The position numbers and the translations under genes were made by a program. The notes below the pieces were generated by a model. The model was given only the letters and a program-made list of their open reading frames with translations, did no database searches and was not told the DNA's origin. DNA of 64,000 nt, taken from NCBI GenBank assembly GCA_905480235.1, contig CAJQPP010000054.1, positions 1-64,000 of the forward strand, read 5' to 3'. This DNA is from an uncultured Pirellulaceae bacterium. Its GTDB lineage: Bacteria; Planctomycetota; Planctomycetia; Pirellulales; Pirellulaceae. Of this stretch, positions 1 to 64,000 are shown in pieces (the stretch's first letter is position 1; each line of letters opens with the position of its first letter).

Positions 1-1110
1 GCAAACAGTGATCTTTAAGCGTTGGTTGCTCTCTAAACATCGCAACGCTTTTTGATAGACATCGAAGGCACCTTGGAGTCCAGCGGGCGAGATCAGTTCG
101 AGATTATCGGCAGACGTGTGGTATTCAGGATACTCAGCGTACTTGGTTCGCATCATGGAACAAACTGGAAGATCGACGCCCGGACTGCAATATTGCCGTT
201 CATCGCTACCTCGATCGAGAAACGAGTAACTGCGAAAATCGGGCTGAGTGCGTCTCAGCACGTGCTTCGCAACTTGATCAGCCAATGAATCCCCATCTCG
301 CGAGGGTAAATATGAATAAGCTCGGTCATCACCTACACAGGTAACCACGAAACCCGCGATTACGTTTTTTTGCAGCGTCTGCAAATGCTTACTGAGATAG
401 ACGATGGAGCCAATTGTTTCGGGAATAAATACAATTCGATAAGTCAAATTCCGATCAACTTCTGCTGTCAACCACCGAGCCAGAAGAGCCGTTACGGCGG
501 GGCCCGACAACTCATTATTGGCCATTGATGGATGGCAAACATAAGTGGATAACAAGACTTCCCTGTCCGTTTTCCCCGGTAGAATCAGCTCACCGTAATT
601 AAGCACTCCGGGCTCCAAATGACTATCGATGACAACGCGGTATCGGCCGCTTGAAAGTGATTTCCGCTGGTTATCGGACAAGCAAAATCCCCACCGAGGC
701 GTGTAATACGAAGTGACATAGGGAATCACATCCGGTTGCTCCGGCAAGGAATACAAATGCTGTTGTAGTTCGTCTAATTCCATCTCCCGATTGACGGGCA
801 AAGAATACCCGAGGACATGCAAATTCGATTTTTTGAAATCCACAATTTTCCTGCCGGTGGAATCCAGAATGTAAGCATCTCTGATATTCCATTCCGGAGG
901 AACGGTCCAATCAAAACACTGGGTCCCCGAGGGAACACTAAGAATCTGCAAGCCTGGCATTTGTCCGCGCAGAATTTCCAGTGATTCACGAACTCCTGCA
1001 CCTGTTAGACTTCGGCAAATTGGAAATAAGGTTTGACAAAGCCCATAAGCTAACTGGCCAGCACTTGGTTGACCCGTTAAAGCCTCGGTTTTTTTTCCCA
1101 ATGCAAACAT
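1..1110 (-). CDS. DUF4910-type (M28-like) aminopeptidase-domain protein, partial
   Basis: Runs off the left edge, so the C-terminus is missing; 370 codons are visible from ATG at 1110. Reading the minus strand gives an uninterrupted protein with the typical N-terminal region ([15 protein letters not shown] near residue 37, then [17 protein letters not shown]). Metal-binding-like segments follow in order: [20 protein letters not shown] (His193), GDDRAYSY (about 260), SDERQY (about 303) and EYHTSADN (His331). These match DUF4910/DUF2172 proteins, which have a zinc-aminopeptidase fold and often occur in polysaccharide clusters. The gene starts 33 bp after the acetyltransferase stop, so the two are probably co-transcribed. 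The substrate is unknown. Confidence 0.88.
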
Positions 1111-1143
1111 ACCCAACGCCTTTATCCTAAAGCAGTGCGCAAT

Positions 1144-2004
1144 TTAAGCAGCCCGCGAAACTGCATTTCCAGCCACGGACTCACTGTTCGTTTCGAAGTC
1201 AGAAATTTGAAATCTTCGTCTTAACTCATCGTACTTTTGCTCGAGCACTGGACGACAGGAGGTCTTAAGCAAATAGAATGGATCTTGCTTGATTTTTCGC
1301 TGCCAAAACTCGTTCACCTCTCGTGCGTTCGCCACAATAACGGTTGGATCATCTCCATTTAGGTATTTGGCAATCCCAAGATCGCGAAGATCCTGCAGCA
1401 AACGATTGAAATCGTATTCGATTGCGGCCCCCAAAGGGCGAACATGAAATTTAGCGGTTACATCCCTGGATACGCCATCCTGAATCATCTTGCCGTGGAA
1501 ACTTTTGTCATAACGATAGACCGATTCGCAGAGATGTTCGGAGTGATGAATAAAGGTCACCGACCCAAACGGCGCTCCGTAAAACAAAATCGTACCGTTG
1601 CGTTTTACGAGTGTCGCAAAAATTGAATTTGGCCCGAACGGTTGAATGGGAGCCTCTTTTCCCAAGCTTGGATTCGGGCCGGTGCCTGCATATGAAAAGA
1701 CAGGGACCGCGGTTCTCCAATTCGCATGTTCCTTGTGAAAATAGCGGGTCAGTGCTCCGACTTGGGATTGCGTGTTGGTAACGTCAAATTCACCTCGGGA
1801 AGTAAATTCGTAATTGAAGGTCGGCATCCAAATCGGACGTTCCTCTGCCACCGTTCTCAAGACCTGACAATGATCCTCCAACAACTCCCGCTTGCCTCGA
1901 TATTCGGGAACGAAACGTGACGCTTTAAGAACATCCGAATGGATCATTAAGGGCCCCGCGTCACATGCCTCAAGCAACTTTCGCAGTGGTTTAATTGGGT
2001 CCAT
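1144..2004 (-). CDS. AAC(3)-fold N-acetyltransferase-like protein
   Basis: 286 aa with the layout of the aminoglycoside 3-N-acetyltransferase superfamily: N-terminal IHSDVLKASR, the segment IWMPTFNYEF (about residues 57-66), FGPNSIFATLVKRNGTILFYGAPFGSVTFIHH split across about 122-154, and the conserved His/Glu-containing HHSEHL. These enzymes transfer acetyl from acetyl-CoA to an amino group. It sits upstream of and close to a DUF4910 gene, a pairing seen in surface-sugar clusters, so an amino-sugar substrate is more likely than an antibiotic. A GGAG-type SD lies just upstream of the ATG. Confidence 0.8.
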   Translation of the reverse strand: MDPIKPLRKLLEACDAGPLMIHSDVLKASRFVPEYRGKRELLEDHCQVLRTVAEERPIWMPTFNYEFTSRGEFDVTNTQSQVGALTRYFHKEHANWRTAVPVFSYAGTGPNPSLGKEAPIQPFGPNSIFATLVKRNGTILFYGAPFGSVTFIHHSEHLCESVYRYDKSFHGKMIQDGVSRDVTAKFHVRPLGAAIEYDFNRLLQDLRDLGIAKYLNGDDPTVIVANAREVNEFWQRKIKQDPFYLLKTSCRPVLEQKYDELRRRFQISDFETNSESVAGNAVSRAA

Positions 2005-2352
2005 TCCAAACTCCGTTTTGGGGCCAAGGCTTCACGCCTAGATAATTGCACAGCCTAATTGACTACGCTATTTTTGGTAAAGATCAGATTCTATTCCCCA
2101 ACTTTTCCTGCGTTTTACTGAGTTCGAATCAGTTTCTCACGAGGTCGCAACCCAAACTGAAAACTGGCCAAGAGTTCGCCCAGGCGTTTTTTGAGGGAAA
2201 GCTCAGGATTTGTCCTGCCCGATCCGCCACCCAATCACCAATTGGGCTAGAAGTAAATGTACGGAACCGACCTGTACCGTTTACAAGGACAACTTGAAAG
2301 CCGGGAGAAAGGCAAAAAGAAGTGCGGCCCGACGCCTAACCGAGGCCGATTT
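2005..2352. other. Intergenic region without a recognised gene
   Basis: This 348 bp stretch separates two minus-strand genes. It holds the 3' side of the serine hydrolase transcript and the upstream region of the acetyltransferase. Short plus-strand frames here overlap each other and run into the hydrolase gene, so I do not count them as genes. I saw no strong hairpin with a T-run and no clear promoter. Confidence 0.6.
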
Positions 2353-3633
2353 TCAATCTTCTCTTTGCGTTGGCATAGGACGTGCAAGTACGCTGTCGAT
2401 CACTGCCTCCATGCGACTCATCGTGATGCTGCCTCGTGACTGGGTGAAATACAAGACGATTAAGCCTTGATCTGGCCAAGCCCACGCATAAGTCCCGTCC
2501 GAGCCGCTGTGCCCAAAGGCGACCACTTCCCCATTGTTGTCGTAAATCTGCATGAGCTGCCCGTAGGACGCTGCGAGGCCCGCGAACCCTGTCGGCATCG
2601 TTGTTTTTGAAACGGGAGTCACCATGCGAGCGATTGCAGCCTCGGACAATAAACGCTTTCCGTTGTACACCCCACCGTCCATTATCATCTGCATAAAACG
2701 AGCGTAATCGGTGGGCGTTGAGTAGCAGCCTTGGGCAAACATGGGGAAAGAAAAATAGGGCGTACCTTGCCAGCTCCAGAACTGTTTCCAACGGCCACGG
2801 CCTCCGGCATTTTTTCCCGCCACCCGCGACACCCGAACGTCATCCTTGTTCAGCAATGTGATCGAGTCACCCATCCCAAGGGGCTCAAACAGACGACGCT
2901 CAATCATTGCCTCCGCAGGTTCACCGATGACTTGCCCTATGACGGCACCAAGAGTGTCGACATTCGCATCCGCATAATGGTATTGCTCACCTGGCGCGAA
3001 GAGTCGAGGTCCGTACTCGCCCCAGTAGTCGGCAACTTCATCAATATTTTGGTACGCAGAGTAGTCCGACCAAAGCCTACCTGCAGATTTCATCGGCAAT
3101 CCACTGCGATGAGTTAACAGATGCTCGATGGTTATGTTGCGTGAGCCTTCATTGTCAAAAGAAACGAGGTACTTGGAAACAGGATCCGTGAGTTTCAACA
3201 CTCCCTCATCGATCAACATTTGTGCCGTTGCACCCACCAACGGCTTAGTCATGGAGCGAATACTAAAAATCGAATTCTTTGCAATCGATTGCTTCGCCAT
3301 CGGATCATCATGACCGAAAACCTCGTGCATCAAAGTACGCTGGTTTTTAATGATTAACAACTCCGCCCCAACGATCTCCTCAGCCTCAACAAACCCGCTT
3401 ACGAGTTCCGATAAACGGTCGATCACCGCTGACGACACCCCGAGATTCTGGGGCGTCGCTTTGGGAAAACGGAGTTCAAAAAAATCGTCCTGTTGGACCG
3501 GAACTTCGCCCTTTCCATTAACCCCATCTTGCGGTTGAAGAATTCCCGTCTGTTCTTTTAGTTCACCCTGTGCGTGGCAATTTCCTGACAACAGGATGAC
3601 GGTAAAACAGAATAGTAGGTAAGTGGATTTCAT
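2353..3633 (-). CDS. Exported serine hydrolase, beta-lactamase/class C esterase family
   Basis: 426 aa from ATG 3633, chosen because it begins a clean signal peptide (MKSTYLLFCFTVILLSG..CHA) and follows the SD AAAGGAAC; an upstream in-frame start would bury the signal. Motifs: SxxK as S127-M-T-K130, the second motif as Y220-A-D222 where the family normally has YxN, and the third as H375-S-G377. The core HLLTHRSGLP and YSTPTDYARFMQMIMDGG are typical of serine beta-lactamase-like esterases and D-peptidases. It probably acts outside the cytoplasm on an ester, amide or peptidoglycan-type substrate. The Asp in motif two is unusual. Confidence 0.88.
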   Translation of the reverse strand: MKSTYLLFCFTVILLSGNCHAQGELKEQTGILQPQDGVNGKGEVPVQQDDFFELRFPKATPQNLGVSSAVIDRLSELVSGFVEAEEIVGAELLIIKNQRTLMHEVFGHDDPMAKQSIAKNSIFSIRSMTKPLVGATAQMLIDEGVLKLTDPVSKYLVSFDNEGSRNITIEHLLTHRSGLPMKSAGRLWSDYSAYQNIDEVADYWGEYGPRLFAPGEQYHYADANVDTLGAVIGQVIGEPAEAMIERRLFEPLGMGDSITLLNKDDVRVSRVAGKNAGGRGRWKQFWSWQGTPYFSFPMFAQGCYSTPTDYARFMQMIMDGGVYNGKRLLSEAAIARMVTPVSKTTMPTGFAGLAASYGQLMQIYDNNGEVVAFGHSGSDGTYAWAWPDQGLIVLYFTQSRGSITMSRMEAVIDSVLARPMPTQRED

Positions 3634-4278
3634 TTTGTTCCTTTGAGACCATTCCAGTTCCCCAGTTTCGCATTTTTGCCAGCAGCAAAGCAAGGAAACT
3701 ATTCAATGCAGGCACCCATTTCTGAAGCAATATGAGCAAGAAGGTAAAACAGAGCGGTGCAAAACAATGGAAAAATGAATCCGCTTCATGGATTTGCGTT
3801 TGGATTGGGAGCAATTCACGTTTTGGAACTTGACTACGATTAGACGACAATGCTGCAATATGCGTTAACTAGCGGGTGCAAAATTGGAACTCCCTGCCCC
3901 CGCTGGTGATGGTGCCTTCAAGTACGTGGTCTCATTCGCGTTCCTTGATTAGGAGATCGCCGCAGTGGTTCATTTGACTCACCATGCCAGCGAAGGCGTA
4001 ACCGACGTCATGAACTGGGTAAGTGCCGTGATTATTTTGATCACGGGCTCTTAATTGGCTGTTCCGCTTGGAATCAAAGCCGAAAAATTCGAATGTTGTC
4101 AGCACTACACCGAGATGCTCGTAGGGCGCGTCCAAATCTCAATCTTCTAAAAACAGCATTTCAATGAAGGTGAAAAGAACAGCGACACAAAACCAACGCA
4201 AACTCGATGTTGTCCCCAAACTAGATTTTGGGGCTTGAGAAAGCCGAGAGTGAAGGCGCTGTTTTGTTAAAACCGTAG
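3634..4278. other. Intergenic region, no convincing gene
   Basis: 645 bp between the hydrolase start and tRNA-Leu. A 67-codon minus-strand frame (3932-4135) has a protein-like composition, but it opens with TTG directly after a stop and has no SD, so it is at best a gene remnant. No insertion-sequence ends, long repeats or terminators were seen. Confidence 0.55.
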
Positions 4279-4362
4279 TACCCGAGGCGGGACTTGAACC
4301 CGCACGTCCGTTAGGACACAGGATTTTAAATCCTGAGCGTCTGCCAATTCCGCCACTCGGGC
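4279..4362 (-). tRNA. tRNA-Leu (anticodon UAA)
   Basis: The minus strand folds as a class II tRNA. The acceptor stem GCCCGAG pairs with CTCGGGT (G1-U72 wobble, as in other Leu-UAA tRNAs). The D arm contains GGCGGAATTGGCAGAC, the anticodon stem is CAGGA/TCCTG around loop TTTAAAA, there is a long variable arm, and the T arm is GCGGG-TTCAAGT-CCCGC. The 3' CCA is not encoded (the bases after the discriminator are CTA), so CCA must be added after transcription. It is a single isolated tRNA gene. Confidence 0.97.
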
Positions 4363-4678
4363 TTTGCTGTGAGTGAAGATCGCAGATTGAACCCTAGATG
4401 ATCCAGATTGAATTCATATTGTCAACGGTGGCAATACGAATCTATGCGTCTTGACCCGCACCTTGAAACCAGACCGTACCAGATTCGAATGGGCCTAATC
4501 CTTTATTTTCTTGAAATATCAAGACTCCTGCCTGCGATTTCTTGGATGATTTATCGCATCCATGCCAAAGAAATCCGCCTGCTGGGATGTCAAGAATTCT
4601 ACGGCTTGTCATAATTCCAAGGGTCTCGGCAAGCTTGACAGGCGATCCAGCACTTACCATTCGAGGAATAAAACGATT
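4363..4678. other. Intergenic region between tRNA-Leu and the DUF1080 gene
   Basis: 316 bp forming the shared upstream region of the tRNA (minus) and the DUF1080 gene (plus). Small frames on both strands overlap each other and look like shadows. The only clear element is the SD-like AGGAAT before ATG 4679. Confidence 0.5.
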
Positions 4679-5440
4679 ATGAATGCCCCCATCACTTTCG
4701 CGTTGGCGATGTCCACACTCTTCGTTGGCGTTGGTTCATTTAACGGTTACTTGAGTGATCATTCCCTGACTTGCTGTGCTGTGGCTCAAAATCACGATGA
4801 AGTTCGACACGAGAAGAAAGAAAATCTTTTTAATGGCAAGGACCTAACCGGTTGGCATGTCGACGTGCCGCAAAAAGACAACGACCCAAACTGCCCCGCG
4901 ACTTTTCTAGTACGAGATGGAAAACTTGTCAGTCTGGGTAACCCTAACGGGCACCTGATAACCGATAAGTCTTTCCAAGATTACCGATTGGAAGTTGAAT
5001 ATCGATTTTCGGGCACTCCCGGTAATTGCGGCGTGCTGGTTCACGCTTCGACACCGCGAGCGCTTTACAAGATGTTCCCCAAGTCCATCGAAGTGCAAAT
5101 GAACCATCAACATGCCGGCGATTTTTGGTGCATCGCGGAAGACATCACTGTCCCCAACATGGTGGAGCGACGCGGACCGGAAAAGAACTGGGGAGTCGTG
5201 GAAGGAAAGGCTCGCCGTATTAAAAACCTCACCGATGACTCTGAAAAACCCGTCGGTGAATGGAATTCTATGACCATCGAATGCTTGGGGAATGAAGTCA
5301 AAGTGCACTTAAACGGTGACTTGGTTAATCACGGTTCACAGTGCACGGCCAAGAACGGGCAGATCGCCTTGCAGGCAGAGGGTAGCGAAGTCGAATTCAG
5401 AAAACTCACGCTCGTACCCATTGATTCATTCTCGAATTAG
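4679..5440 (+). CDS. Exported DUF1080 (3-keto-disaccharide hydrolase-like) protein
   Basis: 253 aa from ATG 4679, preceded by GAGGAAT; the open frame extends further upstream but this start opens a signal peptide (MNAPITFALAMSTLFVGVGS). The mature part is one concanavalin/LamG-like DUF1080 domain: ENLFNGKDLTGWH near residues 50-61, then FLVRDGKLVSLGNPNGHLIT, FQDYRLEVEYRF, GNCGVLVHAS, IEVQMNHQHAGDFW and, at the end, GQIALQAEGSEVEFRKLTL. Planctomycetes carry many paralogues of this family, and some members act on 3-keto-glycosides. It probably works in the periplasm on glycans. No operon partner is visible. Confidence 0.9.
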   Translation: MNAPITFALAMSTLFVGVGSFNGYLSDHSLTCCAVAQNHDEVRHEKKENLFNGKDLTGWHVDVPQKDNDPNCPATFLVRDGKLVSLGNPNGHLITDKSFQDYRLEVEYRFSGTPGNCGVLVHASTPRALYKMFPKSIEVQMNHQHAGDFWCIAEDITVPNMVERRGPEKNWGVVEGKARRIKNLTDDSEKPVGEWNSMTIECLGNEVKVHLNGDLVNHGSQCTAKNGQIALQAEGSEVEFRKLTLVPIDSFSN

Positions 5441-5687
5441 CCGCGACCGTCGATTTATCGCAGAGCCTTAAAATCCGATCGTAGGCCAATAATACCTGCG
5501 GAAAATCCCGTTCAACGTGGCGCTGCTTTCACCGCAGAACGCGTTTTCTCTCCAGACTACGGTCTTGAACGATTTCCAGAGGGAAATTCGTGAAAATCCC
5601 TCATGAATAAGAGCGTTTTTGAATCCAACCGGCTTCTGCTACGAAATCGCTACCAAAGTTAAACAATCTGAATGGAGTTTGCCTGAT

Positions 5688-6854
5688 ATGAAGTCGCTAA
5701 CGTTTTCGCTGTTGTTGGTCGCAACCCTACTTGTTGCCCAACCAGCAAATGCCCAAAACAAAACCATTGCTGAAACGGCTATCGAAGTCGGTAATTTCAA
5801 TACTTTAGTTGCTGCAGCCCAGGCTGCTGGTTTGGTAGACACACTCAATGGCAGTGCCGAGCTTACCGTCTTTGCACCGACCGATGAGGCATTTGCCAAA
5901 ATAGACCCCGAAACACTGGCGGCCTTGCTGAAGCCCGAGAATATCGACCAGCTCACCCAAATCCTAACTTATCACGTGGTTCCTGGCCGGGTGAACGCAG
6001 CCACCGCCTACGATTTGGATTTTGCGGGCACCGTCAACGGGCAACGCTTACCTATCAACCTACGTGGCAAGGGCTTGAAGGTCGGCGACGCCAACATCAA
6101 AGTCACTGACGTTCAATGCACCAACGGCGTCATCCATGTTATTGACACGGTTCTGATGCCGGCTCTTTCGAACATTCCTGCGACTGCTCAATCTGCCGGC
6201 CAGTTCAACACCCTCTTGGCCGCCGTCGGAGCAGCCGGACTCGCGGAGGTTTTGGCGGGCGACGGACCTTTCACCGTATTTGCACCTACGGACGAAGCGT
6301 TTGCAGCGTTGCCTGAAGGCACCGTCGAATCTTTGCTGAAGCCCGAGAACAAGCAACAATTAGTCGACATCCTGAAATACCATGTGATTTCCGGACGTGT
6401 TTACGACAACGACGCGGTTGCTGCCCAACGTGCGGAAACACTGCTAGGTCGTGGGGTCAACATTGGTTTGACAGCTGAAGGTATCAATGTAAACGACGCC
6501 CAAATCATTGCGAGAAATATTGACGCCTCCAACGGAGTGATCCACGTCATCGATAAAGTGCTGATTCCATCCAGCCTTTCCAGCCGCGAAGTCATGAACT
6601 CGCTCAATAGTGCGGTCGAGCGTGGGGCCCCCGTCTACAACGCGGGTCAGCACGGACAATGCTGTGAGATCTACATGCGTACGATGTCTGACATTATGGC
6701 CGCCGGCATCAATAATGCAGATGATCACACCATGAGCATGATTCGGCAAACCGTAAACCGTGCCGAAAACACCCACAGCATGACCGAACGAGCCTGGGTG
6801 TTGAGAGAAGGTATTGATTCGCTTTACGCCCGCATGGGTCAATTGCGAGACTAG
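5688..6854 (+). CDS. Exported protein with two fasciclin domains
   Basis: 388 aa. ATG 5688 is preferred over the upstream frame start because it opens a signal peptide (MKSLTFSLLLVATLLVAQPANA) with GGAG upstream. Two FAS1 domains follow: the first at about residues 27-157 with FNTLVAAAQAAGL, LTVFAPTDEAFAKI and NGVIHVIDTVL, the second at about 162-300 with FNTLLAAVGAAGL, FTVFAPTDEAFAAL and NGVIHVIDKVLIP. A C-terminal region of about 90 aa (CCEIYMRTMSDIM, then a Met- and Arg-rich helix) is not FAS1 and I do not recognise it. FAS1 domains mediate adhesion or ligand binding outside cells. A strong terminator follows. Confidence 0.93.
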   Translation: MKSLTFSLLLVATLLVAQPANAQNKTIAETAIEVGNFNTLVAAAQAAGLVDTLNGSAELTVFAPTDEAFAKIDPETLAALLKPENIDQLTQILTYHVVPGRVNAATAYDLDFAGTVNGQRLPINLRGKGLKVGDANIKVTDVQCTNGVIHVIDTVLMPALSNIPATAQSAGQFNTLLAAVGAAGLAEVLAGDGPFTVFAPTDEAFAALPEGTVESLLKPENKQQLVDILKYHVISGRVYDNDAVAAQRAETLLGRGVNIGLTAEGINVNDAQIIARNIDASNGVIHVIDKVLIPSSLSSREVMNSLNSAVERGAPVYNAGQHGQCCEIYMRTMSDIMAAGINNADDHTMSMIRQTVNRAENTHSMTERAWVLREGIDSLYARMGQLRD

Positions 6855-6871
6855 TTTTGTATTACACAAAT

Positions 6872-6919
6872 CGCTCGCCCATTCCTGTTTCCAACACGGA
6901 ATGAGCGAGCGTTTTTTTT
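6872..6919 (+). terminator. Rho-independent terminator after the fasciclin gene
   Basis: A 14-bp stem (6872-6885 with 6898-6911, one mismatch), a 12-nt loop, then eight T (6912-6919). It starts 18 bp after the fasciclin stop and ends 71 bp before the next gene's start, so the PQQ gene needs its own promoter. Confidence 0.93.
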
Positions 6920-6990
6920 GGATCCTCGCCAAATCTAAACAAGCACGATTTGTGGGTGGGGCTTTCACCGTAGAACTTCTGAAGGAACGT

Positions 6991-8319
6991 ATGATGTCAA
7001 ACGCGTTGTCATGGTTGGCCCTCTCAGCGATTATTTTTTGCCAAACTTCTCAAGCTCAAGATTGGCCCCAATTCCGCGGTCCCAACGGAAATGGAGTTCA
7101 GGAGACGTTGCAGCATCCTCTGGAATGGGGGGCGGACAAAAACATAGCTTGGAGCGTCGAGCTGGACGGCGGAGGCCTGGCTTCTCCGATTGTCACTGGC
7201 GATAAGATTTTCGTTGTCTCCGCCGTAGGTGCTCCGCTGCCGGTGAGTTTCTCGGAAGGCGTTCGCGATATGCGGCCCAAGCGGCCCGAGTCCGAGGTGA
7301 AATTTCAAGTGACCTGCCTGAATCTTAAAGACGGTTCTCAAGTTTGGCAGAAAACGCTACTTGAAAAGCGGCCTGACCACCCCATCCACGGTTCCAATTC
7401 ATTTGCGACCGAATCACCAGCAACCGATGGCGAACGCGTTTTTGTTTACTTTGCTGCGATCGGCATTGTCGCTGCATTGGATATGGACGGAAATGAACTG
7501 TGGCGTCAGGACATCGGTTCCTACCCCACAGGAAATGGTTTTGGATCTGGTAGCTCGTTAACACTGGGCGACGGCAATGTTTTTGTGCAGTGCGATAATG
7601 ATGATGATTCATTCGTCGTCGCATTTGACGCGAAATCGGGCGAAGAGAAATGGCGAAAGAAACGAAGTGGAAGAACTTCCTGGGCCACTCCGATGTTTTG
7701 GCAAAACGACAAAAGAAGCGAACTAATTACTTGCGGCTCCGGGTTTGTGACCTCCTATGACCCGGCTAACGGAGACGAGCTTTGGACCATGACCGGTATC
7801 GGCATGTCGTTCAGTGCCTCACCAGCAGCCGATAAAGAGAGAATATATTTCGGTAACAGCGGGCCTCGCAGCAGCGGTCCATTGGTTGCCGTATCCAGCG
7901 GAATGACGGGGGAACAAGTATTCGAGGCCAAAGCCGCAATCGAAAATCTCGCTTGGTCTAAAATGCAGGCCGGGCCAGGTATGGCATCACCCGTGGTTGC
8001 CGGTGGATACCTTTATATCCCGGGGAGAGGCATTCTCACTTGTTACGATGCGGAAAAGGGAAGCGTCGCATTCAAGGAACGCATGCCACTGCGGTCCATG
8101 GCTGCTTCGCTCTGGGGAGACGATAAACACGTGTTCCTGATTGATGAAAACGGAACCACGCTAGTCATTGGAACGGGACCTGAAATGGAGATCGTCGCGG
8201 AAAACGAACTTGACGACCTTTTCTGGTCGACACCTGCCGCTGCCGGCGATTCACTTTTACTGCGGGGTGTCAAAAAACTTTACTGCATCCGAGATGACGC
8301 GAAGGAAACAGGTAACTAA
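6991..8319 (+). CDS. Exported PQQ-binding-like beta-propeller protein
   Basis: 443 aa from ATG 6991 (an ATG-ATG doublet after GAAGGAACGT). This start gives a signal peptide (SNALSWLALSAIIFCQTSQA) followed at once by DWPQFRGPNGNG, the usual mature N-terminus of planctomycete outer-membrane-associated PQQ-like propellers. Repeated blades carry the tryptophan motif, for example LKDGSQVWQKTLL, DMDGNELWRQDIG, DAKSGEEKWRKKR and DPANGDELWTMTG. It probably forms a periplasmic scaffold; no evidence shows that it binds PQQ or acts as an enzyme. The stop is 2 bp before the SOUL gene, so the two likely form an operon. Confidence 0.92.
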   Translation: MMSNALSWLALSAIIFCQTSQAQDWPQFRGPNGNGVQETLQHPLEWGADKNIAWSVELDGGGLASPIVTGDKIFVVSAVGAPLPVSFSEGVRDMRPKRPESEVKFQVTCLNLKDGSQVWQKTLLEKRPDHPIHGSNSFATESPATDGERVFVYFAAIGIVAALDMDGNELWRQDIGSYPTGNGFGSGSSLTLGDGNVFVQCDNDDDSFVVAFDAKSGEEKWRKKRSGRTSWATPMFWQNDKRSELITCGSGFVTSYDPANGDELWTMTGIGMSFSASPAADKERIYFGNSGPRSSGPLVAVSSGMTGEQVFEAKAAIENLAWSKMQAGPGMASPVVAGGYLYIPGRGILTCYDAEKGSVAFKERMPLRSMAASLWGDDKHVFLIDENGTTLVIGTGPEMEIVAENELDDLFWSTPAAAGDSLLLRGVKKLYCIRDDAKETGN

Positions 8320-8321
8320 CG

Positions 8322-8918
8322 ATGCCCAACAACTCTCTGGTTTATATTGGTTTGGCAACGGTCGTCGTCGTTGTCTGCTGGTTCGGATGGAAAATGTCTT
8401 CAAGATCTGCTTACGAATCAGCTGAATACACCGTACTACGCAAAGATAATGCTTTCGAAATCCGCGAGTATCCAGACCTTTGGCTGGCTGCCACTCAGTC
8501 AGCCATCGATGCCCAAGGCGGAGACGGTGGTTTCATGAGACTGTTCCGGTACATCAGCGGGAATAACAACCAAGATAAAAAGATCGCCATGACAACACCG
8601 GTATTCATGGAACAAGATACCTCGGGGTCAGGCGAACAAATGGGATTCGTACTCCCAAAAACCGTAGCCGAGGGGGATATCCCCGAGCCATCCCAAGCAT
8701 CGGTTGAACTTCGCAAACGGGACGGCGGAAAATTTGCTGTGATAAGATTTGCAGGCAGAACGGACGGCCAAAGCATGTCCAAAGCTGAAACCAAGTTGCG
8801 AAACTGGATGCAGGAACAAGGACTCAGCGGACAAGACACTGCTGAGATGGCGGGCTACGATCCCCCCTGGATTCCCGGAATGTTTCGGCGCAATGAAGTC
8901 CTGATTCGCTTGAACTGA
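8322..8918 (+). CDS. Membrane-anchored SOUL/HEBP-type heme-binding protein
   Basis: 198 aa. An N-terminal membrane segment (about residues 6-23, LVYIGLATVVVVVCWFGW) is followed by a complete SOUL domain: EYTVLRKDNAFEIREYP, GGFMRLFRYISGNNNQDKKIAMTTPVFME, and the C-terminal YDPPWIPGMFRRNEVLIRL. The family is linked to heme or porphyrin binding in eukaryotes and its role in bacteria is unclear. The gene starts 2 bp after the PQQ-propeller stop and is presumably translated with it. The membrane anchor and exported neighbour suggest the domain faces the periplasm. Confidence 0.92.
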   Translation: MPNNSLVYIGLATVVVVVCWFGWKMSSRSAYESAEYTVLRKDNAFEIREYPDLWLAATQSAIDAQGGDGGFMRLFRYISGNNNQDKKIAMTTPVFMEQDTSGSGEQMGFVLPKTVAEGDIPEPSQASVELRKRDGGKFAVIRFAGRTDGQSMSKAETKLRNWMQEQGLSGQDTAEMAGYDPPWIPGMFRRNEVLIRLN

Positions 8919-8979
8919 CGCGAATCAGGTTTGTCGAAGCGTCCTCATTGACGGAGCGGTTGTCTAAATGCGGCGCGGT

Positions 8980-9318
8980 CTACCAAGGCGTCCAGTAAAT
9001 GCTCGGTCCGCGAAACCCGTAATCGCCATGAGGAATGCCCAGTCGCTCGAAATGGCTGACATGAAAACCACCGTAGTATTTGGGATACCGACCACATCCG
9101 TCATCAGGTCTTAGTGGCGGTAATTCATTGTTGTGAAACCACCGATTTTTCCAAGCGTGGAGATGCTGATGGTGACCACGTCGGGGGTGGTAAGATTTGC
9201 CAGAAACCGCTTTGGTATTGCGGGCAAAGATGCCGGGGTGTGACGTTTGAGCTTGTGCCTGCGGGGCACAACAAACGAAAGCTACCAGTACAAGACCACC
9301 CAAAAGCCACTTGTTCAT
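8980..9318 (-). CDS. Small secreted His/Gly/Tyr-rich protein, unknown function
   Basis: 112 aa from ATG 9318, which has the SD GAGGGAAC and opens a signal peptide (MNKWLLGGLVLVAFVCCAPQAQA). The mature part of about 88 aa has a His-rich stretch (HPRRGHHQHLHAWKNRW) and a C-terminus with GGFHVSHFERLGIPHGDYGFRGPSIY. I recognise no domain. The histidines could bind metal, and the downstream neighbour in the other direction is a metal ATPase, but that link is only suggestive. It is convergent with the SOUL gene. Confidence 0.7.
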   Translation of the reverse strand: MNKWLLGGLVLVAFVCCAPQAQAQTSHPGIFARNTKAVSGKSYHPRRGHHQHLHAWKNRWFHNNELPPLRPDDGCGRYPKYYGGFHVSHFERLGIPHGDYGFRGPSIYWTPW

Positions 9319-9653
9319 ATCGTTCCCTCGATCGTAGATTTCATGGTGCACGCCGATGCCTGGCAAGTGCATTAGCTTAAGTATCGAGCGCCTGGCATAC
9401 ACTCCCACACAGCCTTCCAGTTTGCCGACTCATTGAGATGAAACCCGACATTTGGCACAAACGTCCTGTCGCTGGGATCCGACAGGGGTTTCGGCATCCG
9501 GGCAATCGTTAACTTCGCCCCCAGATACTTTAACCGCTACATTGAGAATACGGGCCGCCTGCATTGTGGGGCAGTCAAAAGCAGGGTTGGCGATTCAAGC
9601 TTGCTGATGAAAACGGCCGCCTGCCAGTCAACCTTTCCCGCAAGCGTTGTGAA
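9319..9653. other. Intergenic region with a nested inverted repeat
   Basis: 335 bp between two minus-strand genes: the 3' side of the metal ATPase and the leader of the small secreted protein. The notable content is the inverted repeat at 9440-9492, listed separately. No gene-like frame was seen. Confidence 0.6.
9440..9492. repeat. Nested inverted repeat
   Basis: The inner stem CCTGTCG (9465-9471) pairs with CGACAGG (9480-9486) around an 8-nt loop. The outer GAAACCC (9440-9446) matches GGGTTTC (9486-9492), sharing one base with the inner arm, so the two pairings are alternatives or partly exclusive. No T-run follows on either strand. It could be a transcript-end structure of the ATPase mRNA or a leader element of the downstream gene. 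Confidence 0.5.
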
Positions 9654-12104
9654 TCAGGTTTCACGCTTTTGACGGTAGGCTAACAATCTCAATGCGTTCA
9701 TAACGACCAGCATCGTCGAACCTTCGTGAAACAAAACGGCTAAGCCCAATCGCAATCCAAAAATAGTCGCGGGTACCAGAATCGCGACCATCCCCAGACT
9801 GAACCACAGGTTTTGCCGAATAATACGGCTTGTTTGCCGACTTAGTCCTACGGCAAAGGGCAGTCGCGACAGATCGTCGCCCATCAAAGCAATATCGGAT
9901 GCTTCTAGCGCTACGTCGGAACCGGCTGCTCCCATGGCAATACCTACCGTCGCATTAGCCATGGCCGGAGCGTCATTTACGCCATCGCCGACCATCGCGA
10001 CATCACGTTGCTTTCGCAACTCCCTGATCGCGTGGACCTTGTCGGCTGGTAGCAAATCCCCAAAAGCCTCATCGATTCCGACTTGCAAACCAATCGCATC
10101 GGCGACCAATTGATTGTCGCCTGAAATCATCACCATGCGTTCGATACCCAATGAACGTAATTGAGAAATGGTCTCAGCCGCATGGACTCGCGGTTGATCC
10201 ATTAATCCAATGACGCCCAAAAACCGATCTCCTTTGCGAACCACCACCGTAGTACGTCCGTTACCTTCCAATGTTCGAATGGTGTCCTGCAAGTCCTCCG
10301 GCAAGCGTTGTCCGTCGGTCTCATCGAACAAAGCAGGCTTCCCTAAATAGACGATTTCCGAGTCCACCGTCGCAACAATCCCTCGCCCCGTGATGCTTTT
10401 CACATCACTCGCTGGTTTTATTTGCCTCGACTCTGGCCCCAGTGTTTTTTGTCCATCTCGCACTACCGCTTGCGCCAAAGGATGATCGCTGGTCATCTCT
10501 ACCGCGATCGCGACCCGCAGTAACTCATCCTGTGCCGCACCGGCATACATCTCGGTGTCGGTGATACGCGGTTTCCCCTCGGTCAAGGTGCCTGTTTTAT
10601 CGAAAGCGATGGCGTCGAGCTGCCCCAGATTTTCCAACGGACCGCCCCCCTTTATGAGTACGCCTCCGCGAGCAGCACAAGCGATTCCACTGAGCACCGC
10701 ACTCGGCGTCGATATGGCCAAAGCACACGGACTGGCCGCCACCAACACAGCCATCGCGCGATAAAACGAGTCGGCAAACGACTCGTCAATCACGAGAAAC
10801 GCCAGGTGCAGGAGAGCCACCACGGCAATAACAAGGGGCACAAAATATCGCTCAAAACGATCGGTAAACCTTTGGGTTGGAGATGTCTGTGTTTCGGCCT
10901 CACTGACCATCGTCACGACCCGCGCCAGCGTGGTATCTTTGGCCAACTTCGTGACCTCGATCTCCATCGCGCCCGATTGGTTCAATGTACCCGCGTATAC
11001 GCTACTTTCTGGCGATACCAATTTGGGGAATCGGGAAGATTTTTGTCGGTCATCCACGGGACGCTTGTCGACCGGCACGCTTTCACCCGTAATTGGAGAT
11101 TGGTCGACGCTGCTGTTTCCGACAATTACAAATCCGTCAGCCGCAATTTTCTCGTTAGTTTTGACCAACACCGTGTCGCCAATAATCAGTTGTTCGACTG
11201 GAACTTCCAAGAAGGTATCTTTGCGCTTAACGAATGCCGTTCGCGGTGCCAAATCGGCCAGTGATTCGATCGCCGTGCGGGCCCGCCGCATGGCAAAATG
11301 TTCCAGCGCATGTCCGATGGAAAACAAAAACAACAACAGCGCTCCTTCGGCCCACTCCCCAAGGACGGCCGCACCGATCGCGGCCACAATCATGAGAAAG
11401 TCGATCTCGAAACGTCCCATTAACGTCTTTTGAATCGCCTCTTGAACAATAAAAAAACCGCCGAACACATACGCCAATACATAACACACCAAAGAAATGC
11501 TCGCGGACCATTCGGTGGTGATGGAAATCAGCCAACCCACAACCAACGAAAGACCGCATAAAATTGCAAAGATGAGCTCAGAATTTTCGCCCAAAATACC
11601 ACCATGGTGATGTTCGCAATTCCCGCCGTGATGATCATGAGAACCTGCAGAAGCAGGCTCTTTTTGGCGACCCACCTCTGCTAACTCGTTAATATTACGA
11701 CGCACTTCCGCTTCGTTCGTTTGCTTGCGGTCGAACTCAACCCTCACGATCCCATCCGGAGAGACGCCGGCATCGAGAACTCCCGGAACCGTTTCAAGCG
11801 TGACTGCAATTTGCCGCGCATGACGGGCGGTCACGGTGCGAATCTCCACCAGGATATGACCATAACGTTTTGCCAGATCCACCCCTGCTTGCATCGCGAA
11901 TTGACGGATTTCGCCAACCGTGATGATGGAGGAATCAAAATGGACGCAGATTTTTCCGGCCTCCTGCTCGCTCACATCCAGGTGCACTCGCCCTACACCT
12001 TTCTTGGCCGCCAACAAATCCGTAAGACGCTGGACGCAACGATCATCGGCGTCATGAACCTCCGGTAGCACAAGCTCAATTTGCAATCTTGTTTTTTCTG
12101 CCAT
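9654..12104 (-). CDS. P1B-type heavy-metal ATPase, P1B-4 motifs
   Basis: 816 aa from ATG 12104; an in-frame start 69 bp upstream is possible, but this one follows a G-rich SD-like run and begins the first domain. Order: two HMA-like folds (about residues 5-75 and 82-145) lacking CxxC, a His-rich linker (HDHHGGNCEHHHGG, about 155-170), membrane helices, the TM metal motif S458-P-C460, phosphorylation site D502KTGT, the HP motif (TSDHPLAQ), GDGVNDAPAM, and HEGST in the last helix (His793). SPC plus HEG(G/S)T marks subgroup P1B-4, which exports Co, Zn or Fe. Cytoplasmic membrane. The exact metal cannot be read from sequence. Confidence 0.92.
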   Translation of the reverse strand: MAEKTRLQIELVLPEVHDADDRCVQRLTDLLAAKKGVGRVHLDVSEQEAGKICVHFDSSIITVGEIRQFAMQAGVDLAKRYGHILVEIRTVTARHARQIAVTLETVPGVLDAGVSPDGIVRVEFDRKQTNEAEVRRNINELAEVGRQKEPASAGSHDHHGGNCEHHHGGILGENSELIFAILCGLSLVVGWLISITTEWSASISLVCYVLAYVFGGFFIVQEAIQKTLMGRFEIDFLMIVAAIGAAVLGEWAEGALLLFLFSIGHALEHFAMRRARTAIESLADLAPRTAFVKRKDTFLEVPVEQLIIGDTVLVKTNEKIAADGFVIVGNSSVDQSPITGESVPVDKRPVDDRQKSSRFPKLVSPESSVYAGTLNQSGAMEIEVTKLAKDTTLARVVTMVSEAETQTSPTQRFTDRFERYFVPLVIAVVALLHLAFLVIDESFADSFYRAMAVLVAASPCALAISTPSAVLSGIACAARGGVLIKGGGPLENLGQLDAIAFDKTGTLTEGKPRITDTEMYAGAAQDELLRVAIAVEMTSDHPLAQAVVRDGQKTLGPESRQIKPASDVKSITGRGIVATVDSEIVYLGKPALFDETDGQRLPEDLQDTIRTLEGNGRTTVVVRKGDRFLGVIGLMDQPRVHAAETISQLRSLGIERMVMISGDNQLVADAIGLQVGIDEAFGDLLPADKVHAIRELRKQRDVAMVGDGVNDAPAMANATVGIAMGAAGSDVALEASDIALMGDDLSRLPFAVGLSRQTSRIIRQNLWFSLGMVAILVPATIFGLRLGLAVLFHEGSTMLVVMNALRLLAYRQKRET

Positions 12105-12613
12105 CCCGCCCCCTGCGTCCTTCCTGACTTGTTTTTGCGTGAGCTTGTCACGCTCTCCAGTTTTTCCTGCCAACTAAAAAGGGCGCAACACCGGCGGGAT
12201 CGTGAGCGCGTTACCACCCAAACCACTTTGGCTGCTGTCGCCAAGAACCTGCCAGTTGGCCAGCTTTATCGAACGAAAATGTAAACTTTTGTTTGACACA
12301 GAACCAACGGTACAAAAATTGGCCTAAATTTAATCCGAAGAGAATTCCAACCGTTCTTGCACCCAAAAAATGCCGATTCTTAAAGGAGTTTATCACAAAT
12401 CGGAGGTCGTAAAGGTCCAACGATCGCCACCTGTGTTATGTTGCTCTCGGAGTCGATGTAAATTTTCCTTCCGCGTGAGCAAGGACTCCGGATAAAGAAA
12501 ACAGATCCATCGCTTCACTGTTCAACACGCCCCCCCTAACGCCTCGATAATGTAGAAGCTTACAATATCGAGATATCTGCATCCATTCGCCCATTTTCCA
12601 AAGTGAGTTTGCC
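12105..12613. other. Intergenic region between divergent genes
   Basis: About 509 bp between the metal ATPase (minus) and the DUF420 gene (plus). It must hold both promoters. A TTGACA at 12293-12298 lacks a well-spaced -10 box. Short frames in this stretch lack SDs and family features. No metal-regulator gene or clear operator palindrome was found. Confidence 0.5.
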
Positions 12614-13102
12614 ATGGTCATGGCTCAACTGCAGGGTGGTTTTCTACCAACCCGCGGAACATTCATGCTGGACTTTGTATTTATTGCAATGTTCTTGATC
12701 GTGCTGATATTGGGCGTCAGTATTTTTCTGGTTCGCAAGAAACGTCTGTTTCGATTGCACAAGCGCATACAGCTGTTGACGGCAGCGATTTTGTTGGCTG
12801 CCATTATCGCGTTTGAGATAGACGTCCGTTTTTTCACTCAGTGGCAAGAACTCGCGAAGCCCTCGCGTTTTTACGAGCAGGGTTGGGTGCATTGGGCGCT
12901 AGGTGTGCATTTGGTATTTGCGATACCCACACCATTTATATGGATCTACACGATCGTTATGGCATTGAAAAACTTCGCCACCGATCCGCAGCCCAACAAC
13001 TACTCACCCAAACATAAATTTTGGGGGTGGGTCTCAACCGTATTCATGGTTTTGACCGCTGCGACGGGTTGGGTTTTCTATTTAATGGCCTTTTCCTTTT
13101 AA
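12614..13102 (+). CDS. DUF420 integral membrane protein
   Basis: 162 aa with four predicted membrane helices: FVFIAMFLIVLILGVSIFLV, LLTAAILLAAIIAFEI, ALGVHLVFAIPTPFIWIYTIV, and the final WGWVSTVFMVLTAATGWVFYL. Characteristic DUF420 features are the LHKRIQ segment after helix 1, conserved His at HWALGVH, and PKHKFWGW before the last helix. DUF420 (CtaM/YozB-like) proteins are often associated with cytochrome oxidase maturation, but no oxidase genes are in this window. It ends 21 bp from the convergent PDZ gene. Confidence 0.88.
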   Translation: MVMAQLQGGFLPTRGTFMLDFVFIAMFLIVLILGVSIFLVRKKRLFRLHKRIQLLTAAILLAAIIAFEIDVRFFTQWQELAKPSRFYEQGWVHWALGVHLVFAIPTPFIWIYTIVMALKNFATDPQPNNYSPKHKFWGWVSTVFMVLTAATGWVFYLMAFSF

Positions 13103-13123
13103 GTTGCAGCGATTCCTGGCGAG

Positions 13124-14464
13124 TTATGGATCTACCATTCGCTCACGCAACTCTACTTTCATCTCCAGTTCTTTTGTATCTCGAACGAGATCCAGGGTCA
13201 GCACGTCGCCTGGTTTGAAAGCGCCGATAGCCAATATCACCTCTTCGCTGCGTGAAATAGGAATCCCATTCACTCGACGAAACAGGTCTCCCGCTTGAAT
13301 GCCTGCGTCTTCGGCTGCAGAGTTTGGAACGACTTCCAGCACACGGCACAACAGTTGCGACTCGAAAGCGAAATCAGATTCTAATTGGACTCCCAAGAAC
13401 CCTTCGTTTCCGGTCGCTGACACATATAATCCCGGTCGTTTTTTCAACAAATCAAACATCGGCTCTAACTCATATCGACAATTGATGAGACCCACATATT
13501 GCGCGGATTTCATCGTCGCGAGTGCATCTATTACGACCGGCGAAATTTCTCTTTGTACAAACGTGATCTGGAGGGAACCAGGCAACAGCTCCAATAAATT
13601 AAGTTCCTCGGTACCTAGCTTTGCGTTCTCCTGAACGACAATATTGAAAAAAGCATCTTGTTCCGTTTGGCTCCATACCACACCTGGCACTATCACGTCT
13701 GGCCGTCCTGATTGCTGGGCGCTCGCGGAGTTATCGGTCTCCTTACTACCCAATCCAACACTCCGCATTTCCTCCGCATAACGAATACCATTTTCGGCAT
13801 CCGACGCAGAAATGATCGCGTTTACATCGGCAAGTAATTCTGAAGCCACCGCGGTGTTCGGTTGGCTTGCCGTTGGTCCCTCAATTTCAAGTTCGCTGGA
13901 CTGCTCAGTTTGCTCCATTTGCGTCCCATCGATTGCAGCATGCAGAGGCATAACCGCACTCAATCCAGCCCCAAATCCAGTCCCAAATCCAGTCGATCTC
14001 ACATCGATCCCTGCATCCACGAGCAGTTCAATAGTCCGGTCTTGTCGATTTTTTTTCCACCTCGCTTGGAGCATGAGCGAATCCCGCTGAAAATGGTGCA
14101 GCCCATTTTCTGAAAGCAGCAACAAGATTCTCGCAACACGAGTCATGTCTTGTTGGTCAGCATTCAATGCAATCCGTGAAAGAACTTGACTGCAACGCAC
14201 TGCCGTCTCGGGCGGGCCGAGGAGTATTTTTGCGACGAGAGCCGGGGCAATTTCGACGCCAAATTTTTCTAGTTGGCGTGAGGCCGCGATCCTCGACTGG
14301 TAGCGCTCGCTTTCCAACTGCAAGAGTAAGGATGCGATCTCGTCACTCGCGATTTGTTCCTGCGGTTGCTTTTGATTTTCCTGGGCCACTAACGAGTCAC
14401 TGTTCAGGCTCAACAGCATTAGCATAAGCCCCGAAAAGCAAAGCCCAAGTCGATATAGAGTCAT
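13124..14464 (-). CDS. Exported protein with N-terminal helical repeats and C-terminal PDZ domain
   Basis: 446 aa from ATG 14464; the frame also opens 15 bp upstream with TTG. Signal peptide MTLYRLGLCFSGLMLMLLSLNSDSLVA. Residues about 30-130 form HEAT/ARM-like helices (SLLLQLESERYQSRIAASRQLEKFG). A low-complexity linker rich in Ser, Glu and Gln follows (about 180-250). The C-terminal 90 residues are a PDZ domain (FLGVQLESD, CRVLEVVPNSAAEDAGIQAGDLFRRVNG, KPGDVLTLDLVR). No protease domain is present, so it is likely a periplasmic binding or scaffold protein. The divergent neighbour has a similar N-terminal region. Confidence 0.82.
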   Translation of the reverse strand: MTLYRLGLCFSGLMLMLLSLNSDSLVAQENQKQPQEQIASDEIASLLLQLESERYQSRIAASRQLEKFGVEIAPALVAKILLGPPETAVRCSQVLSRIALNADQQDMTRVARILLLLSENGLHHFQRDSLMLQARWKKNRQDRTIELLVDAGIDVRSTGFGTGFGAGLSAVMPLHAAIDGTQMEQTEQSSELEIEGPTASQPNTAVASELLADVNAIISASDAENGIRYAEEMRSVGLGSKETDNSASAQQSGRPDVIVPGVVWSQTEQDAFFNIVVQENAKLGTEELNLLELLPGSLQITFVQREISPVVIDALATMKSAQYVGLINCRYELEPMFDLLKKRPGLYVSATGNEGFLGVQLESDFAFESQLLCRVLEVVPNSAAEDAGIQAGDLFRRVNGIPISRSEEVILAIGAFKPGDVLTLDLVRDTKELEMKVELRERMVDP

Positions 14465-14659
14465 TCCGACACCCTGCAACGTAAAAAAAACGATCGGTTA
14501 ATATTACCGCGTAGCAACAGATGTTGTCGATGTTATTTCCCAAAGCCCCCGGCAATCCGCGTTTTTCAGGGTCTGTCAGCGGAAAACCGGCAAGATCGGG
14601 GCAAATATTCCTTAAAGGAAATTAACCGAAGCAAACTACAAACCGCCTTTCTCTCACTC

Positions 14660-14665
14660 TATAAT
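14660..14665 (+). promoter_or_regulatory. Candidate -10 box for the HEAT-like exported protein
   Basis: A perfect TATAAT lies 46 bp before ATG 14712 in the divergent intergenic region. The hexamer 17 bp upstream (14637-14642, TACAAA) matches the -35 consensus poorly (3 of 6), so the promoter may be weak or need an activator. Confidence 0.5.
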
Positions 14666-14711
14666 TCCATCGGGGTCAAACGAAGTCTGATATCTCACAA
14701 TTGCCTAAACT

Positions 14712-15914
14712 ATGGCCAGCGTTGGAAATAAATGGAACCTGTTCGTCTTGTCACTGTTCACAACAGTCGTCGTCTTCTGGTTCCCCGTTCTGGGGTATGC
14801 AATCCCACAACAAGAAACTGGTGTCGAGCACATCCAACCCCTCCACCTCTTGATTGAGAAACTGGCTGACGAGAACTTCGACACCCGCCAAGACGCAGAA
14901 TCTCGACTCTTGGAGCGGGGAGCAACGGTTCTCCCCCATCTGGAAATTCAACGGCAGGCTACCGATCAGGAATTACGTCTACGAGTTAACCGCATCATTG
15001 AGATGATTCGTCTGCAAGAGATGGAACGGGCGGTGAAGGCATTCTTAATGGGGGAAGGCTCCTTACCGGGTTGGGAAACCTATTCGACTGGTACCGGTGA
15101 CGATGACATTCAACGAGAAGCATTCGTCAAACTCTACCGTCAGCGAAAGGAAACACTTGATCGGCATCAAAACGACCAAGATCAAATTGGATTGCTTAAG
15201 GAACTATTAAAAGAATTCTCTGGAAGTGGCGCCCAACAAGTCATCTTTCAGGATGGTCTGATGACCTGCCTTTCCATGCAAATTATCAAGACGTTGCCAA
15301 AAGTTGATTCTCAAGACGAACTGCCTCAGATTCGCAAGACACTTAGCCGGTACTTTCAACAAACCGCATTTGCAAAAATGGTAAGCGACAGAAACCGCCT
15401 GAAGAACCTGCACCGCCAAGCGGCGATTTTATGGGTCCAGTTTCCGGACCCTCTAATCGCCGAAATGACGTTGCGTATGGCGGTCGCCCAAGCGTTGGGG
15501 ATACGAGAGGGGTTGGTCGTCGCACTGGAGTACTTGAGACGACCAGATACAGGCCAAAGCACATCCATCCGTAACGCGTTGACATTGGTAGCCGATTACG
15601 GCGATGAATCTCATATTCCGCTACTGGAAAGACATCTGGATAACGCCCTACTTTTGCACCCCAGGTTCGTGAGCGAGAATCGAGAACAAACTTCCGTTTA
15701 CCAGGTTCAAGTAAAAGATCTGGTACTTTCAACGATGGTCCATTTGGCGGGGCTAAAGTATCAAAACTTTGGATTGAATCTCCGAGATATATCATTCCAA
15801 GGACAACCCTTACCCATTCCCCAATCCGGTTTTTTGAATTCCGAAGATCGGGAAGCGGCAAACAAAAAATGGCGTACCTTTCGTCAAACAGGAAACTCCA
15901 AGACATCCCACTAA
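14712..15914 (+). CDS. Exported helical-repeat protein, planctomycete-type, unknown function
   Basis: 400 aa. Signal peptide at residues 1-30 (FVLSLFTTVVVFWFPVLGYA). Residues about 40-95 resemble a HEAT repeat (LIEKLADENFDTRQDAESRLLERGATVLPHLE) and parallel the equivalent part of the divergently transcribed PDZ protein. The remainder is largely helical, with another repeat-like stretch about 280-310 (IRNALTLVADYGDESHIPLLERHL). No enzyme motif was seen. The shared N-terminal design and divergent arrangement suggest the two proteins work together, but this is inference. Confidence 0.75.
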   Translation: MASVGNKWNLFVLSLFTTVVVFWFPVLGYAIPQQETGVEHIQPLHLLIEKLADENFDTRQDAESRLLERGATVLPHLEIQRQATDQELRLRVNRIIEMIRLQEMERAVKAFLMGEGSLPGWETYSTGTGDDDIQREAFVKLYRQRKETLDRHQNDQDQIGLLKELLKEFSGSGAQQVIFQDGLMTCLSMQIIKTLPKVDSQDELPQIRKTLSRYFQQTAFAKMVSDRNRLKNLHRQAAILWVQFPDPLIAEMTLRMAVAQALGIREGLVVALEYLRRPDTGQSTSIRNALTLVADYGDESHIPLLERHLDNALLLHPRFVSENREQTSVYQVQVKDLVLSTMVHLAGLKYQNFGLNLRDISFQGQPLPIPQSGFLNSEDREAANKKWRTFRQTGNSKTSH

Positions 15915-16157
15915 CTAAACACGACAGAACAAGCGTGCTCTTGGGAGCACGCCAACCCAGCACCCCATTCCGCATAACGATGCCAGTGCCGTGAATTTGG
16001 CGAAGGTATTCAGCTCAGTATTCAGCCCAAAAACCCACAAACCCCACCATTCCAAAAATGGAGACGACACCCACCCGCCTGAATTAAAAATCCTCCTGAA
16101 AACTGCATGAACGCGTCAGGCAATCCACTGCGTTCAAATTGCTCAATAGGCCAGATA

Positions 16158-16904
16158 ATGAACACCAAAAAGTCCCCCCCAACCAAGCCTGTTTACCGAT
16201 GCGAATGGCGAGATGTCGTCGCGCTAAATTTCGATGTGGATCCGCGAATTTTGCTGCCTTTCATACCGCAAGGGACGCGGATTGTCAGCTACAACGATCA
16301 CACCCTGATCACCTTGATGGCCAAGAACGTGAGAGAATTCCGGCCTTGGAAAAGAAAGCTGGTACTTTTTCGTTCAATCGACGAGGTCGACTTAAGAACA
16401 TATATCTCTTGGGAAAAAAATGGCCAAACCAGACAAGGTCACTTTAAACTTGGGAATCTCGTGTCTTCAAAAAACGCTGCTCGGGTCTTACGTTTCCTGA
16501 CGGGCCAGCAATCCGAGATAGCGCATATCAAAAGAGAGTCTAAAAACCTGCAAAATGTACGCAGAGACGCATTGCCGACGGCAGAATTTCGTTGGAAATT
16601 TAAAGAAGAGGAAAACCACTTTCGGGTCTCCGCAAGATCAACCGCCACCAAAAGTAAGCCCGATTCAAAAGAGCAATTCGTGCTGCGACAGGAACACCGA
16701 TTCATTCAGAGTTCCAAAGGAGTCTTCTGTCATCCGATTCGCCAAGCTCCTTGGCCAGTTTGGAATGCTGCCTCGGGTTCATTCCAGGTCAACCTGAACC
16801 ATTATGTAGATAAAGAGTTACGCAAATATTTGAAACGGCCAAAATTCGTCCTCCTTTCCCAAGGCGGAGAAGTGACCGTTTCCAAGGGGATTAAAGTCAA
16901 TTGA
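16158..16904 (+). CDS. DUF2071 (YqjF-like) family protein
   Basis: 248 aa from ATG 16158, chosen over ATG 16107 because AGG lies at a proper distance and the family region starts soon after. The N-terminal block CEWRDVVALNFDVDPRILLPFIPQGT and the following LITLMAKNVREFRPW match DUF2071, whose fold resembles acetoacetate decarboxylase. Other segments, such as FRSIDEVDLRTYISWEKNGQ and EHRFIQSSKGVFCHP, fit the family, and the protein is notably Lys/Arg rich. Probably cytoplasmic; no signal peptide. The reaction is unknown. The gene stands alone. Confidence 0.75.
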   Translation: MNTKKSPPTKPVYRCEWRDVVALNFDVDPRILLPFIPQGTRIVSYNDHTLITLMAKNVREFRPWKRKLVLFRSIDEVDLRTYISWEKNGQTRQGHFKLGNLVSSKNAARVLRFLTGQQSEIAHIKRESKNLQNVRRDALPTAEFRWKFKEEENHFRVSARSTATKSKPDSKEQFVLRQEHRFIQSSKGVFCHPIRQAPWPVWNAASGSFQVNLNHYVDKELRKYLKRPKFVLLSQGGEVTVSKGIKVN

Positions 16905-16930
16905 TCGCAACGGATCTCAATGCCTCCGCA

Positions 16931-16959
16931 TTCCCAGTCGCGACCCCAAAGCCTATAAT
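16931..16959 (+). promoter_or_regulatory. Sigma-70-type promoter of the TraB/TIKI-like gene
   Basis: TTCCCA (16931-16936, 4 of 6 matches to the -35 consensus), a 17-bp spacer, then a perfect TATAAT (16954-16959). It lies 67 bp before ATG 17027, giving a leader of about 60 nt. This is the best promoter match I saw in the window. Confidence 0.65.
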
Positions 16960-17026
16960 TTGAATTGCATCGCGATAACGATTCGCGTCTTCACGGCACA
17001 CCTTTCGATTTTTCACTAGGGTCCCC

Positions 17027-17971
17027 ATGAGACTTCTTTCCTACGACTGCATCCGCTTGATGTTAACACTGATCTTCCTGTCGCTATTTGCCGGATTCGG
17101 TTACGCCCAAGAGGACACAAAAACGGGATCAAAGGAATCCAAGCAGATCGATGTCAAAGACGATCAACCGGAGATCAACCGGTTTATGCGAATTCGTCGC
17201 AACGCGAAAAAAGAACCGATCGGAATGGAAACTTCCGTCACACGTTATGTCACCAAGAATGCCGACGGCAAGAAAGTCACGGTCGACCTAATCGGGGTCG
17301 TACACATTGGAGAAGAAAAGTACTACGAAGACCTGAACGAACTCTTCACTCAATACGATGCCCTGCTTTATGAATTGGTAGCACCCGAGGGCACCGTTGT
17401 TCCAAAAGGTGGCGGCGAAAGGGGATTCAATGCTATCTCAGGTATTCAACAGGGCATGCAAAGCGTACTGGGATTAGAATTCCAATTGGAACACATTGAT
17501 TACACCGCCCCCAATTTTGTTCATGCCGACATGACACCGGAAGAATTTTCCGCCAGCATGGAAGAAAACGAAGAGTCCATTTTCAAAATGGCATTGAAAG
17601 CGATGGGCCAAGGCATGGCTCGGCAGAGCAAGGCTCAAGCAAGCGGCACCCCCTCTGCAGAAACCGGCCTTCTTTTGGCCATGTTTGAAAATGACAAAGG
17701 TAAAATCCGAGAAGTGATGGCAGAGCAAATGCTAGATCTGGAATCTGGAATGATCATTTTCCAAGGGAAGGACGGCTCCACCATTATCGACCACCGCAAT
17801 ACCAAAGCATTCGATATCTTGCGTGAGCAAATTGAGTCCGGGAAAACTCGCATCGGTGTCTTTTATGGTGCAGGCCACTTACCGGATATGGACGAAAGAC
17901 TACTGAAGGGTTTTGGAATGAAACGCGGAGGGCAAGTTTGGCTCGAAGCTTGGGACCTCAACGAAAAGTAA
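17027..17971 (+). CDS. Exported TraB/TIKI (GumN/ChaN-like) family protein
   Basis: 314 aa; signal peptide at about residues 10-27 (LMLTLIFLSLFAGFGYA) after AGGG as SD. The family core is visible: TVDLIGVVHIGEEKYYEDLNELF with GxxH as G90-V-V-H93, YDALLYELV, a helical insert, and the C-terminal GAGHLPDM with H284. The GxxH and GxGHxxD motifs are those of TraB/TIKI metalloprotease-like proteins. It probably acts in the periplasm. Whether it cleaves peptides is unknown for bacterial members of this type. Confidence 0.88.
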   Translation: MRLLSYDCIRLMLTLIFLSLFAGFGYAQEDTKTGSKESKQIDVKDDQPEINRFMRIRRNAKKEPIGMETSVTRYVTKNADGKKVTVDLIGVVHIGEEKYYEDLNELFTQYDALLYELVAPEGTVVPKGGGERGFNAISGIQQGMQSVLGLEFQLEHIDYTAPNFVHADMTPEEFSASMEENEESIFKMALKAMGQGMARQSKAQASGTPSAETGLLLAMFENDKGKIREVMAEQMLDLESGMIIFQGKDGSTIIDHRNTKAFDILREQIESGKTRIGVFYGAGHLPDMDERLLKGFGMKRGGQVWLEAWDLNEK

Positions 17972-18008
17972 GTCAAAGCCCGGTCGGTTTCCGCAAACAT
18001 CTTGCCCG

Positions 18009-18269
18009 TTAGGCCCAGGTTCGCTCCCCGCCGGCAGTTACGCGGATCTGGTCAACGAGCTCCAGCACCCCGGCCACGCGCAGACAACAATTCAAGGCAA
18101 CCTGCCGCTCGTGATAATTGCTGACCTGCCCAGCGATCGTGACGACGCCCTGATCCACAACGACATGCAGATTGCGGAAGGCGGCAAAATGTTTACTTTC
18201 AAGGTATGACTCGACTCGCCAGAGTACATCCTCGTCGCCAAATCCAATTCGATTTTGTGTCAATTGCAT
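18009..18269 (-). CDS. BON-domain protein
   Basis: 86 aa from ATG 18269, preceded by AAAGGAAAAGGA; a TTG two codons upstream is less likely. One BON domain fills the protein: VLWRVESYLESK, FRNLHVVVDQGVVTIAGQVSNYHERQVALNCCLRVAGVLELVDQIRV with the conserved Gly and hydrophobic pattern. BON domains bind phospholipid or serve as interaction modules. No signal peptide is visible, so it may be cytoplasmic or part of an assembly. It is convergent with the TraB-like gene. Confidence 0.88.
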   Translation of the reverse strand: MQLTQNRIGFGDEDVLWRVESYLESKHFAAFRNLHVVVDQGVVTIAGQVSNYHERQVALNCCLRVAGVLELVDQIRVTAGGERTWA

Positions 18270-18806
18270 GGTCAATCCTTTTCCTTTAAGAGAATCCTCT
18301 CAACCGACCCGCGTTTGATCGCGGCTATCTCTCTTACGCATCAATCTTGCGACGGTTCACCTACGATCAATGTAGGCGTGAAAATGAGCCGTTCTAATTC
18401 GCCTCGCCGGCCCCTGCGATCCGCAACATCCTTGCCATTTTCCGCCGGCGAAATTGTATCGCGATCATCAACTTTGTGGCGAATATTTCCTGTATGACAT
18501 CATTTTTTTCTGCAGTGCAAGCATTTTCTCAGCAAAGAAATTTCAGAATCGAATCCACTTTGCTATTTATTAAGAACAATTGGTATTGCAAAAAAAAAGT
18601 TATTCGACGGGCAAGAATCTCATGTTTACAGATTGCGCAGGTGTTTCCATACTTTGCCTTCTTGAGAGAATATCAAGAGCGATGTTTCCAGGTTATTTTC
18701 GATTTCCCAACATTGCGTTGCTTCGAATAAAATTGCGTGGCTGTTGAAATAGCGAACGCGATTCGAAATATAACCAACCAAAAATTCAATGACGGAGTTG
18801 GCAAGA
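18270..18806. other. AT-rich intergenic region between divergent genes
   Basis: 537 bp between BON (minus) and the isomerase-like gene (plus), more AT-rich than its surroundings (runs of A at about 18590-18600 and T at about 18504-18510). It probably holds both promoters. A short inverted repeat CCTAC/GTAGG occurs at 18360-18376. Overlapping small frames have no SD or family features and are not called. Confidence 0.5.
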
Positions 18807-19640
18807 ATGGTGCGTTTTTCGATCAGCGAGTTTTCTACGTATCGTTGGTCACTTGAGCAGGAAGTCAAAGAACTTTCTCGACGGGGTATTCAAAATATCG
18901 GAGTTTGGAGAGCCAAATACTCCGATTACGACCCCGACTACGCAGCCGATCTTCTCTACCTGAACGACCTACGTGTCTCCAGCCTTTCTTGGGCTGGGGG
19001 ATTTACTGGCAGTTGCGGCATGTCCCATGAACAAGCCATCGAAGATGGGATTCAGGCAATTCGAACGGCTGCCAAGATGGGGGCCGAATGCCTTATTGTC
19101 CATCCTGGTAATCGCAACAATCACACGCGTCGCCACAGCAGACGACTTTTCTCACAAGCGATTGAAAGGATGTTGCCCGCGGCTGCCGATTTTGGCGTCA
19201 CACTGGCTTTGGAAGTCATGAGCCGGCAACAAGCTCATAGTTGGACGGTATTCGATTCGGAAGAGGAGGCGCTCAGCTTTGCCTGTGACTACCTGCCTCA
19301 AGAGCTGGGCATAGTGCTCGACCTTTTCCATGTTGGTAACAATTCACAGATTTTCGAAAAAATACCCGAGGTACTTCCGCGAATTGCCTTGGTTCAAATA
19401 TCCGATCAATGCGAACATCATTCGGCCGCCTGTCGCTGTCGTCCCGGTACGGGGGTCATTCCGATACAAAAGTGGTTCAATCGGCTCGAAGACAATGGCT
19501 ATCGTGGACTTTACGAAGTTGAGATTTTCGGGCCTCTATTTGGGTCTCTGCGTTATCGTCAACTGCTGGATGACTCAGCAGAATGTTTTCGAAAACTTCA
19601 GTCGAGAAACTTGAAGCACCCCAGCACGTCAGCCACCTAG
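18807..19640 (+). CDS. Sugar phosphate isomerase/epimerase family TIM barrel
   Basis: 277 aa from ATG 18807 (GGAG 12 bp upstream); ATG 18789 lacks an SD. It matches the xylose-isomerase-like/AP endonuclease 2 fold: IRTAAKMGAECLIVHPG, FGVTLALEVMSR with metal ligand E136, LGIVLDLFHVGNN with D172 and H175, IALVQISD, GTGVIPIQKWFNRLEDNGYRGLYEVEIFG with the last Glu ligand. Such proteins act on sugars, inositols or hydroxypyruvate-like substrates using a divalent metal; the substrate here is unknown. The cluster CEHHSAACRCRPG is unusually Cys/His rich for the family. Confidence 0.85.
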   Translation: MVRFSISEFSTYRWSLEQEVKELSRRGIQNIGVWRAKYSDYDPDYAADLLYLNDLRVSSLSWAGGFTGSCGMSHEQAIEDGIQAIRTAAKMGAECLIVHPGNRNNHTRRHSRRLFSQAIERMLPAAADFGVTLALEVMSRQQAHSWTVFDSEEEALSFACDYLPQELGIVLDLFHVGNNSQIFEKIPEVLPRIALVQISDQCEHHSAACRCRPGTGVIPIQKWFNRLEDNGYRGLYEVEIFGPLFGSLRYRQLLDDSAECFRKLQSRNLKHPSTSAT

Positions 19641-19736
19641 ACTCAGCCTCAGCAACGGTCACATTTTCTGGGCGACCCTTGCGTCATTCTCACCTGCCAA
19701 AACGCAGATGGAGGCTCTCAAGCCTTGGTTTCGTTT

Positions 19737-21119
19737 CTAGTGCGCAATATCGAGGCACCAAACTTTTGACTTTCCTCGAACGTAGAGGTACCCATGAGAG
19801 ACTATGGGACTGGCCCAACAAGGGTAAAGCAAACGCAAATCACTGACATCGATTTGTGTGGTGACTTGAAACGCATTGGGGTCTGGTTTGAAGGCAAAGA
19901 GCTTTCCATTTTCACAGAGGCAGATCAAATGGTCGTCGGCCAGCGTCAAACTGCTTCGAGTCAAACCCGGTTCTTCCCACATCACGTGACCGTCTGACAT
20001 TCGCACGCAGCGGAGCATTGCCTGCGACTGCTTTTCTCCCGAACTTGCATAGGCATAACCATCCACCACGATCGGCGTATTCCAATGGCAGGCCAAAGCT
20101 TGATTTCGCCCTCCTTGATCCGCCCAAATGACATCGGGAACACCATCCTTTATTTCCAACAAGGCCCCCCCAAGTCCATACGATTCGGTGATTAATACTT
20201 TGCCATTCGTAATAATTGGCGTACTGGCGTTCACGCTTTCAAATTTCCGCGCTCGGAAGGGGAACTCAAAACCGACCTCGCCGCTGTCGGGATCGAAGGC
20301 GACCAAACCGGACCTCATGAACGCCAACCCCGTTGCTTTCCCATTGATTTCGCCAATCACCGGAGACGCGTAACTCGCCAAGTCATTAACTGAAACGTAT
20401 CGAACCTCTCCCGTCAATTTATCGAAAGCAACGATCCCATTTCCATTCGGCTTGACTTCGGCCAAGCGACCAAACGGTACGCTTCGCGATTCAGGAGGAC
20501 TGCCACCCACCATCGTGATCAGCAAGTCCTTGTGGACCAGCGGTGTACTTCCCGCACCAAAAAAATTCTGAACCACACCAAACTCTTCCGCGGTATCCAC
20601 ACGCCAAACTTCTTTCCCCGTTTCCGCGTTAATGCAATACAGCATTCCCTCGACGCCATGAATATATACACGATCTCCGTCCACTACGGGCGACCCACGA
20701 GGACCTCCATCAAAACCATACATGTCGGTGTAACTGGTGGGATAACTAAACTCCCAAAGCAATTCTCCGTTTTCTGCATGGAAGGCTCTGAGGCGAGCCT
20801 GATCCCGCGTACGATCAAAATGGAAATACCGACCATTGGCCACTGCGCCGCTACCATAACCCTCGCCAACACGCTGACTCCAAACCACCTGCGGTGGGCG
20901 TTCCGCCCAATCGAATCTCAAGTCGGTTTCGGCAGATTTTCCGTTTCGCTCTGGCCCCAAAAAAGACGGCCAATCCAACCCGGGTCGACTCCATAAACCT
21001 CCGCTTGGCGCTGCAGATTTCGATGAACTTGATTCCTGAGCAATTCCGCTATCCGCGACACCACACCCGGTCGTGGTTAAAATGATATAAAGAAGGCCGA
21101 GCCAAAATCGGTAATGCAT
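19737..21119 (-). CDS. PQQ-binding-like beta-propeller, probable lipoprotein
   Basis: 460 aa from ATG 21119, with GGAG upstream. The N-terminus MHYRFWLGLLYIILTTTGC looks like a lipoprotein signal with Cys at residue 19, though the lipobox is weak. The mature part begins WPSFLGPERNGKSAETDL, then propeller blades with repeated GELLWEFS, AETGKEVWRVD, KLTGEVRYVSV and DSGEVGFEFP. This is a second copy in the window of the family at 6991. It is probably in the periplasm or on the membrane. The gene is divergent from arfB with about 96 bp between starts. Confidence 0.9.
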   Translation of the reverse strand: MHYRFWLGLLYIILTTTGCGVADSGIAQESSSSKSAAPSGGLWSRPGLDWPSFLGPERNGKSAETDLRFDWAERPPQVVWSQRVGEGYGSGAVANGRYFHFDRTRDQARLRAFHAENGELLWEFSYPTSYTDMYGFDGGPRGSPVVDGDRVYIHGVEGMLYCINAETGKEVWRVDTAEEFGVVQNFFGAGSTPLVHKDLLITMVGGSPPESRSVPFGRLAEVKPNGNGIVAFDKLTGEVRYVSVNDLASYASPVIGEINGKATGLAFMRSGLVAFDPDSGEVGFEFPFRARKFESVNASTPIITNGKVLITESYGLGGALLEIKDGVPDVIWADQGGRNQALACHWNTPIVVDGYAYASSGEKQSQAMLRCVRMSDGHVMWEEPGLTRSSLTLADDHLICLCENGKLFAFKPDPNAFQVTTQIDVSDLRLLYPCWASPIVSHGYLYVRGKSKVWCLDIAH

Positions 21120-21215
21120 ATAAATCTCCGCGGGAAATTTCCCAGGTGCCCACCTCAGCAAGTTTGAGAAGCGGCATGTTTTTGGTTTTTTTCTCAATCC
21201 AAATCAGACAACCTG

Positions 21216-21632
21216 ATGTTACAAGTCAATTCAAAAATCTCAATTCCCTTGCGTGAGATTAAGTTCACCTTCACCCGTTCCAGTGGACCCGGGGGACAAA
21301 ATGTCAACAAAGTGAATACACGAGTTCAGTTGCGTTGGAACGTCACGGAAACGCAACATTTACCCCCGGCTGTAAAAGCACGTTTCCTGAAAAAGTACCA
21401 TCGGCGTATCACGGGGCAGGGTGAGATTATTTTGGCCAGTCAGAGGTTTCGAGATCAGGGCCGAAACGTTGCGGACTCCCTAAATAAATTAAGGGAGCTG
21501 ATCCTGGCAATCGCAACTCCGCCGAAAATACGAAAAACAGCCAAGGTCTCGAGGAGAGCCAAGCAGCGGCGATTGGATAACAAAAAAAAACATTCACAAA
21601 AAAAACAACAACGCCGACGTGTTGATGATTAA
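21216..21632 (+). CDS. arfB: ArfB-type peptidyl-tRNA hydrolase (ribosome rescue)
   Basis: 138 aa with the GGQ loop (FTRSSGPGGQNVNKVNTRVQLRW, G27-G28-Q29) found in class I release factors but no codon-recognition domains. A strongly basic C-terminal tail (RRAKQRRLDNKKKHSQKK) is the part that enters the mRNA channel of stalled ribosomes in ArfB/YaeJ. It releases nascent peptide from non-stop ribosomes. Length and layout agree with the family. Cytoplasmic and ribosome-associated. Confidence 0.93.
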   Translation: MLQVNSKISIPLREIKFTFTRSSGPGGQNVNKVNTRVQLRWNVTETQHLPPAVKARFLKKYHRRITGQGEIILASQRFRDQGRNVADSLNKLRELILAIATPPKIRKTAKVSRRAKQRRLDNKKKHSQKKQQRRRVDD

Positions 21633-21767
21633 ATCCCCGGCGAGAATAGAGTGAGATGGGTAAAAAAATCAAATTGCAAAAAATTCCAAACCCCACACCA
21701 AGATTTAGCCTCGGGCAACGAATAGCGACATAAGGTTTCCGGTTTTCTTCAAATTTCGGGTCAAAGT

Positions 21768-22052
21768 ATGTTCGCTAAACGGACTTGGTTCCAACCTTCT
21801 ACCGTAACGGTTCTACCAATACCGAAATCCAATCAGGGCTGGATGTTTTACGGCATTGGCTTTTTCGTCATTCTTATTCCCACACTCTTGTTAATTGCTC
21901 GCTCCCAAGTGATGCCAGAGGCACTGCTATGGTCAACCGTTTCTACAGCCGCATTTTTACTGGAAATCCGCGGTGTTCGGCGAGAAATTGTGAAATCCGA
22001 AGCTCGCCGTAAGCTGTACCACATTGCTGATATCAGCCAAACGGATGAATAA
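21768..22052 (+). CDS. Small membrane protein, unknown function
   Basis: 94 aa. Two hydrophobic segments (about residues 25-45, GWMFYGIGFFVILIPTLLLIA, and 50-67) are followed by a charged C-terminus (RGVRREIVKSEARRKLYHIADISQ). No family recognised. A GGG lies about 8 bp before the ATG. It sits between arfB and the UVR-motif gene on the same strand. The long membrane-compatible frame supports coding, but confidence is moderate. Confidence 0.5.
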   Translation: MFAKRTWFQPSTVTVLPIPKSNQGWMFYGIGFFVILIPTLLLIARSQVMPEALLWSTVSTAAFLLEIRGVRREIVKSEARRKLYHIADISQTDE

Positions 22053-22238
22053 TAAATGAAACTGGGGCGACGTCTCTGGCCAATGAATCCGCAGCCTATT
22101 TCCTAAATTGAGAAGCTCGACTTGCTTCCCTTTTCCGGGAAAAAAGCTCGTTTTGATTCCCGACTGGGCGACATCGGGGGCCATATGTTAAGTTGGTCGT
22201 TCTCAAATTCAATTTTCATTTTCAGGCCCTGCACCTCG

Positions 22239-22973
22239 ATGTCGGAATCGGACGGAATAGACCATATCCTGGAAGAGTGGGATTTTGACCCACTGGGATC
22301 GAACGTGCGCGAAATCATGGTGGGCGACCGGCGTGTGTTACAAATGCGAATCGACATGGGGCTGTTACAATTGGAAACCGATGGCCGACCCGATGGCTCC
22401 AAGCCTCACGAGAAAGAAACCTACCTCGAACACTTGCGGGCGGTGGCAATAGATGAGCCAAGCTTTTCACTGGATGATGAGCAGTGCATCGAGGTGGACC
22501 GTGAATTTGTTCAATTCTATCATCGCCGCGTCTGTTGGCTGCAGCTGAAAAACTTCGACCTAGCCGTCCGCGACGCGGATCACACTTTAACGCTGATGGA
22601 TTTTTGCAAAGATCATTCCCCCAGCGAACAGTGGACGCTATCGCACGAACAGTACCGACCTTTTGTACTTTATCATCGGACTCAAGCGGCAGCGCTGAAT
22701 AAACTGCATGGCGATAATGGACCAGAATTGGCGATCGAAGAAGTCAATCGTGGATTAAGGTCCATGCAAGCTCTATTTGTGGCCTACGAAGCCGAAGATC
22801 AATATGACCAAGATGAACTGGTCCAACGCTTGGATGAGTTCCGCGAAAACCTGCGGGATCGCTACGAGGTCGGCAAGACGCTCAAAGAACGATTGGCCGA
22901 CGCCATTTCGGAAGAGCAATACGAATTGGCTGCCCAATTGAGGGACCGTCTTAGCAAACGCGACACGATGTAA
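22239..22973 (+). CDS. UVR (UvrB/UvrC motif) domain protein
   Basis: 244 aa from ATG 22239 (MSESDGIDHILEEWDFDP); the open frame continues upstream but its sequence there does not look like protein. The middle contains acidic helical segments and HRRVCWLQLKNFDLAVRDADHTLTLMDF, resembling TPR. The last 30 residues form a UVR motif (LKERLADAISEEQYELAAQLRDRLSKR). UVR motifs mediate protein contacts in UvrB, UvrC and the McsA/ClpC system. It is followed by csrA, an adjacency I associate with planctomycete genomes. Confidence 0.85.
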   Translation: MSESDGIDHILEEWDFDPLGSNVREIMVGDRRVLQMRIDMGLLQLETDGRPDGSKPHEKETYLEHLRAVAIDEPSFSLDDEQCIEVDREFVQFYHRRVCWLQLKNFDLAVRDADHTLTLMDFCKDHSPSEQWTLSHEQYRPFVLYHRTQAAALNKLHGDNGPELAIEEVNRGLRSMQALFVAYEAEDQYDQDELVQRLDEFRENLRDRYEVGKTLKERLADAISEEQYELAAQLRDRLSKRDTM

Positions 22974-23043
22974 TTCTTTTGGTGAGCGGGCGTTTGTCCA
23001 CTGCTAGCGAAAATTCCTGGCTTCGCAAGTCGTTTTCTCGCAA

Positions 23044-23060
23044 CCGTTTCCAAGAAACGG
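23044..23060. repeat. Short perfect inverted repeat upstream of csrA
   Basis: CCGTTTC (23044-23050), CAA, GAAACGG (23054-23060). A 7-bp perfect stem with a 3-nt spacer, 107 bp before the csrA ATG. No T-run follows, so it is more likely an operator or mRNA structure than a terminator. Confidence 0.45.
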
Positions 23061-23166
23061 CAGTAATATCTGATGAAAAGTCATGCGTGTCTGCGAAAAT
23101 GTCTAAAGACGGAACGCACTCGTCCCCGAACAGGGACCAACCATCTCATCAAAGGAGTGTCTATTC

Positions 23167-23511
23167 ATGCTAGTTCTATCAAGAAAAAAAGACGAACAAA
23201 TTATCGTTGGCGATAATGTGAAAATTAAAATTCTGCAGATTCGTGGGAACACGGTTCGCATCGGCATCGAAGCACCGGGAGAAATTTCCGTGATGCGTGG
23301 TGAGTTGGTCCAGGAAATTGAGACCCTCGAGACGGATTCGAACTGCACCATTGAATTTCGAAATAACGATTCCGGCGCGATTCCGATTAGTCCTCGTTTG
23401 AGAGTAGTGGCCCAAAAAGAGGCTACCGATACCCCGTCAAAATCTCATGATCTTGGCACTCATCGTTTACAAAAACTGATCGAGAAAATGACCGGCCAAA
23501 ATCAGGTCTGA
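23167..23511 (+). CDS. csrA: Carbon storage regulator CsrA with C-terminal extension
   Basis: 114 aa. The first 52 residues are a full CsrA (MLVLSRKKDEQIIVGD, then VRIGIEAPGEISVMRGEL), including the RNA-binding residues Leu4, Arg6 and Arg44. CsrA dimers bind GGA motifs in mRNA leaders and usually repress translation. The family is normally 60-75 aa; here about 45 extra residues end with a charged helix (THRLQKLIEKMTG). A strong SD (AAAGGAG) precedes the ATG. The leader contains further GGA triplets at 23111 and 23134, so autoregulation is possible. A terminator follows directly. Confidence 0.96.
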   Translation: MLVLSRKKDEQIIVGDNVKIKILQIRGNTVRIGIEAPGEISVMRGELVQEIETLETDSNCTIEFRNNDSGAIPISPRLRVVAQKEATDTPSKSHDLGTHRLQKLIEKMTGQNQV

Positions 23512-23528
23512 ATTACCTTCCAAGTGAA

Positions 23529-23559
23529 AGCTCGCTGCGTTCGGCAGCGAGCTTTTTTT
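23529..23559 (+). terminator. Rho-independent terminator after csrA
   Basis: A perfect 10-bp stem (AGCTCGCTGC 23529-23538 with GCAGCGAGCT 23544-23553), loop GTTCG, and a T-run to 23559. It begins 18 bp after the csrA stop. Confidence 0.95.
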
Positions 23560-23625
23560 ATGCACCCGTGTAAAACCAGCCGCCGTTCGAAATCAGCCAA
23601 CCGCTGATTTCTTTCGCCCGCGTCT

Positions 23626-25689
23626 TCAGTCAATCGTTTCAGACTTCTCGATTTCGTTATATTTCACGGGTCGAACGATGGGAGGCAATTTGTTTTCAGT
23701 CGGGTAATCAATACCGTATATGTCAAACAGATGCTCGGTGAGAATGCGACGAACTTCTAGAATCGCTCGCGGATGTTGGTGAATAAGTGAGTGCTCTTCC
23801 TCGATCGTTATTTCGGAAACCGACCGGGGAAAATGTGCGCTGGAAACGGTCACGACACCGTCAGAGGGCTCGCTGCTGTTAGAGAACAACGCGCTTACCC
23901 CACTCGATTCGTGCACCCCAATCACGTTGTGATAACGGACTCGGGGGTTGGGCCGAGTAGATTCTAGCGCTTGAAACATGGGAGAGTTTGGCGCTAGAGA
24001 TTCTGTGCTGGTGGTGATATCCAACATGTTCGATTTAAAGAATCCTCGGTCTTTTTGGGTCATCAACTCAAGTTCATTGGAAAGGTAGCTGGGCAATGAA
24101 AATAATTTTTCACTAACCCACTTGGTAAACGAGTTGGAAACATTGCTACCCATATGGGGTGTGCCCAGTGTTACCACGCGAGCAACATTGGGATTGGCAT
24201 CAAAAAACACCGTTTCTTGAATGCGTTGTTTGGTCGAGGCTGAGCCTTCCATTTGAGAAAATTCCTCATCGCTGAGAACATTCCAAATGTGGTCATCGCT
24301 GGCAATTGTCTGCAAACGAGAAAGTAAACCACCCATGCTGTGTCCGACCAGAACCATTTCCCGAAGCGAGCGTGATTGTTGTTGCGGATCCAGCGTTTGC
24401 GATGCTTCCGCCAGATCCTGTCGCATTTGCCGCGCGCTGTACCAAAACGGCTGGCCACTAGGGTAAAGATAAAACCAAAACTGGTAATTATCACGAATGG
24501 ATTTGTCCGCTCGTAAGTCGTTAAACATCTCTGTCCAGGTCATCGGACTGGACCAAAAACCATGCACCATAACAACAGGGATCTTGCTTGGATCGTATGG
24601 CTCAAGCATATAAAGCCCGCCAAATTTTTGCGCGAAATCACCTTTCAGCAACGCCGCCGTGGCAAACCACCGCGTGTCCAAAAGCGGGTTGTCCAGATAG
24701 TAAGCCAGAGGCGTAGTGATATCACTTTCTAGCGGCGCAACTCGCTCATCGACCACAACGTGAGTGCGTTCCAGCGGATCCAATAATTGGATCTCAAATT
24801 CTTCAGTCGATTGTTGTCGATCTGGTCTGACAGCCGTTTTCACAAACGCAGTAAGAGGCACTGAAATGCCTTCGGGATAAAACTGCTTGGCCGCAACATT
24901 TATTTCGTCATGTTTTCGTAGTGCAATGAGCGGCACGCCTAAGCCATAAGTGACGTGCACATTTCGCAATCCCTCGGTACTGTAATCTGAGACGAATTCA
25001 TAGCGTTCGAATTCGCTGTCCGCCCAACGGCCTTCCGCTTTGATGGTGATGTTAAGGGGGCGGCCGTCTAAAGCGGTCGCGCTCAAAAATCCCTGCGGGC
25101 GGAGAGATTTTTGCTCACACATGATTCTCAACATGCCCTCTAGGGATTGGTTATAAATATCGCACACCTCCCGAAAAACGGGATCATAGATATTTCGCTG
25201 AGGATCGAATTCCGAGTCAAAAAGATATTGGTAACTCGCAGTAACGGCGGTGGCATACATTTGACCAGCGTATCGCTCGTCGCCTTTCAATTTCCCGTGC
25301 TGCCCTTGCAACAAAGCGAGTTCCGCCAATACGTGCAGGCTCTCCAGATCAGGTTGTGCGTTTGTAGACGCATGCAAATTAACCAGAAATTCCTTGGGAT
25401 TTTCTTTGTAAATCGCCTCTAAAGCATAGGTTCGCAGAAACAGCTTAGTTCTTTCTCCAGGCTGCTCTTCGCCATAGCCGACCCAGGCGGACCATATATT
25501 CTTGGAATGCTCCAAGTGGTTCTCAGGATTGCGTTTCACCCGCGCTCGAGAGGAGCCGATCGAAGTGATTTGCGCGACTCGCCGAACCGTATTGGAATTC
25601 CACGTACAGCCCGCAAATAAGCTTAACCCCGCCAGCGCGCAGGCGAGGCCTGTCAGCAAAATTCTTTGGGATTGGCAGATGGGATTCAA
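23626..25689 (-). CDS. Lipoprotein alpha/beta hydrolase (lipase-like)
   Basis: 687 aa. The frame opens with TTG (25689) and has no ATG nearby. The N-terminus is a lipoprotein signal (ILLTGLACALAGLSLFAGC, Cys28). Residues about 60-330 are a helical and beta region with no recognised domain. The C-terminal half is an alpha/beta hydrolase: IPVVMVHGFWSSPMTW (oxyanion loop), MVLVGHSMGGLLSR with nucleophile Ser451, RVVTLGTPHMGS, and a late SSEPSDGVVTVSSAHFP near the acid and His (EEHSLIHQHP). It resembles PGAP1/lipase-type serine hydrolases and is probably membrane-anchored in the periplasm. It is convergent with csrA. Confidence 0.88.
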   Translation of the reverse strand: MNPICQSQRILLTGLACALAGLSLFAGCTWNSNTVRRVAQITSIGSSRARVKRNPENHLEHSKNIWSAWVGYGEEQPGERTKLFLRTYALEAIYKENPKEFLVNLHASTNAQPDLESLHVLAELALLQGQHGKLKGDERYAGQMYATAVTASYQYLFDSEFDPQRNIYDPVFREVCDIYNQSLEGMLRIMCEQKSLRPQGFLSATALDGRPLNITIKAEGRWADSEFERYEFVSDYSTEGLRNVHVTYGLGVPLIALRKHDEINVAAKQFYPEGISVPLTAFVKTAVRPDRQQSTEEFEIQLLDPLERTHVVVDERVAPLESDITTPLAYYLDNPLLDTRWFATAALLKGDFAQKFGGLYMLEPYDPSKIPVVMVHGFWSSPMTWTEMFNDLRADKSIRDNYQFWFYLYPSGQPFWYSARQMRQDLAEASQTLDPQQQSRSLREMVLVGHSMGGLLSRLQTIASDDHIWNVLSDEEFSQMEGSASTKQRIQETVFFDANPNVARVVTLGTPHMGSNVSNSFTKWVSEKLFSLPSYLSNELELMTQKDRGFFKSNMLDITTSTESLAPNSPMFQALESTRPNPRVRYHNVIGVHESSGVSALFSNSSEPSDGVVTVSSAHFPRSVSEITIEEEHSLIHQHPRAILEVRRILTEHLFDIYGIDYPTENKLPPIVRPVKYNEIEKSETID

Positions 25690-25856
25690 ATGTTTTAACG
25701 AGTCAAGGCGCAGCGGTCGCGAGATTAAACCGATGTTCTATTACGCCATTTGCAAATTCTTCGTCAATTGCATTCTTTACATCGCTGGCTGAAAAACCGA
25801 CTGCTATCAGTTAAACTCTGGCTTTCCCAGCTAACGTTTGTGTAAGGCATTTTCCC

Positions 25857-26996
25857 TTGAACGACTCCAGTTCATCAAAATTCGATCATCTGGCCCTACA
25901 TGGCGGTGCTAAATCGGTATCCGCGGAAATTCCCGAATGGCCACCGCAATGGCCAAATGTTTTGGAAGCACTTCAGAGATCGTGGTCGGATGGCAGCTGG
26001 GGCCAGTACCACGGTAAGACGGTGCAAGAGTTTGCTGACGCCTTTGCCGAGTATCTTGGTGTTAAGCACGTGTGGCCTTGTTCCTCCGGTACCGTTGCCG
26101 TTGAGTTAGCGTTACGGGGCCTCGGCGTAACCGCTGCTCACGAAGTTATTTTGGCTGGTTATGATTTCCCTGGCAATTTTCGTGCGATTGAGGCAATTGG
26201 TGCCCGGCCCGTACTGATTGATGTACGGAAAAACGGCTTCGTCTTGGACGAGTCTCATTTGGAGGCGGCCCTAACCGAAAAAACAAAAGCCGTAATTGCT
26301 ACCCACCTGCACGGCCAACTCGCAAATATTGAGGAGATTCAACGCCGTTTGCAAACTCGCGGAATTGGTTTGCTGGAAGACGCTTGTCAGGTCCCCGGTG
26401 CCAGGGTGGCCTCTCGGCCTGCGGGCACTCTGGGAGATATCGGGACCTTCAGTTTTGGAGGGAGCAAGCTCATGACCTGCGGTCGGGGTGGCGCGATCGT
26501 CACTGATTGCGATGCCTCGTTACAGCGGATACGCATCGCAGCAGAACGCGGCAATGATGCCTTTCCACTGAGCGCATTACAGGCTGCTGCCTTGATCCCT
26601 CAGTTGGAAACCTTGGAAGACTTGCACGCGCGACGCCTCCAAGCCGCAAAACGATTGCGCGATGCCATGCAAGGTTTCCGCGTGTTTCGACCGCTGGAGG
26701 ATGCCTGGAGTGATTCCTATTCACCGGCCTTCTTCAAATTTGCAGTTCAAATACCCGCTCATCATGACCGTGAGTTTCTTTTACAGGCACTGAGGGCCGA
26801 AGGAGCGCCGGTCTTTACCGGTTTTCGAGGTTTTGGCAAACGGTCCAAGCGTCGGTGCGATCAGGTTGGGACACTCGCCAACGCGGCAGTGGCTGCCCAA
26901 AACACCCTCCTACTACACCACCCATTTTTGCTCGGAGATGAGTCGTTGGTGGACCAAATTGGCGGCGCATTTCAAAAAATTGACACCTGTTTTTAA
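25857..26996 (+). CDS. DegT/DnrJ/EryC1/StrS family PLP aminotransferase
   Basis: 379 aa starting with TTG 25857 (TAAGG upstream). Conserved parts: LALHGGAKSV, WPCSSGTVAVELALRGLGV (cofactor phosphate loop), VILAGYDFPGNFRAIEAIGARPVLIDV, GIGLLEDACQVPGA with the PLP-contacting Asp, and FSFGGSKLMTCGRGGAIVTD with the Schiff-base K204. The family aminates keto sugars or makes 3-amino-5-hydroxybenzoate-type compounds. The C-terminal HHDREFLLQALRAEGAPVFTGFRG fits the sugar-binding half. No sugar-nucleotide genes adjoin it, so the substrate is open. It ends convergent to the M20 peptidase. Confidence 0.9.
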   Translation: MNDSSSSKFDHLALHGGAKSVSAEIPEWPPQWPNVLEALQRSWSDGSWGQYHGKTVQEFADAFAEYLGVKHVWPCSSGTVAVELALRGLGVTAAHEVILAGYDFPGNFRAIEAIGARPVLIDVRKNGFVLDESHLEAALTEKTKAVIATHLHGQLANIEEIQRRLQTRGIGLLEDACQVPGARVASRPAGTLGDIGTFSFGGSKLMTCGRGGAIVTDCDASLQRIRIAAERGNDAFPLSALQAAALIPQLETLEDLHARRLQAAKRLRDAMQGFRVFRPLEDAWSDSYSPAFFKFAVQIPAHHDREFLLQALRAEGAPVFTGFRGFGKRSKRRCDQVGTLANAAVAAQNTLLLHHPFLLGDESLVDQIGGAFQKIDTCF

Positions 26997-27124
26997 CGGT
27001 GGCGGTTTGCCAAGCAGGCCTGTGAGCGATTTCGGACCTTGTGAACCGAAATGCCAATAACAAAGGCAATGGCGCAACGCACATTTCGCACACGGGTACG
27101 AAGAACCATCCCGGCATTAAGAAA

Positions 27125-28252
27125 TCAACAACACCAATGCTCGATCATCTTGGTGTACATCTCACTTCCCAACGTAAGTTGCTCGATGGCAATCCACTCA
27201 TCGCGGGTGTGTGCTTGAGCAATATTACCAGGTCCGAAAACAATTAAGTTTTCCAACTCGCTCAGCACCCCACCATCGGTACCAAAGCAAACGGTGCGTG
27301 CCGCACTGCGGTGTACGAGTCCCAAGGAATCTTGCACAAATGGATTATCGCTGTCTGTAAACAAAACGCTGTCCATATCGACGATATCAATTTCCAAGCC
27401 TTGTTGTTCGCCTGCAACCCGCACTCGCTCGAGTAGCGGTTTGATATCGATTCCCGGAACGGGCCGTGTATAGATCACACACGATGTGCTCGGCGAGGTG
27501 ATATTCGGTGCGTCATTGGAATCATTAATAACGATGTTCCAGGATATACTGGGAGGATCGAACATCGTATTTTGCCATTTCGTGTCGTTTTCCACTTCGT
27601 CGTGAATTCGTTTCATTTCTGAAAGGAAGGGAATCATCGCCAAGTTGGCGTTCTTACCCAAGGAAGTGCTGGAATGGGCGGCCTTGCCTTTCGACGTGGC
27701 GGTGATAATGCACATGCCTTTGTGGGCATGAACCACTTCCAATTGCGTCGGTTCCCCGATGACTCCACGGGTTTGCGTTTCTACCATTTCACGAAATGTC
27801 TTACTTTCCTCAACGACCTTTCGAGCCCCGTGAAATCCTACCTCTTCGTCCGCAGTGAAAACCATGTACAGAGGCTGCTGGAGATCGTCGGAGTGAAATC
27901 GTTGAGACGCCGTCAGCATGCAGGCAATCGAGCCTTTCATATCGCAGCTGCCTCTTCCATAGAGTCGCTCTTTTGAAATAGCCGCTTCGAATGGACCGTA
28001 TTTTGTTGAAAACCAGTCTTCCGCCGGGACGGTGTCGGTGTGCGCGAAGAGTGCCAAGCCCCCCTCACCACGACCCTTTTTGGCGATCAAGTTTACCTTG
28101 CGAACTCGATTTGCGTCGCGGTACTCGACTTTCTCAACCTCGAAACCGTGTTTCACGAGTTTCATTTGCAGATATTTGCAGATCACTCGGTTGGTCAAAT
28201 GACTGGTCGATTCGAATCCGATTAACCGCTTGGCGTAACGCAGCGTTTTCAT
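27125..28252 (-). CDS. M20 family metallopeptidase (ArgE/DapE-like)
   Basis: 375 aa from ATG 28252; the frame extends upstream but the family N-terminus (MKTLRYAKRLIGFESTSHLTN) fixes this start. Two-zinc site motifs: LALFAHTDTVPA (His and Asp), RGSCDMKGSIAC, FTADEEVGFHGAR (catalytic Glu pair), GEPTQLEVVHAHKG, and the C-terminal FGPGNIAQAHTRDEWI (His). A dimerisation domain lies between (GKAAHSSTSLGKNA). It resembles acetylornithine deacetylase or succinyl-diaminopimelate desuccinylase. No arg or dap genes are near, so the substrate is unassigned. Cytoplasmic. Confidence 0.88.
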   Translation of the reverse strand: MKTLRYAKRLIGFESTSHLTNRVICKYLQMKLVKHGFEVEKVEYRDANRVRKVNLIAKKGRGEGGLALFAHTDTVPAEDWFSTKYGPFEAAISKERLYGRGSCDMKGSIACMLTASQRFHSDDLQQPLYMVFTADEEVGFHGARKVVEESKTFREMVETQTRGVIGEPTQLEVVHAHKGMCIITATSKGKAAHSSTSLGKNANLAMIPFLSEMKRIHDEVENDTKWQNTMFDPPSISWNIVINDSNDAPNITSPSTSCVIYTRPVPGIDIKPLLERVRVAGEQQGLEIDIVDMDSVLFTDSDNPFVQDSLGLVHRSAARTVCFGTDGGVLSELENLIVFGPGNIAQAHTRDEWIAIEQLTLGSEMYTKMIEHWCC

Positions 28253-28492
28253 GATAGGAATGGTAGGTAAGAAATGATGGAAATTCGGTCTACGGTCTGA
28301 ATCGTCCCCAGTTTTATGAGATAACACCGTTTCAGGTCGACGGAGCGAGGACACAATTTATACTGATACAATAAATGAAGCTGGTATGGGCCACAAGCTT
28401 TCCAAAGGAGAGTGCTTCCCCTCATCGAATGCCCGTTATGCCGTCGTTTCCACCGTCTCTTAGTACTAACCGTTAGCTGATTTACCTCACCC

Positions 28493-29926
28493 ATGGGCTC
28501 CGATCAATTTGCCGGCCAATCTCTGCTGCTCGTTACCGGCCGGCTGGCCGAACCTGCGCTACGGCGGATGGTGCCACAATGGCAGCAACAATTTGATGTG
28601 CAATTGTCGTTACAAGTCATGCCGATCACCGTGGCGGCGTTGATGTCTCCGCAATGGTTAGCCAAACATTTGCAAATCCCGGAAAATTGCGATGCCATTA
28701 TTTTGCCTGGTTATTGCGACGGAGATTTAAAACCTTTGCAGGAACTCACTGATTTACCCATTCACGTGGGACCTCGTGACGTTCGCCAATTGGCAGAATT
28801 TTTTGGCGGAAAACTCGATCCTCCTTCTTTGGAGGAATACAGCATCGACATAATCGCCGAAATCAATCACGCGCCTCGATTGGAATTGCAGGATTTGATT
28901 TTCCAAGCAGAGTCGTTGCAAAACGACGGTGCCAATATCATTGATATCGGCTGCGAGCCTGGCACGATCTGGCAGGAGGTCGGTACGGTAGTCCGTGAGT
29001 TAGTCGATCGTGGTTTGCAAATTTCCATTGATAGTTTGAATCCCAAAGAGATCTCACCTGCCGTTGAAAACGGTGCTTCGTTGGTATTGAGCGTAAATTC
29101 CAGTAACCGCCAAGCTGCACTCGATTGGGGGTGCGAAGTCGTTGCGATCCCCGATAACCCTGGCGATTGGTTACAAGTATCTGACACGGTCGATTTTCTT
29201 GCCGCCCGAAATGTCCCCTTTCGCATCGATCCCATTCTGGAACCCATCGGATTTGGTTTTGCAGCCAGCTTGGCTCGTTATATGGAGGCGCGGCAAACCT
29301 GGCCCGATGCAGAGATGATGATGGGCATCGGTAACCTCACGGAGTTAAGTGATGTCGACTCGAGTGGCATCAATTTTCTGCTCTTGGCGATTTGCGAAGA
29401 ACTGTCAATTGGCAGTGTCCTGACGACTCAGGTCATCAATTGGGCGCGCAGCAGTGTCAGAGAATGTGACATCGCGCGGCGCATGGTGCACTTAGCCGTG
29501 CAACAGAATATCCCACCAAAGAACATGATTTCTGATCTTGTCTGTTTGCGAGATCCCAAAATTCGCAAACTCAACGATGCTGATCTTCAGGCACTTGCGG
29601 ACAGCATCCGGGATAATAATTATCGCATTCTTGCAGAAACCAGGCATGTCAGTGATTCTGGGGCGCGATCCATTCACCTGCTCGGAGGTGGTCAGCACTG
29701 GTGTCACGAAGACGCTTTTGAGTTGTTTCAACAATTAATGGATTCTGAGCCACGAAATTTAGATGCATCCCATGCTTTTTACCTCGGATATGAGATGTGC
29801 AAGGCGACGATCGCCAATCAACTTGGTAAAAACTATGAACAAGATGAAGCCCTGCGCTGGGGCCATCTAACCGTAGAAGAGATCAGCCATCGTCGGCTGC
29901 AAAGGCAAAAACGAAAAAAAACCTGA
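28493..29926 (+). CDS. Dihydropteroate synthase-related protein of H4MPT synthesis (DUF6513-type)
   Basis: 477 aa. Residues about 8-110 are an N-terminal domain not found in FolP (LLLVTGRLAEPALRRMV, DAIILPGYCDGDLKPL). From about 120 a pterin-binding TIM barrel follows (IIAEINHAPRL, ESLQNDGANIIDIGCEPG, ISIDSLNPKEISPAVENGASLVLSVN, AEMMMGIGNLTELSDVDSSGINF). The C-terminal stretch (HLLGGGQHWCHEDAFELF, then ASHAFYLGYEMCKA) is also family-specific. It resembles the archaeal DHPS-related family thought to join the dihydropterin to beta-RFA-P. It starts the H4MPT block, 16 bp before pabB. Confidence 0.88.
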   Translation: MGSDQFAGQSLLLVTGRLAEPALRRMVPQWQQQFDVQLSLQVMPITVAALMSPQWLAKHLQIPENCDAIILPGYCDGDLKPLQELTDLPIHVGPRDVRQLAEFFGGKLDPPSLEEYSIDIIAEINHAPRLELQDLIFQAESLQNDGANIIDIGCEPGTIWQEVGTVVRELVDRGLQISIDSLNPKEISPAVENGASLVLSVNSSNRQAALDWGCEVVAIPDNPGDWLQVSDTVDFLAARNVPFRIDPILEPIGFGFAASLARYMEARQTWPDAEMMMGIGNLTELSDVDSSGINFLLLAICEELSIGSVLTTQVINWARSSVRECDIARRMVHLAVQQNIPPKNMISDLVCLRDPKIRKLNDADLQALADSIRDNNYRILAETRHVSDSGARSIHLLGGGQHWCHEDAFELFQQLMDSEPRNLDASHAFYLGYEMCKATIANQLGKNYEQDEALRWGHLTVEEISHRRLQRQKRKKT

Positions 29927-29942
29927 ACGCAACGCCCCTCCC

Positions 29943-31379
29943 ATGACGCAGGCCAGTCCTTTTGTAATTGAAATCCACGCACCTCCGACTCCGGAAGAGG
30001 CCGCTCGTTGCTTGGCGCACTTGCCACATTTGCTGTTGCTGGAGAGTTCGATGCGGCAAACCCGACTGGGGCGCTATTCGTTCCTCTCTGCAGATCCCGC
30101 CGAGTGGTTTCAACCCGGTCCGGATGGCGAATCTGAGACATTCGATTGGTTAAACCAACGTTTGGCATTTCGTCTCGATCCGGTGCCGGGACTCCCTCCC
30201 TTTCAAGGTGGCGTTGCCGGTTTATTCGGCTATGAATTCAATGCCTCGATTGAATGCATTGCGGCTGCTGCCCCCACAAAAGACCCTGCGGTTTCATTGG
30301 GTCTTTATGATGTGGTGATCGCTTGGGATCACGAGTTGGACAAGTGCTGGATTATTTCAACCGGCGCTCCCGAGCAGGAACCGACCGGCCAACAGAGCAG
30401 GGCAGCCGAAAGGGCGCGGTTTTTTAAGGCCCTCCTCGAATCGCCCTCGCGTTCGGTTTTTCAAGTGCTTGATTCCCAGTCTTTCCGCGATCGGACGCCA
30501 TCGGGCAAATGGTTTCCTTGCCCGGCAGAATCCAATCTCACCAGTAATTTTGATCGCGAAGGATACCTAAAAACCATCCAGCAGGCGCTGGATTACATTC
30601 ACGCTGGGGATATTTTTCAGGTCAATATCGCTCAGCAACTCTGTCATCCCGCTACGACTCACTCACTGGAACTCTATCAAAACTTGCGGGAGTACAACCC
30701 TGCGACGTTTGCAGCTTATTTTGACACGGGCCATTCCCAAGTCATCAGTGCCTCCCCGGAACGACTCGTTTCCGTGCAAGATCGGATCGTAGAAACGCGA
30801 CCCATCAAAGGTACTCGGCGGCGCACAAAGCATCCCGAGGTCGATATCAACGTTGGCCAGCAGTTATTAACCAGCGAAAAGGATCGAGCGGAAAATGTAA
30901 TGATCGTCGACTTGATGCGAAATGACCTTTCGCGGATCTGCAGCGACGATTCGGTGGAAGTTACCCAATACGTTCAGCTGGAAAGTTACGCGTCTGTACT
31001 ACATCTGGTATCGGCGGTGCAGGGAGAACTGCGACCTGACGTGCAGGCTGCCGATTTATTGAAGGCCGTTTTCCCTGGCGGTTCCATCACCGGAGCCCCC
31101 AAAGTACGAGCGATGGAGATCATTGCTGAATTGGAACCTCACCCCCGTGGGCCCTATTGCGGTTCACTGGGTTATTTGGGCTTCAATGGAAACGTCGATC
31201 TCAACATCTTGATTCGAACCATTACTGCGAAAGATGGCTACTGGACCATTCCGGTGGGCGGTGGCATTGTGGCGGGCAGTGTTCCCGAGCTGGAATACGA
31301 GGAGACTTGGACCAAAGCCCACGCGATGTTAAATGCAGTGGAAGCTTCCGCTGCCCATCTCACAGGCACCCGCTCATGA
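29943..31379 (+). CDS. pabB: Aminodeoxychorismate synthase component I
   Basis: 478 aa. The C-terminal chorismate-binding domain shows IHAGDIFQVNIAQQL, FDTGHSQVISASPERLV, RPIKGTRRR with the PabB-type Lys289 (anthranilate synthases lack this Lys), AENVMIVDLMRNDLSRIC, FPGGSITGAPKVRAMEII and YCGSLGYLGFNGNVDLNILIRT. It aminates chorismate to 4-amino-4-deoxychorismate with ammonia from PabA. The gene sits between the DHPS-related gene and pabA, with its TGA inside the pabA ATGA. In this setting the 4-aminobenzoate probably feeds H4MPT, and perhaps folate too. Confidence 0.95.
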   Translation: MTQASPFVIEIHAPPTPEEAARCLAHLPHLLLLESSMRQTRLGRYSFLSADPAEWFQPGPDGESETFDWLNQRLAFRLDPVPGLPPFQGGVAGLFGYEFNASIECIAAAAPTKDPAVSLGLYDVVIAWDHELDKCWIISTGAPEQEPTGQQSRAAERARFFKALLESPSRSVFQVLDSQSFRDRTPSGKWFPCPAESNLTSNFDREGYLKTIQQALDYIHAGDIFQVNIAQQLCHPATTHSLELYQNLREYNPATFAAYFDTGHSQVISASPERLVSVQDRIVETRPIKGTRRRTKHPEVDINVGQQLLTSEKDRAENVMIVDLMRNDLSRICSDDSVEVTQYVQLESYASVLHLVSAVQGELRPDVQAADLLKAVFPGGSITGAPKVRAMEIIAELEPHPRGPYCGSLGYLGFNGNVDLNILIRTITAKDGYWTIPVGGGIVAGSVPELEYEETWTKAHAMLNAVEASAAHLTGTRS

Positions 31380-32074
31380 TCCTTTTGATTGACAACTACG
31401 ATAGTTTCGCACACAACCTCGCGAGGTACCTGCGGCAGCTCGGGCAACAGGTAAAAGTGGTACGGAACGACCAAATTACCACGGCAGAAATCGCTTCCTT
31501 AGCACCACAGGCAATCGTTATTTCGCCGGGACCATGCACACCTGACGATTCCGGAATTTGCCTTGCCTTGGTTGAGCACTTTGCCGTTTCCATACCTATC
31601 TTGGGTGTTTGCCTTGGCCATCAAACGATCTGTCAGGCTTTGGGGGGCCGTATCGTTCGCGCCGAACCACGACACGGACGCTCCAGCTCAGTGGTTCATT
31701 TTGGACATCCGCTATTTGATAAAATTGCCAGTCCGTTCGTGGCAGGTCGTTACCATTCATTGGTATTGGAAGCCGAGTCGCTGCCAGAATCGCTGCAGGT
31801 GATCGCCCAATCTGCGGACGGTACGGTCATGGGCGTTGGTCATCGCGAATACCCGGTGATAGGCGTGCAATTTCATCCTGAATCAATTCTCACGTTATGT
31901 GGCTACCGATTACTGGGGAATTTCATTCGCTTGGCTGGCATGAAATGTGACGAATCGCGACTGGAACAACTCTCAACCGAACTGGCGTCTCAGGCCGAGG
32001 ATCCACCCGTGTTTGAAGCCGACACGAGCGACCCCAAATGGCATCCTTACGCGGGCATCAAATTTCCATCATGA
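31376..32074 (+). CDS. pabA: Aminodeoxychorismate/anthranilate synthase glutamine amidotransferase
   Basis: 232 aa from ATG 31376, overlapping the pabB stop as ATGA; the longer open frame upstream lies inside pabB. Class I glutamine amidotransferase: LLIDNYDSFAHNLARYL, VISPGPCTPDDSG, ILGVCLGHQTICQALGG with the nucleophile Cys, VAGRYHSLV, and VIGVQFHPESI with the His-Glu pair. It supplies ammonia to PabB and may also serve TrpE. About 35 extra C-terminal residues exceed the usual length (about 190-200 aa). Its stop overlaps the DUF447 start by ATGA. Confidence 0.94.
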   Translation: MILLIDNYDSFAHNLARYLRQLGQQVKVVRNDQITTAEIASLAPQAIVISPGPCTPDDSGICLALVEHFAVSIPILGVCLGHQTICQALGGRIVRAEPRHGRSSSVVHFGHPLFDKIASPFVAGRYHSLVLEAESLPESLQVIAQSADGTVMGVGHREYPVIGVQFHPESILTLCGYRLLGNFIRLAGMKCDESRLEQLSTELASQAEDPPVFEADTSDPKWHPYAGIKFPS

Positions 32075-32664
32075 TTCTCGAAGCTATCGTAACGACTCGC
32101 AACCAAGACGGTACGACCAACGTCGCACCGATGGGACCGTATTGCAGTGACCCCAGCTTTGGCCAATTCGAGTTGCGGCCCTTTCGGACCTCGCAAACTT
32201 GGAAAAATTTGAGGCAGCATCCTCAAGGTGTTTTACATATCACCGACAACGTGATGTTATTTGCCATGGCGGCGATCAAGTCGCGCTGCGATGTCAAACT
32301 GGAACCCGCGGCAAGTATCGATGGGGAATACCTGAGCAACTGTTGCCGGTGTTACGAATTTCAGGCAACCTGGATGGATGCCACCCAGGATAGAGCTGCC
32401 GTGCAATGCCGCACCGTTCAGACCCATCGCTTTCGGGATTTCATTGGTTTCAACCGTGCCAAGCATGCGGTTATTGAAGCCAGCATTTTGGCAACCCGAG
32501 TCGATTTCCTACCCGCTGAACAAATCAGAAGCCAAATGATTGATTTGAAAAAAATGGTCACCAAAACAGGTGGCGAACAGGAAAATGACGCCTTCCACAC
32601 ACTCGAACTATTTCTCAGAGAACACGGAGCGAGCGCCTGCGAGACGTCGGCATCCCCACCATGA
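32071..32664 (+). CDS. DUF447 family protein of the H4MPT gene set
   Basis: 197 aa from ATG 32071, overlapping pabA by ATGA. Family segments: MILEAIVTTRNQDGTTNVAPMGPYC, FELRPFRTSQTWKNLRQHPQGVLHITDNVMLFA, and CRCYEFQATWMDATQDRAAVQCRTV, then FIGFNRAKHAVIEASILATR. DUF447 proteins have an FMN-binding split-barrel-like fold and recur in H4MPT clusters of archaea, methylotrophs and planctomycetes. The reaction is not established. Tight coupling to pabA and RFAP synthase supports a role in the same pathway. The Met-Ile start at the family N-terminus supports the chosen ATG. Confidence 0.88.
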   Translation: MILEAIVTTRNQDGTTNVAPMGPYCSDPSFGQFELRPFRTSQTWKNLRQHPQGVLHITDNVMLFAMAAIKSRCDVKLEPAASIDGEYLSNCCRCYEFQATWMDATQDRAAVQCRTVQTHRFRDFIGFNRAKHAVIEASILATRVDFLPAEQIRSQMIDLKKMVTKTGGEQENDAFHTLELFLREHGASACETSASPP

Positions 32665-33620
32665 ATCCCATGACCACCGATATTACCTCCGTATCTACGG
32701 GCAGCCGCCTACACTTTGGGCTGACTCGTATCAAGCCTGGATCGCGGGACTGCATCAACGGTGTGGGAGTCATGATTGATGCGCCATGTACCCGTTTGGA
32801 ATTTCGTCCCGCCAAGACATTTGGCACCCGTGGATCTGAAAGGCTGGAGACCTTCGCGACCGCCTGGAGCAGAGACACCGGACATACGCTACCGAATTGT
32901 GAAATAGTGCTTGTCGGACAACCGCCGGAACACGCGGGATTTGGCAGCGGCACGCAACTGGCTCACGCGGTGGCCCACGGTCTCAATCAAGTTTCTGGCC
33001 ATCCGCCTCGACTCGATGAGTGCGAGGCCCAAAAGGTGGCTGCCGTCTGTTACCGGGGCAACCGTTCCATGGTTGGATCATTTGGATTCGTAAATGGTGG
33101 ATTGATTGTGGATGGGACCGACGCAGCAGGGAAAACGACGTTAATCGACCAGGCCCGGTTACCAGAAAACTGGCGGATAATTGTGGCAGTCGCGAAACAG
33201 GCCGCAAAAAAATTTGGCTTACAGGAGCAATCCGCGTTTGCTAATATCGGAGCAGGCACGAACAGCCGGGCCACGGACCTCGAGCGACTGATAAGCGAGC
33301 ACATCCTGCCCTCGGCCCAACGCGCTGATTTTGGGAGCTTTGCCGATTCGGTCCACGCCTACGGAAAACTTTCCGGCGAGTATTATACCGAGGTACAGGG
33401 TGGGGTTTACAATGGCCCCGTTATCACTGGGGTTGTAAACGCCTTACTCGGATTGGGCGCCAGAGGCGTTGGACAGTCGTCTTGGGGTCCAGCAGTTTTT
33501 GCCTGGTGTGAAGACGAAGACGAAGCTCAAAATATCGTTGCACGGTTACCCTCGGCATTCGGACATCCATTGGAAATATTTAACACCACAGCACAGAATC
33601 GACCTGCTCAAATTGGCTGA
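32661..33620 (+). CDS. Beta-ribofuranosylaminobenzene 5'-phosphate synthase (GHMP fold)
   Basis: 319 aa, overlapping the DUF447 stop by ATGA. GHMP-kinase superfamily features: STGSRLHFGLTRI at the N-terminus, the glycine-rich loop PEHAGFGSGTQLAHAVAHGL (about residues 90-110), and the C-terminal GLGARGVGQSSWGPAVFAW. This combination marks beta-RFAP synthase, which condenses 4-aminobenzoate with PRPP, releasing CO2 and PPi, in the first committed step of H4MPT synthesis. Placement after pabAB means substrate supply and use are in one transcript. pdxJ follows 55 bp later. Confidence 0.9.
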   Translation: MNPMTTDITSVSTGSRLHFGLTRIKPGSRDCINGVGVMIDAPCTRLEFRPAKTFGTRGSERLETFATAWSRDTGHTLPNCEIVLVGQPPEHAGFGSGTQLAHAVAHGLNQVSGHPPRLDECEAQKVAAVCYRGNRSMVGSFGFVNGGLIVDGTDAAGKTTLIDQARLPENWRIIVAVAKQAAKKFGLQEQSAFANIGAGTNSRATDLERLISEHILPSAQRADFGSFADSVHAYGKLSGEYYTEVQGGVYNGPVITGVVNALLGLGARGVGQSSWGPAVFAWCEDEDEAQNIVARLPSAFGHPLEIFNTTAQNRPAQIG

Positions 33621-33675
33621 TCTCAGCTTTACCTAACAACTTAAAAAATTCATTTATTCCAGAAAAGACACTTTC

Positions 33676-34410
33676 ATGGCTACCCTTGGTGTGAACATCG
33701 ATCATGTTGCAACCGTGCGTCAGGCTCGCCAAACCAATGAACCGGATCCTGTGTGGGCGGCGGCTTTGGCTCAACTGGGTGGGGCTGATTGCATCACGGT
33801 GCACTTGCGCGAAGACCGAAGACACATCCAAGATCGAGACTTAAGAGTTCTCAAGGATACCGTGACGGTCAAACTGAATCTGGAGTGCGCGGTGGTTCCT
33901 GAGATGCTGGATATCGCTTGTGAGATTCAACCGCAACAGGTCTGCCTGGTTCCGGAACGTCGCGCAGAGGTAACCACCGAGGGTGGATTAAACGTGGTCG
34001 ACAATGAAAGTCGAATCAAGCAGGCTGTAGAACAATTACAAACGGCCGGAATACGCGTTAGTCTTTTTATCGATGCCACCGCCGATCAAATCAATTCGTC
34101 AGTGGCGGTTGGAGCGGACGCAATCGAAATCCACACCGGTCCGTACGCCAATGCGACCGGCGTCAACTGTGAAAAGGAACTCTCCAAAATCGCCCTGGCG
34201 ACCCTGCATGGTCACAAAGCAGAGATGGAAGTACACGCGGGGCACGGATTGACCTACAACAATGTTGAGCCGATCGCTTCGATTGTCGGGATCGACGAAC
34301 TGAATATTGGACATGCGATCGTCAGCCGCTCGATCTTTTGTGGGTTCCAGAGCGCCGTTCGCGAAATGAAAGATATCCTGCTACGTTGCGTGTCACAGCC
34401 AGCCAAGTAA
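33676..34410 (+). CDS. pdxJ: Pyridoxine 5'-phosphate synthase
   Basis: 244 aa, the normal family length. Motifs: MATLGVNIDHVATVRQARQ, DPVWAAALAQLGGADCITVHLREDRRHIQD, VKLNLECAV, QVCLVPERRAEVTTEGGLN, VSLFIDA, VGADAIEIHTGPYAN, VHAGHGLTYNN and ELNIGHAIVSRSIF. It closes the pyridoxine ring from 1-deoxyxylulose 5-phosphate and 3-amino-2-oxopropyl phosphate in the DXP-dependent vitamin B6 route. It may be read through from the H4MPT operon but is not part of that pathway. It is convergent with the next gene (37 bp apart). Confidence 0.97.
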   Translation: MATLGVNIDHVATVRQARQTNEPDPVWAAALAQLGGADCITVHLREDRRHIQDRDLRVLKDTVTVKLNLECAVVPEMLDIACEIQPQQVCLVPERRAEVTTEGGLNVVDNESRIKQAVEQLQTAGIRVSLFIDATADQINSSVAVGADAIEIHTGPYANATGVNCEKELSKIALATLHGHKAEMEVHAGHGLTYNNVEPIASIVGIDELNIGHAIVSRSIFCGFQSAVREMKDILLRCVSQPAK

Positions 34411-34447
34411 AACCAGCGTGGCCGAAAAGCAACGATCCCAAAGCCGG

Positions 34448-34858
34448 TCACTCATCACGCTTTACTAAACCGGCCCCACTGTTGAAATATTTTCGTCGAC
34501 GGGAATCGGTTTTATCCTGAGACTCGGCCTGCTGTTGCTGCAAATCCTTCAAGCAGGCGATTGTGAACGGACACTTCAATGTTTCAATGCGAAACTTGAT
34601 ATAGTCGACCTCTTCCGGCGAAAGAATTCCCAACAGGTAATTGCCTAAATGCTCAGGCGTGGGCACACCAATTTGGTTGCGCCTCCAAATCTCGCCCAGC
34701 GTATGCATTCCCGCGTCGCGGCGACCATTGATCCGCGACAGTCGATAGAGAAGCTCTTGATCATTCGCCAGGGCGGCCTCCACATCCTGAGCTCGAGCCG
34801 GATCCAGTGACTCGTCGAGAAATGCCTCTAATTCAGCGTCAGTAAATGCATCAGACAT
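34448..34858 (-). CDS. Small anti-sigma-factor-like protein
   Basis: 136 aa with SD AAGGATTTCC before the ATG. The N-terminus (MSDAFTDAELEAFLDESLDPARAQDVEAAL) has the look of the short acidic helix region common to planctomycete anti-sigma-type proteins. The middle (IGVPTPEHLGNYLLGILSPEEVDYIKFRIETLKCPFTIACLKDL) repeats the pattern and includes a CxxxxxC pair. No membrane segment and no adjacent sigma factor gene, so the regulatory role is inferred only from resemblance. It lies downstream of the AAA ATPase gene on the same strand. Confidence 0.68.
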   Translation of the reverse strand: MSDAFTDAELEAFLDESLDPARAQDVEAALANDQELLYRLSRINGRRDAGMHTLGEIWRRNQIGVPTPEHLGNYLLGILSPEEVDYIKFRIETLKCPFTIACLKDLQQQQAESQDKTDSRRRKYFNSGAGLVKRDE

Positions 34859-35090
34859 CGGAAATCCTTACTAGCACGGATGAAGACCTCATCCTATCGA
34901 GGCCGGGTGGCCTAGGGAATAGAGGGAGGGTTGCGATTTAGGAAAACGGCACTCAACTTGAAATCAGCGATGGCTTATGCGGCGAGTATACGTGCGTTTA
35001 ACCAAACCCAAGTCCGGGCAATCGGCACGCGAAGGTACCGCCCGATTCGTGACGCGGGGCCTGCGGTCGCTCCCGCCGAATTGAGCCGTC

Positions 35091-36470
35091 TCAGCAGGTC
35101 GAAAAGTAATTTTTTACCGCGGCGTTTAGGGATTCTTCATTGACCACACGAGCCTGCTCGTGGAATTCCGCATACTCCCCGATTTGTGATAGTAAGTCAT
35201 CAACGTGGCAAAATCGCATCGGCCGATTCTGCGTTTGGTAATGATGCTCAATCAGATAATCCAGCCACCGGGGCTCACACTCCACATTGTGAGCCTGTGT
35301 TTGTCGCTGCCACAACTCTCGGAATTGAAGCTCGGTGGGATCCGGGATTTGAACTTTATAGGGAATCCTTCTCAGAAAAGCTTCATCACAAAGCTCTGAT
35401 GGAAGCAAATTGGTTGAAAACACAATCAGCTGATCGAAGGGAACAATTAACTGCCGACCGGAGGGCATATTCAAATGATCTTGCCCACACTCTAGCGGCA
35501 CGATCCAGCGATTTAACAAATCAACCGTGCTGATTCGCTGCCTCCCAAAATCATCAATGATCAAGCAACCACAGTTACTTTTCATATGGATCGGCGATTC
35601 CAAAATACCTGTCACCGGATTCAAATTAATCTCCAGGTGGTTGAGTGCCAATTCGCCACCCACATTCACCACCGGGCGTTTGATGCGAATCCACCTTTCA
35701 TCAATTTCTTGTTCCTTAAAAATACTATCCGAGTTCGGTAGAGGGGTCTCTTCGTGCAAACTCGGATCGTACAACCGAATAATTTCGCCACCCACCGCCA
35801 GGGTTCTGGGAATCCAGATTGACTCAGCAATCGATCGGATCAGACGTTTGGCAATCGTGGTTTTTCCATTCCCAGGGTTACCGAACAAAAACATACTTTT
35901 GGCCGAACGCGTCGCCTGTCCCACTTGAGATATGACTTCCGGACTGACGACCAAGTCTTCAAGCGCTGTTGTTATTTTTTGGAGATCCGGTTTGATATCT
36001 TTTACTGACTGTCTTTTGACCGACATGACATATTCGGGGATGCTAACCGGAGCCGCTCCAAAATAGGTGCAGTGTTCCATATAATTACGAGCCTGCTCGA
36101 CCCCTTTGGGGGTCAACTCATAACGGTAATCTCCGCCTACCCCGACACCTTGGTAAGTCACCATAAGTTGATTTTTCAGACCGAAAAGGATGCGCTCGAT
36201 GATGTCGAACGGCAATTTAGCCTGAGCCGCAATCGCCCGCCCCGGATTTATCCCCCGCACATAGAGAAACTTGATGATCAGTGCGCCAACGACGTTTTCG
36301 TTGAGATGGGCGGCTTCCAACGTGGCAGGTCGGTGTGGCATAAATCGATCAACCACTTGCTCGATCCCCTCAGAATCCGCCCTCGGCGGCCCACCATGCC
36401 ACGGTCCGACCACCAGTTCTGAACCCTCTGAAAAGGCAGAAAAATCACCGTCGGTCTTTTGATCGCTCAT
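35091..36470 (-). CDS. AAA ATPase with N-terminal winged-helix-like region
   Basis: 459 aa with the SD GAGGAACG. Residues about 50-150 look like a winged-helix domain (LNENVVGALIIKFLYVRGINPGRAIAAQAKLP.. FGLKNQLMVTYQGVG.. YRYELTPKGVEQARNYM). The ATPase follows: SMFLFGNPGNGKTTIAKRLI (Walker A, about 198), CGCLIIDDFGRQRIS (Walker B), VFSTNLLPSELCDEAFLRRI (sensor 1 and Arg finger region), and the C-terminal lid. I associate this layout with planctomycete genomes, but know of no assigned function. It may be a chaperone-like or regulatory ATPase. Confidence 0.82.
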   Translation of the reverse strand: MSDQKTDGDFSAFSEGSELVVGPWHGGPPRADSEGIEQVVDRFMPHRPATLEAAHLNENVVGALIIKFLYVRGINPGRAIAAQAKLPFDIIERILFGLKNQLMVTYQGVGVGGDYRYELTPKGVEQARNYMEHCTYFGAAPVSIPEYVMSVKRQSVKDIKPDLQKITTALEDLVVSPEVISQVGQATRSAKSMFLFGNPGNGKTTIAKRLIRSIAESIWIPRTLAVGGEIIRLYDPSLHEETPLPNSDSIFKEQEIDERWIRIKRPVVNVGGELALNHLEINLNPVTGILESPIHMKSNCGCLIIDDFGRQRISTVDLLNRWIVPLECGQDHLNMPSGRQLIVPFDQLIVFSTNLLPSELCDEAFLRRIPYKVQIPDPTELQFRELWQRQTQAHNVECEPRWLDYLIEHHYQTQNRPMRFCHVDDLLSQIGEYAEFHEQARVVNEESLNAAVKNYFSTC

Positions 36471-36833
36471 CGTTCCTCACATCCCTGTTTGAGAATTTAC
36501 AGCGTAGCCGCGTCCCAATTCATCCCTCGGCAACCCGTTGCTTATCTAGCAAACCTGTCTCGGTTCCTCAGGTTCCCCAACGCGAGTTTTCCAGCGGCAG
36601 GCGACTTCCTTTGCTCATTTTATCGACGCTCTGACGAGAATTCGAAAGACCGAGTTCTTGGAAAGTTTTGGACAGTTTGATGCGAAAAAACCGCTTGATC
36701 AGAACAACCGGACGCTGTTTGCCAAATCGTGATCTACATTTAAGGACTTTACCTGACTTGCGTTAGCAATAGGTCAGGGTATTGAGAACGAAAAGTGATT
36801 GTGACATCAGCAACCAGCCCGACTGGCGATTAA
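36471..36833. other. Intergenic region between divergent genes
   Basis: 363 bp between the AAA ATPase (minus) and the ABC transporter operon (plus). It must carry both promoters. I saw no consensus promoter, long inverted repeat or credible small gene in it. Confidence 0.5.
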
Positions 36834-37583
36834 ATGATCCATGTGCGGAAACTAGTTAAGTCCTACCCCGACTTGCAGCGGGGGCAGTTTATTGCAGTCG
36901 ATGGGGTCAGTTTTGATGCCATGCCGGGCCAGATTTTTGGTCTTTTGGGACCCAACGGCGCCGGCAAAACAACGGTGCTCCGAATCCTTAGTACCGTCCT
37001 AAAGCCTACTTCCGGTAAAGTTACCATCAACGGATTTGACGTCGTCCAACAGGACGAGCAGGTGCGGCGACAAATCGGATTCGTTTCTACGAATACGGGC
37101 ATTTACGATCGCATGAGCGGCTGGGAACTGGTCGAGTTTTTTGGCCAACTTTACGGTGTTCCCATCGATTTGCTGCACGATCGCATGGAAACTCTCTTCG
37201 ACCGTTTTCAAATGAATTCGTTTCGGGAGGTACCTTGCTCGCACATGTCGACGGGTATGAAACAGAAAGTTTCCATCGCCCGCGCCATGATTCATGATCC
37301 ACCGGTACTGGTTTTCGACGAAGCCACTTCCGGTTTAGATATCATGGCGGCGCGAGAAGTATTATCAACCGTGGAGCAGCTCGCACAGCTCGGCAAATGC
37401 GTCATTTTCTCATCCCACATCATGTCCGAAGTCAAGCGCATATGCGATCGACTGGCAATCATGCACGAAGGCAAGATGCTGGCTTACGGTACACCGGATG
37501 AACTGGCGAAAGAGTTCAACGAGGAGGACCTCGAAGAACTTTTCTACGGTCTCTTATCAGCCCGCGTCCAAGCGACGAGTTAA
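36834..37583 (+). CDS. ABC transporter ATP-binding protein, NatA-like
   Basis: 249 aa. Walker A is GLLGPNGAGKTTVLRIL (about residues 36-52), the Q-loop region is GFVSTNTGIYDRMSG, the signature motif is SHMSTGMKQKVSIARAMIH (modified C-loop), Walker B is VLVFDEATSGLDI, and the H-loop is VIFSSHIM. This pattern matches Na+-exporter NatA/CcmA-type ATPases. It is followed after 1 bp by an ABC-2 permease, so the two form one transporter. Substrate unproven (Na+ or drug export in relatives). Confidence 0.93.
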   Translation: MIHVRKLVKSYPDLQRGQFIAVDGVSFDAMPGQIFGLLGPNGAGKTTVLRILSTVLKPTSGKVTINGFDVVQQDEQVRRQIGFVSTNTGIYDRMSGWELVEFFGQLYGVPIDLLHDRMETLFDRFQMNSFREVPCSHMSTGMKQKVSIARAMIHDPPVLVFDEATSGLDIMAAREVLSTVEQLAQLGKCVIFSSHIMSEVKRICDRLAIMHEGKMLAYGTPDELAKEFNEEDLEELFYGLLSARVQATS

Positions 37584-37584
37584 T

Positions 37585-39780
37585 ATGAATTGGAAAAACA
37601 CCAGATTAATTTTTCGCCGCGAGTTGAACGACCAGTGGCGTGACCGGCGCACGATTTTCACAATTCTTGTGATGCCTTTGGTTTTATACCCTCTCATGGG
37701 GATGGCGCTGCTGCAAACCGCGCAGTTCATGCATCAAGCACCGCCACGCGTGCTCGTACTGGGCAGCGAACTGCTGGAGAACAATCCCAACTTACTAACT
37801 CGCGACGGATTTCATCCCGATTTGCAAGCGAGTAATAACGGAAGCCCAATCGTCCTTGTCTGGGACGACACCCTCAACGAACCCATGCGGAGCCAATTGA
37901 CGAAAGCGATACACGCTTTTCAAATTGATCCGACCCAAAAGCCAGATATTCGGAATCTATTAAAAAACATCAATGTCGACCTCGTGATGAGTGTCAAAGA
38001 CTACCCGGGCAATTCGGGTGGACCCGAACTACAGATCTTTGCCAATTCAACAAGTGATCAATCTGCTCTCGCGGTTACGCAGGTCACTCAAATCGTGGCC
38101 CGCTGGAAAGCACAGTTGCTGAAACAAAGATTAAATGAGTTGGAGATTTCTCGTGAAAGCATCTCATCCCTGGATGTTGCAACGGTGGACGTAGCGTCCA
38201 AAGTGCGACGAAAGGCAGCCATTTGGGCCAAACTTTTGCCATTCATTGTGCTAGTTTGGGCACTTACGGGAGCGTTTTACCCAGCCATCGATGTATGCGC
38301 GGGAGAAAAGGAACGCGGTACGCTGGAGACATTGTTAAGCAGTCCAGCTCGACGCACTGAAATCGTCACCGGCAAGTTGTTAACGGTGGCAAGCTTTAGC
38401 TTCGCAACCGCTATGCTAAATCTCTTCAGCATGACCGTGACCGGGCTCTTGGTGATCAGTCAATTGGGTGACCAAGGTACCATGCCGATGAATCTGGGAT
38501 TGCCACCGATTACGTCACTCCCATGGTTGGTCATTGGTCTCATTCCCATCGTTGCCCTTTTTAGCTCGCTGGCATTAGCGCTCGCCTCATTTGCAAAGAG
38601 CTCGAAAGAGGGACAGTATTATCTGGTACCGCTGCTCATGTCGCTGGTTCCCCTGATGATGCTTTCGATGTTACCGTCTGCCAAACTGGACTTAGGCACG
38701 AGCTTGATTCCCGTGACCGGAATGTTGTTACTGATTAAAAATTTGATGTTGGGCGACTTTCAATTGGCCGCTCAATTCGCCGGACCGGTCATCGCGGTCA
38801 CACTCGTATGCTGTTGGCTGTCCACGAAATGGGCAGTCCACCAATTCAACAACGAATCAGTACTGTTCCGTTCTGGTGAGAAATTCGGAGTCGGTGTCTG
38901 GTTACGTCACCTGGTTCGCGACCGTGGACCGATGCCCAGTTTTGGCGAAGCCATCCTCTGCGGTGTGATTATCCTGATGATCAAGTTTTTTGTTGGCCTG
39001 TCGGTACAACTCGATTTGAGCTTCAGTGGATTTGCAAAACAAGTTGTGATTTCTCAAGTTGCAACCATCGCGTTACCTGCGATTTTGATGGCCTTATTTC
39101 TCACACGGGGCCCTCGGGAAACACTCAAACTGAATCGCCCGCGAATGTCCTACATTGCCACCGCGGTGCTCATTGCGATTTTTCTGCACCCAGGATTTAT
39201 TGCGATCAGTAAAGTCGTCATGTTTTTATATCCTGCGTCTCAGGGACTTGACCAAATCCAACATGCGGTGGCGGCCATTCTTGCAGATGCTCCGAGTACT
39301 CTGGCGCTTATCGCCGTGCTCGCTTTTGTGCCCGCAGTTTGCGAAGAAGTTGCTTTTCGCGGGTTTATCCTCAGTGGACTGCAAACGCTTAAAAACCAAT
39401 GGACTGCAATCATTATCAGTGCGGCGCTGTTCGGAATTGCCCACGGCATCTTACAACAGTCGATCATGGCTTCGTTGGTCGGAATTGTACTGGGAATCAT
39501 CTCGGTCCAGACGCGAAGCCTATTCCCGTGCATCGCCTATCATGCCATGCATAACGCGTTACCCATCTTGATGGGTATCTTTCCCACTCACTCGCTGGAA
39601 ACCTCGTACATGGGATACGTTCTAAAGACGGGGGTCGAAGGGGGAACCGAATACACCTTGCTCGCGACCATCGCGATGCCATTGGTGGGGATTGGGTTGC
39701 TGGTTTGGTTGTGGAAATTCACCGGTCGCCACGAAGAAGATCTCGTTTATCAAAATTTTGGCAAACCCGTGACGGCCTGA
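37585..39780 (+). CDS. ABC-2 permease fused to CPBP intramembrane metalloprotease
   Basis: 731 aa from ATG 37585, 1 bp after the ATPase stop. The first about 470 residues are a NatB-like ABC-2 permease: an N-terminal helix (TIFTILVMPLVLYPLMGMAL), a large external domain, GAFYPAIDVCAGEKERGTLETLLSSPARRTEIVTGKLL, and several helices. The C-terminal about 250 residues form a CPBP (CAAX protease/bacteriocin-processing) domain with complete motifs: E587-E588-VAF-R592, F616-GIA-H620 and H653-AMH-N657. Planctomycetes have this fusion; its role is unknown. The protease could process a transported or membrane substrate. Confidence 0.92.
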   Translation: MNWKNTRLIFRRELNDQWRDRRTIFTILVMPLVLYPLMGMALLQTAQFMHQAPPRVLVLGSELLENNPNLLTRDGFHPDLQASNNGSPIVLVWDDTLNEPMRSQLTKAIHAFQIDPTQKPDIRNLLKNINVDLVMSVKDYPGNSGGPELQIFANSTSDQSALAVTQVTQIVARWKAQLLKQRLNELEISRESISSLDVATVDVASKVRRKAAIWAKLLPFIVLVWALTGAFYPAIDVCAGEKERGTLETLLSSPARRTEIVTGKLLTVASFSFATAMLNLFSMTVTGLLVISQLGDQGTMPMNLGLPPITSLPWLVIGLIPIVALFSSLALALASFAKSSKEGQYYLVPLLMSLVPLMMLSMLPSAKLDLGTSLIPVTGMLLLIKNLMLGDFQLAAQFAGPVIAVTLVCCWLSTKWAVHQFNNESVLFRSGEKFGVGVWLRHLVRDRGPMPSFGEAILCGVIILMIKFFVGLSVQLDLSFSGFAKQVVISQVATIALPAILMALFLTRGPRETLKLNRPRMSYIATAVLIAIFLHPGFIAISKVVMFLYPASQGLDQIQHAVAAILADAPSTLALIAVLAFVPAVCEEVAFRGFILSGLQTLKNQWTAIIISAALFGIAHGILQQSIMASLVGIVLGIISVQTRSLFPCIAYHAMHNALPILMGIFPTHSLETSYMGYVLKTGVEGGTEYTLLATIAMPLVGIGLLVWLWKFTGRHEEDLVYQNFGKPVTA

Positions 39781-39875
39781 CCGACAATCGCAAGGACCTC
39801 AACGCAGGCCCTCCATAAGTTGGTTTCCTTTTTGCGATGACGATAGATTTCGATCCGTTTTCTCCGGAGATAACA

Positions 39876-41042
39876 ATGACGAATAGCTATTCGTGGGGCG
39901 CAAAGTGGATCATCCCCATCGACCAACCTCCCATTGAAAACGGTTGCTTGACCGTTGTCGATGGCGTGATTGCTTCCTTGGAACCCAACCGTCAAAGCGA
40001 TGCGACGGAAGACTTAGGTGAAGTCGCTTTAATTCCACTTTTTGTGAATGCCCACACCCACCTGGAGTTCAGTGGTTTGAGCGAGCCCTTGGGTGAACCG
40101 GGCATGCTTATCACTGACTGGATTCTACAGGTGATTAAGTACCGATCCGAGCAAACGGCGGAACAAAAAAACGCTGCCGTTGCCGACGGGTTAAAGGAAT
40201 CGCTAGTCTGCGGGACGACCGGCATCGGCGAAATAGCCACCCACGCCTGGTTTCAGGAATTGGCGTTGACGGACGATATCTTGGTACGATGTTTCGTCGA
40301 ACGATTGGGCAGCTCAGAGATCGCATCCGCACAGATTGAGGAGGCCAAAAACTGGCTGGCTAACCATGCGGTTAATGACGTTTGGTACCCTGGAGTTAGC
40401 CCCCATGCACCTTATTCTGTCAGCGACGAGTTATTTCAAGGGTTAATCGACTGGGCGATCGCCGAATCGCTGCCGACCGCCATGCATTTGGCCGAGAGTC
40501 GCGAAGAATTGCAATTCATGGAGACCGGCAAGGGAGCCTTCCGCGACCTTCTGGAAACCTTGAACGTGCCCTTGCCAACATACACCAAACGCCGTCCGTT
40601 GGATTACCTGAAAAAATTATCGCTGGCCCCCAAGCCACTGGTCATCCATGGCAATTACCTGAATGTTGCTGAGTTGGATTTCATCGGTCAGCACCCCCAC
40701 TTCAACGTCGTCTTTTGTCCACGCACCCATGCCTATTTTGAGCATGAGCCGTACCCGCTCAAAGATCTCTTGAGACGCGATATCGACGTCGCCATCGGTA
40801 CCGATTCGCGGGCCTCCAATCCGGACCTAAACATGCTTGCCGAACTGCAAGAGGTGCACCGTCGTTTCCCCGACATTGCCCCTGAAAAAATCCTCGAAAT
40901 GGGAACCTTAGCCGGAGCGAGAGCGTTGCAGTTCGAAAACCAAATGGGCACCCTTACGCCGGGTAAACGCGGCGAGTTTCTGACGATCCCTTTGGAACCG
41001 ACAATGACTCCTTTGGAGTCCATCCTCAACATCGAATTTTAA
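39876..41042 (+). CDS. Amidohydrolase superfamily deaminase-like enzyme
   Basis: 388 aa from ATG 39876 with GGAG 8 bp upstream; ATG 39837 has no SD. Metal motifs of the cyclic deaminase branch: VNAHTHLEFSG (HxH), VSPHAPYSVSDELF, AMHLAESREE (third His), VIHGNYLN (fourth His), and AIGTDSRASNPDLNMLAEL (Asp). Members convert adenosine-type, guanine or triazine amines to keto compounds. In planctomycetes, one candidate is aminodeoxyfutalosine deaminase of menaquinone synthesis, but no mqn genes are here to support it. Cytoplasmic. Confidence 0.88.
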   Translation: MTNSYSWGAKWIIPIDQPPIENGCLTVVDGVIASLEPNRQSDATEDLGEVALIPLFVNAHTHLEFSGLSEPLGEPGMLITDWILQVIKYRSEQTAEQKNAAVADGLKESLVCGTTGIGEIATHAWFQELALTDDILVRCFVERLGSSEIASAQIEEAKNWLANHAVNDVWYPGVSPHAPYSVSDELFQGLIDWAIAESLPTAMHLAESREELQFMETGKGAFRDLLETLNVPLPTYTKRRPLDYLKKLSLAPKPLVIHGNYLNVAELDFIGQHPHFNVVFCPRTHAYFEHEPYPLKDLLRRDIDVAIGTDSRASNPDLNMLAELQEVHRRFPDIAPEKILEMGTLAGARALQFENQMGTLTPGKRGEFLTIPLEPTMTPLESILNIEF

Positions 41043-41112
41043 GTTTCCATCCACCGGCGATAGTGCCTTTTTTTCATACCATCTTGCGTCGCATTTCATT
41101 CCTGTAAAGAGC

Positions 41113-42306
41113 ATGCAGAAACCAACTATTAAATCGCACACCTCAAAGGATCCAGTTTACGAGCTGACGATTTTGATGCCTTGTTTGGACGAGGCTGAGA
41201 CCTTAGAGGTTTGCATTGGCAAAGCCCGTCAATCCCTCACGGACTTGGGCATCGATGGAGAGGTCTTAATTTCCGATAATGGCAGCACCGATGGTTCTCA
41301 AGAAATCGCAGCGCGGTGCGGCGCACGAGTCGTGAACGCGCCGACTCCCGGTTATGGCGGCGCCTTGCAAGCAGGAATTGCGGCGGCCAACAGTAAATAC
41401 ATCATCATGGGTGATGCCGATGACAGCTACGATTTCAGCATGCTGGAGCCCTTCGTCGAAAAATTGAGAGAGGGTAATGACCTGGTCATGGGAAACCGTT
41501 TTTTGGGGGGCGTTAAACCGGGCGCCATGCCTCCCCTACATCGTTTCCTGGGCAATCCTGTGCTGAGTTTTTTAGGTCGACTTTTCTTCCGCAGCGGAAT
41601 TCGTGATTTCCACTGCGGTTTACGAGGATTCACCAAACAGGCAGCCCTGCGCATGGAATTGCAGACGTCGGGCATGGAATTCGCCAGTGAGATGGTCGTC
41701 AAGGCAACCTTGATGGGTATGAAAATTGTAGAAGTTCCGACGACCCTTTCCCCAGACGGAAGAACGCGTGCGCCCCACTTGCGGAGCTGGCGTGACGGCT
41801 GGCGGCATCTACGTTTTCTGTTGATGTACAGCCCCCGATGGCTCTTTCTTTATCCCGGATTCCTTTTGATGGCGATGGGTTTATTGCTGGTGCTCCTTTT
41901 ATCTACGAGCCCCTTCTCAATGGGTGCCGTTGTTCTCGATATCCACACTATGGTCTATTCATCCGTCATGGTTTTAACGGGCTTTCAGGCCATTTTATTT
42001 GCGGTTTACACCAACCATTATGCGGTCAACGAGGGGCTGGTCCCGGGTGATCCGATGATGAAGCAACTGGGTCGCTGGTTGAAACTTGAGACTGGATTAG
42101 TCATTGGCTGTTTTTTACTTTTATGCGGGTTCGCGGCTACACTCATATCGCTGTACCGCTGGTCCCAGACCGGTTGGGGGGATTTGGATCCGCAGCAAAC
42201 CATGAGGCTGGTGATTCTTTCATCACTTTGTATCGCCATGGGCGCGCAAATTTGCTTCTCCAGTTTCTTTCTATCGATTCTATCGATTCGAAAAATTCAA
42301 GCCTGA
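41113..42306 (+). CDS. Family 2 glycosyltransferase with C-terminal membrane helices
   Basis: 397 aa. GT-A domain: LTILMPCLDEAETLEVCI, VLISDNGSTDGSQEIAARCGARVV, YIIMGDADDSYDFSML (DxD), FHCGLRGFTKQAALRM, and GMEFASEMVVKATLMG. Four membrane segments at the C-terminus (from about 240: FLYPGFLLMAMGLLLVLLLS..). This is the dolichyl-phosphate-glucose synthase-like design, which loads a sugar onto a polyprenyl phosphate. Its 3' end overlaps the convergent GT39-like gene by 10 bp. Confidence 0.91.
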   Translation: MQKPTIKSHTSKDPVYELTILMPCLDEAETLEVCIGKARQSLTDLGIDGEVLISDNGSTDGSQEIAARCGARVVNAPTPGYGGALQAGIAAANSKYIIMGDADDSYDFSMLEPFVEKLREGNDLVMGNRFLGGVKPGAMPPLHRFLGNPVLSFLGRLFFRSGIRDFHCGLRGFTKQAALRMELQTSGMEFASEMVVKATLMGMKIVEVPTTLSPDGRTRAPHLRSWRDGWRHLRFLLMYSPRWLFLYPGFLLMAMGLLLVLLLSTSPFSMGAVVLDIHTMVYSSVMVLTGFQAILFAVYTNHYAVNEGLVPGDPMMKQLGRWLKLETGLVIGCFLLLCGFAATLISLYRWSQTGWGDLDPQQTMRLVILSSLCIAMGAQICFSSFFLSILSIRKIQA

Positions 42307-44324
42307 GCCACAGGTCCTGGCGACCCTTCAGAACTTTCATTCAAGCTGATCAATTGCCGACCCTGTTTTCGCAGCACAAGCCAACTGCCCAAGAAAAAAC
42401 AGAGTCCGCTTAAAGTAAATAGCGTTACCAGAATATTGGGTTGGACATAGCGGTGAGCGCCCCACGCCAACCACACATGAATCAGGCTGTAGAACAGGCT
42501 GCGTCCCAACACGAGACACGCACCCAACATAACCACACATCCCAGATCCTGTAGGCGTTGTCGTGAAATCGGTTTACACAGCCCTCCAACGAAAGCGGCA
42601 GCGCCCAACAGCAATATCGCCAGCCACCGCCAATCCTTGAGGAAAACTTTTATGGTCTCCCGTAAACCGATCTGTGGGGCGTACCGCCTTACGGAAACGA
42701 CCCAAGCTTCCTGAGCTTCCGTTTCGACTGCATTCCCAAATTGGAAGTTGCAATCAAGCAACCGCGCCGCGCGTGGCAATTTCATGAGATTTGAAAATCG
42801 CTCGCCGGAATCTTCGCGAACGAGACGCAAATAAGATGGTTGCCGAATATCGAAATTTTCCATGTCACTCAGCGATAAATTCACCACGGAAAATCCATCC
42901 TTCCGCTTTTTAACAGGCACTTCTGAAATTAACTTCTGGTCTTCTGTCAAAAGGCTCACCCGCGTCACTGTCGTTTCGTCAGTCCGGCATACCATGCTTA
43001 AAAACAGAGACTCACTGAAGCCCGCTCCCGAGCGTCGTAGCAAACCTTGATTAAATATGCCGTCCGCCACCGAGTTTTCCTGGTGCTGTGGCGTCTGTTT
43101 TTCAACAACGGTCGGATTAAATTTTATGGAGCTGCTGTGAAGCAGGCTTTCGCAAAATTCATAGGGTAGATCGGGTAGCCAACTTCCCCACAGCGGCTCA
43201 ACTGGAAAACGCGCATTCCGCCTTTTCAATTGACCCCGATTTTGCGCGTTTCGAATCTGCCTTGCCGCGATACGCATTTGATGGTTGGAATTTCGATCGA
43301 CACCCCCGAAACAATCAATGATATGCCAATTCAACCATGTTCCGACCTCGCCCTGTAATCCTAAATTCTGGTTTGCGCTTTGAAACGCACCACGCGAGGA
43401 ATCCATAAAAAAGTCCCGCCGGTTCTCCATGACCGGACTGTGCTGACAGGCCAACTCAAGACTCTGGCACGGGACAGGAACAAAACGGGTGTAGGTGGTG
43501 GGTTCGATGGAATAGAGCGCATTCATCAAATCCATAAAACCATCTGCCTCAGTGACGCACATCGCGGGAACGCCAAACCGGTAATCGTGGTAGGCCTTCA
43601 CCGCGCGTTCCGCCGACCATGCCATCAGCAACGGCAAGAAAAATAACACCAGCTTCCAGCTTCGCTTGCGCTTAAATATCTCAAAATTGAAATCTCGCCG
43701 CCAACGAACCACAATCAACAGCATTAAAACCGCATAGAAACCCAAGAGGATAGGCATTTCATTGCGCACCAACAGGTAAGCGGCAGTGACGATCCCGGTC
43801 ATCACTGTCATCGCAATGGACCATTCGGAAAAAGGTCGGCAGACGAAGGGGATCGAGGAGATCAACAACAATAATAAAATAATTGTGATCAATGGTTCAG
43901 TCATCAAGACCCACGATTGATATATGAAATAGGGATTCCACAGAATCAATATGGCCATCAACAGACTCAACCAGTCAGATTTTGTCAGACGATAAAAACT
44001 GATGCCGGCCAATGTAGCAGCAAACCCCAAAAGCAAATCGAGGAAAAGCTTGTAAGGAATACCAAACGTCGCAGCAGCACCTGCCAGGATGGGTAAGCCG
44101 GGCCGATGCAACGGAAGAATTGAAAATGGATCGTCAACCGAGTAGTAGCTGTCCGCAATCTGGGCATAAAAAAAAGAATCGTATTCGCCAGACACGACCT
44201 CATCTTGCGCTACCACGTACATACGTGAAATAAGTGCCAAACCGATCAGCAGCCACCACCAAGCCGGAATCGGAAACCGCGTCCTGGCTTCCTCGGAAGT
44301 CGATAAAAAATTCTGCTCTGGCAT
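42297..44324 (-). CDS. Multi-pass membrane protein, glycosyltransferase-39-like
   Basis: 675 aa from ATG 44324; a TTG 33 bp upstream is inside the preceding gene. The N-terminal half has about 8-9 membrane segments and an early acidic loop (VSGEYDSFFYAQIADSY) where GT-C enzymes place catalytic Asp/Glu. A large soluble domain (about residues 270-560) follows, then three more helices near the C-terminus. This is the plan of polyprenyl-phosphate-sugar-using GT-C transferases, suggesting a pairing with the adjacent GT2, whose product would be its donor. Family assignment is by topology. Confidence 0.75.
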   Translation of the reverse strand: MPEQNFLSTSEEARTRFPIPAWWWLLIGLALISRMYVVAQDEVVSGEYDSFFYAQIADSYYSVDDPFSILPLHRPGLPILAGAAATFGIPYKLFLDLLLGFAATLAGISFYRLTKSDWLSLLMAILILWNPYFIYQSWVLMTEPLITIILLLLLISSIPFVCRPFSEWSIAMTVMTGIVTAAYLLVRNEMPILLGFYAVLMLLIVVRWRRDFNFEIFKRKRSWKLVLFFLPLLMAWSAERAVKAYHDYRFGVPAMCVTEADGFMDLMNALYSIEPTTYTRFVPVPCQSLELACQHSPVMENRRDFFMDSSRGAFQSANQNLGLQGEVGTWLNWHIIDCFGGVDRNSNHQMRIAARQIRNAQNRGQLKRRNARFPVEPLWGSWLPDLPYEFCESLLHSSSIKFNPTVVEKQTPQHQENSVADGIFNQGLLRRSGAGFSESLFLSMVCRTDETTVTRVSLLTEDQKLISEVPVKKRKDGFSVVNLSLSDMENFDIRQPSYLRLVREDSGERFSNLMKLPRAARLLDCNFQFGNAVETEAQEAWVVSVRRYAPQIGLRETIKVFLKDWRWLAILLLGAAAFVGGLCKPISRQRLQDLGCVVMLGACLVLGRSLFYSLIHVWLAWGAHRYVQPNILVTLFTLSGLCFFLGSWLVLRKQGRQLISLNESSEGSPGPVAQA

Positions 44325-44335
44325 TACGGTTCTAG

Positions 44336-45511
44336 TTACGCCTCGCAACGACGACAAATGATGGCAACATACTGGTGCAGCAAACGAGTCAACACCAAGA
44401 CTAAAGGGCGGTCTCCCTGTAACCTTATTTTAACAAACCGATCCATTAAATCCTGCTCGACTCCACGTTTCTTTATTTCCAAGCTACCGGCATGATGCTT
44501 TTTTAAGACATTCTCCACTTCTCGGAGATCCGCTCGGCACTTTTCTAAAACCTCAAAACGCTGCAGTGCCGGGTGAAAATGATCTCCACCCGTCAGATAG
44601 GCGACATCTTCGGTCAACCGCTTTAGACGACATTCATTAGCAAGGGAATCGACCAATCTTCCTGCGATCAACGTCGGATGAGGCTCGTACAAAAAGTCAT
44701 CCAACCGAGGTGCTAATGCTCTGCCGCCTCCCGCCTTTTCGAGATAATCAAAAATCACGTTACCCTGTTGATCAATCGCAGTTGCCGATCGAGCGCCTCG
44801 ATGAATTGCCGTTCCTCCGAACCAGGCAATCTGCTGTTTGCACTCCTTACGATCTCCCAACCACTGGATTTCGTCAGGACGCCAATGCGCTGGCAAACGG
44901 GTTGCGGGAGCTAACTTTATGCCACAGTGAGGGTGTCTTTGAACCAACTGTTCAAGAAATTGCGCCGTGGGTGAAAAATAGTCCAAGTTCGTAGTCCGAC
45001 GTTCGGCCGCGCGGCGATCCGGATCGATGTGAACCCAACAGCAAGGATCGAGCTTATGAGATTCGGCGAGTGCCGTTACGACCTGCACCTTGGCAGAATT
45101 GAGACGCGAATTTTCGGCGGCTAACAAACAGGTGACTGGGTCAGCATCCACACCAGTCGCTTCGGCCACCTTGGCCAACGCCATTAAGTCACCCCCCAAA
45201 CCGCAACACAAATCCGCCACCTGTTTCGCCTCGACATATCGCTGGGCTTTGTAACGGGCCAAATTCTCACCGGTTGCTTGCTCCAACAACTGGCGACGGA
45301 AAAACATGGAGCCCGCTCGTTCAAATTTACGGCTCCCTAACGGCCTAAGCGTCGCCTGTTCCAACAACAGGCGACAACGCTGAGAGGAAAGCCCCTGCTT
45401 TCTTAAGAACTTAAGATCGGCCAAGGCGTCAGCATCTCTTGCGGCGAGTTTCTGGAACCACGCCTGAGTAGTCTCCTCGACCAACCAGCGCCAGTCTTCG
45501 AGTTCCGACAT
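44336..45511 (-). CDS. THUMP-like domain SAM-dependent methyltransferase
   Basis: 391 aa from ATG 45511; a TTG five codons upstream is less likely. SAM motif I is VADLCCGLGGDLMALA (about residues 104-119), then VDADPVTCLLAAENS, and WVHIDPDRRAAERRT in place of a typical motif IV. The C-terminal domain (LYEPHPTLIAGRLVDSLA..LTGGDHFHPALQRFEVLE) is the THUMP-like module of this family. Related proteins are probable RNA methyltransferases, with the target unknown. It lies 11 bp upstream of the GT39-like gene on the same strand. Confidence 0.88.
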   Translation of the reverse strand: MSELEDWRWLVEETTQAWFQKLAARDADALADLKFLRKQGLSSQRCRLLLEQATLRPLGSRKFERAGSMFFRRQLLEQATGENLARYKAQRYVEAKQVADLCCGLGGDLMALAKVAEATGVDADPVTCLLAAENSRLNSAKVQVVTALAESHKLDPCCWVHIDPDRRAAERRTTNLDYFSPTAQFLEQLVQRHPHCGIKLAPATRLPAHWRPDEIQWLGDRKECKQQIAWFGGTAIHRGARSATAIDQQGNVIFDYLEKAGGGRALAPRLDDFLYEPHPTLIAGRLVDSLANECRLKRLTEDVAYLTGGDHFHPALQRFEVLEKCRADLREVENVLKKHHAGSLEIKKRGVEQDLMDRFVKIRLQGDRPLVLVLTRLLHQYVAIICRRCEA

Positions 45512-45768
45512 CTCAGAGTCTTTCAATTCATTTACTGCTTTTGCGAGGGACGAAATACTGTCGAACCGGTCGTGACGATCAACTTGTTTTAACCGGATGA
45601 AGAGGAATTAACACGCCCTAGTTTGCCAAAAACAAGCCCTAGAAATGAGCCAAACGTCAACGCCCGAATAATATATTTTGAATGTAAATCACTAGCTTGG
45701 TTACCCGAATACAAAAGGTCTCGCCCTATTGCCCCCAACCCCCGGTCCTCGAGAGTGCAGTGAGTACC

Positions 45769-46548
45769 ATGAAATTTAAAACGATCTTTCTATTTGGGCT
45801 CGTCGGCCTGATCGTCAGTGCGCCATTCCTGATTAAGCCCGATAATCCAGAAAACGGGCTGGATGGAAATCAGGGTATTTGGGGTTTCTCCAATCCAGCA
45901 CCCGACGCCAACGACGGATCCAACAATTCGGTTTTTACCGGCGCCACCGGTGCCAGTACACCCTATCAATTCGCCAGCAGTCCTAACAATTACTCACCTG
46001 CGGTATCTGTTAGCGGCAATAACGTAGCAACTCCGCCCCCCAGCAGTGCGGTCTCCGAGCCTGTCTACTACGCCTTTCTCAGCATGGACGAGTTCCTGCG
46101 TTTCGACGTATCGCCCGACTGGATCAAAAATCGTTGGCCCCGCGTTTCGACTTTCCCCACGGAAAATAACCTGACGGGCATGCGGGTGCCATTAGTCAGT
46201 GGCCCGAGACCCCAGGATATTCACGGATCGCTGACTTATTTCATTGACAGTAACCAACAAGTACAGCGGATTGGTTTTCGCGGTCGTACGGGCGATGCAT
46301 CAGATCTGGTTAATTTCGCACAGCAACAGGGTTACAAACGGGAAAAATCAAACGGGGCGGGTCTATTCACCAAGAAAAGCTGGGGCCGCACCAAAGGTGC
46401 TTTGCGGCTGGACCATCCTCCCGTTACTCAGAAAGAACTCCCGAACGAAAAACTCATTGTGCTTTTCGAAATCACCAATCCATCCGGAAACCTCGAGATT
46501 AGCCAAAACACCCAAAACATCCTGACTGCGATGGAAAAGATGCCCTAA
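45769..46548 (+). CDS. Exported planctomycete protein, possibly DUF6690-like, unknown function
   Basis: 259 aa from ATG 45769, which opens an N-terminal hydrophobic anchor (MKFKTIFLFGLVGLIVSAPFLI). A low-complexity Asn/Ser/Pro/Gly linker follows (about residues 30-95), then a compact domain with YAFLSMDEFLRFDVSPDWIKNRWPRVSTFP, MRVPLVSGPRPQDIHGSLTYFID and HPPVTQKELPNEKLIVLFEI. The globular part may match DUF6690, but I am unsure. It lies upstream of dnaA on the same strand with 417 bp between. Probably periplasmic. Confidence 0.7.
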   Translation: MKFKTIFLFGLVGLIVSAPFLIKPDNPENGLDGNQGIWGFSNPAPDANDGSNNSVFTGATGASTPYQFASSPNNYSPAVSVSGNNVATPPPSSAVSEPVYYAFLSMDEFLRFDVSPDWIKNRWPRVSTFPTENNLTGMRVPLVSGPRPQDIHGSLTYFIDSNQQVQRIGFRGRTGDASDLVNFAQQQGYKREKSNGAGLFTKKSWGRTKGALRLDHPPVTQKELPNEKLIVLFEITNPSGNLEISQNTQNILTAMEKMP

Positions 46549-46965
46549 CCTAGCATCGGGGCCACTCTTGAAAGATCACCACTCGGGACTTTTTTTCATT
46601 GACAAGTTATCCCCCACCTACCTAAGTTTCGAGGCATGGGTAGGTTTGTTTTCTTGGCGCTCTTTGTCGATCATTGGGCCTATACAGCAGGAAAAAACAG
46701 GCTGTGATTTTTTCTGCTCAAAATTCGATTCAGGTGGTTTGACAACCTTGCTAGCAACCTTACACTGGCCTCCCTCGCGACAAGTTTAGATCTCTATCGA
46801 AAAAATGATTTTTCAAGAGAACGAACTTCCGCGACGTTTCGATAAATTTTTTGTTCGAAAATCATACGCCGTCTCAGTTGTTCTGGACATCACGCCCAAC
46901 GCAGTTGGCCATTTTCGCCAACACCAAATGGGGTCGTCGTATGCGCACACAGGAAGTGCCAGGAA
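46549..46965. other. dnaA upstream region
   Basis: 417 bp between the exported protein and dnaA. The last 170 bp are AT-rich in places (around 46798-46870). They contain an imperfect inverted repeat ATGATTTTTC (46806-46815) and GAAAATCAT (46858-46866), and a 9-bp direct repeat next to the start codon. TTATCCCCC at about 46606 differs at two positions from the classical DnaA box TTATCCACA. I cannot call an origin from this. Confidence 0.5.
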
Positions 46966-46982
46966 GTGACCCGGTCCCTTAA
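46941..46982 (+). CDS. Possible 13-codon leader ORF overlapping the dnaA start
   Basis: ATG 46941 to TAA 46980-46982 encodes MRTQEVPGSDPVP in a different frame from dnaA. It overlaps the dnaA GTG (46966) and ends 14 bp inside the gene. Ribosomes finishing this frame would end within reach of the dnaA start, so translational coupling is possible. A G-rich run (GGGG) lies about 9 bp upstream. Speculative; such frames also arise by chance. Confidence 0.3.
   Translation: MRTQEVPGSDPVP
46950..46968 (+). repeat. Tandem direct repeat at the dnaA start
   Basis: CAGGAAGTG occurs at 46950-46958 and again at 46960-46968, offset by 10 bp. Each copy carries an SD-like AGGA and a GTG; the second GTG is the dnaA start. 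Confidence 0.6.
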
Positions 46983-48426
46983 GGAAATTCGACAAGCCAT
47001 TGCTTGGCAACTGAAAGAATCAATCGGCGAAGACCGATTCGATTTGTGGTTCAGCGAAGACCATTCGCTTGCTTTTGAAGATGGGCAATTGCTCGTTTCG
47101 GCAGGCGATGAGCTATCGTTGAAGTTCATTCAGCAACAATTCCAAAAGCCGCTTCGCGAATCAACGGAAGCGGTACTGGGGAATCGCGTTGGCCTGCGAT
47201 TCATCGTGCATACGGAAGAAACCGCTTCTGCCAGACAACATGCATTATTTTCTGATGACCAATTAGCGGAAGCGGGCATGCAGGCGATGCCACTCAGCGA
47301 TTCGCGTCAAACGCCTAAACCTAATCGCCGCCGCAACACGCGACGTCACGATACAGGACATGAGATGCCCTTGTTGACAGGGCGTAGTCCTCAAGAATCT
47401 CAAAGCCTCGACACTTTTCAATTCGGAAAAAAGAACCTGTTGTTGGAAACAGCAATCCAGGAACTGTTTGCTGAACCCGGTAAATTCAATCCCTTGGTCT
47501 TACACGGACCGGTGGGTTGCGGCAAATCTCATTTAGTCACTGCGATGGTATCCCGGGCCCGCCAAACCCGACAATTTCGGCGTTGCGTCAATATTACAGC
47601 GGAACAGTTTACATCCAGCTTCATTGATGCTTTGCAAAATCGACGACTCACGGATTTTCGCAGTAAGTTTCGCAACCTCGATTTACTGGCCATGGATGAC
47701 ATCCAGTTTCTTGCGGGGAAACAAGCCACCATCATTGAATTCCAGAACACTTTGGAAACTTTGATGCGGACCGGGAAACAAATTGTGATCACTTCCGATC
47801 GTCCCGTGGCCGAATTGCGATTTGCGGAAGACACGCTTTTCACAAGGTTATCAGCAGGTCTCACCTGCCCAATTCGCTATCCTGACCTCGATGGTCGCAT
47901 CGAAATCGTTCGGCACTTGGCAACCTCGCGAAAATTAGATCTACGCCCAGACGTGGAGCGTATCATCGCGGAGCGTATCGGCCGGGACGTCAGGTTATTG
48001 TCGGGTGCGGTGAATCGATTAAAAGCGATGACCATGGTGTGCAATTATACGCTGGATACCAGCGCCGCCGAACAATGCTTGGCGGATCTTTTTCACACGC
48101 AAAGTCCGATCGTCTCCCTGGCCAAAATCGAACGCGTCGTATGCGATATTTGTGGTGTCGATTCCAGCGAGCTCAAAAGCAGCAAACGTATTAAACGAAT
48201 TAGTACGGCTCGCATGTTGGCGATGTGGCTTTCACGCAAATACACCTCCGCAGGACTTGCCGAAATTGGCAAATTCTATGGCGGTCGCAGCCACAGCACG
48301 GTTGTTGCTGCAGAAAAGAAGATCAACGGGCTGTTGAAGTCCGACGAAGCGATTCAATTACGAACCCGCCAAACGAGCATCTCCAGTGCCATGGGCCGTT
48401 TGAAACATTCGCTTGACGTGGGTTAG
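46966..48426 (+). CDS. dnaA: Chromosomal replication initiator DnaA (divergent)
   Basis: 486 aa, starting at GTG 46966 with AGGA in a repeated AGGAAGTG. Domain I spans about residues 5-75 (IRQAIAWQLKESIGEDRFDLWF). A basic, Asn/Arg-rich domain II follows. Domain III is AAA+: Walker A G181-PVGCGKS188, Walker B LLAMDD245IQFL, and the Arg-finger region LFTRLSAGL. Domain IV carries the DnaA signature (AEIGKFYGGRSHSTVVAAEKKI). The canonical signature reads GGRDHSTV; here the base-contacting Asp is Ser442. It binds origin DNA and loads helicase. No dnaN or rpmH neighbours are present. Confidence 0.92.
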   Translation: MTRSLKEIRQAIAWQLKESIGEDRFDLWFSEDHSLAFEDGQLLVSAGDELSLKFIQQQFQKPLRESTEAVLGNRVGLRFIVHTEETASARQHALFSDDQLAEAGMQAMPLSDSRQTPKPNRRRNTRRHDTGHEMPLLTGRSPQESQSLDTFQFGKKNLLLETAIQELFAEPGKFNPLVLHGPVGCGKSHLVTAMVSRARQTRQFRRCVNITAEQFTSSFIDALQNRRLTDFRSKFRNLDLLAMDDIQFLAGKQATIIEFQNTLETLMRTGKQIVITSDRPVAELRFAEDTLFTRLSAGLTCPIRYPDLDGRIEIVRHLATSRKLDLRPDVERIIAERIGRDVRLLSGAVNRLKAMTMVCNYTLDTSAAEQCLADLFHTQSPIVSLAKIERVVCDICGVDSSELKSSKRIKRISTARMLAMWLSRKYTSAGLAEIGKFYGGRSHSTVVAAEKKINGLLKSDEAIQLRTRQTSISSAMGRLKHSLDVG

Positions 48427-48566
48427 TTGGCGTCCCGGCGGTGACCGTTAATCCCAGGCCATCGCGTAACCGCTAGCATTCTTGGCGTGTATTGAAGTTG
48501 ACGGCTCCTCGCAAACGCGCCAACATTCGCGAATCAAAACGCGGCCTAGTTTCTTTTTGCTCAAAT

Positions 48567-50549
48567 ATGTTTCATTTCCTCAGCGCACTCAAGCAATCGC
48601 TGCGGTATCGCTGGTCGATAGCCGGAGCCGTCACTTGCTCATTAATGGTGGCCATGCTTTGGAGTGCGAGCATCACGACAGTCTTTCCTTTGGTAGAGAC
48701 CGTTTTCGAAAGAAAGACATTTCCGGAATGGGTTACCGAAGAACTTGAGGAAGCCGAGAACCGGCGAGATAAACTTCAGCAAGAAGTTGCCGATTTACAG
48801 GTTGAGCTCGATGATTCTGACAAGCGCTCTGCCACACCTATCCAAGCCGAGCTAGCCAAAAAACAAGATTTTCTTTTAGCGGAAACCAAGGCCGTCGAGT
48901 GGTTTGGTGCCTGGCAGCCAACGATTGAACGTTACGCTCCCGCCACGCCATTCGGTAGTTTATTGGCAGCCATGACATTTCTGGTCATCGCGACTGCCAT
49001 CAAGGGGGTCTTCCTTATCCTCAGCTGCCTGTGCGTCGCTCGGGTGGCCAACGGCACCGTGATGGATATGAGGCGAATCTACTACCGAAAAGCCATGGAG
49101 TTGGACCAACTACGTATCGATCGTATTGGCACTTCCAACATGATGACCCATCTGGCGCACAACATGATGCTAGTCAGTGGTGCCTTGACCATGTTTTATG
49201 GCAAGTCGATTCGCGAGCCATTAAAAATGATCACTTGCCTGTCAATTGCGGCTTGGATTTCATTTCCACTGTTGTTGATTTCGCTGACGGTGGTGCCATT
49301 TGGTGCCATCTTGGTCCACCGGGTATCGCGAGGCATGAAGAATGCGACGCGTAAAGAGGTGGAGGGAATGGCTGACATTTTCGAGACGCTCATCGAGACG
49401 TTCGGTTCGATCAAGACCGTACGCATTTTTAATCAGGAAAGCACCGAACGAAAACGCTTTAAGAGCAACTCGGGAATGCTGTATCGCATGGCGATGCGCA
49501 TGCGATTTTACGACGCACTCCTGCGTCCCACCACCGAATTACTGGGCATCGTTGCGATCGCCGTTTCCATTCTCGCCGGCGCCTGGTTGACCCTCTCCGG
49601 TTCGCAGACTCTTTTTGGATTCACCATTAGTGAGCGTCCGCTATCGCCTGGCGAGTTAATGTTATTTTATGGCATGCTAGCCGGCGCCAGTGACCCGGCG
49701 CGCAAAATGAGCGAGATCATCAATGTGCTTGTTCGTGGAGGAACGGCATGCGAAGCATTAAACAATTGCTACGATGTCGAATCCAAAGTCACGGCCCCGG
49801 AGAACCCCACGCCCATTCCACTCCACGCGGAAGAGATTGAATTTGATAACGTTCTATTCGCTTACACACCCCATCAACCGGTGGTTAAAAACGTTTCCTT
49901 CAAAATCCCTCACGGCCAAACATTGGTTATTGTTGGCGAAAACGGCTCCGGAAAATCGACTCTAGTAAATCTGTTGGCGAGATTCTACGACCCCCACGTG
50001 GGCCGCATTTTAATCGATGGTGTGGATATTAAAGAATCCAACCCGAAAAAACTCAGACGTCAAATCGCTTGGGTTACTCAAGACTCGGCATTATTCCAAG
50101 GCACCATATACGAAAACATCGCCTACGGTACCCGCCACCCCGATCGTGAACAGGTGATGGCCGCAGCTCGCATGGCACGCGTGGATCAATTCATCGACCA
50201 ACTCGGACAAGGGTTTGAAACGCAGGTCGGGGAGGGCGGTAAGCAGCTCTCAGCCGGACAACGCCAGCGGGTAATTTTAGCCAGAGCGATAGTCGCCGAC
50301 CCCCAAATATTGATCCTCGACGAAGCCACCAGCCAGCTAGACGGTCATACCGAACGATTGCTGCATGATTCCTTGGCTCCATTTATCAAGTCACGTACCA
50401 CGATCATTATCACTCACCGACTCTCCACCGTGGATATGGCCGATCGGGTCATCGTCATGGAAGGCGGAAAAGTGGTAAGTGATAGCACTCCCGCAGACGC
50501 GGCCGATTCCTCGGAGAAATTCAAGTTCCTTTTCGCAAAAAGCGCTTGA
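48567..50549 (+). CDS. ABC exporter, fused membrane and ATPase domains (MsbA-like)
   Basis: 660 aa from ATG 48567; the frame also opens upstream with TTG but neither start has a good SD. Membrane helix 1 (about residues 16-40) is followed by an unusual charged coiled-coil insert (EELEEAENRRDKLQQEVADLQ, about 60-110). The rest of the membrane domain then leads into the ATPase: VVIVGENGSGKSTLVNLLARF, ITQDSALFQGT-like Q-loop (WVTQDSALFQGTIYENIAYG), signature QLSAGQRQRVILARAI, ILILDEATSQLD and ITHRLS. It resembles flippases of lipid-linked sugars. It stands beside two glycosyltransferases, which fits that role. Confidence 0.92.
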   Translation: MFHFLSALKQSLRYRWSIAGAVTCSLMVAMLWSASITTVFPLVETVFERKTFPEWVTEELEEAENRRDKLQQEVADLQVELDDSDKRSATPIQAELAKKQDFLLAETKAVEWFGAWQPTIERYAPATPFGSLLAAMTFLVIATAIKGVFLILSCLCVARVANGTVMDMRRIYYRKAMELDQLRIDRIGTSNMMTHLAHNMMLVSGALTMFYGKSIREPLKMITCLSIAAWISFPLLLISLTVVPFGAILVHRVSRGMKNATRKEVEGMADIFETLIETFGSIKTVRIFNQESTERKRFKSNSGMLYRMAMRMRFYDALLRPTTELLGIVAIAVSILAGAWLTLSGSQTLFGFTISERPLSPGELMLFYGMLAGASDPARKMSEIINVLVRGGTACEALNNCYDVESKVTAPENPTPIPLHAEEIEFDNVLFAYTPHQPVVKNVSFKIPHGQTLVIVGENGSGKSTLVNLLARFYDPHVGRILIDGVDIKESNPKKLRRQIAWVTQDSALFQGTIYENIAYGTRHPDREQVMAAARMARVDQFIDQLGQGFETQVGEGGKQLSAGQRQRVILARAIVADPQILILDEATSQLDGHTERLLHDSLAPFIKSRTTIIITHRLSTVDMADRVIVMEGGKVVSDSTPADAADSSEKFKFLFAKSA

Positions 50550-50653
50550 ACGAAAAATCTTGCTGTCTGCTATTTCACGAAATGATGCAAATCTGATATC
50601 TTCGAAAATCTCGCAAGCAATCCTTTTTGGCGTGATGGAACAAGGAAGTTCAA

Positions 50654-51943
50654 GTGGGCCTGTTGAAAAGATTTCGACAAAGTAGACACCAACGTATTAG
50701 CTCTGCGCCAACACTGTCCCTGCACTCTGGCACACAGTCCCCCGACGCTCCTCGCGTACTTTTTGTGTCGCACGAGGCGACGCGCACAGGCGCTCCCAAA
50801 ATCATCCTCAATATCGTTCGCCAATTTCAGGAAAAGACGGACCTGAACCTGCAGTCCATTCTGCATAGCGGTGGATTTTTGGCTGAAGAATTTGGCCGCT
50901 ACTCTGAGGTCGACTGCCTGAATTTACCGCGTGAATCCACCGAAGAATTAAGTCGTCTTGTCCGCAAAATATGCCTGCGACATAAAGACAATCCGCCTGT
51001 CCTGGCAATTTGCAATTCCATGGAATCGCGATTTGTGGCTTACGAATTGCAAAAGCAGGGCATCCCTGTTGTCTTTTTAATTCATGAATTGCCTTCGTCC
51101 TACGAAGTGGAAGATTACCAAAAAGTCTATGACTGCTCGGAACGAATCATTTTTCCGGTCGATGTGGTACACGACTCAACGCACGAAAAACTAAGCTTGC
51201 CTGAGGGCAAGTGTTCAGTGGTACCGCAAGGCCTGCTGAATCCTGAATTCGCTCAAGATATTGATCGGGAACGTGTGCGTAGGCAAATTCGCCAAGAACT
51301 AAAATTGCCGCAAGATGCCTATATTGTTTTGGGATGCGGTACGCTCGATCTGCGGAAAGGCATCGACCATTATTGCGGTGTGGCTCGGACCCTATTACGA
51401 AAAAACAAAATTTCCCGACCCGTGCATTTTGTCTGGCTTGGCGAAGGAGATCGCTGGGCACACACGCCTTACCATTACGCGATGCTCGATGTGGAAAAGT
51501 CCAAAATATTTCATAACGTTCATTTCATCGGTGAGCGCGAGGATGTGCAGCCCTGGTTTGCCGGTTCAGATGTATTTGTACTCACCTCCCGAGTCGATCC
51601 ATTCCCATGTGTGATTCATGAGGCCATGGCAGCCAAACTGCCGGTGATTTCATTTGATTCCTCTGGTGGAGCCACCCAATGCCTTAGCCAAGGTGCCGGC
51701 TTGGTCGTACCCTATGCTGATTACGAAACGATGTGCGAACGCATCCTGCTGTTAGCCACCAATCAGGCAATTGCCGATAACATTCGCGCTGTGGCTTACA
51801 AAAAGGTTTATGACGAATTTTGTTTCGACAAATACACGGACCATTTAATCCGCATGGCGGAGCAAACCACGCAATTGTCGCTAGCGCGAAAATCGAAACC
51901 GAGCGTTAAAGTGGCACCGGCGAGTATTCGCCGCGCGGCGTAA
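50654..51943 (+). CDS. Family 4 glycosyltransferase
   Basis: 429 aa, GTG start at 50654 with GGAAG upstream. N-terminal Rossmann half: RVLFVSHEATRTGAPKIILNIV. C-terminal half: IVLGCGTLDLRKGIDHYCGVA, VHFVWLGEGDRW, HNVHFIGEREDVQPWFAGSDVFVLTSRVDPFPCVIHEAMAAKLPVISFDSSGG (donor site with the ExxxxxxxE-type region). GT-B fold, retaining, nucleotide-sugar donor, cytoplasmic face. The substrate is unknown. It sits 104 bp after the ABC exporter, likely in the same surface-glycan function. Confidence 0.92.
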   Translation: MGLLKRFRQSRHQRISSAPTLSLHSGTQSPDAPRVLFVSHEATRTGAPKIILNIVRQFQEKTDLNLQSILHSGGFLAEEFGRYSEVDCLNLPRESTEELSRLVRKICLRHKDNPPVLAICNSMESRFVAYELQKQGIPVVFLIHELPSSYEVEDYQKVYDCSERIIFPVDVVHDSTHEKLSLPEGKCSVVPQGLLNPEFAQDIDRERVRRQIRQELKLPQDAYIVLGCGTLDLRKGIDHYCGVARTLLRKNKISRPVHFVWLGEGDRWAHTPYHYAMLDVEKSKIFHNVHFIGEREDVQPWFAGSDVFVLTSRVDPFPCVIHEAMAAKLPVISFDSSGGATQCLSQGAGLVVPYADYETMCERILLLATNQAIADNIRAVAYKKVYDEFCFDKYTDHLIRMAEQTTQLSLARKSKPSVKVAPASIRRAA

Positions 51944-51958
51944 CGCTATCTGCGTTAC
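51940..51958. terminator. Hairpin between convergent glycosyltransferase genes
   Basis: GTAACGC (51940-51946), TATCT, GCGTTAC (51952-51958): a perfect 7-bp stem that includes the TAA stop of the upstream gene. No T-run on either side, so it may act as a weak, bidirectional or Rho-assisted terminator or as mRNA end protection. Confidence 0.5.
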
Positions 51959-51981
51959 CTGCACACAATCTCACTGAAGCT

Positions 51982-53184
51982 TCACGCTCGTTGTTCACTG
52001 AGTAGGTTCTGATAAACCTCTGCCACCCCGTGAGCCATGCTGACATCCGAAAACTGAGTGCGTTGACGGTCCAGGGCGGACTGACGTAAAGCCTGCCAAT
52101 CGTATCTCTTCTCGATCAAATCGACGACGCAATCCGCTAATGCGTTAGCATCTCCGGGTCGAAAAATTAGGCCATCCGTGCCACCCCGAATCGCTTGGTT
52201 GACGCCTTCGACTTCGGCCGAAATTACCGGTGTGCCCAACGCCATAGCCTCGAGGATCACCATCGGTAGTCCCTCACCAAAAAGGCTAGGCAACACAAAG
52301 GCATCCATTCGCTGAAATTGCTGAGCGACATCACTTACGAATCCTGTCCACTCGATCGCGTCGGCAAGCCCCAGTTCGCTCACCAACTTTTGAATTTTCG
52401 ACTCATAATCGGGCGTTTCAAAAGGTCCCACCGCCAACAGTCGAACGTCGTATTGACGCTCCCGCAAAATTGCCAACGCCTGCAAAAGCACCTCCGTACC
52501 TTTGCGTGGTCGAAACAACGCAGTCGTACCTAGCGTCCAGACTTGGGATGGCGCCACTCGTTCTGGCGTTCCATTTACCACGGAAACACCATTAGGGACG
52601 GTAGTCAATTTTTCAGCAGGGTGCCCGATGGATAGCATGTAATCACGAATACTGTCGGATACACAAATGAAATGATCGACCTGTCTAGCCGACCACGACT
52701 CCACAAATCGATTGATACGATTAGCAAAAGACCGGGTGGAATCATGTCCCACGGGACTGTGCACATGATAAATGAGCGGTAGTCCTAATTTTCGTTTAAT
52801 GAGACTGCCTGCCATCAACGTCCGAGGTGTATGGGCATGCAAAATCTCAAAACGACCTTGTCTTGCTTCGTGGGAGATTTTTCGGATCGTCTTGAAGTCC
52901 AACTTGGACCGCATCGGTGTTTCAAACAGCTCATTCTCGGATTGCCGTTTTTCAGGAAACAGCCGTGGCTTGAGACAGGCAAAGCCGACATCGTATCCGA
53001 TGTCCGGTAACGTCATCCCCAACAAATCCTGCACTCGCTCAGCACCCGAGAAGTGTTCACCATTGATCAGGTGTAATACCCGCGGTATCGCCTGACGGGA
53101 AGAAGCAGAGCCTGCGTGTTTGGATTTGCCCAAAGCGATTGGCTGGTTCATGACGTCGAACACGAAAAAAGGAGCGAATGACAA
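51982..53184 (-). CDS. Family 4 glycosyltransferase
   Basis: 400 aa if translation starts at TTG 53184, which has AAGGAA 4-5 bp upstream; an ATG at 53151 (389 aa) lacks an SD, so the start is uncertain. GT-B motifs: RVLHLINGEHFSGAERVQDLL, ILHAHTPRTLMAGSLI, LIYHVHSPVGHD, TVPNGVSV, LFRPRKGTEVLLQALAIL, IEWTGFVSDVAQQFQRMDAFVLPSLFGEGLPMVILEAMALGTPVISAEVEGVNQAI. It is the convergent partner of the other GT4 gene. Substrate unknown; probably cell-surface glycan synthesis. Confidence 0.91.
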   Translation of the reverse strand: MSFAPFFVFDVMNQPIALGKSKHAGSASSRQAIPRVLHLINGEHFSGAERVQDLLGMTLPDIGYDVGFACLKPRLFPEKRQSENELFETPMRSKLDFKTIRKISHEARQGRFEILHAHTPRTLMAGSLIKRKLGLPLIYHVHSPVGHDSTRSFANRINRFVESWSARQVDHFICVSDSIRDYMLSIGHPAEKLTTVPNGVSVVNGTPERVAPSQVWTLGTTALFRPRKGTEVLLQALAILRERQYDVRLLAVGPFETPDYESKIQKLVSELGLADAIEWTGFVSDVAQQFQRMDAFVLPSLFGEGLPMVILEAMALGTPVISAEVEGVNQAIRGGTDGLIFRPGDANALADCVVDLIEKRYDWQALRQSALDRQRTQFSDVSMAHGVAEVYQNLLSEQRA

Positions 53185-53368
53185 ACGTTCCTTGAAATCT
53201 AGATTGCAGAGCCAAGCTCATTCATACCAATTTGGTGATGCGGTTTGGCAAACCGAATTCACTTCGCCTCAACCCCCCCGACCGTCACGATTGTTATAAA
53301 ACACGAGCAATGGCTCCGTCAGCGGTCTCGTTTTCGTGAGGGAATGGGAATCTGCCGTGGCGGGTATT

Positions 53369-53869
53369 TCACCACTGCCAAACACACCACGCCCACTGGC
53401 CTTCGTTTTCATCGACACCAATTCGTAAACGAGTAAGCGCACTTGTCTCAAGTGTTTTCAGCGCCTCCATCAATTGGTCCCCAATCCATTCTGCTATGCG
53501 TTCTGCGGTCGTATTATCGACCGGTAAAAGAACCACCTCGCTTTCAGGAAAAACCCACCTCCGCTCGTCAAACTGTACTTCGCAATGCCCGTCAGCGGTG
53601 CTTACCTTTATTTGTGGATGTTGCGTGGGCAACAAGACATGATGGTCCAGTTGTGAGGTGATCACCGACAATTGATCTCTGAGCCAAATAAAATCGATGA
53701 CACATGCGTGTTCGTCTAACGCACCTTGCACCTCGCAAGCCACGCGATAGTTGTGCCCATGAATCGCCTCACAAATCACTGGATCCTGGCCAAAGGTGAT
53801 AAAATGCGCGGCGCTGAAAATCAGCGATTCTTTTTCCACAGAAACTTCAAAGTGTTTTGTCAACGCCAT
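53369..53869 (-). CDS. 6-pyruvoyltetrahydropterin synthase/QueD family protein
   Basis: 166 aa. Zinc ligands FSAAH22F and H37-G-H39, catalytic C33 in CEAIHGHNY, VIDFIWLRDQL, QLDHHVLLP, DNTTAERIAEWI and the C-terminal VDENEGQWA. The CxxxHGH arrangement is that of QueD-like enzymes. It overlaps the CitG-like gene by 10 bp, and a PTPS homologue beside this partner recurs in H4MPT gene sets, so dihydropterin processing for H4MPT is likelier than queuosine. The rest of the queuosine pathway is not in the window. Confidence 0.88.
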   Translation of the reverse strand: MALTKHFEVSVEKESLIFSAAHFITFGQDPVICEAIHGHNYRVACEVQGALDEHACVIDFIWLRDQLSVITSQLDHHVLLPTQHPQIKVSTADGHCEVQFDERRWVFPESEVVLLPVDNTTAERIAEWIGDQLMEALKTLETSALTRLRIGVDENEGQWAWCVWQW

Positions 53870-54732
53870 GCCCTCGTTAAATCAATCTCATCATTAACCA
53901 AACCCACAAAAATTGCCGCGGCAATCAAATCGGCGGTAGTACCAGGATTACGGCGATTGCCGTCTGCTCGCAGCCAAAAATCAAAATCGGCTACGGCCTT
54001 TAACCAAGCAGATTCCCCCACCTCTCCCGAAGATAACACATGCCCGGCCATGGCGGCACTTTCCAACGCCAGTGCCGTGCCATTTTTCCGCGCGATCAAA
54101 CTGTCGGGGTATTGGTGCATCGTCCTTAAATGGGCTTGAATGACAGCCTCGACTAACGATTTACCCGCCGTTAGACACTTGCGAATCTCTGGCCAGACAA
54201 AATGCAAAACCTCTGCAAAACCATTCACATATTGCCGCGCGATCATATCTCTCGTTTCCGCCAAACGCATCGCCTCAAGGATGTGCCCAGGCGCCTCACC
54301 ATGTTGAACGTCAAACTTTGAAACGTTCCCCATACCACCTGGCTGGCACATGGCAATGGCTCGATAGATGGCCTGGCAATCGTCCGCCGTCGTATTTTCC
54401 AGGTATCCTCGAATCGACTGGCTGGAGAGGGTTCCCGGCGAGGCCTTGGTGGCGGCAGCCAGCGGCGCTAATAAAAGAATCATCCCCAGGTTAGTGTTTT
54501 GATTGACAACCTGAAGCGTGGATTCCACGGCCCGCAGAATCGCAGAACCCAAGGATAGCGTAGGGATTTCATCAAATACTGGGCCGATCGCAATCGCGCT
54601 AAGTAAGAAGTCTTGAAAACAAGTATTCGAAAAATCGGCGCTGCGGTGAACATTTCCGGGCTTGGGAATACTAACTTCAAGAGTACACGCCGTGGTGACC
54701 CATTGCCCGATAGACCATGCTTGAGAATTCAT
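53860..54732 (-). CDS. Triphosphoribosyl-dephospho-CoA synthase-like (CitG/MdcB) protein
   Basis: 290 aa. CitG-family core: ACTLEVSIPKPGNVHRSADF (about residues 15-34), LGMILLLAPLAAA, MCQPGGMGNVSKFDV, LIARKNGTALALESAAMAG, and RRNPGTTADLIAAAIFVGL. Classical CitG/MdcB make the prosthetic group precursor of citrate lyase or malonate decarboxylase, but neither enzyme is encoded here. Homologues occur in H4MPT clusters of methylotrophs and planctomycetes, where the role is unresolved. Its 3' end overlaps the PTPS-like gene by 10 bp. Confidence 0.86.
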   Translation of the reverse strand: MNSQAWSIGQWVTTACTLEVSIPKPGNVHRSADFSNTCFQDFLLSAIAIGPVFDEIPTLSLGSAILRAVESTLQVVNQNTNLGMILLLAPLAAATKASPGTLSSQSIRGYLENTTADDCQAIYRAIAMCQPGGMGNVSKFDVQHGEAPGHILEAMRLAETRDMIARQYVNGFAEVLHFVWPEIRKCLTAGKSLVEAVIQAHLRTMHQYPDSLIARKNGTALALESAAMAGHVLSSGEVGESAWLKAVADFDFWLRADGNRRNPGTTADLIAAAIFVGLVNDEIDLTRAWR

Positions 54733-54755
54733 TGGTAACTAGGGGACGAGAAAAT

Positions 54756-55706
54756 TTAGCCGGCGAGAAAATTTTTAACTTCTTCGATGACGCTTTCCGT
54801 CTTATCTTCGATCACGTAATGGCCAGCATCGGAAAATTCACAGACCTCAGCATGAGGAATCAACTCTCGAAACTTTACCAGACACTCCGGGCGAAAGCAC
54901 CAATCTTTCATGCCCCAAATCAACTTCACCGGCCGATCATGCAAACGCGCTAACCCGGATTCAATGGAGGCCAGTTTTTTCCAGGTCGCTTGATTTTCAC
55001 GGGTCGGAATATCTTTGACGAATTCGTAAATCGCGCGGCGATTGGCCCAGTTGTCGTAGGGTGCCAACAAGCCCGTTTTCACGGGCTCAGTGAGCCCACC
55101 CGGTTGCTCGGTAGCTTGGCTGATCGCAGCTTTCGCAAACAGATTGAATCCCTGCAGTGCAATCTTACCGAGCAGAGGTATCCGGCAGGCACGAATCCTC
55201 AGTGGAAAGAAGGGCGGAGGAAAAGCACCGGTATTAAAGATGACGAAATCACGATAGCGATCCAAGTCGGTGAGTGCCGCTCCCAAACCGATCGCCCCAC
55301 CCCAATCGTGAACCAAAAGACTGATATCACGCAAATCCAGTTCCCGCACCAAACGTGCCAGGTGCTCAATCCGTTGCTCCAGGGTATATGCCAAATCCCG
55401 AGGTTTTTCACTCAACCCACAACCGATATGATCGACGGCCAGCGCCCGGTTGGTGCCGGCAAACGCCGAGACCAGATGCCGATAGTAAAATGACCAGGTG
55501 GGATTACCGTGCACCATTAGGATGGGTCGACCTTGGCCCTCATCGATGTAATGCATTTGATAGCCACCCACATCAACAAAGTGGCTTTCAAACGGATACT
55601 CAGCGATTTGGCTTCGCCATTTCGGTAATTGCATTGACTCAGCGAGGGGATGTAATCGTATTGAGGATTGGAGAAAGACCGTAAACCGGTTTGGGGCGTC
55701 CGCCAT
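54756..55706 (-). CDS. Alpha/beta hydrolase, haloalkane dehalogenase-like
   Basis: 316 aa from ATG 55706 with GGAAG 9 bp upstream. Motifs: ILMVHGNPTWSFYYRHL (oxyanion), DHIGCGLSEKP, ISLLVHDWGGAIGLGAAL with nucleophile Asp134, VKLIWGMKDWCF, and FSDAGHYVIED with catalytic His. An Asp nucleophile followed by Trp is the dehalogenase/OleB pattern rather than a serine esterase. Halide or beta-lactone substrates are possible; no OleA/C/D genes are adjacent. It ends 24 bp before the CitG-like start and is probably in one operon with it. Confidence 0.88.
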   Translation of the reverse strand: MADAPNRFTVFLQSSIRLHPLAESMQLPKWRSQIAEYPFESHFVDVGGYQMHYIDEGQGRPILMVHGNPTWSFYYRHLVSAFAGTNRALAVDHIGCGLSEKPRDLAYTLEQRIEHLARLVRELDLRDISLLVHDWGGAIGLGAALTDLDRYRDFVIFNTGAFPPPFFPLRIRACRIPLLGKIALQGFNLFAKAAISQATEQPGGLTEPVKTGLLAPYDNWANRRAIYEFVKDIPTRENQATWKKLASIESGLARLHDRPVKLIWGMKDWCFRPECLVKFRELIPHAEVCEFSDAGHYVIEDKTESVIEEVKNFLAG

Positions 55707-55805
55707 CAAGGCTTCCAAGCCCCTGATGATACTCTTGGAGAATTACCACCGCTACAAGGCTCTGCACGGCCGTCTCAAAATCAGATGCCACGAGGCTGGA
55801 TTAGC

Positions 55806-56519
55806 TTATTCATCTTTCTCAAAAAACATAACGTGTTGCCAAGGCAATTCGTCGAATTCCCCAACGAGCCGAAAGCCGTTTGGTTTGTATTCTCTCAGGA
55901 TCTGTTTTTTACTCATTTTATGCAGAGCTTTGATCGGCACCCGAGGGTCCTCTTCGCGGTATTCCACCAGGGCAATTCTGCCTTTGGGTTTGAGCGCTTT
56001 CCGCATAGCCGACAACATTAATTCCGGATAAGAGAACTCATGATACACATCGACCAACAGAATTAAATCGCAGCTTTCCGGCGGTAATCTCGGATCGTGG
56101 TAGGAGCCCAATACGGGCGTTACATTTTCAATGCCCTCTTTTTCCATACGGCGTCTTAATAATTCCAGCATTTCGGGTTGTACATCGACGCCGATCACGC
56201 GCCCTTTTTCGCCGATAAGCTGGGCCATTTGCAGGGCGTAAAACCCATTCCCACAGCCCATATCGCAAATCACATCCCCGGGTTTAATTCCCAAATTGGT
56301 CAACAGCATGGAGCAGCGTTCTTCATTTTCCCGCTCTTCGCGAATCAGCCACTCCGCACCGGTAAAGTGCATCGTGCGTGCAATCACGCGGCCTTTGTAT
56401 TCTGTCCTCTCGTCGGGAATCGCATTCTGACCGTTTCTCGATTCCTGTCCCGCAACGTAACCACCTGCCAACGCTCCCCAAATCGAGATCGTTGCGATAA
56501 GCAAAAATTTCTTTTTCAT
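55806..56519 (-). CDS. Exported class I SAM-dependent methyltransferase
   Basis: 237 aa from ATG 56519. The N-terminus (MKKKFLLIATISIWGALAGGYVAGQ) is a signal peptide or anchor, unusual for a SAM-using enzyme. The rest is a normal Rossmann methyltransferase: VICDMGCGNGFYALQMAQLIG (motif I), VIGVDVQPEMLELLRRRM, LPPESCDLILLVDVYHEFSYPELMLSAMRKALKPKGRIALVEYR (motifs IV-V). Planctomycetes have several such exported methyltransferases. Substrate unknown. The upstream neighbour is divergent; the hydrolase follows after 99 bp. Confidence 0.88.
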   Translation of the reverse strand: MKKKFLLIATISIWGALAGGYVAGQESRNGQNAIPDERTEYKGRVIARTMHFTGAEWLIREERENEERCSMLLTNLGIKPGDVICDMGCGNGFYALQMAQLIGEKGRVIGVDVQPEMLELLRRRMEKEGIENVTPVLGSYHDPRLPPESCDLILLVDVYHEFSYPELMLSAMRKALKPKGRIALVEYREEDPRVPIKALHKMSKKQILREYKPNGFRLVGEFDELPWQHVMFFEKDE

Positions 56520-56830
56520 GTCTGCCTGCACCCCAAAACTTCTTAAATCAGATTCTGCCACCCACGTTTTAACCGTTTGCTGCCATCCGCACCATTAACC
56601 CGACCTGCGGGTACCGGAGAAACATCCCAGCAAAGTACCGTCACAGTCAGTTTAACCGTCAAAAGCTCGGGATTATTCAACAATCAGTTGACCCTTTTTT
56701 GTTTCCGAGCAGAATGGATCCATGAGACATCGCTCGGGGGAACGCTGCCATCTACGGGCGAAAACTGCCGCCTCCTTGCCGTCCCACTCATCTTCCCGAT
56801 TGGCATTTCCGTTGTACGAAACTTGAAGCT

Positions 56831-57910
56831 ATGAGCATCGCTGTAATTACCGGTTCCGCGGGCCTGATCGGTTCGGAAGCCGCCCGATATTTCGCGGCCC
56901 AAGGCCTGATGGTCGTTGGCATTGACAATGACATGCGGCGCGAGTTTTTTGGAGAAGACGCCTCGACTCATTGGCAAGCTCAAAGCCTTCAGGAATCTCT
57001 CGGCGCCCAGTACCAGCACGTCGATGGGGATATTCGGGACGAATTACTCATAAAAAATATTTTTGCCGAGTACGGTGACGACATAAAACTGGTCATTCAT
57101 GCTGCGGCACAACCGTCCCATGATTGGGCTGCCAAAGCTCCATTGGTCGATTTTACGGTAAACGCCAACGGCACGCTTAATTTGCTGGAAATGACCCGGC
57201 GATACGCGGCTGACGCGGTATTTATTTTCACCTCAACCAACAAAGTTTATGGCGATTCGCCGAACCGTTTGCCGCTAGTTGAAATGGAAACGCGTTGGGA
57301 AATTGAATCTGACCACGAACACTACCAGGGGATTCAGGAAAACTTTTCCATCGACCAAAGCCTGCACAGCCTGTTCGGAGCTTCCAAGGTCGCTGCCGAC
57401 ATTCTGGTGCAAGAGTACGGACGATATTTTGGTATGCAAACCGCCACCTTTCGTGGCGGCTGCTTGACGGGTCCCAACCACAGCGGAACACAGCTTCATG
57501 GGTTCCTGGCTTACTTGGTCAAATGCGCCGTCACACAAACGCCTTACACCATTTTTGGTTACCAAGGCAAACAGGTTCGCGATAACATCCACAGTCACGA
57601 CCTCATTTGTGCCTTTGATCAATTTTTTCAAGCGCCTCGCTGTGGCGAGGTTTACAACATTGGAGGCAGTCGCTTCAGCCATTGCAGCATGCTGGAAGCG
57701 ATACAGATCACCCAAGATATTTCTGGACGTGAGTTTGAATTTGACTATGAAGACAGTCATCGTAACGGGGATCACATCTGGTACGTCAGTGACGTCAGCA
57801 AATTCCAATCACATTATCCCAATTGGCAATTAACGCGAAATGTCCACGATATTGTGCGTGAGATTTACGAAGCCAATGTTGAACGCTGGCAGGAGATTGC
57901 GGCAAGATGA
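56831..57910 (+). CDS. NAD-dependent epimerase, CDP-paratose 2-epimerase-like
   Basis: 359 aa, extended SDR fold. Nucleotide loop [100 protein letters not shown] (YxxxK-type region replaced by an atypical FGASK), [26 protein letters not shown], and [15 protein letters not shown]. The QPSHDWA and [12 protein letters not shown] signatures fit CDP-paratose/tyvelose 2-epimerase-like enzymes. It makes a nucleotide-linked deoxysugar. Its stop overlaps the next gene (ATGA). Confidence 0.9.
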
Positions 57911-58713
57911 TTGACCGCGGCAGGCACAATCTGCTGGGTGTCCAAATCCACGCAGTCGACTACGAAGCGGCTGTTAACCAAATCATTGGAGCGGCCCAGC
58001 AACGACGCTCTTTTGGAGTTTCCGCGCTGGCAGTGCATGGAGTGATGACCGGTGTCTTGGATGCAGAACACCGCTATCGCTTGAACCAACTGGAATTAGT
58101 CGTACCGGATGGCCAACCGGTCCGCTGGGGTCTCAATCTACTGCATCAGATTCGTTTGCGGGATCGCGTGTATGGTCCAGACCTCACACTGGAGGTCTGC
58201 CAAGCAGCGGCAGAAGCAAATATTCCCGTTTTCTTTTACGGCAGTACCCCGGAAATCCTCTCGCTGCTAACCGATAACCTGCGGAAAAAATTCCCTAACC
58301 TGAAAATAGCGGGTCAAAAAGCATCCAGGTTTCGCAAGCTCACGACACAGGAGAAGCAGGAGCTCATCGAGGAGATTCGCGACAGCGGTGCCGCAGTCAC
58401 TTTCGTTGGCTTGGGCTGCCCTCGACAAGAGGTATTTGCCTACGAGTTCCGGGAGCAACTTCAGATGCCCACCTTAGCCGTCGGTGCGGCATTCGCTTTC
58501 CATGCTGGAAAACTGGCTCAGGCCCCTGCGTTTATGCAAAAAGCGGGATTGGAGTGGCTTTTCCGACTGTCGCGGGAACCTCGCCGATTGTGGCGGAGGT
58601 ACCTTTTTTTGAATCCTCAATATCTGACATTGCTATTCATGCAAAAAACGGGATTGAAAAAATATGATGCCGATGACACCCAACCGCCCACGTCGGAGAT
58701 TCTCTACGGCTAG
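57907..58713 (+). CDS. WecB/TagA/CpsF family glycosyltransferase
   Basis: 268 aa, starting at ATG 57907 in an ATGA overlap with the epimerase. Family motifs: [128 protein letters not shown]. These GT26 enzymes add N-acetylmannosamine or a related sugar to a lipid-linked intermediate. Together with the epimerase and upstream glycosyltransferases it supports surface polysaccharide synthesis. Confidence 0.94.
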
Positions 58714-58936
58714 TCAGCCTGGTATCCGTAGGCGTCCCATCCAGCCCGGCGTAACTGCGAAAAAACGGACCCGCAAAATCGTTGTTTGACGGCATTTTTC
58801 GTTTGAGAGGGTCTCACAAACCGGGAACCGGTCGTGTTTCAGCCGTCTCGCTCCGCTCTTGAATTAAGGCTTGCCGGCGAACGCGTGATGTCCGAAAATG
58901 AATCGCGTTCCCATTTCTCAGCCAATGTACGCCACC

Positions 58937-59332
58937 ATGCTCCGAACCTTTTTACGCTCCAAGATTCATCGCGCTACCGTCACCCAAGCCGACCTCGAAT
59001 ACGAGGGCAGCATCTCGATTGACCCCGTTTTGTTAGATGCCGCTCAGATTGCCCCGTTCGAATTGGTGGACATCTACAATATTACCAACGGAAACCGACT
59101 ATCGACCTATGCGATCGTGGGGCAAGCCGGCAGTGGAGATATCTGTATCAACGGAGCGGCAGCTCGGTTAGTCGATCCGGGTGACCGCGTCATCATTTGT
59201 TGCTACGGCCAGTTTCATTTCGATGAACTGGCAGCCCACCGCGTACGGGTCGTCCACGTGAACGATGACAATGAAATCACGGAGACGACCATCAAAGATT
59301 GCTTAGAAAACCCGGTAACTCCCTCGGCTTAG
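58937..59332 (+). CDS. panD: Aspartate 1-decarboxylase proenzyme
   Basis: 131 aa from ATG 58937, which aligns with the usual PanD start; in-frame ATGs at 58925 and 58898 exist and no SD decides. The self-cleavage site is Gly24-Ser25 (YEGSIS), exactly at the family position, so Ser25 becomes the pyruvoyl group. Other core motifs: [54 protein letters not shown]. It makes beta-alanine for pantothenate and CoA. The next gene starts 10 bp after its stop. Confidence 0.95.
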
Positions 59333-59342
59333 AACGGATCCC

Positions 59343-60446
59343 ATGTTAGTTAACTACGCGAAACGTCGCAGGAGTTTCCGCAAGCTCTACAAAGCGGCGG
59401 GGGCCAATTCAGCTTTGGTTACCAACGAAATCAACGTTCGGTACCTCACAGGCTTTACGGGTGATTCCAGTTTTCTGTGGTTCGACGACAAACACGAATC
59501 GCTGCTAACCGATTCCAGATACACCGTCCAACTAGCTCAGGAATGTCCTGACTTGGATTTGATCAGCCGCGATTCGAAAATCAATATCTGGCAACTTGCC
59601 GCACGCACGCTGGGTAAAGCCGGGGCCAAAAAACTGGCACTTGAGACTCACAACCTGACAAAACAAAATTACGACCAACTGGTCGATGCTCTGCCTCAAA
59701 TAACAGCGGTTCCCACCAGTGGCTTGATCGAACAGTTACGAGCGATTAAGGACAAGTCAGAACTCGAAACGATCAAAAAAGCGATCGCGATAGCCGAGCG
59801 AAGCTTCGCAGTGATTCGCTCTCAACTCACCGCTCAGCAGAGCGAAATCCAGATCGCCCACAACCTGGAACATCAAATACGGGCATTTGGGGGCACTCGC
59901 TGTGCCTTTGATCCCATCGTGGGCGTAGGGAAAAACGGTGCCTTACCGCACGGGCGACCCTCCCCGGATACTCGTGTCGGCGACGCCTCCTTTGTATTGA
60001 TCGACTGGGGTGCCCAATATGAGGGTTATGCGAGCGACTTGACCCGTATTTTGGTGACCGCTAAAATCTCGCCGAAATTGCGCAAAGTCTACAATCTGGT
60101 ACTCCAAGCCCAGTTAGCGGCGATTGGGCAGATTCGTGACGGTGCCAAATTAGTCGATGTCGACCGAGCGGCCCGAAAAACCATCGAAGATGGCGGTTTT
60201 GGCAAGAAATTTGGACATGGTTTAGGTCATGGATTTGGTTTACAGATCCACGAAAGTCCTTTTCTGACGCCAACCGCGACGGGAGTTTTGAAAACCGGTA
60301 TGGTGATAACCATTGAACCGGGAATATACTTGCCAACCTGGGGCGGCGTTCGCATTGAGGACGACGTATTGGTCACTGAAGACGGATTTGAAGTCCTCAC
60401 CAGTGTCCCCAAAGAAATTGATCAATGCCTGGTTCCAGGGTTTTGA
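59343..60446 (+). CDS. M24 family Xaa-Pro dipeptidase/aminopeptidase
   Basis: 367 aa. Creatinase-like N-terminal domain (about residues 5-130; VTNEINVRYLTGFTGDSSFLWF) and a pita-bread catalytic domain. Metal ligands: LIDWGAQYEGYASDLTRI (two Asp), FGHGLGHGFGLQIHESP (His), MVITIEPGIYLP (Glu), and GVRIEDDVLV (Glu). Probably a cytoplasmic Xaa-Pro peptidase. In many bacteria a pepQ-like gene is followed by efp, accB and accC; here efp is missing and accB follows directly after a hairpin region. Confidence 0.94.
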   Translation: MLVNYAKRRRSFRKLYKAAGANSALVTNEINVRYLTGFTGDSSFLWFDDKHESLLTDSRYTVQLAQECPDLDLISRDSKINIWQLAARTLGKAGAKKLALETHNLTKQNYDQLVDALPQITAVPTSGLIEQLRAIKDKSELETIKKAIAIAERSFAVIRSQLTAQQSEIQIAHNLEHQIRAFGGTRCAFDPIVGVGKNGALPHGRPSPDTRVGDASFVLIDWGAQYEGYASDLTRILVTAKISPKLRKVYNLVLQAQLAAIGQIRDGAKLVDVDRAARKTIEDGGFGKKFGHGLGHGFGLQIHESPFLTPTATGVLKTGMVITIEPGIYLPTWGGVRIEDDVLVTEDGFEVLTSVPKEIDQCLVPGF

Positions 60447-60467
60447 TCACCAAATAAGACAACCTAC

Positions 60468-60487
60468 CTTGCGTACTTAAACGCAAG
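60468..60487. repeat. Perfect inverted repeat in the accB upstream region
   Basis: CTTGCGT (60468-60474), loop ACTTAA, ACGCAAG (60481-60487). A 7-bp stem, 22 bp after the M24 peptidase stop and 9 bp before the next hairpin. Confidence 0.6.
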
Positions 60488-60495
60488 AATAAAGT

Positions 60496-60520
60496 TGAAG
60501 CTTTCCGCTTCATCTTTTTT
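60496..60520 (+). terminator. Terminator-like hairpin immediately before accB
   Basis: TGAAGC (60496-60501), loop TTTCC, GCTTCA (60507-60512), then T, C and six T (60515-60520). The T-run ends 19 bp before the accB ATG and just upstream of its SD, so there is no room for a promoter between. It either ends the peptidase transcript with accB promoter overlapping it, or acts as an attenuator in the accBC leader. Confidence 0.7.
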
Positions 60521-60539
60521 AACATTATCGGAGTACAAC

Positions 60540-61028
60540 ATGGCGGACGATAAGAATCCAGAAAGCGAAGTCTTCGACATCGATCGGCTTCGCAATTTGG
60601 TCGAATTGATGCAAGAACACGACTTGTCGGAAATCGACCTGCGAAACGAAGCCAAACGAATCAAAGTTCGCCGCGGCGCTGAACCGACGTATGCCGTTCC
60701 CGCAGTAGCCGCTCCGGTGGCCGCGCCCGTGGCGACTGGCGGAGCTGCTGCCCCCGCAGCCGCTGCCGCTCCGGCGGAAGACGACAACACAACCGCTATC
60801 AACAGTCCGATGGTTGGGACCTTTTACACCAGACCAAAACCGGATGCTCCTAACTTTGTAAAAGTCGGTGATCATGTTGACGCCGATACCGTCGTCTGCC
60901 TGGTTGAGGCGATGAAGATGTTTAATGAAATCCCGGCGGGTATCTCCGGAAAAATCGCTGCAGTGCTTGTCAAAAACGAAGAGCCCGTGGATGTAGGTAA
61001 ACCACTTTTCAAAGTGATACCCGACTAA
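60540..61028 (+). CDS. accB: Acetyl-CoA carboxylase biotin carboxyl carrier protein
   Basis: 162 aa from ATG 60540 with CGGAG 8 bp upstream; the longer frame opens with TTG in the hairpin region. N-terminal helical part ([23 protein letters not shown]), an Ala/Pro-rich linker (about residues 55-85), and a C-terminal biotinyl domain with VEAMKM, biotin on Lys126. Thumb loop ([26 protein letters not shown]) marks it as the acetyl-CoA carboxylase type. It carries CO2 on biotin for malonyl-CoA and fatty acid synthesis. accC follows after 113 bp. Confidence 0.97.
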
Positions 61029-61052
61029 ACCGCAGCAATCGAAAAACCTTGG

Positions 61053-61107
61053 GAGGGCGAGGCTCTACCCGAGCCACTCCGCGTGACTCGGCAGGAGTCT
61101 CGCCCTC
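61053..61107. repeat. Long imperfect palindrome between accB and accC
   Basis: GAGGGCGAG (61053-61061) is the exact reverse complement of CTCGCCCTC (61099-61107). Inside, GCTC (61062-61065) pairs with GAGT (61095-61098, one G-U), and CCGAG (61069-61073) pairs with CTCGG (61087-61091). The whole hairpin spans 55 nt with a small loop. It looks like a mobile-type intergenic palindrome of the GAGGGCGAGGCTC...GGAGCCTCGCCCTC kind common in planctomycete genomes. It lies inside the accBC transcript. Confidence 0.75.
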
Positions 61108-61141
61108 GCGACAATTCTATCCTTTTACGAGTCTCCCTTTC

Positions 61142-62482
61142 ATGTATAACCGAATCTTAATCGCCAATCGCGGCGAGATCGCCTTGCGAATTATGCGTAC
61201 TTGCATGGATTTGGGCATTGAGACCGTAGCGGTTTTCAGTGAAGCAGACCGCGGAGCCCGCTATCTTGACCTGGCCGACGAAAAATTTTGCATCGGTGGT
61301 GCCAAATCGGCGGACAGCTACCTGAAGATCGACCAGATCATCAGCGCTGCCGAGATTGGTAATGTAGAAGCGGTGCACCCAGGGTTTGGTTTTCTCGCAG
61401 AAAACGCTCATTTCAATGAGGTCTGCCGCGATTGCAACATCGATTTCATCGGCCCAACTCCGGATGCCATGCAAAAATTGGGCGACAAAAACACTGCCCG
61501 CTCGATGGCGCGTGCTGCCAAGGTACCCGTGGTTCCCGGCAGTGAAGGTTTGATCGCGAGTGAAGAAGAAGCGGTAAAAGTGGCCGCTGAAATTGGTTAT
61601 CCCGTACTCATTAAGGCCACTGCCGGCGGCGGCGGAAAAGGCATGCGAGTCGCCGCCAATGCCCTCTCATTGAAATCAGCTTGGCAGCAAGCGACGACGG
61701 AAGCTGCGGCGGCATTTGGAAATCCAGACGTGTACATTGAAAAGTACGTCGAATTGCCTAGACACGTTGAGGTCCAAGTCTTAGCCGATAACCACGGCAA
61801 CGTCGTGCATCTATGGGAACGCGACTGTTCGACGCAGCGTCGCCACCAAAAGCTGATTGAAGAGGCGCCCGGCCCAACGCTTCCGAAACATGTTCGCAAG
61901 GCAATTTGCGATGCAGCAGTGCGAATGGTGCAAAACGCCCACTACCAAAACGCGGGGACCGTGGAATTTATCGTGGACAAGGATCACAACTTTTACTTCA
62001 TCGAGGTAAATGCACGGATCCAAGTGGAACACCCCGTCTCGGAGATGGTCACCGGAATTGACTTAATTGAGCAACAAATCCGTGTCGCATCCGGCGAAAA
62101 ATTACCGTTCAAACAGAAGGAAATCCCCTGCAACGGGGTCGCCATCGAGTGCCGCATCAATGCCGAAGATGCCACCAAAAACTTCATGCCCATGCCCGGA
62201 CGAATCGATGAAATCTGTATTCCGGGCGGTATGGGAGTACGTTTCGATACGCACGTTCATGCGGGTTACAACGTACCGCCGCATTACGATTCCATGATTG
62301 GAAAAATGATCGTCCATCAACCGACGCGGGAACAGGCGATCGCCACCATGATCCGTTGCCTCAAGGAATTACGTATCAAAGGGATTCCGACGACCGCTCC
62401 CTTCCAGATCAAAGTCCTGCAGCATAACGATTTTGTCGAAGGCAAAGTCGATACCAAATGGGTCGAACGTACCCAGCTGTAA
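61142..62482 (+). CDS. accC: Acetyl-CoA carboxylase biotin carboxylase subunit
   Basis: 446 aa from ATG 61142, the typical start [24 protein letters not shown]-grasp enzyme: [35 protein letters not shown] (Gly-rich ATP loop), [65 protein letters not shown] (catalytic Glu and Arg), and [17 protein letters not shown]. It carboxylates the biotin of AccB with bicarbonate and ATP. Length is normal. accA and accD are not in the window. Confidence 0.98.
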
Positions 62483-62545
62483 GCAAGACGCTCAAATTCT
62501 CCCAAGCCGCAATTCTTCGCGAATCACTAGCTGTTTCGCGGTATG

Positions 62546-62579
62546 CGCTGGTCCGGCACCTATTGAGCGATTTTTTTTT
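62546..62579 (+). terminator. Weak terminator candidate after accC
   Basis: CGCT (62546-62549) and AGCG (62566-62569) enclose GGT...ACC, followed by nine T (62571-62579). The stem is interrupted by a 5-nt bulge, so stability is doubtful, but the T-run and position 64 bp after the accC stop fit a terminator. Confidence 0.4.
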
Positions 62580-62758
62580 GAAATTTGAAGGCCTACTACC
62601 GGGGGGATCAGGCCCCATTCTTGGCATTTGACGATCTTCGTAGCACCCTTGTTCGACGGATGTTAATTCACGTGCAATACGTCGACTATTCCGCGGTTGG
62701 CGTGAATGATTTGCGTTTCTAGAATTTGCGAAAATTCGTAATTCAATAACAAGAGCCA

Positions 62759-64000
62759 ATGTCCAATACTCTCAATCCACCACCGAAGCAACAACACGAT
62801 TTTAAGCGAGTTGCCATCCTTTTTGCCGGTGGCCCCGCACCGGCCGCCAATGCGGTAATCTCGGCAGCCGCAGCTTCGTTTTTAAAAGCCGGCGTCGAAG
62901 TGGTCGGCATCAAGAACGGTTACTCAAATCTGATTGATTTCTGCCCCGACAGCGGATTACACGAATCAGAACAGTACATTAATATCTCCCACCGATTCTT
63001 GTCGCGTTCACGAAACAAACAGGGCATCCTGATCGGTACCGCTCGTGCCAATCCTGGGAAACAAATCCACTGCCCAGCTGATTTGCAAAACCCGGAGAAA
63101 GCGCTGCCACTGCAAAAAACCTATCACGCGCTGCGTTCAATCGGGGTCGACGCCTTGATTTCCATCGGCGGCGACGACACTTTGAAAACGGCCAATAAAT
63201 TCAAGCTGTTTCAAGAGACCCTACCAGAGGATGAGAAACGCATCCCGGTGGTTCACCTGCCCAAGACCATCGATAACGATTATCACGGAATCGATTTTAC
63301 ATTCGGTTATTTCACGGCAGTCGAATTTCTCGGTTCTGAGATTCGCAACCTGATTCACGATGCGGAAGCCTGCAACGCGTACTTTGTGGCTGAGACCATG
63401 GGTCGCAGTGCGGGGTGGCTTGCCTATGGAGCGGCCATTGCCGGGGAGGCCAGCCTGGTCATCAGTGTCGAAGATATTATTGGTGATTATTTGACCGCGG
63501 AATCCTATGAAGATGCTTCCGGTAATGCCGTCAATCGCGATGTGATGAATATTCAACGCGTGGTGGGACGAATCGTCAAACAAATGTTGGCCCGCGAAGA
63601 TGAGGGAAAAGAATTTGGCGTTATCGTCTTGGCCGAAGGCTTAGCAGAACTACTACCATTTGAGTTGATTAAAGACGCACCCCGAGATGACCACGGTCAC
63701 ATCTCCATCTCGGACGTCAATTTGTGCGAGGTCTTTACCAAGGCGATTGAAACCGAATTTCAAGCGGAAACGGGTCGCTCGCGAAAGGTAAAGGGTTTAC
63801 AGCTGGGATACGAATCTCGCTGTGCCAAACCGCATGCTTTCGACGTGATGCTTGGCAGCCAACTAGGAGTCGGTGCCTATCGAGCATTAGTGGAAGAGCA
63901 ACTAGACGGCGTCATGGTGACCGTCTCAGGTCAATTGGATTTACATTACGAACCGTTTGAGAACTTAGTCGACCCAGCGACCCTGGTTACCCGGGTACGG
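62759..64000 (+). CDS. 6-phosphofructokinase, PPi-dependent type, partial
   Basis: 414 codons from ATG 62759 (AAGAG upstream), running off the right edge. PFK fold: VAILFAGGPAPAANAVISAAA, DALISIGGDDTLKTAN with G137-G-D-D140-T, HLPKTIDND with K169, VAETMGRSAGWLAYGAAI, FGVIVLAEGLAELLP, and GLQLGYESRC. In ATP-dependent PFK the motifs read GGDGS and PGTIDND; Asp140 and Lys169 are the marks of pyrophosphate-dependent enzymes. It phosphorylates fructose 6-phosphate, probably reversibly, with PPi. Confidence 0.9.
   Translation, partial: MSNTLNPPPKQQHDFKRVAILFAGGPAPAANAVISAAAASFLKAGVEVVGIKNGYSNLIDFCPDSGLHESEQYINISHRFLSRSRNKQGILIGTARANPGKQIHCPADLQNPEKALPLQKTYHALRSIGVDALISIGGDDTLKTANKFKLFQETLPEDEKRIPVVHLPKTIDNDYHGIDFTFGYFTAVEFLGSEIRNLIHDAEACNAYFVAETMGRSAGWLAYGAAIAGEASLVISVEDIIGDYLTAESYEDASGNAVNRDVMNIQRVVGRIVKQMLAREDEGKEFGVIVLAEGLAELLPFELIKDAPRDDHGHISISDVNLCEVFTKAIETEFQAETGRSRKVKGLQLGYESRCAKPHAFDVMLGSQLGVGAYRALVEEQLDGVMVTVSGQLDLHYEPFENLVDPATLVTRVR

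Follow-up and report, generated by a model that had tools for sequence, protein, structure and literature searches.

Tetrahydromethanopterin (H4MPT) is a cofactor most familiar from methanogenic archaea. The H4MPT and methylofuran genes of methylotrophic bacteria are gathered in archaeal-like islands that comprise fhcABCD, mptG, mtdB, orfY, mch, orf5, orf7, orf17, orf1, orf9, pabB, orf22, orf19, orf20, and afp (PMC4109929, PMC3615186). The planctomycete locus analyzed here resembles these islands in that RFAP synthase (mptG) and pabB both belong to their listed gene set, but differs in that its pabB and pabA lie inside a compact operon with genes for a DHPS-like protein, a DUF447 protein, and an RFAP-synthase-like (RFAPS-like) protein, with the C1-transfer genes located elsewhere. 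The DHPS-like and DUF447 genes are probably the counterparts of methylotroph orf20 and orf19, respectively. An earlier note on this DNA had called the block a poorly described system. That description holds only in part. For methylotrophs, pabB is already listed with the genes commonly tied to the H4MPT pathway (PMC3615186, with Kalyuzhnaya 2005 among its sources; PMC4109929), and H4MPT genes of planctomycetes have been on record since 2004 (PMC5020050). For the compact five-gene order and for a fusion of DUF447 to the RFAPS-like protein, we found no description in the literature searched, the original 2004/2005 reports being outside its scope; the fusion finding is probably new, and we claim no priority.

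Organization and recurrence of the five-gene block

The window, meaning the whole stretch of DNA analyzed (64,000 nucleotides), lies on contig C54 of a 4.83-Mb assembly of 167 contigs, a metagenome-assembled genome (MAG) that is 86.67% complete. Its nearest named relatives are Pirellulaceae and Planctomycetaceae MAGs, and its DUF447 protein is 84% identical to that of Planctomycetaceae bacterium Cli_10. The earlier note had placed five forward-strand genes at positions 28493-33620 and had reported that ATGA overlaps join four of them, at 31376, 32071, and 32661. The open reading frame coordinates proved exact, and all three tetranucleotides read ATGA, the start of each next gene overlapping the preceding TGA. 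The features of the region are as follows:

28493..29926, + strand: DHPS-like protein, TIGR00284-like; DUF6513, a partial pterin-binding barrel, and PterinBD-DUF4346
29943..31379, + strand: pabB, aminodeoxychorismate synthase component I; TIGR00553 over cut-off; PIKGT signature
31376..32074, + strand: pabA, aminodeoxychorismate synthase glutamine amidotransferase; PF00117 and TIGR00566 over cut-off
32071..32664, + strand: DUF447 protein, FMN-binding split-barrel family; PF04289 and PF20766 over cut-off
32661..33620, + strand: beta-RFAP-synthase-like GHMP-fold C-glycosynthase; NF040726/TIGR00144 matches below cut-off
31376..31379, + strand: ATGA overlap of pabB and pabA; recurs in 13/52 loci
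32071..32074, + strand: ATGA overlap of pabA and DUF447; recurs in 24/75 loci
32661..32664, + strand: ATGA overlap of DUF447 and RFAPS; recurs in 30/77 loci, with the two genes fused in seven other genomes
32742..32753: variable Arg26-equivalent region, residues 28-31 of the RFAPS-like protein; compared with L068 and L083
33676..34410, + strand: pdxJ, pyridoxine 5'-phosphate synthase; a frequent downstream neighbor and a candidate operon member only

Overlaps occupy three of the four junctions of the block; at the remaining one, 16 bases separate the DHPS-like gene from pabB. Bacterial operons in general often show overlaps of this kind, so a single one is unremarkable; here, four of the block proteins are probably coupled in translation through their overlapping starts. 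The downstream pdxJ gene is co-directional with the block in several Pirellulaceae loci and is reversed or missing elsewhere. Upstream of the DHPS-like gene lies a divergent M20-family peptidase/deacetylase gene (27125-28354), as it does in six other Pirellulaceae-type loci, and a CsrA-like carbon storage regulator, judged by eye from the sequence, is found at 23167-23511. An Rfam search of positions 27000-35000 returned no RNA element, and promoter-like sites showed no enrichment (2 found against 5.1 expected from shuffles). Terminator-like sites numbered 15 against 8.0 expected but fell mostly within genes, and neither kind of site was used as evidence.

The same gene order, sought in related genomes, recurs across Planctomycetota. 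To count linkage, hit coordinates were taken from independent searches for three families (DHPS-like, pabB, and DUF447) in 40 order-level genomes, a set that includes the window's own. In 16 of these genomes the three loci all fall within 3.5 kb of each other. Linkage of two or more of them is seen in 31, and of none in the remaining nine, some of which are fragmented assemblies. The complete five-gene order in one direction appears in 14 of 80 named loci phylum-wide, many of them on short contigs, and gene-level tblastn searches place the DHPS-like, pabB, pabA, DUF447, and RFAPS genes co-directionally in many loci, mostly at ~33-55% identity. The most stable pair is pabA-DUF447, which is kept where pabB has moved away and also occurs in loci outside the order. 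Recurrence of the block order exceeds chance. DUF447 is present in 39 and mch in 38 of the 40 order-level genomes; since only 15 of 149 genomes spread over the phylum carry DUF447, the trait is nearly universal within this order and patchy across the phylum.

The rest of the genome places the block in an H4MPT context. Other H4MPT genes are present, with the C1-transfer genes on contigs other than that of the block: two copies of fae, mch, ftr/fhcD, an mtdB-like gene (Mpt_N) beside fae, and an mfnB-like gene that encodes 4-HFC-P synthase. The second fae paralog (L039:7697-8245) is more divergent than the first (197.8 vs 241.2 bits). At L038:7588-10333, an ATP-grasp gene is divergent to fae and the mtdB-like gene follows fae; the same trio is also found on the DUF447 loci L123 and L155. 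These genes support the prediction of an H4MPT-type cofactor pathway in the window bacterium and, together with the tight packing of pabB, pabA, DUF447, and RFAPS, bear out the earlier claim of an H4MPT-type biosynthesis operon with pabBA inside it in a bacterium. A genome devoid of other H4MPT genes (mch, fae, fhc) would have counted against that claim by the earlier note's own criterion, and this check did not refute it.

We consider it likely that this conserved block functions in planctomycetes as an operon for making the pABA-derived half of an H4MPT-type cofactor, drawing on a shared pABA pool and with DUF447 acting next to RFAP. In this scheme, PabAB would make aminodeoxychorismate, which a lyase encoded elsewhere would convert to pABA. 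A single pool would then feed both folate synthesis by FolP and the RFAPS-like enzyme, which would condense pABA with PRPP to give RFAP. DUF447, together with the RFAPS-like enzyme, may carry out a flavin-dependent reaction on RFAP itself or at a neighboring step, perhaps opening the ribose ring by reduction to yield the deoxyribitol, and the DHPS-like protein would bind a pterin and probably take part in joining the two halves. The placement of pabAB in the block would serve local supply and co-regulation rather than a private pABA pool.

DUF447 and its fusion to the RFAPS-like protein

Both halves of the DUF447 family, DUF447_N and DUF447_C, match the window protein over cut-off. Its AlphaFold model (pLDDT 93) finds other DUF447 proteins as the nearest solved folds, followed by flavin reductases. 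The DUF447 structures 3b5m (Rhodopirellula baltica), 2nr4, 2iml, and 2ptf share the family and fold of the window protein, with TM-scores by query of 0.82-0.84 to 3b5m and 0.82 to 2nr4 chain A. The archaeal entries 2nr4, 2iml, and 2ptf are described as FMN-bound, whereas for the window protein FMN is predicted from these homologous crystal structures. Sequence places the window protein in the FMN-binding split-barrel family, and FMN would be its predicted cofactor.

DUF447 and RFAPS are fused in seven planctomycete genomes, namely G025, G171, G103, and those of the named records L146, L151, L165, and L179. Each fusion is one uninterrupted frame of ~500-530 residues with a short linker:

L066:319-1872: DUF447-RFAPS fusion frame
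L096:349-1851: DUF447-RFAPS fusion frame
L097:1492-3042: DUF447-RFAPS fusion frame
L146, L151, L165, L179: DUF447-RFAPS fusion frames of the named records

On a tree of 81 RFAPS rows (a short search with SH-aLRT support only), the fused state needs six changes, whether gains or losses, at least five of which are forced by starred branches. Assembly or frameshift error is unlikely to have produced the fusion repeatedly.

The fusions suggest that DUF447 works at the RFAP step or the one beside it, and this link to RFAPS, combined with the FMN-type fold, leads us to propose a flavin step next to RFAP. The pathway requires opening of the RFAP ribose ring and its reduction to a deoxyribitol, and our literature search found no enzyme assigned to this reaction. 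More tentatively, and at somewhat less than even odds, DUF447 could be an FMN-dependent H4MPT enzyme that takes the product of RFAP synthase as its direct substrate, for instance reducing the ribofuranosyl ring toward the deoxyribitol, and that forms one bifunctional protein with RFAPS in several planctomycetes. The fusions would offer a concrete, assayable candidate for one unassigned enzyme of H4MPT biosynthesis. DUF447 need not be specific to H4MPT, since it is also present in our control genome, Haloferax volcanii, which is reported to be without methanopterin-specific enzymes (PMC8305020).

An FMN-binding, flavin-reductase-like fold would also suit the last step of the pathway, and afp (AfpA) is reported as unrecognized in planctomycete genomes (PMC5020050), so that DUF447 might instead be the missing planctomycete dihydromethanopterin reductase. 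We regard this as unlikely: RFAPS, at the first committed step, is the partner in both the fusion and the gene overlap, and archaea, in which DUF447 is found as well, reportedly possess an FMN reductase of their own, DmrX (PMC6193120).

The RFAPS-like and DHPS-like proteins

The window RFAPS-like protein shares a common GHMP-derived fold family with the archaeal beta-RFAP synthases (MTH0830, MJ1427, and AF2089) and with ForT, and a profile of the planctomycete RFAPS family finds ForT at 5.4e-34. It differs from the archaeal enzymes in falling below the NCBIfam cut-offs and in the replacement, within its genus, of an arginine linked to pABA. Beta-RFAP synthase models match it clearly but below their thresholds, at 85.6 bits where the NCBIfam equivalog cut-off is 328 and at 62.7 of 113.5 bits. 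The PRPP-holding side chains of ForT are R19, H99, T106, R135, and S139 (PMC8183095). They correspond to R16, H91, T98, R132, and S136 of the window protein, and in the alignment of 92 rows each of these residues is retained in 91 or 92; by sequence, the RFAPS-like protein keeps the predicted PRPP site of the C-glycosynthase family.

The pABA-linked arginine is less constant. Replacement of Arg26 with Lys in the archaeal enzyme MTH0830 raised the KM for pABA about tenfold (PMC6787355). The equivalent residue is Arg in 73 of 92 rows and varies in the window's genus, being Asp in the window protein (with an Arg one residue earlier), Asn in G002, and Glu in G001. Because the equivalent residue in ForT lies ~18 Å from PRPP (PMC8183095), which casts doubt on its belonging to the active site, its loss does not settle activity.

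The DHPS-like protein contains DUF6513 and Pterin_bind domains and matches TIGR00284 at 169.6 bits, under the cut-off of 256.65. The closest solved folds of its model are dihydropteroate synthases (TM-score by target ~0.66; pLDDT 76), a comparison that uses the barrel only, as confidence is low over much of the last third. Like FolP, it has a pterin-binding barrel; unlike FolP, it adds an N-terminal DUF6513 and a C-terminal DUF4346 and is missing FolP motifs. In a profile alignment to the FolP proteins of relatives, its SIDS and IDP stretches align with SIDT and LDP of FolP, and the FolP motifs N-T-P-D-S-F, S-R-K, and R-V-H-D are absent or replaced. With a partial barrel kept and these motifs absent, the protein is pterin-binding-like and not FolP. 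That it joins RFAP to the pterin, as the earlier note suggested, is a hypothesis; the corresponding joining activity in Methanocaldococcus has reportedly been credited to MJ0301, which belongs to a different family. We also considered whether the DHPS-like protein makes folate as well and rejected this, as the relatives carry a canonical folP-type match.

The divergence of these proteins also allows another reading, in which the block is chiefly a folate/pABA operon and what its RFAPS-like, DUF447, and DHPS-like proteins produce is another pterin or C-riboside in place of H4MPT. The sub-threshold RFAPS scores and the loss of the Arg26 equivalent in the window's genus would fit such a product, as would the use of another aromatic acid by the homologous ForT (PMC8183095) and the presence of DUF447 in Haloferax, a reported folate user (PMC8305020). 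Against it, fae, mch, ftr, and mtdB-like genes in the same genomes imply an H4MPT-type carrier, and the position of pabAB immediately upstream suggests that the substrate is pABA, which makes a different product quite improbable.

PabB, PabA, and a proposed shared pABA pool

The window PabB carries a Chorismate_bind domain and scores 337.9 bits against TIGR00553 (pabB; cut-off 328.4). Its PIKGT lysine signature is shared by block homologs, whereas TrpE of the window genome reads PIAGT and TrpE of relatives reads PLAGT. PabA exceeds the cut-off for a trpG_papA-type GATase and contains GVCLGHQ and FHPES motifs. One PabB and one TrpE were found in the window genome, the latter in a trpE-G-D-C/F cluster on contig C76 with a separate TrpG. 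On these sequence features, PabB and PabA are identified as the predicted aminodeoxychorismate synthase of the cell.

The relatives, including both same-genus genomes, carry a canonical folP-type match, and nearly all also have a metH-type match. Neither folP nor metH was matched in the window genome, a gap that most likely reflects the incompleteness of the MAG. Since nearly all checked relatives combine one PabB with folP, this PabB must serve folate too, and the earlier proposal that the operon dedicates pABA supply to H4MPT finds no support. A dedicated source apart from folate, suggested by the position of pabBA between H4MPT biosynthesis genes with overlapping starts, by the adjacency of pabA and DUF447 even where pabB has moved away, and by a second PIKGT copy in G004 that could be dedicated there, is very improbable given the single PabB of this genome and of nearly all relatives, which also carry FolP. 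A single shared PabB would instead mean one pABA pool for two one-carbon carriers, so that competition between folate and H4MPT becomes testable.

For the lyase step, pabC was not identified in the window genome, where the only class-IV aminotransferase found (L181:1366-2316) resembles IlvE; either pabC falls within the portion of the genome that the MAG lacks, or the step is performed by a different enzyme. A literature search combining planctomycete aminodeoxychorismate synthase with folate found nothing.

Two chorismate-binding matches are the rule among the 40 genomes. Forty such places, apart from the window genome's own and the block copies, were read directly, and 38 showed PLAGT or PIKGT; extra copies in G006 and G022 have neither signature. 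Among them, only G004 has a further PabB of the PIKGT type in addition to that of the block (G004:C98:1398-2165, L200).
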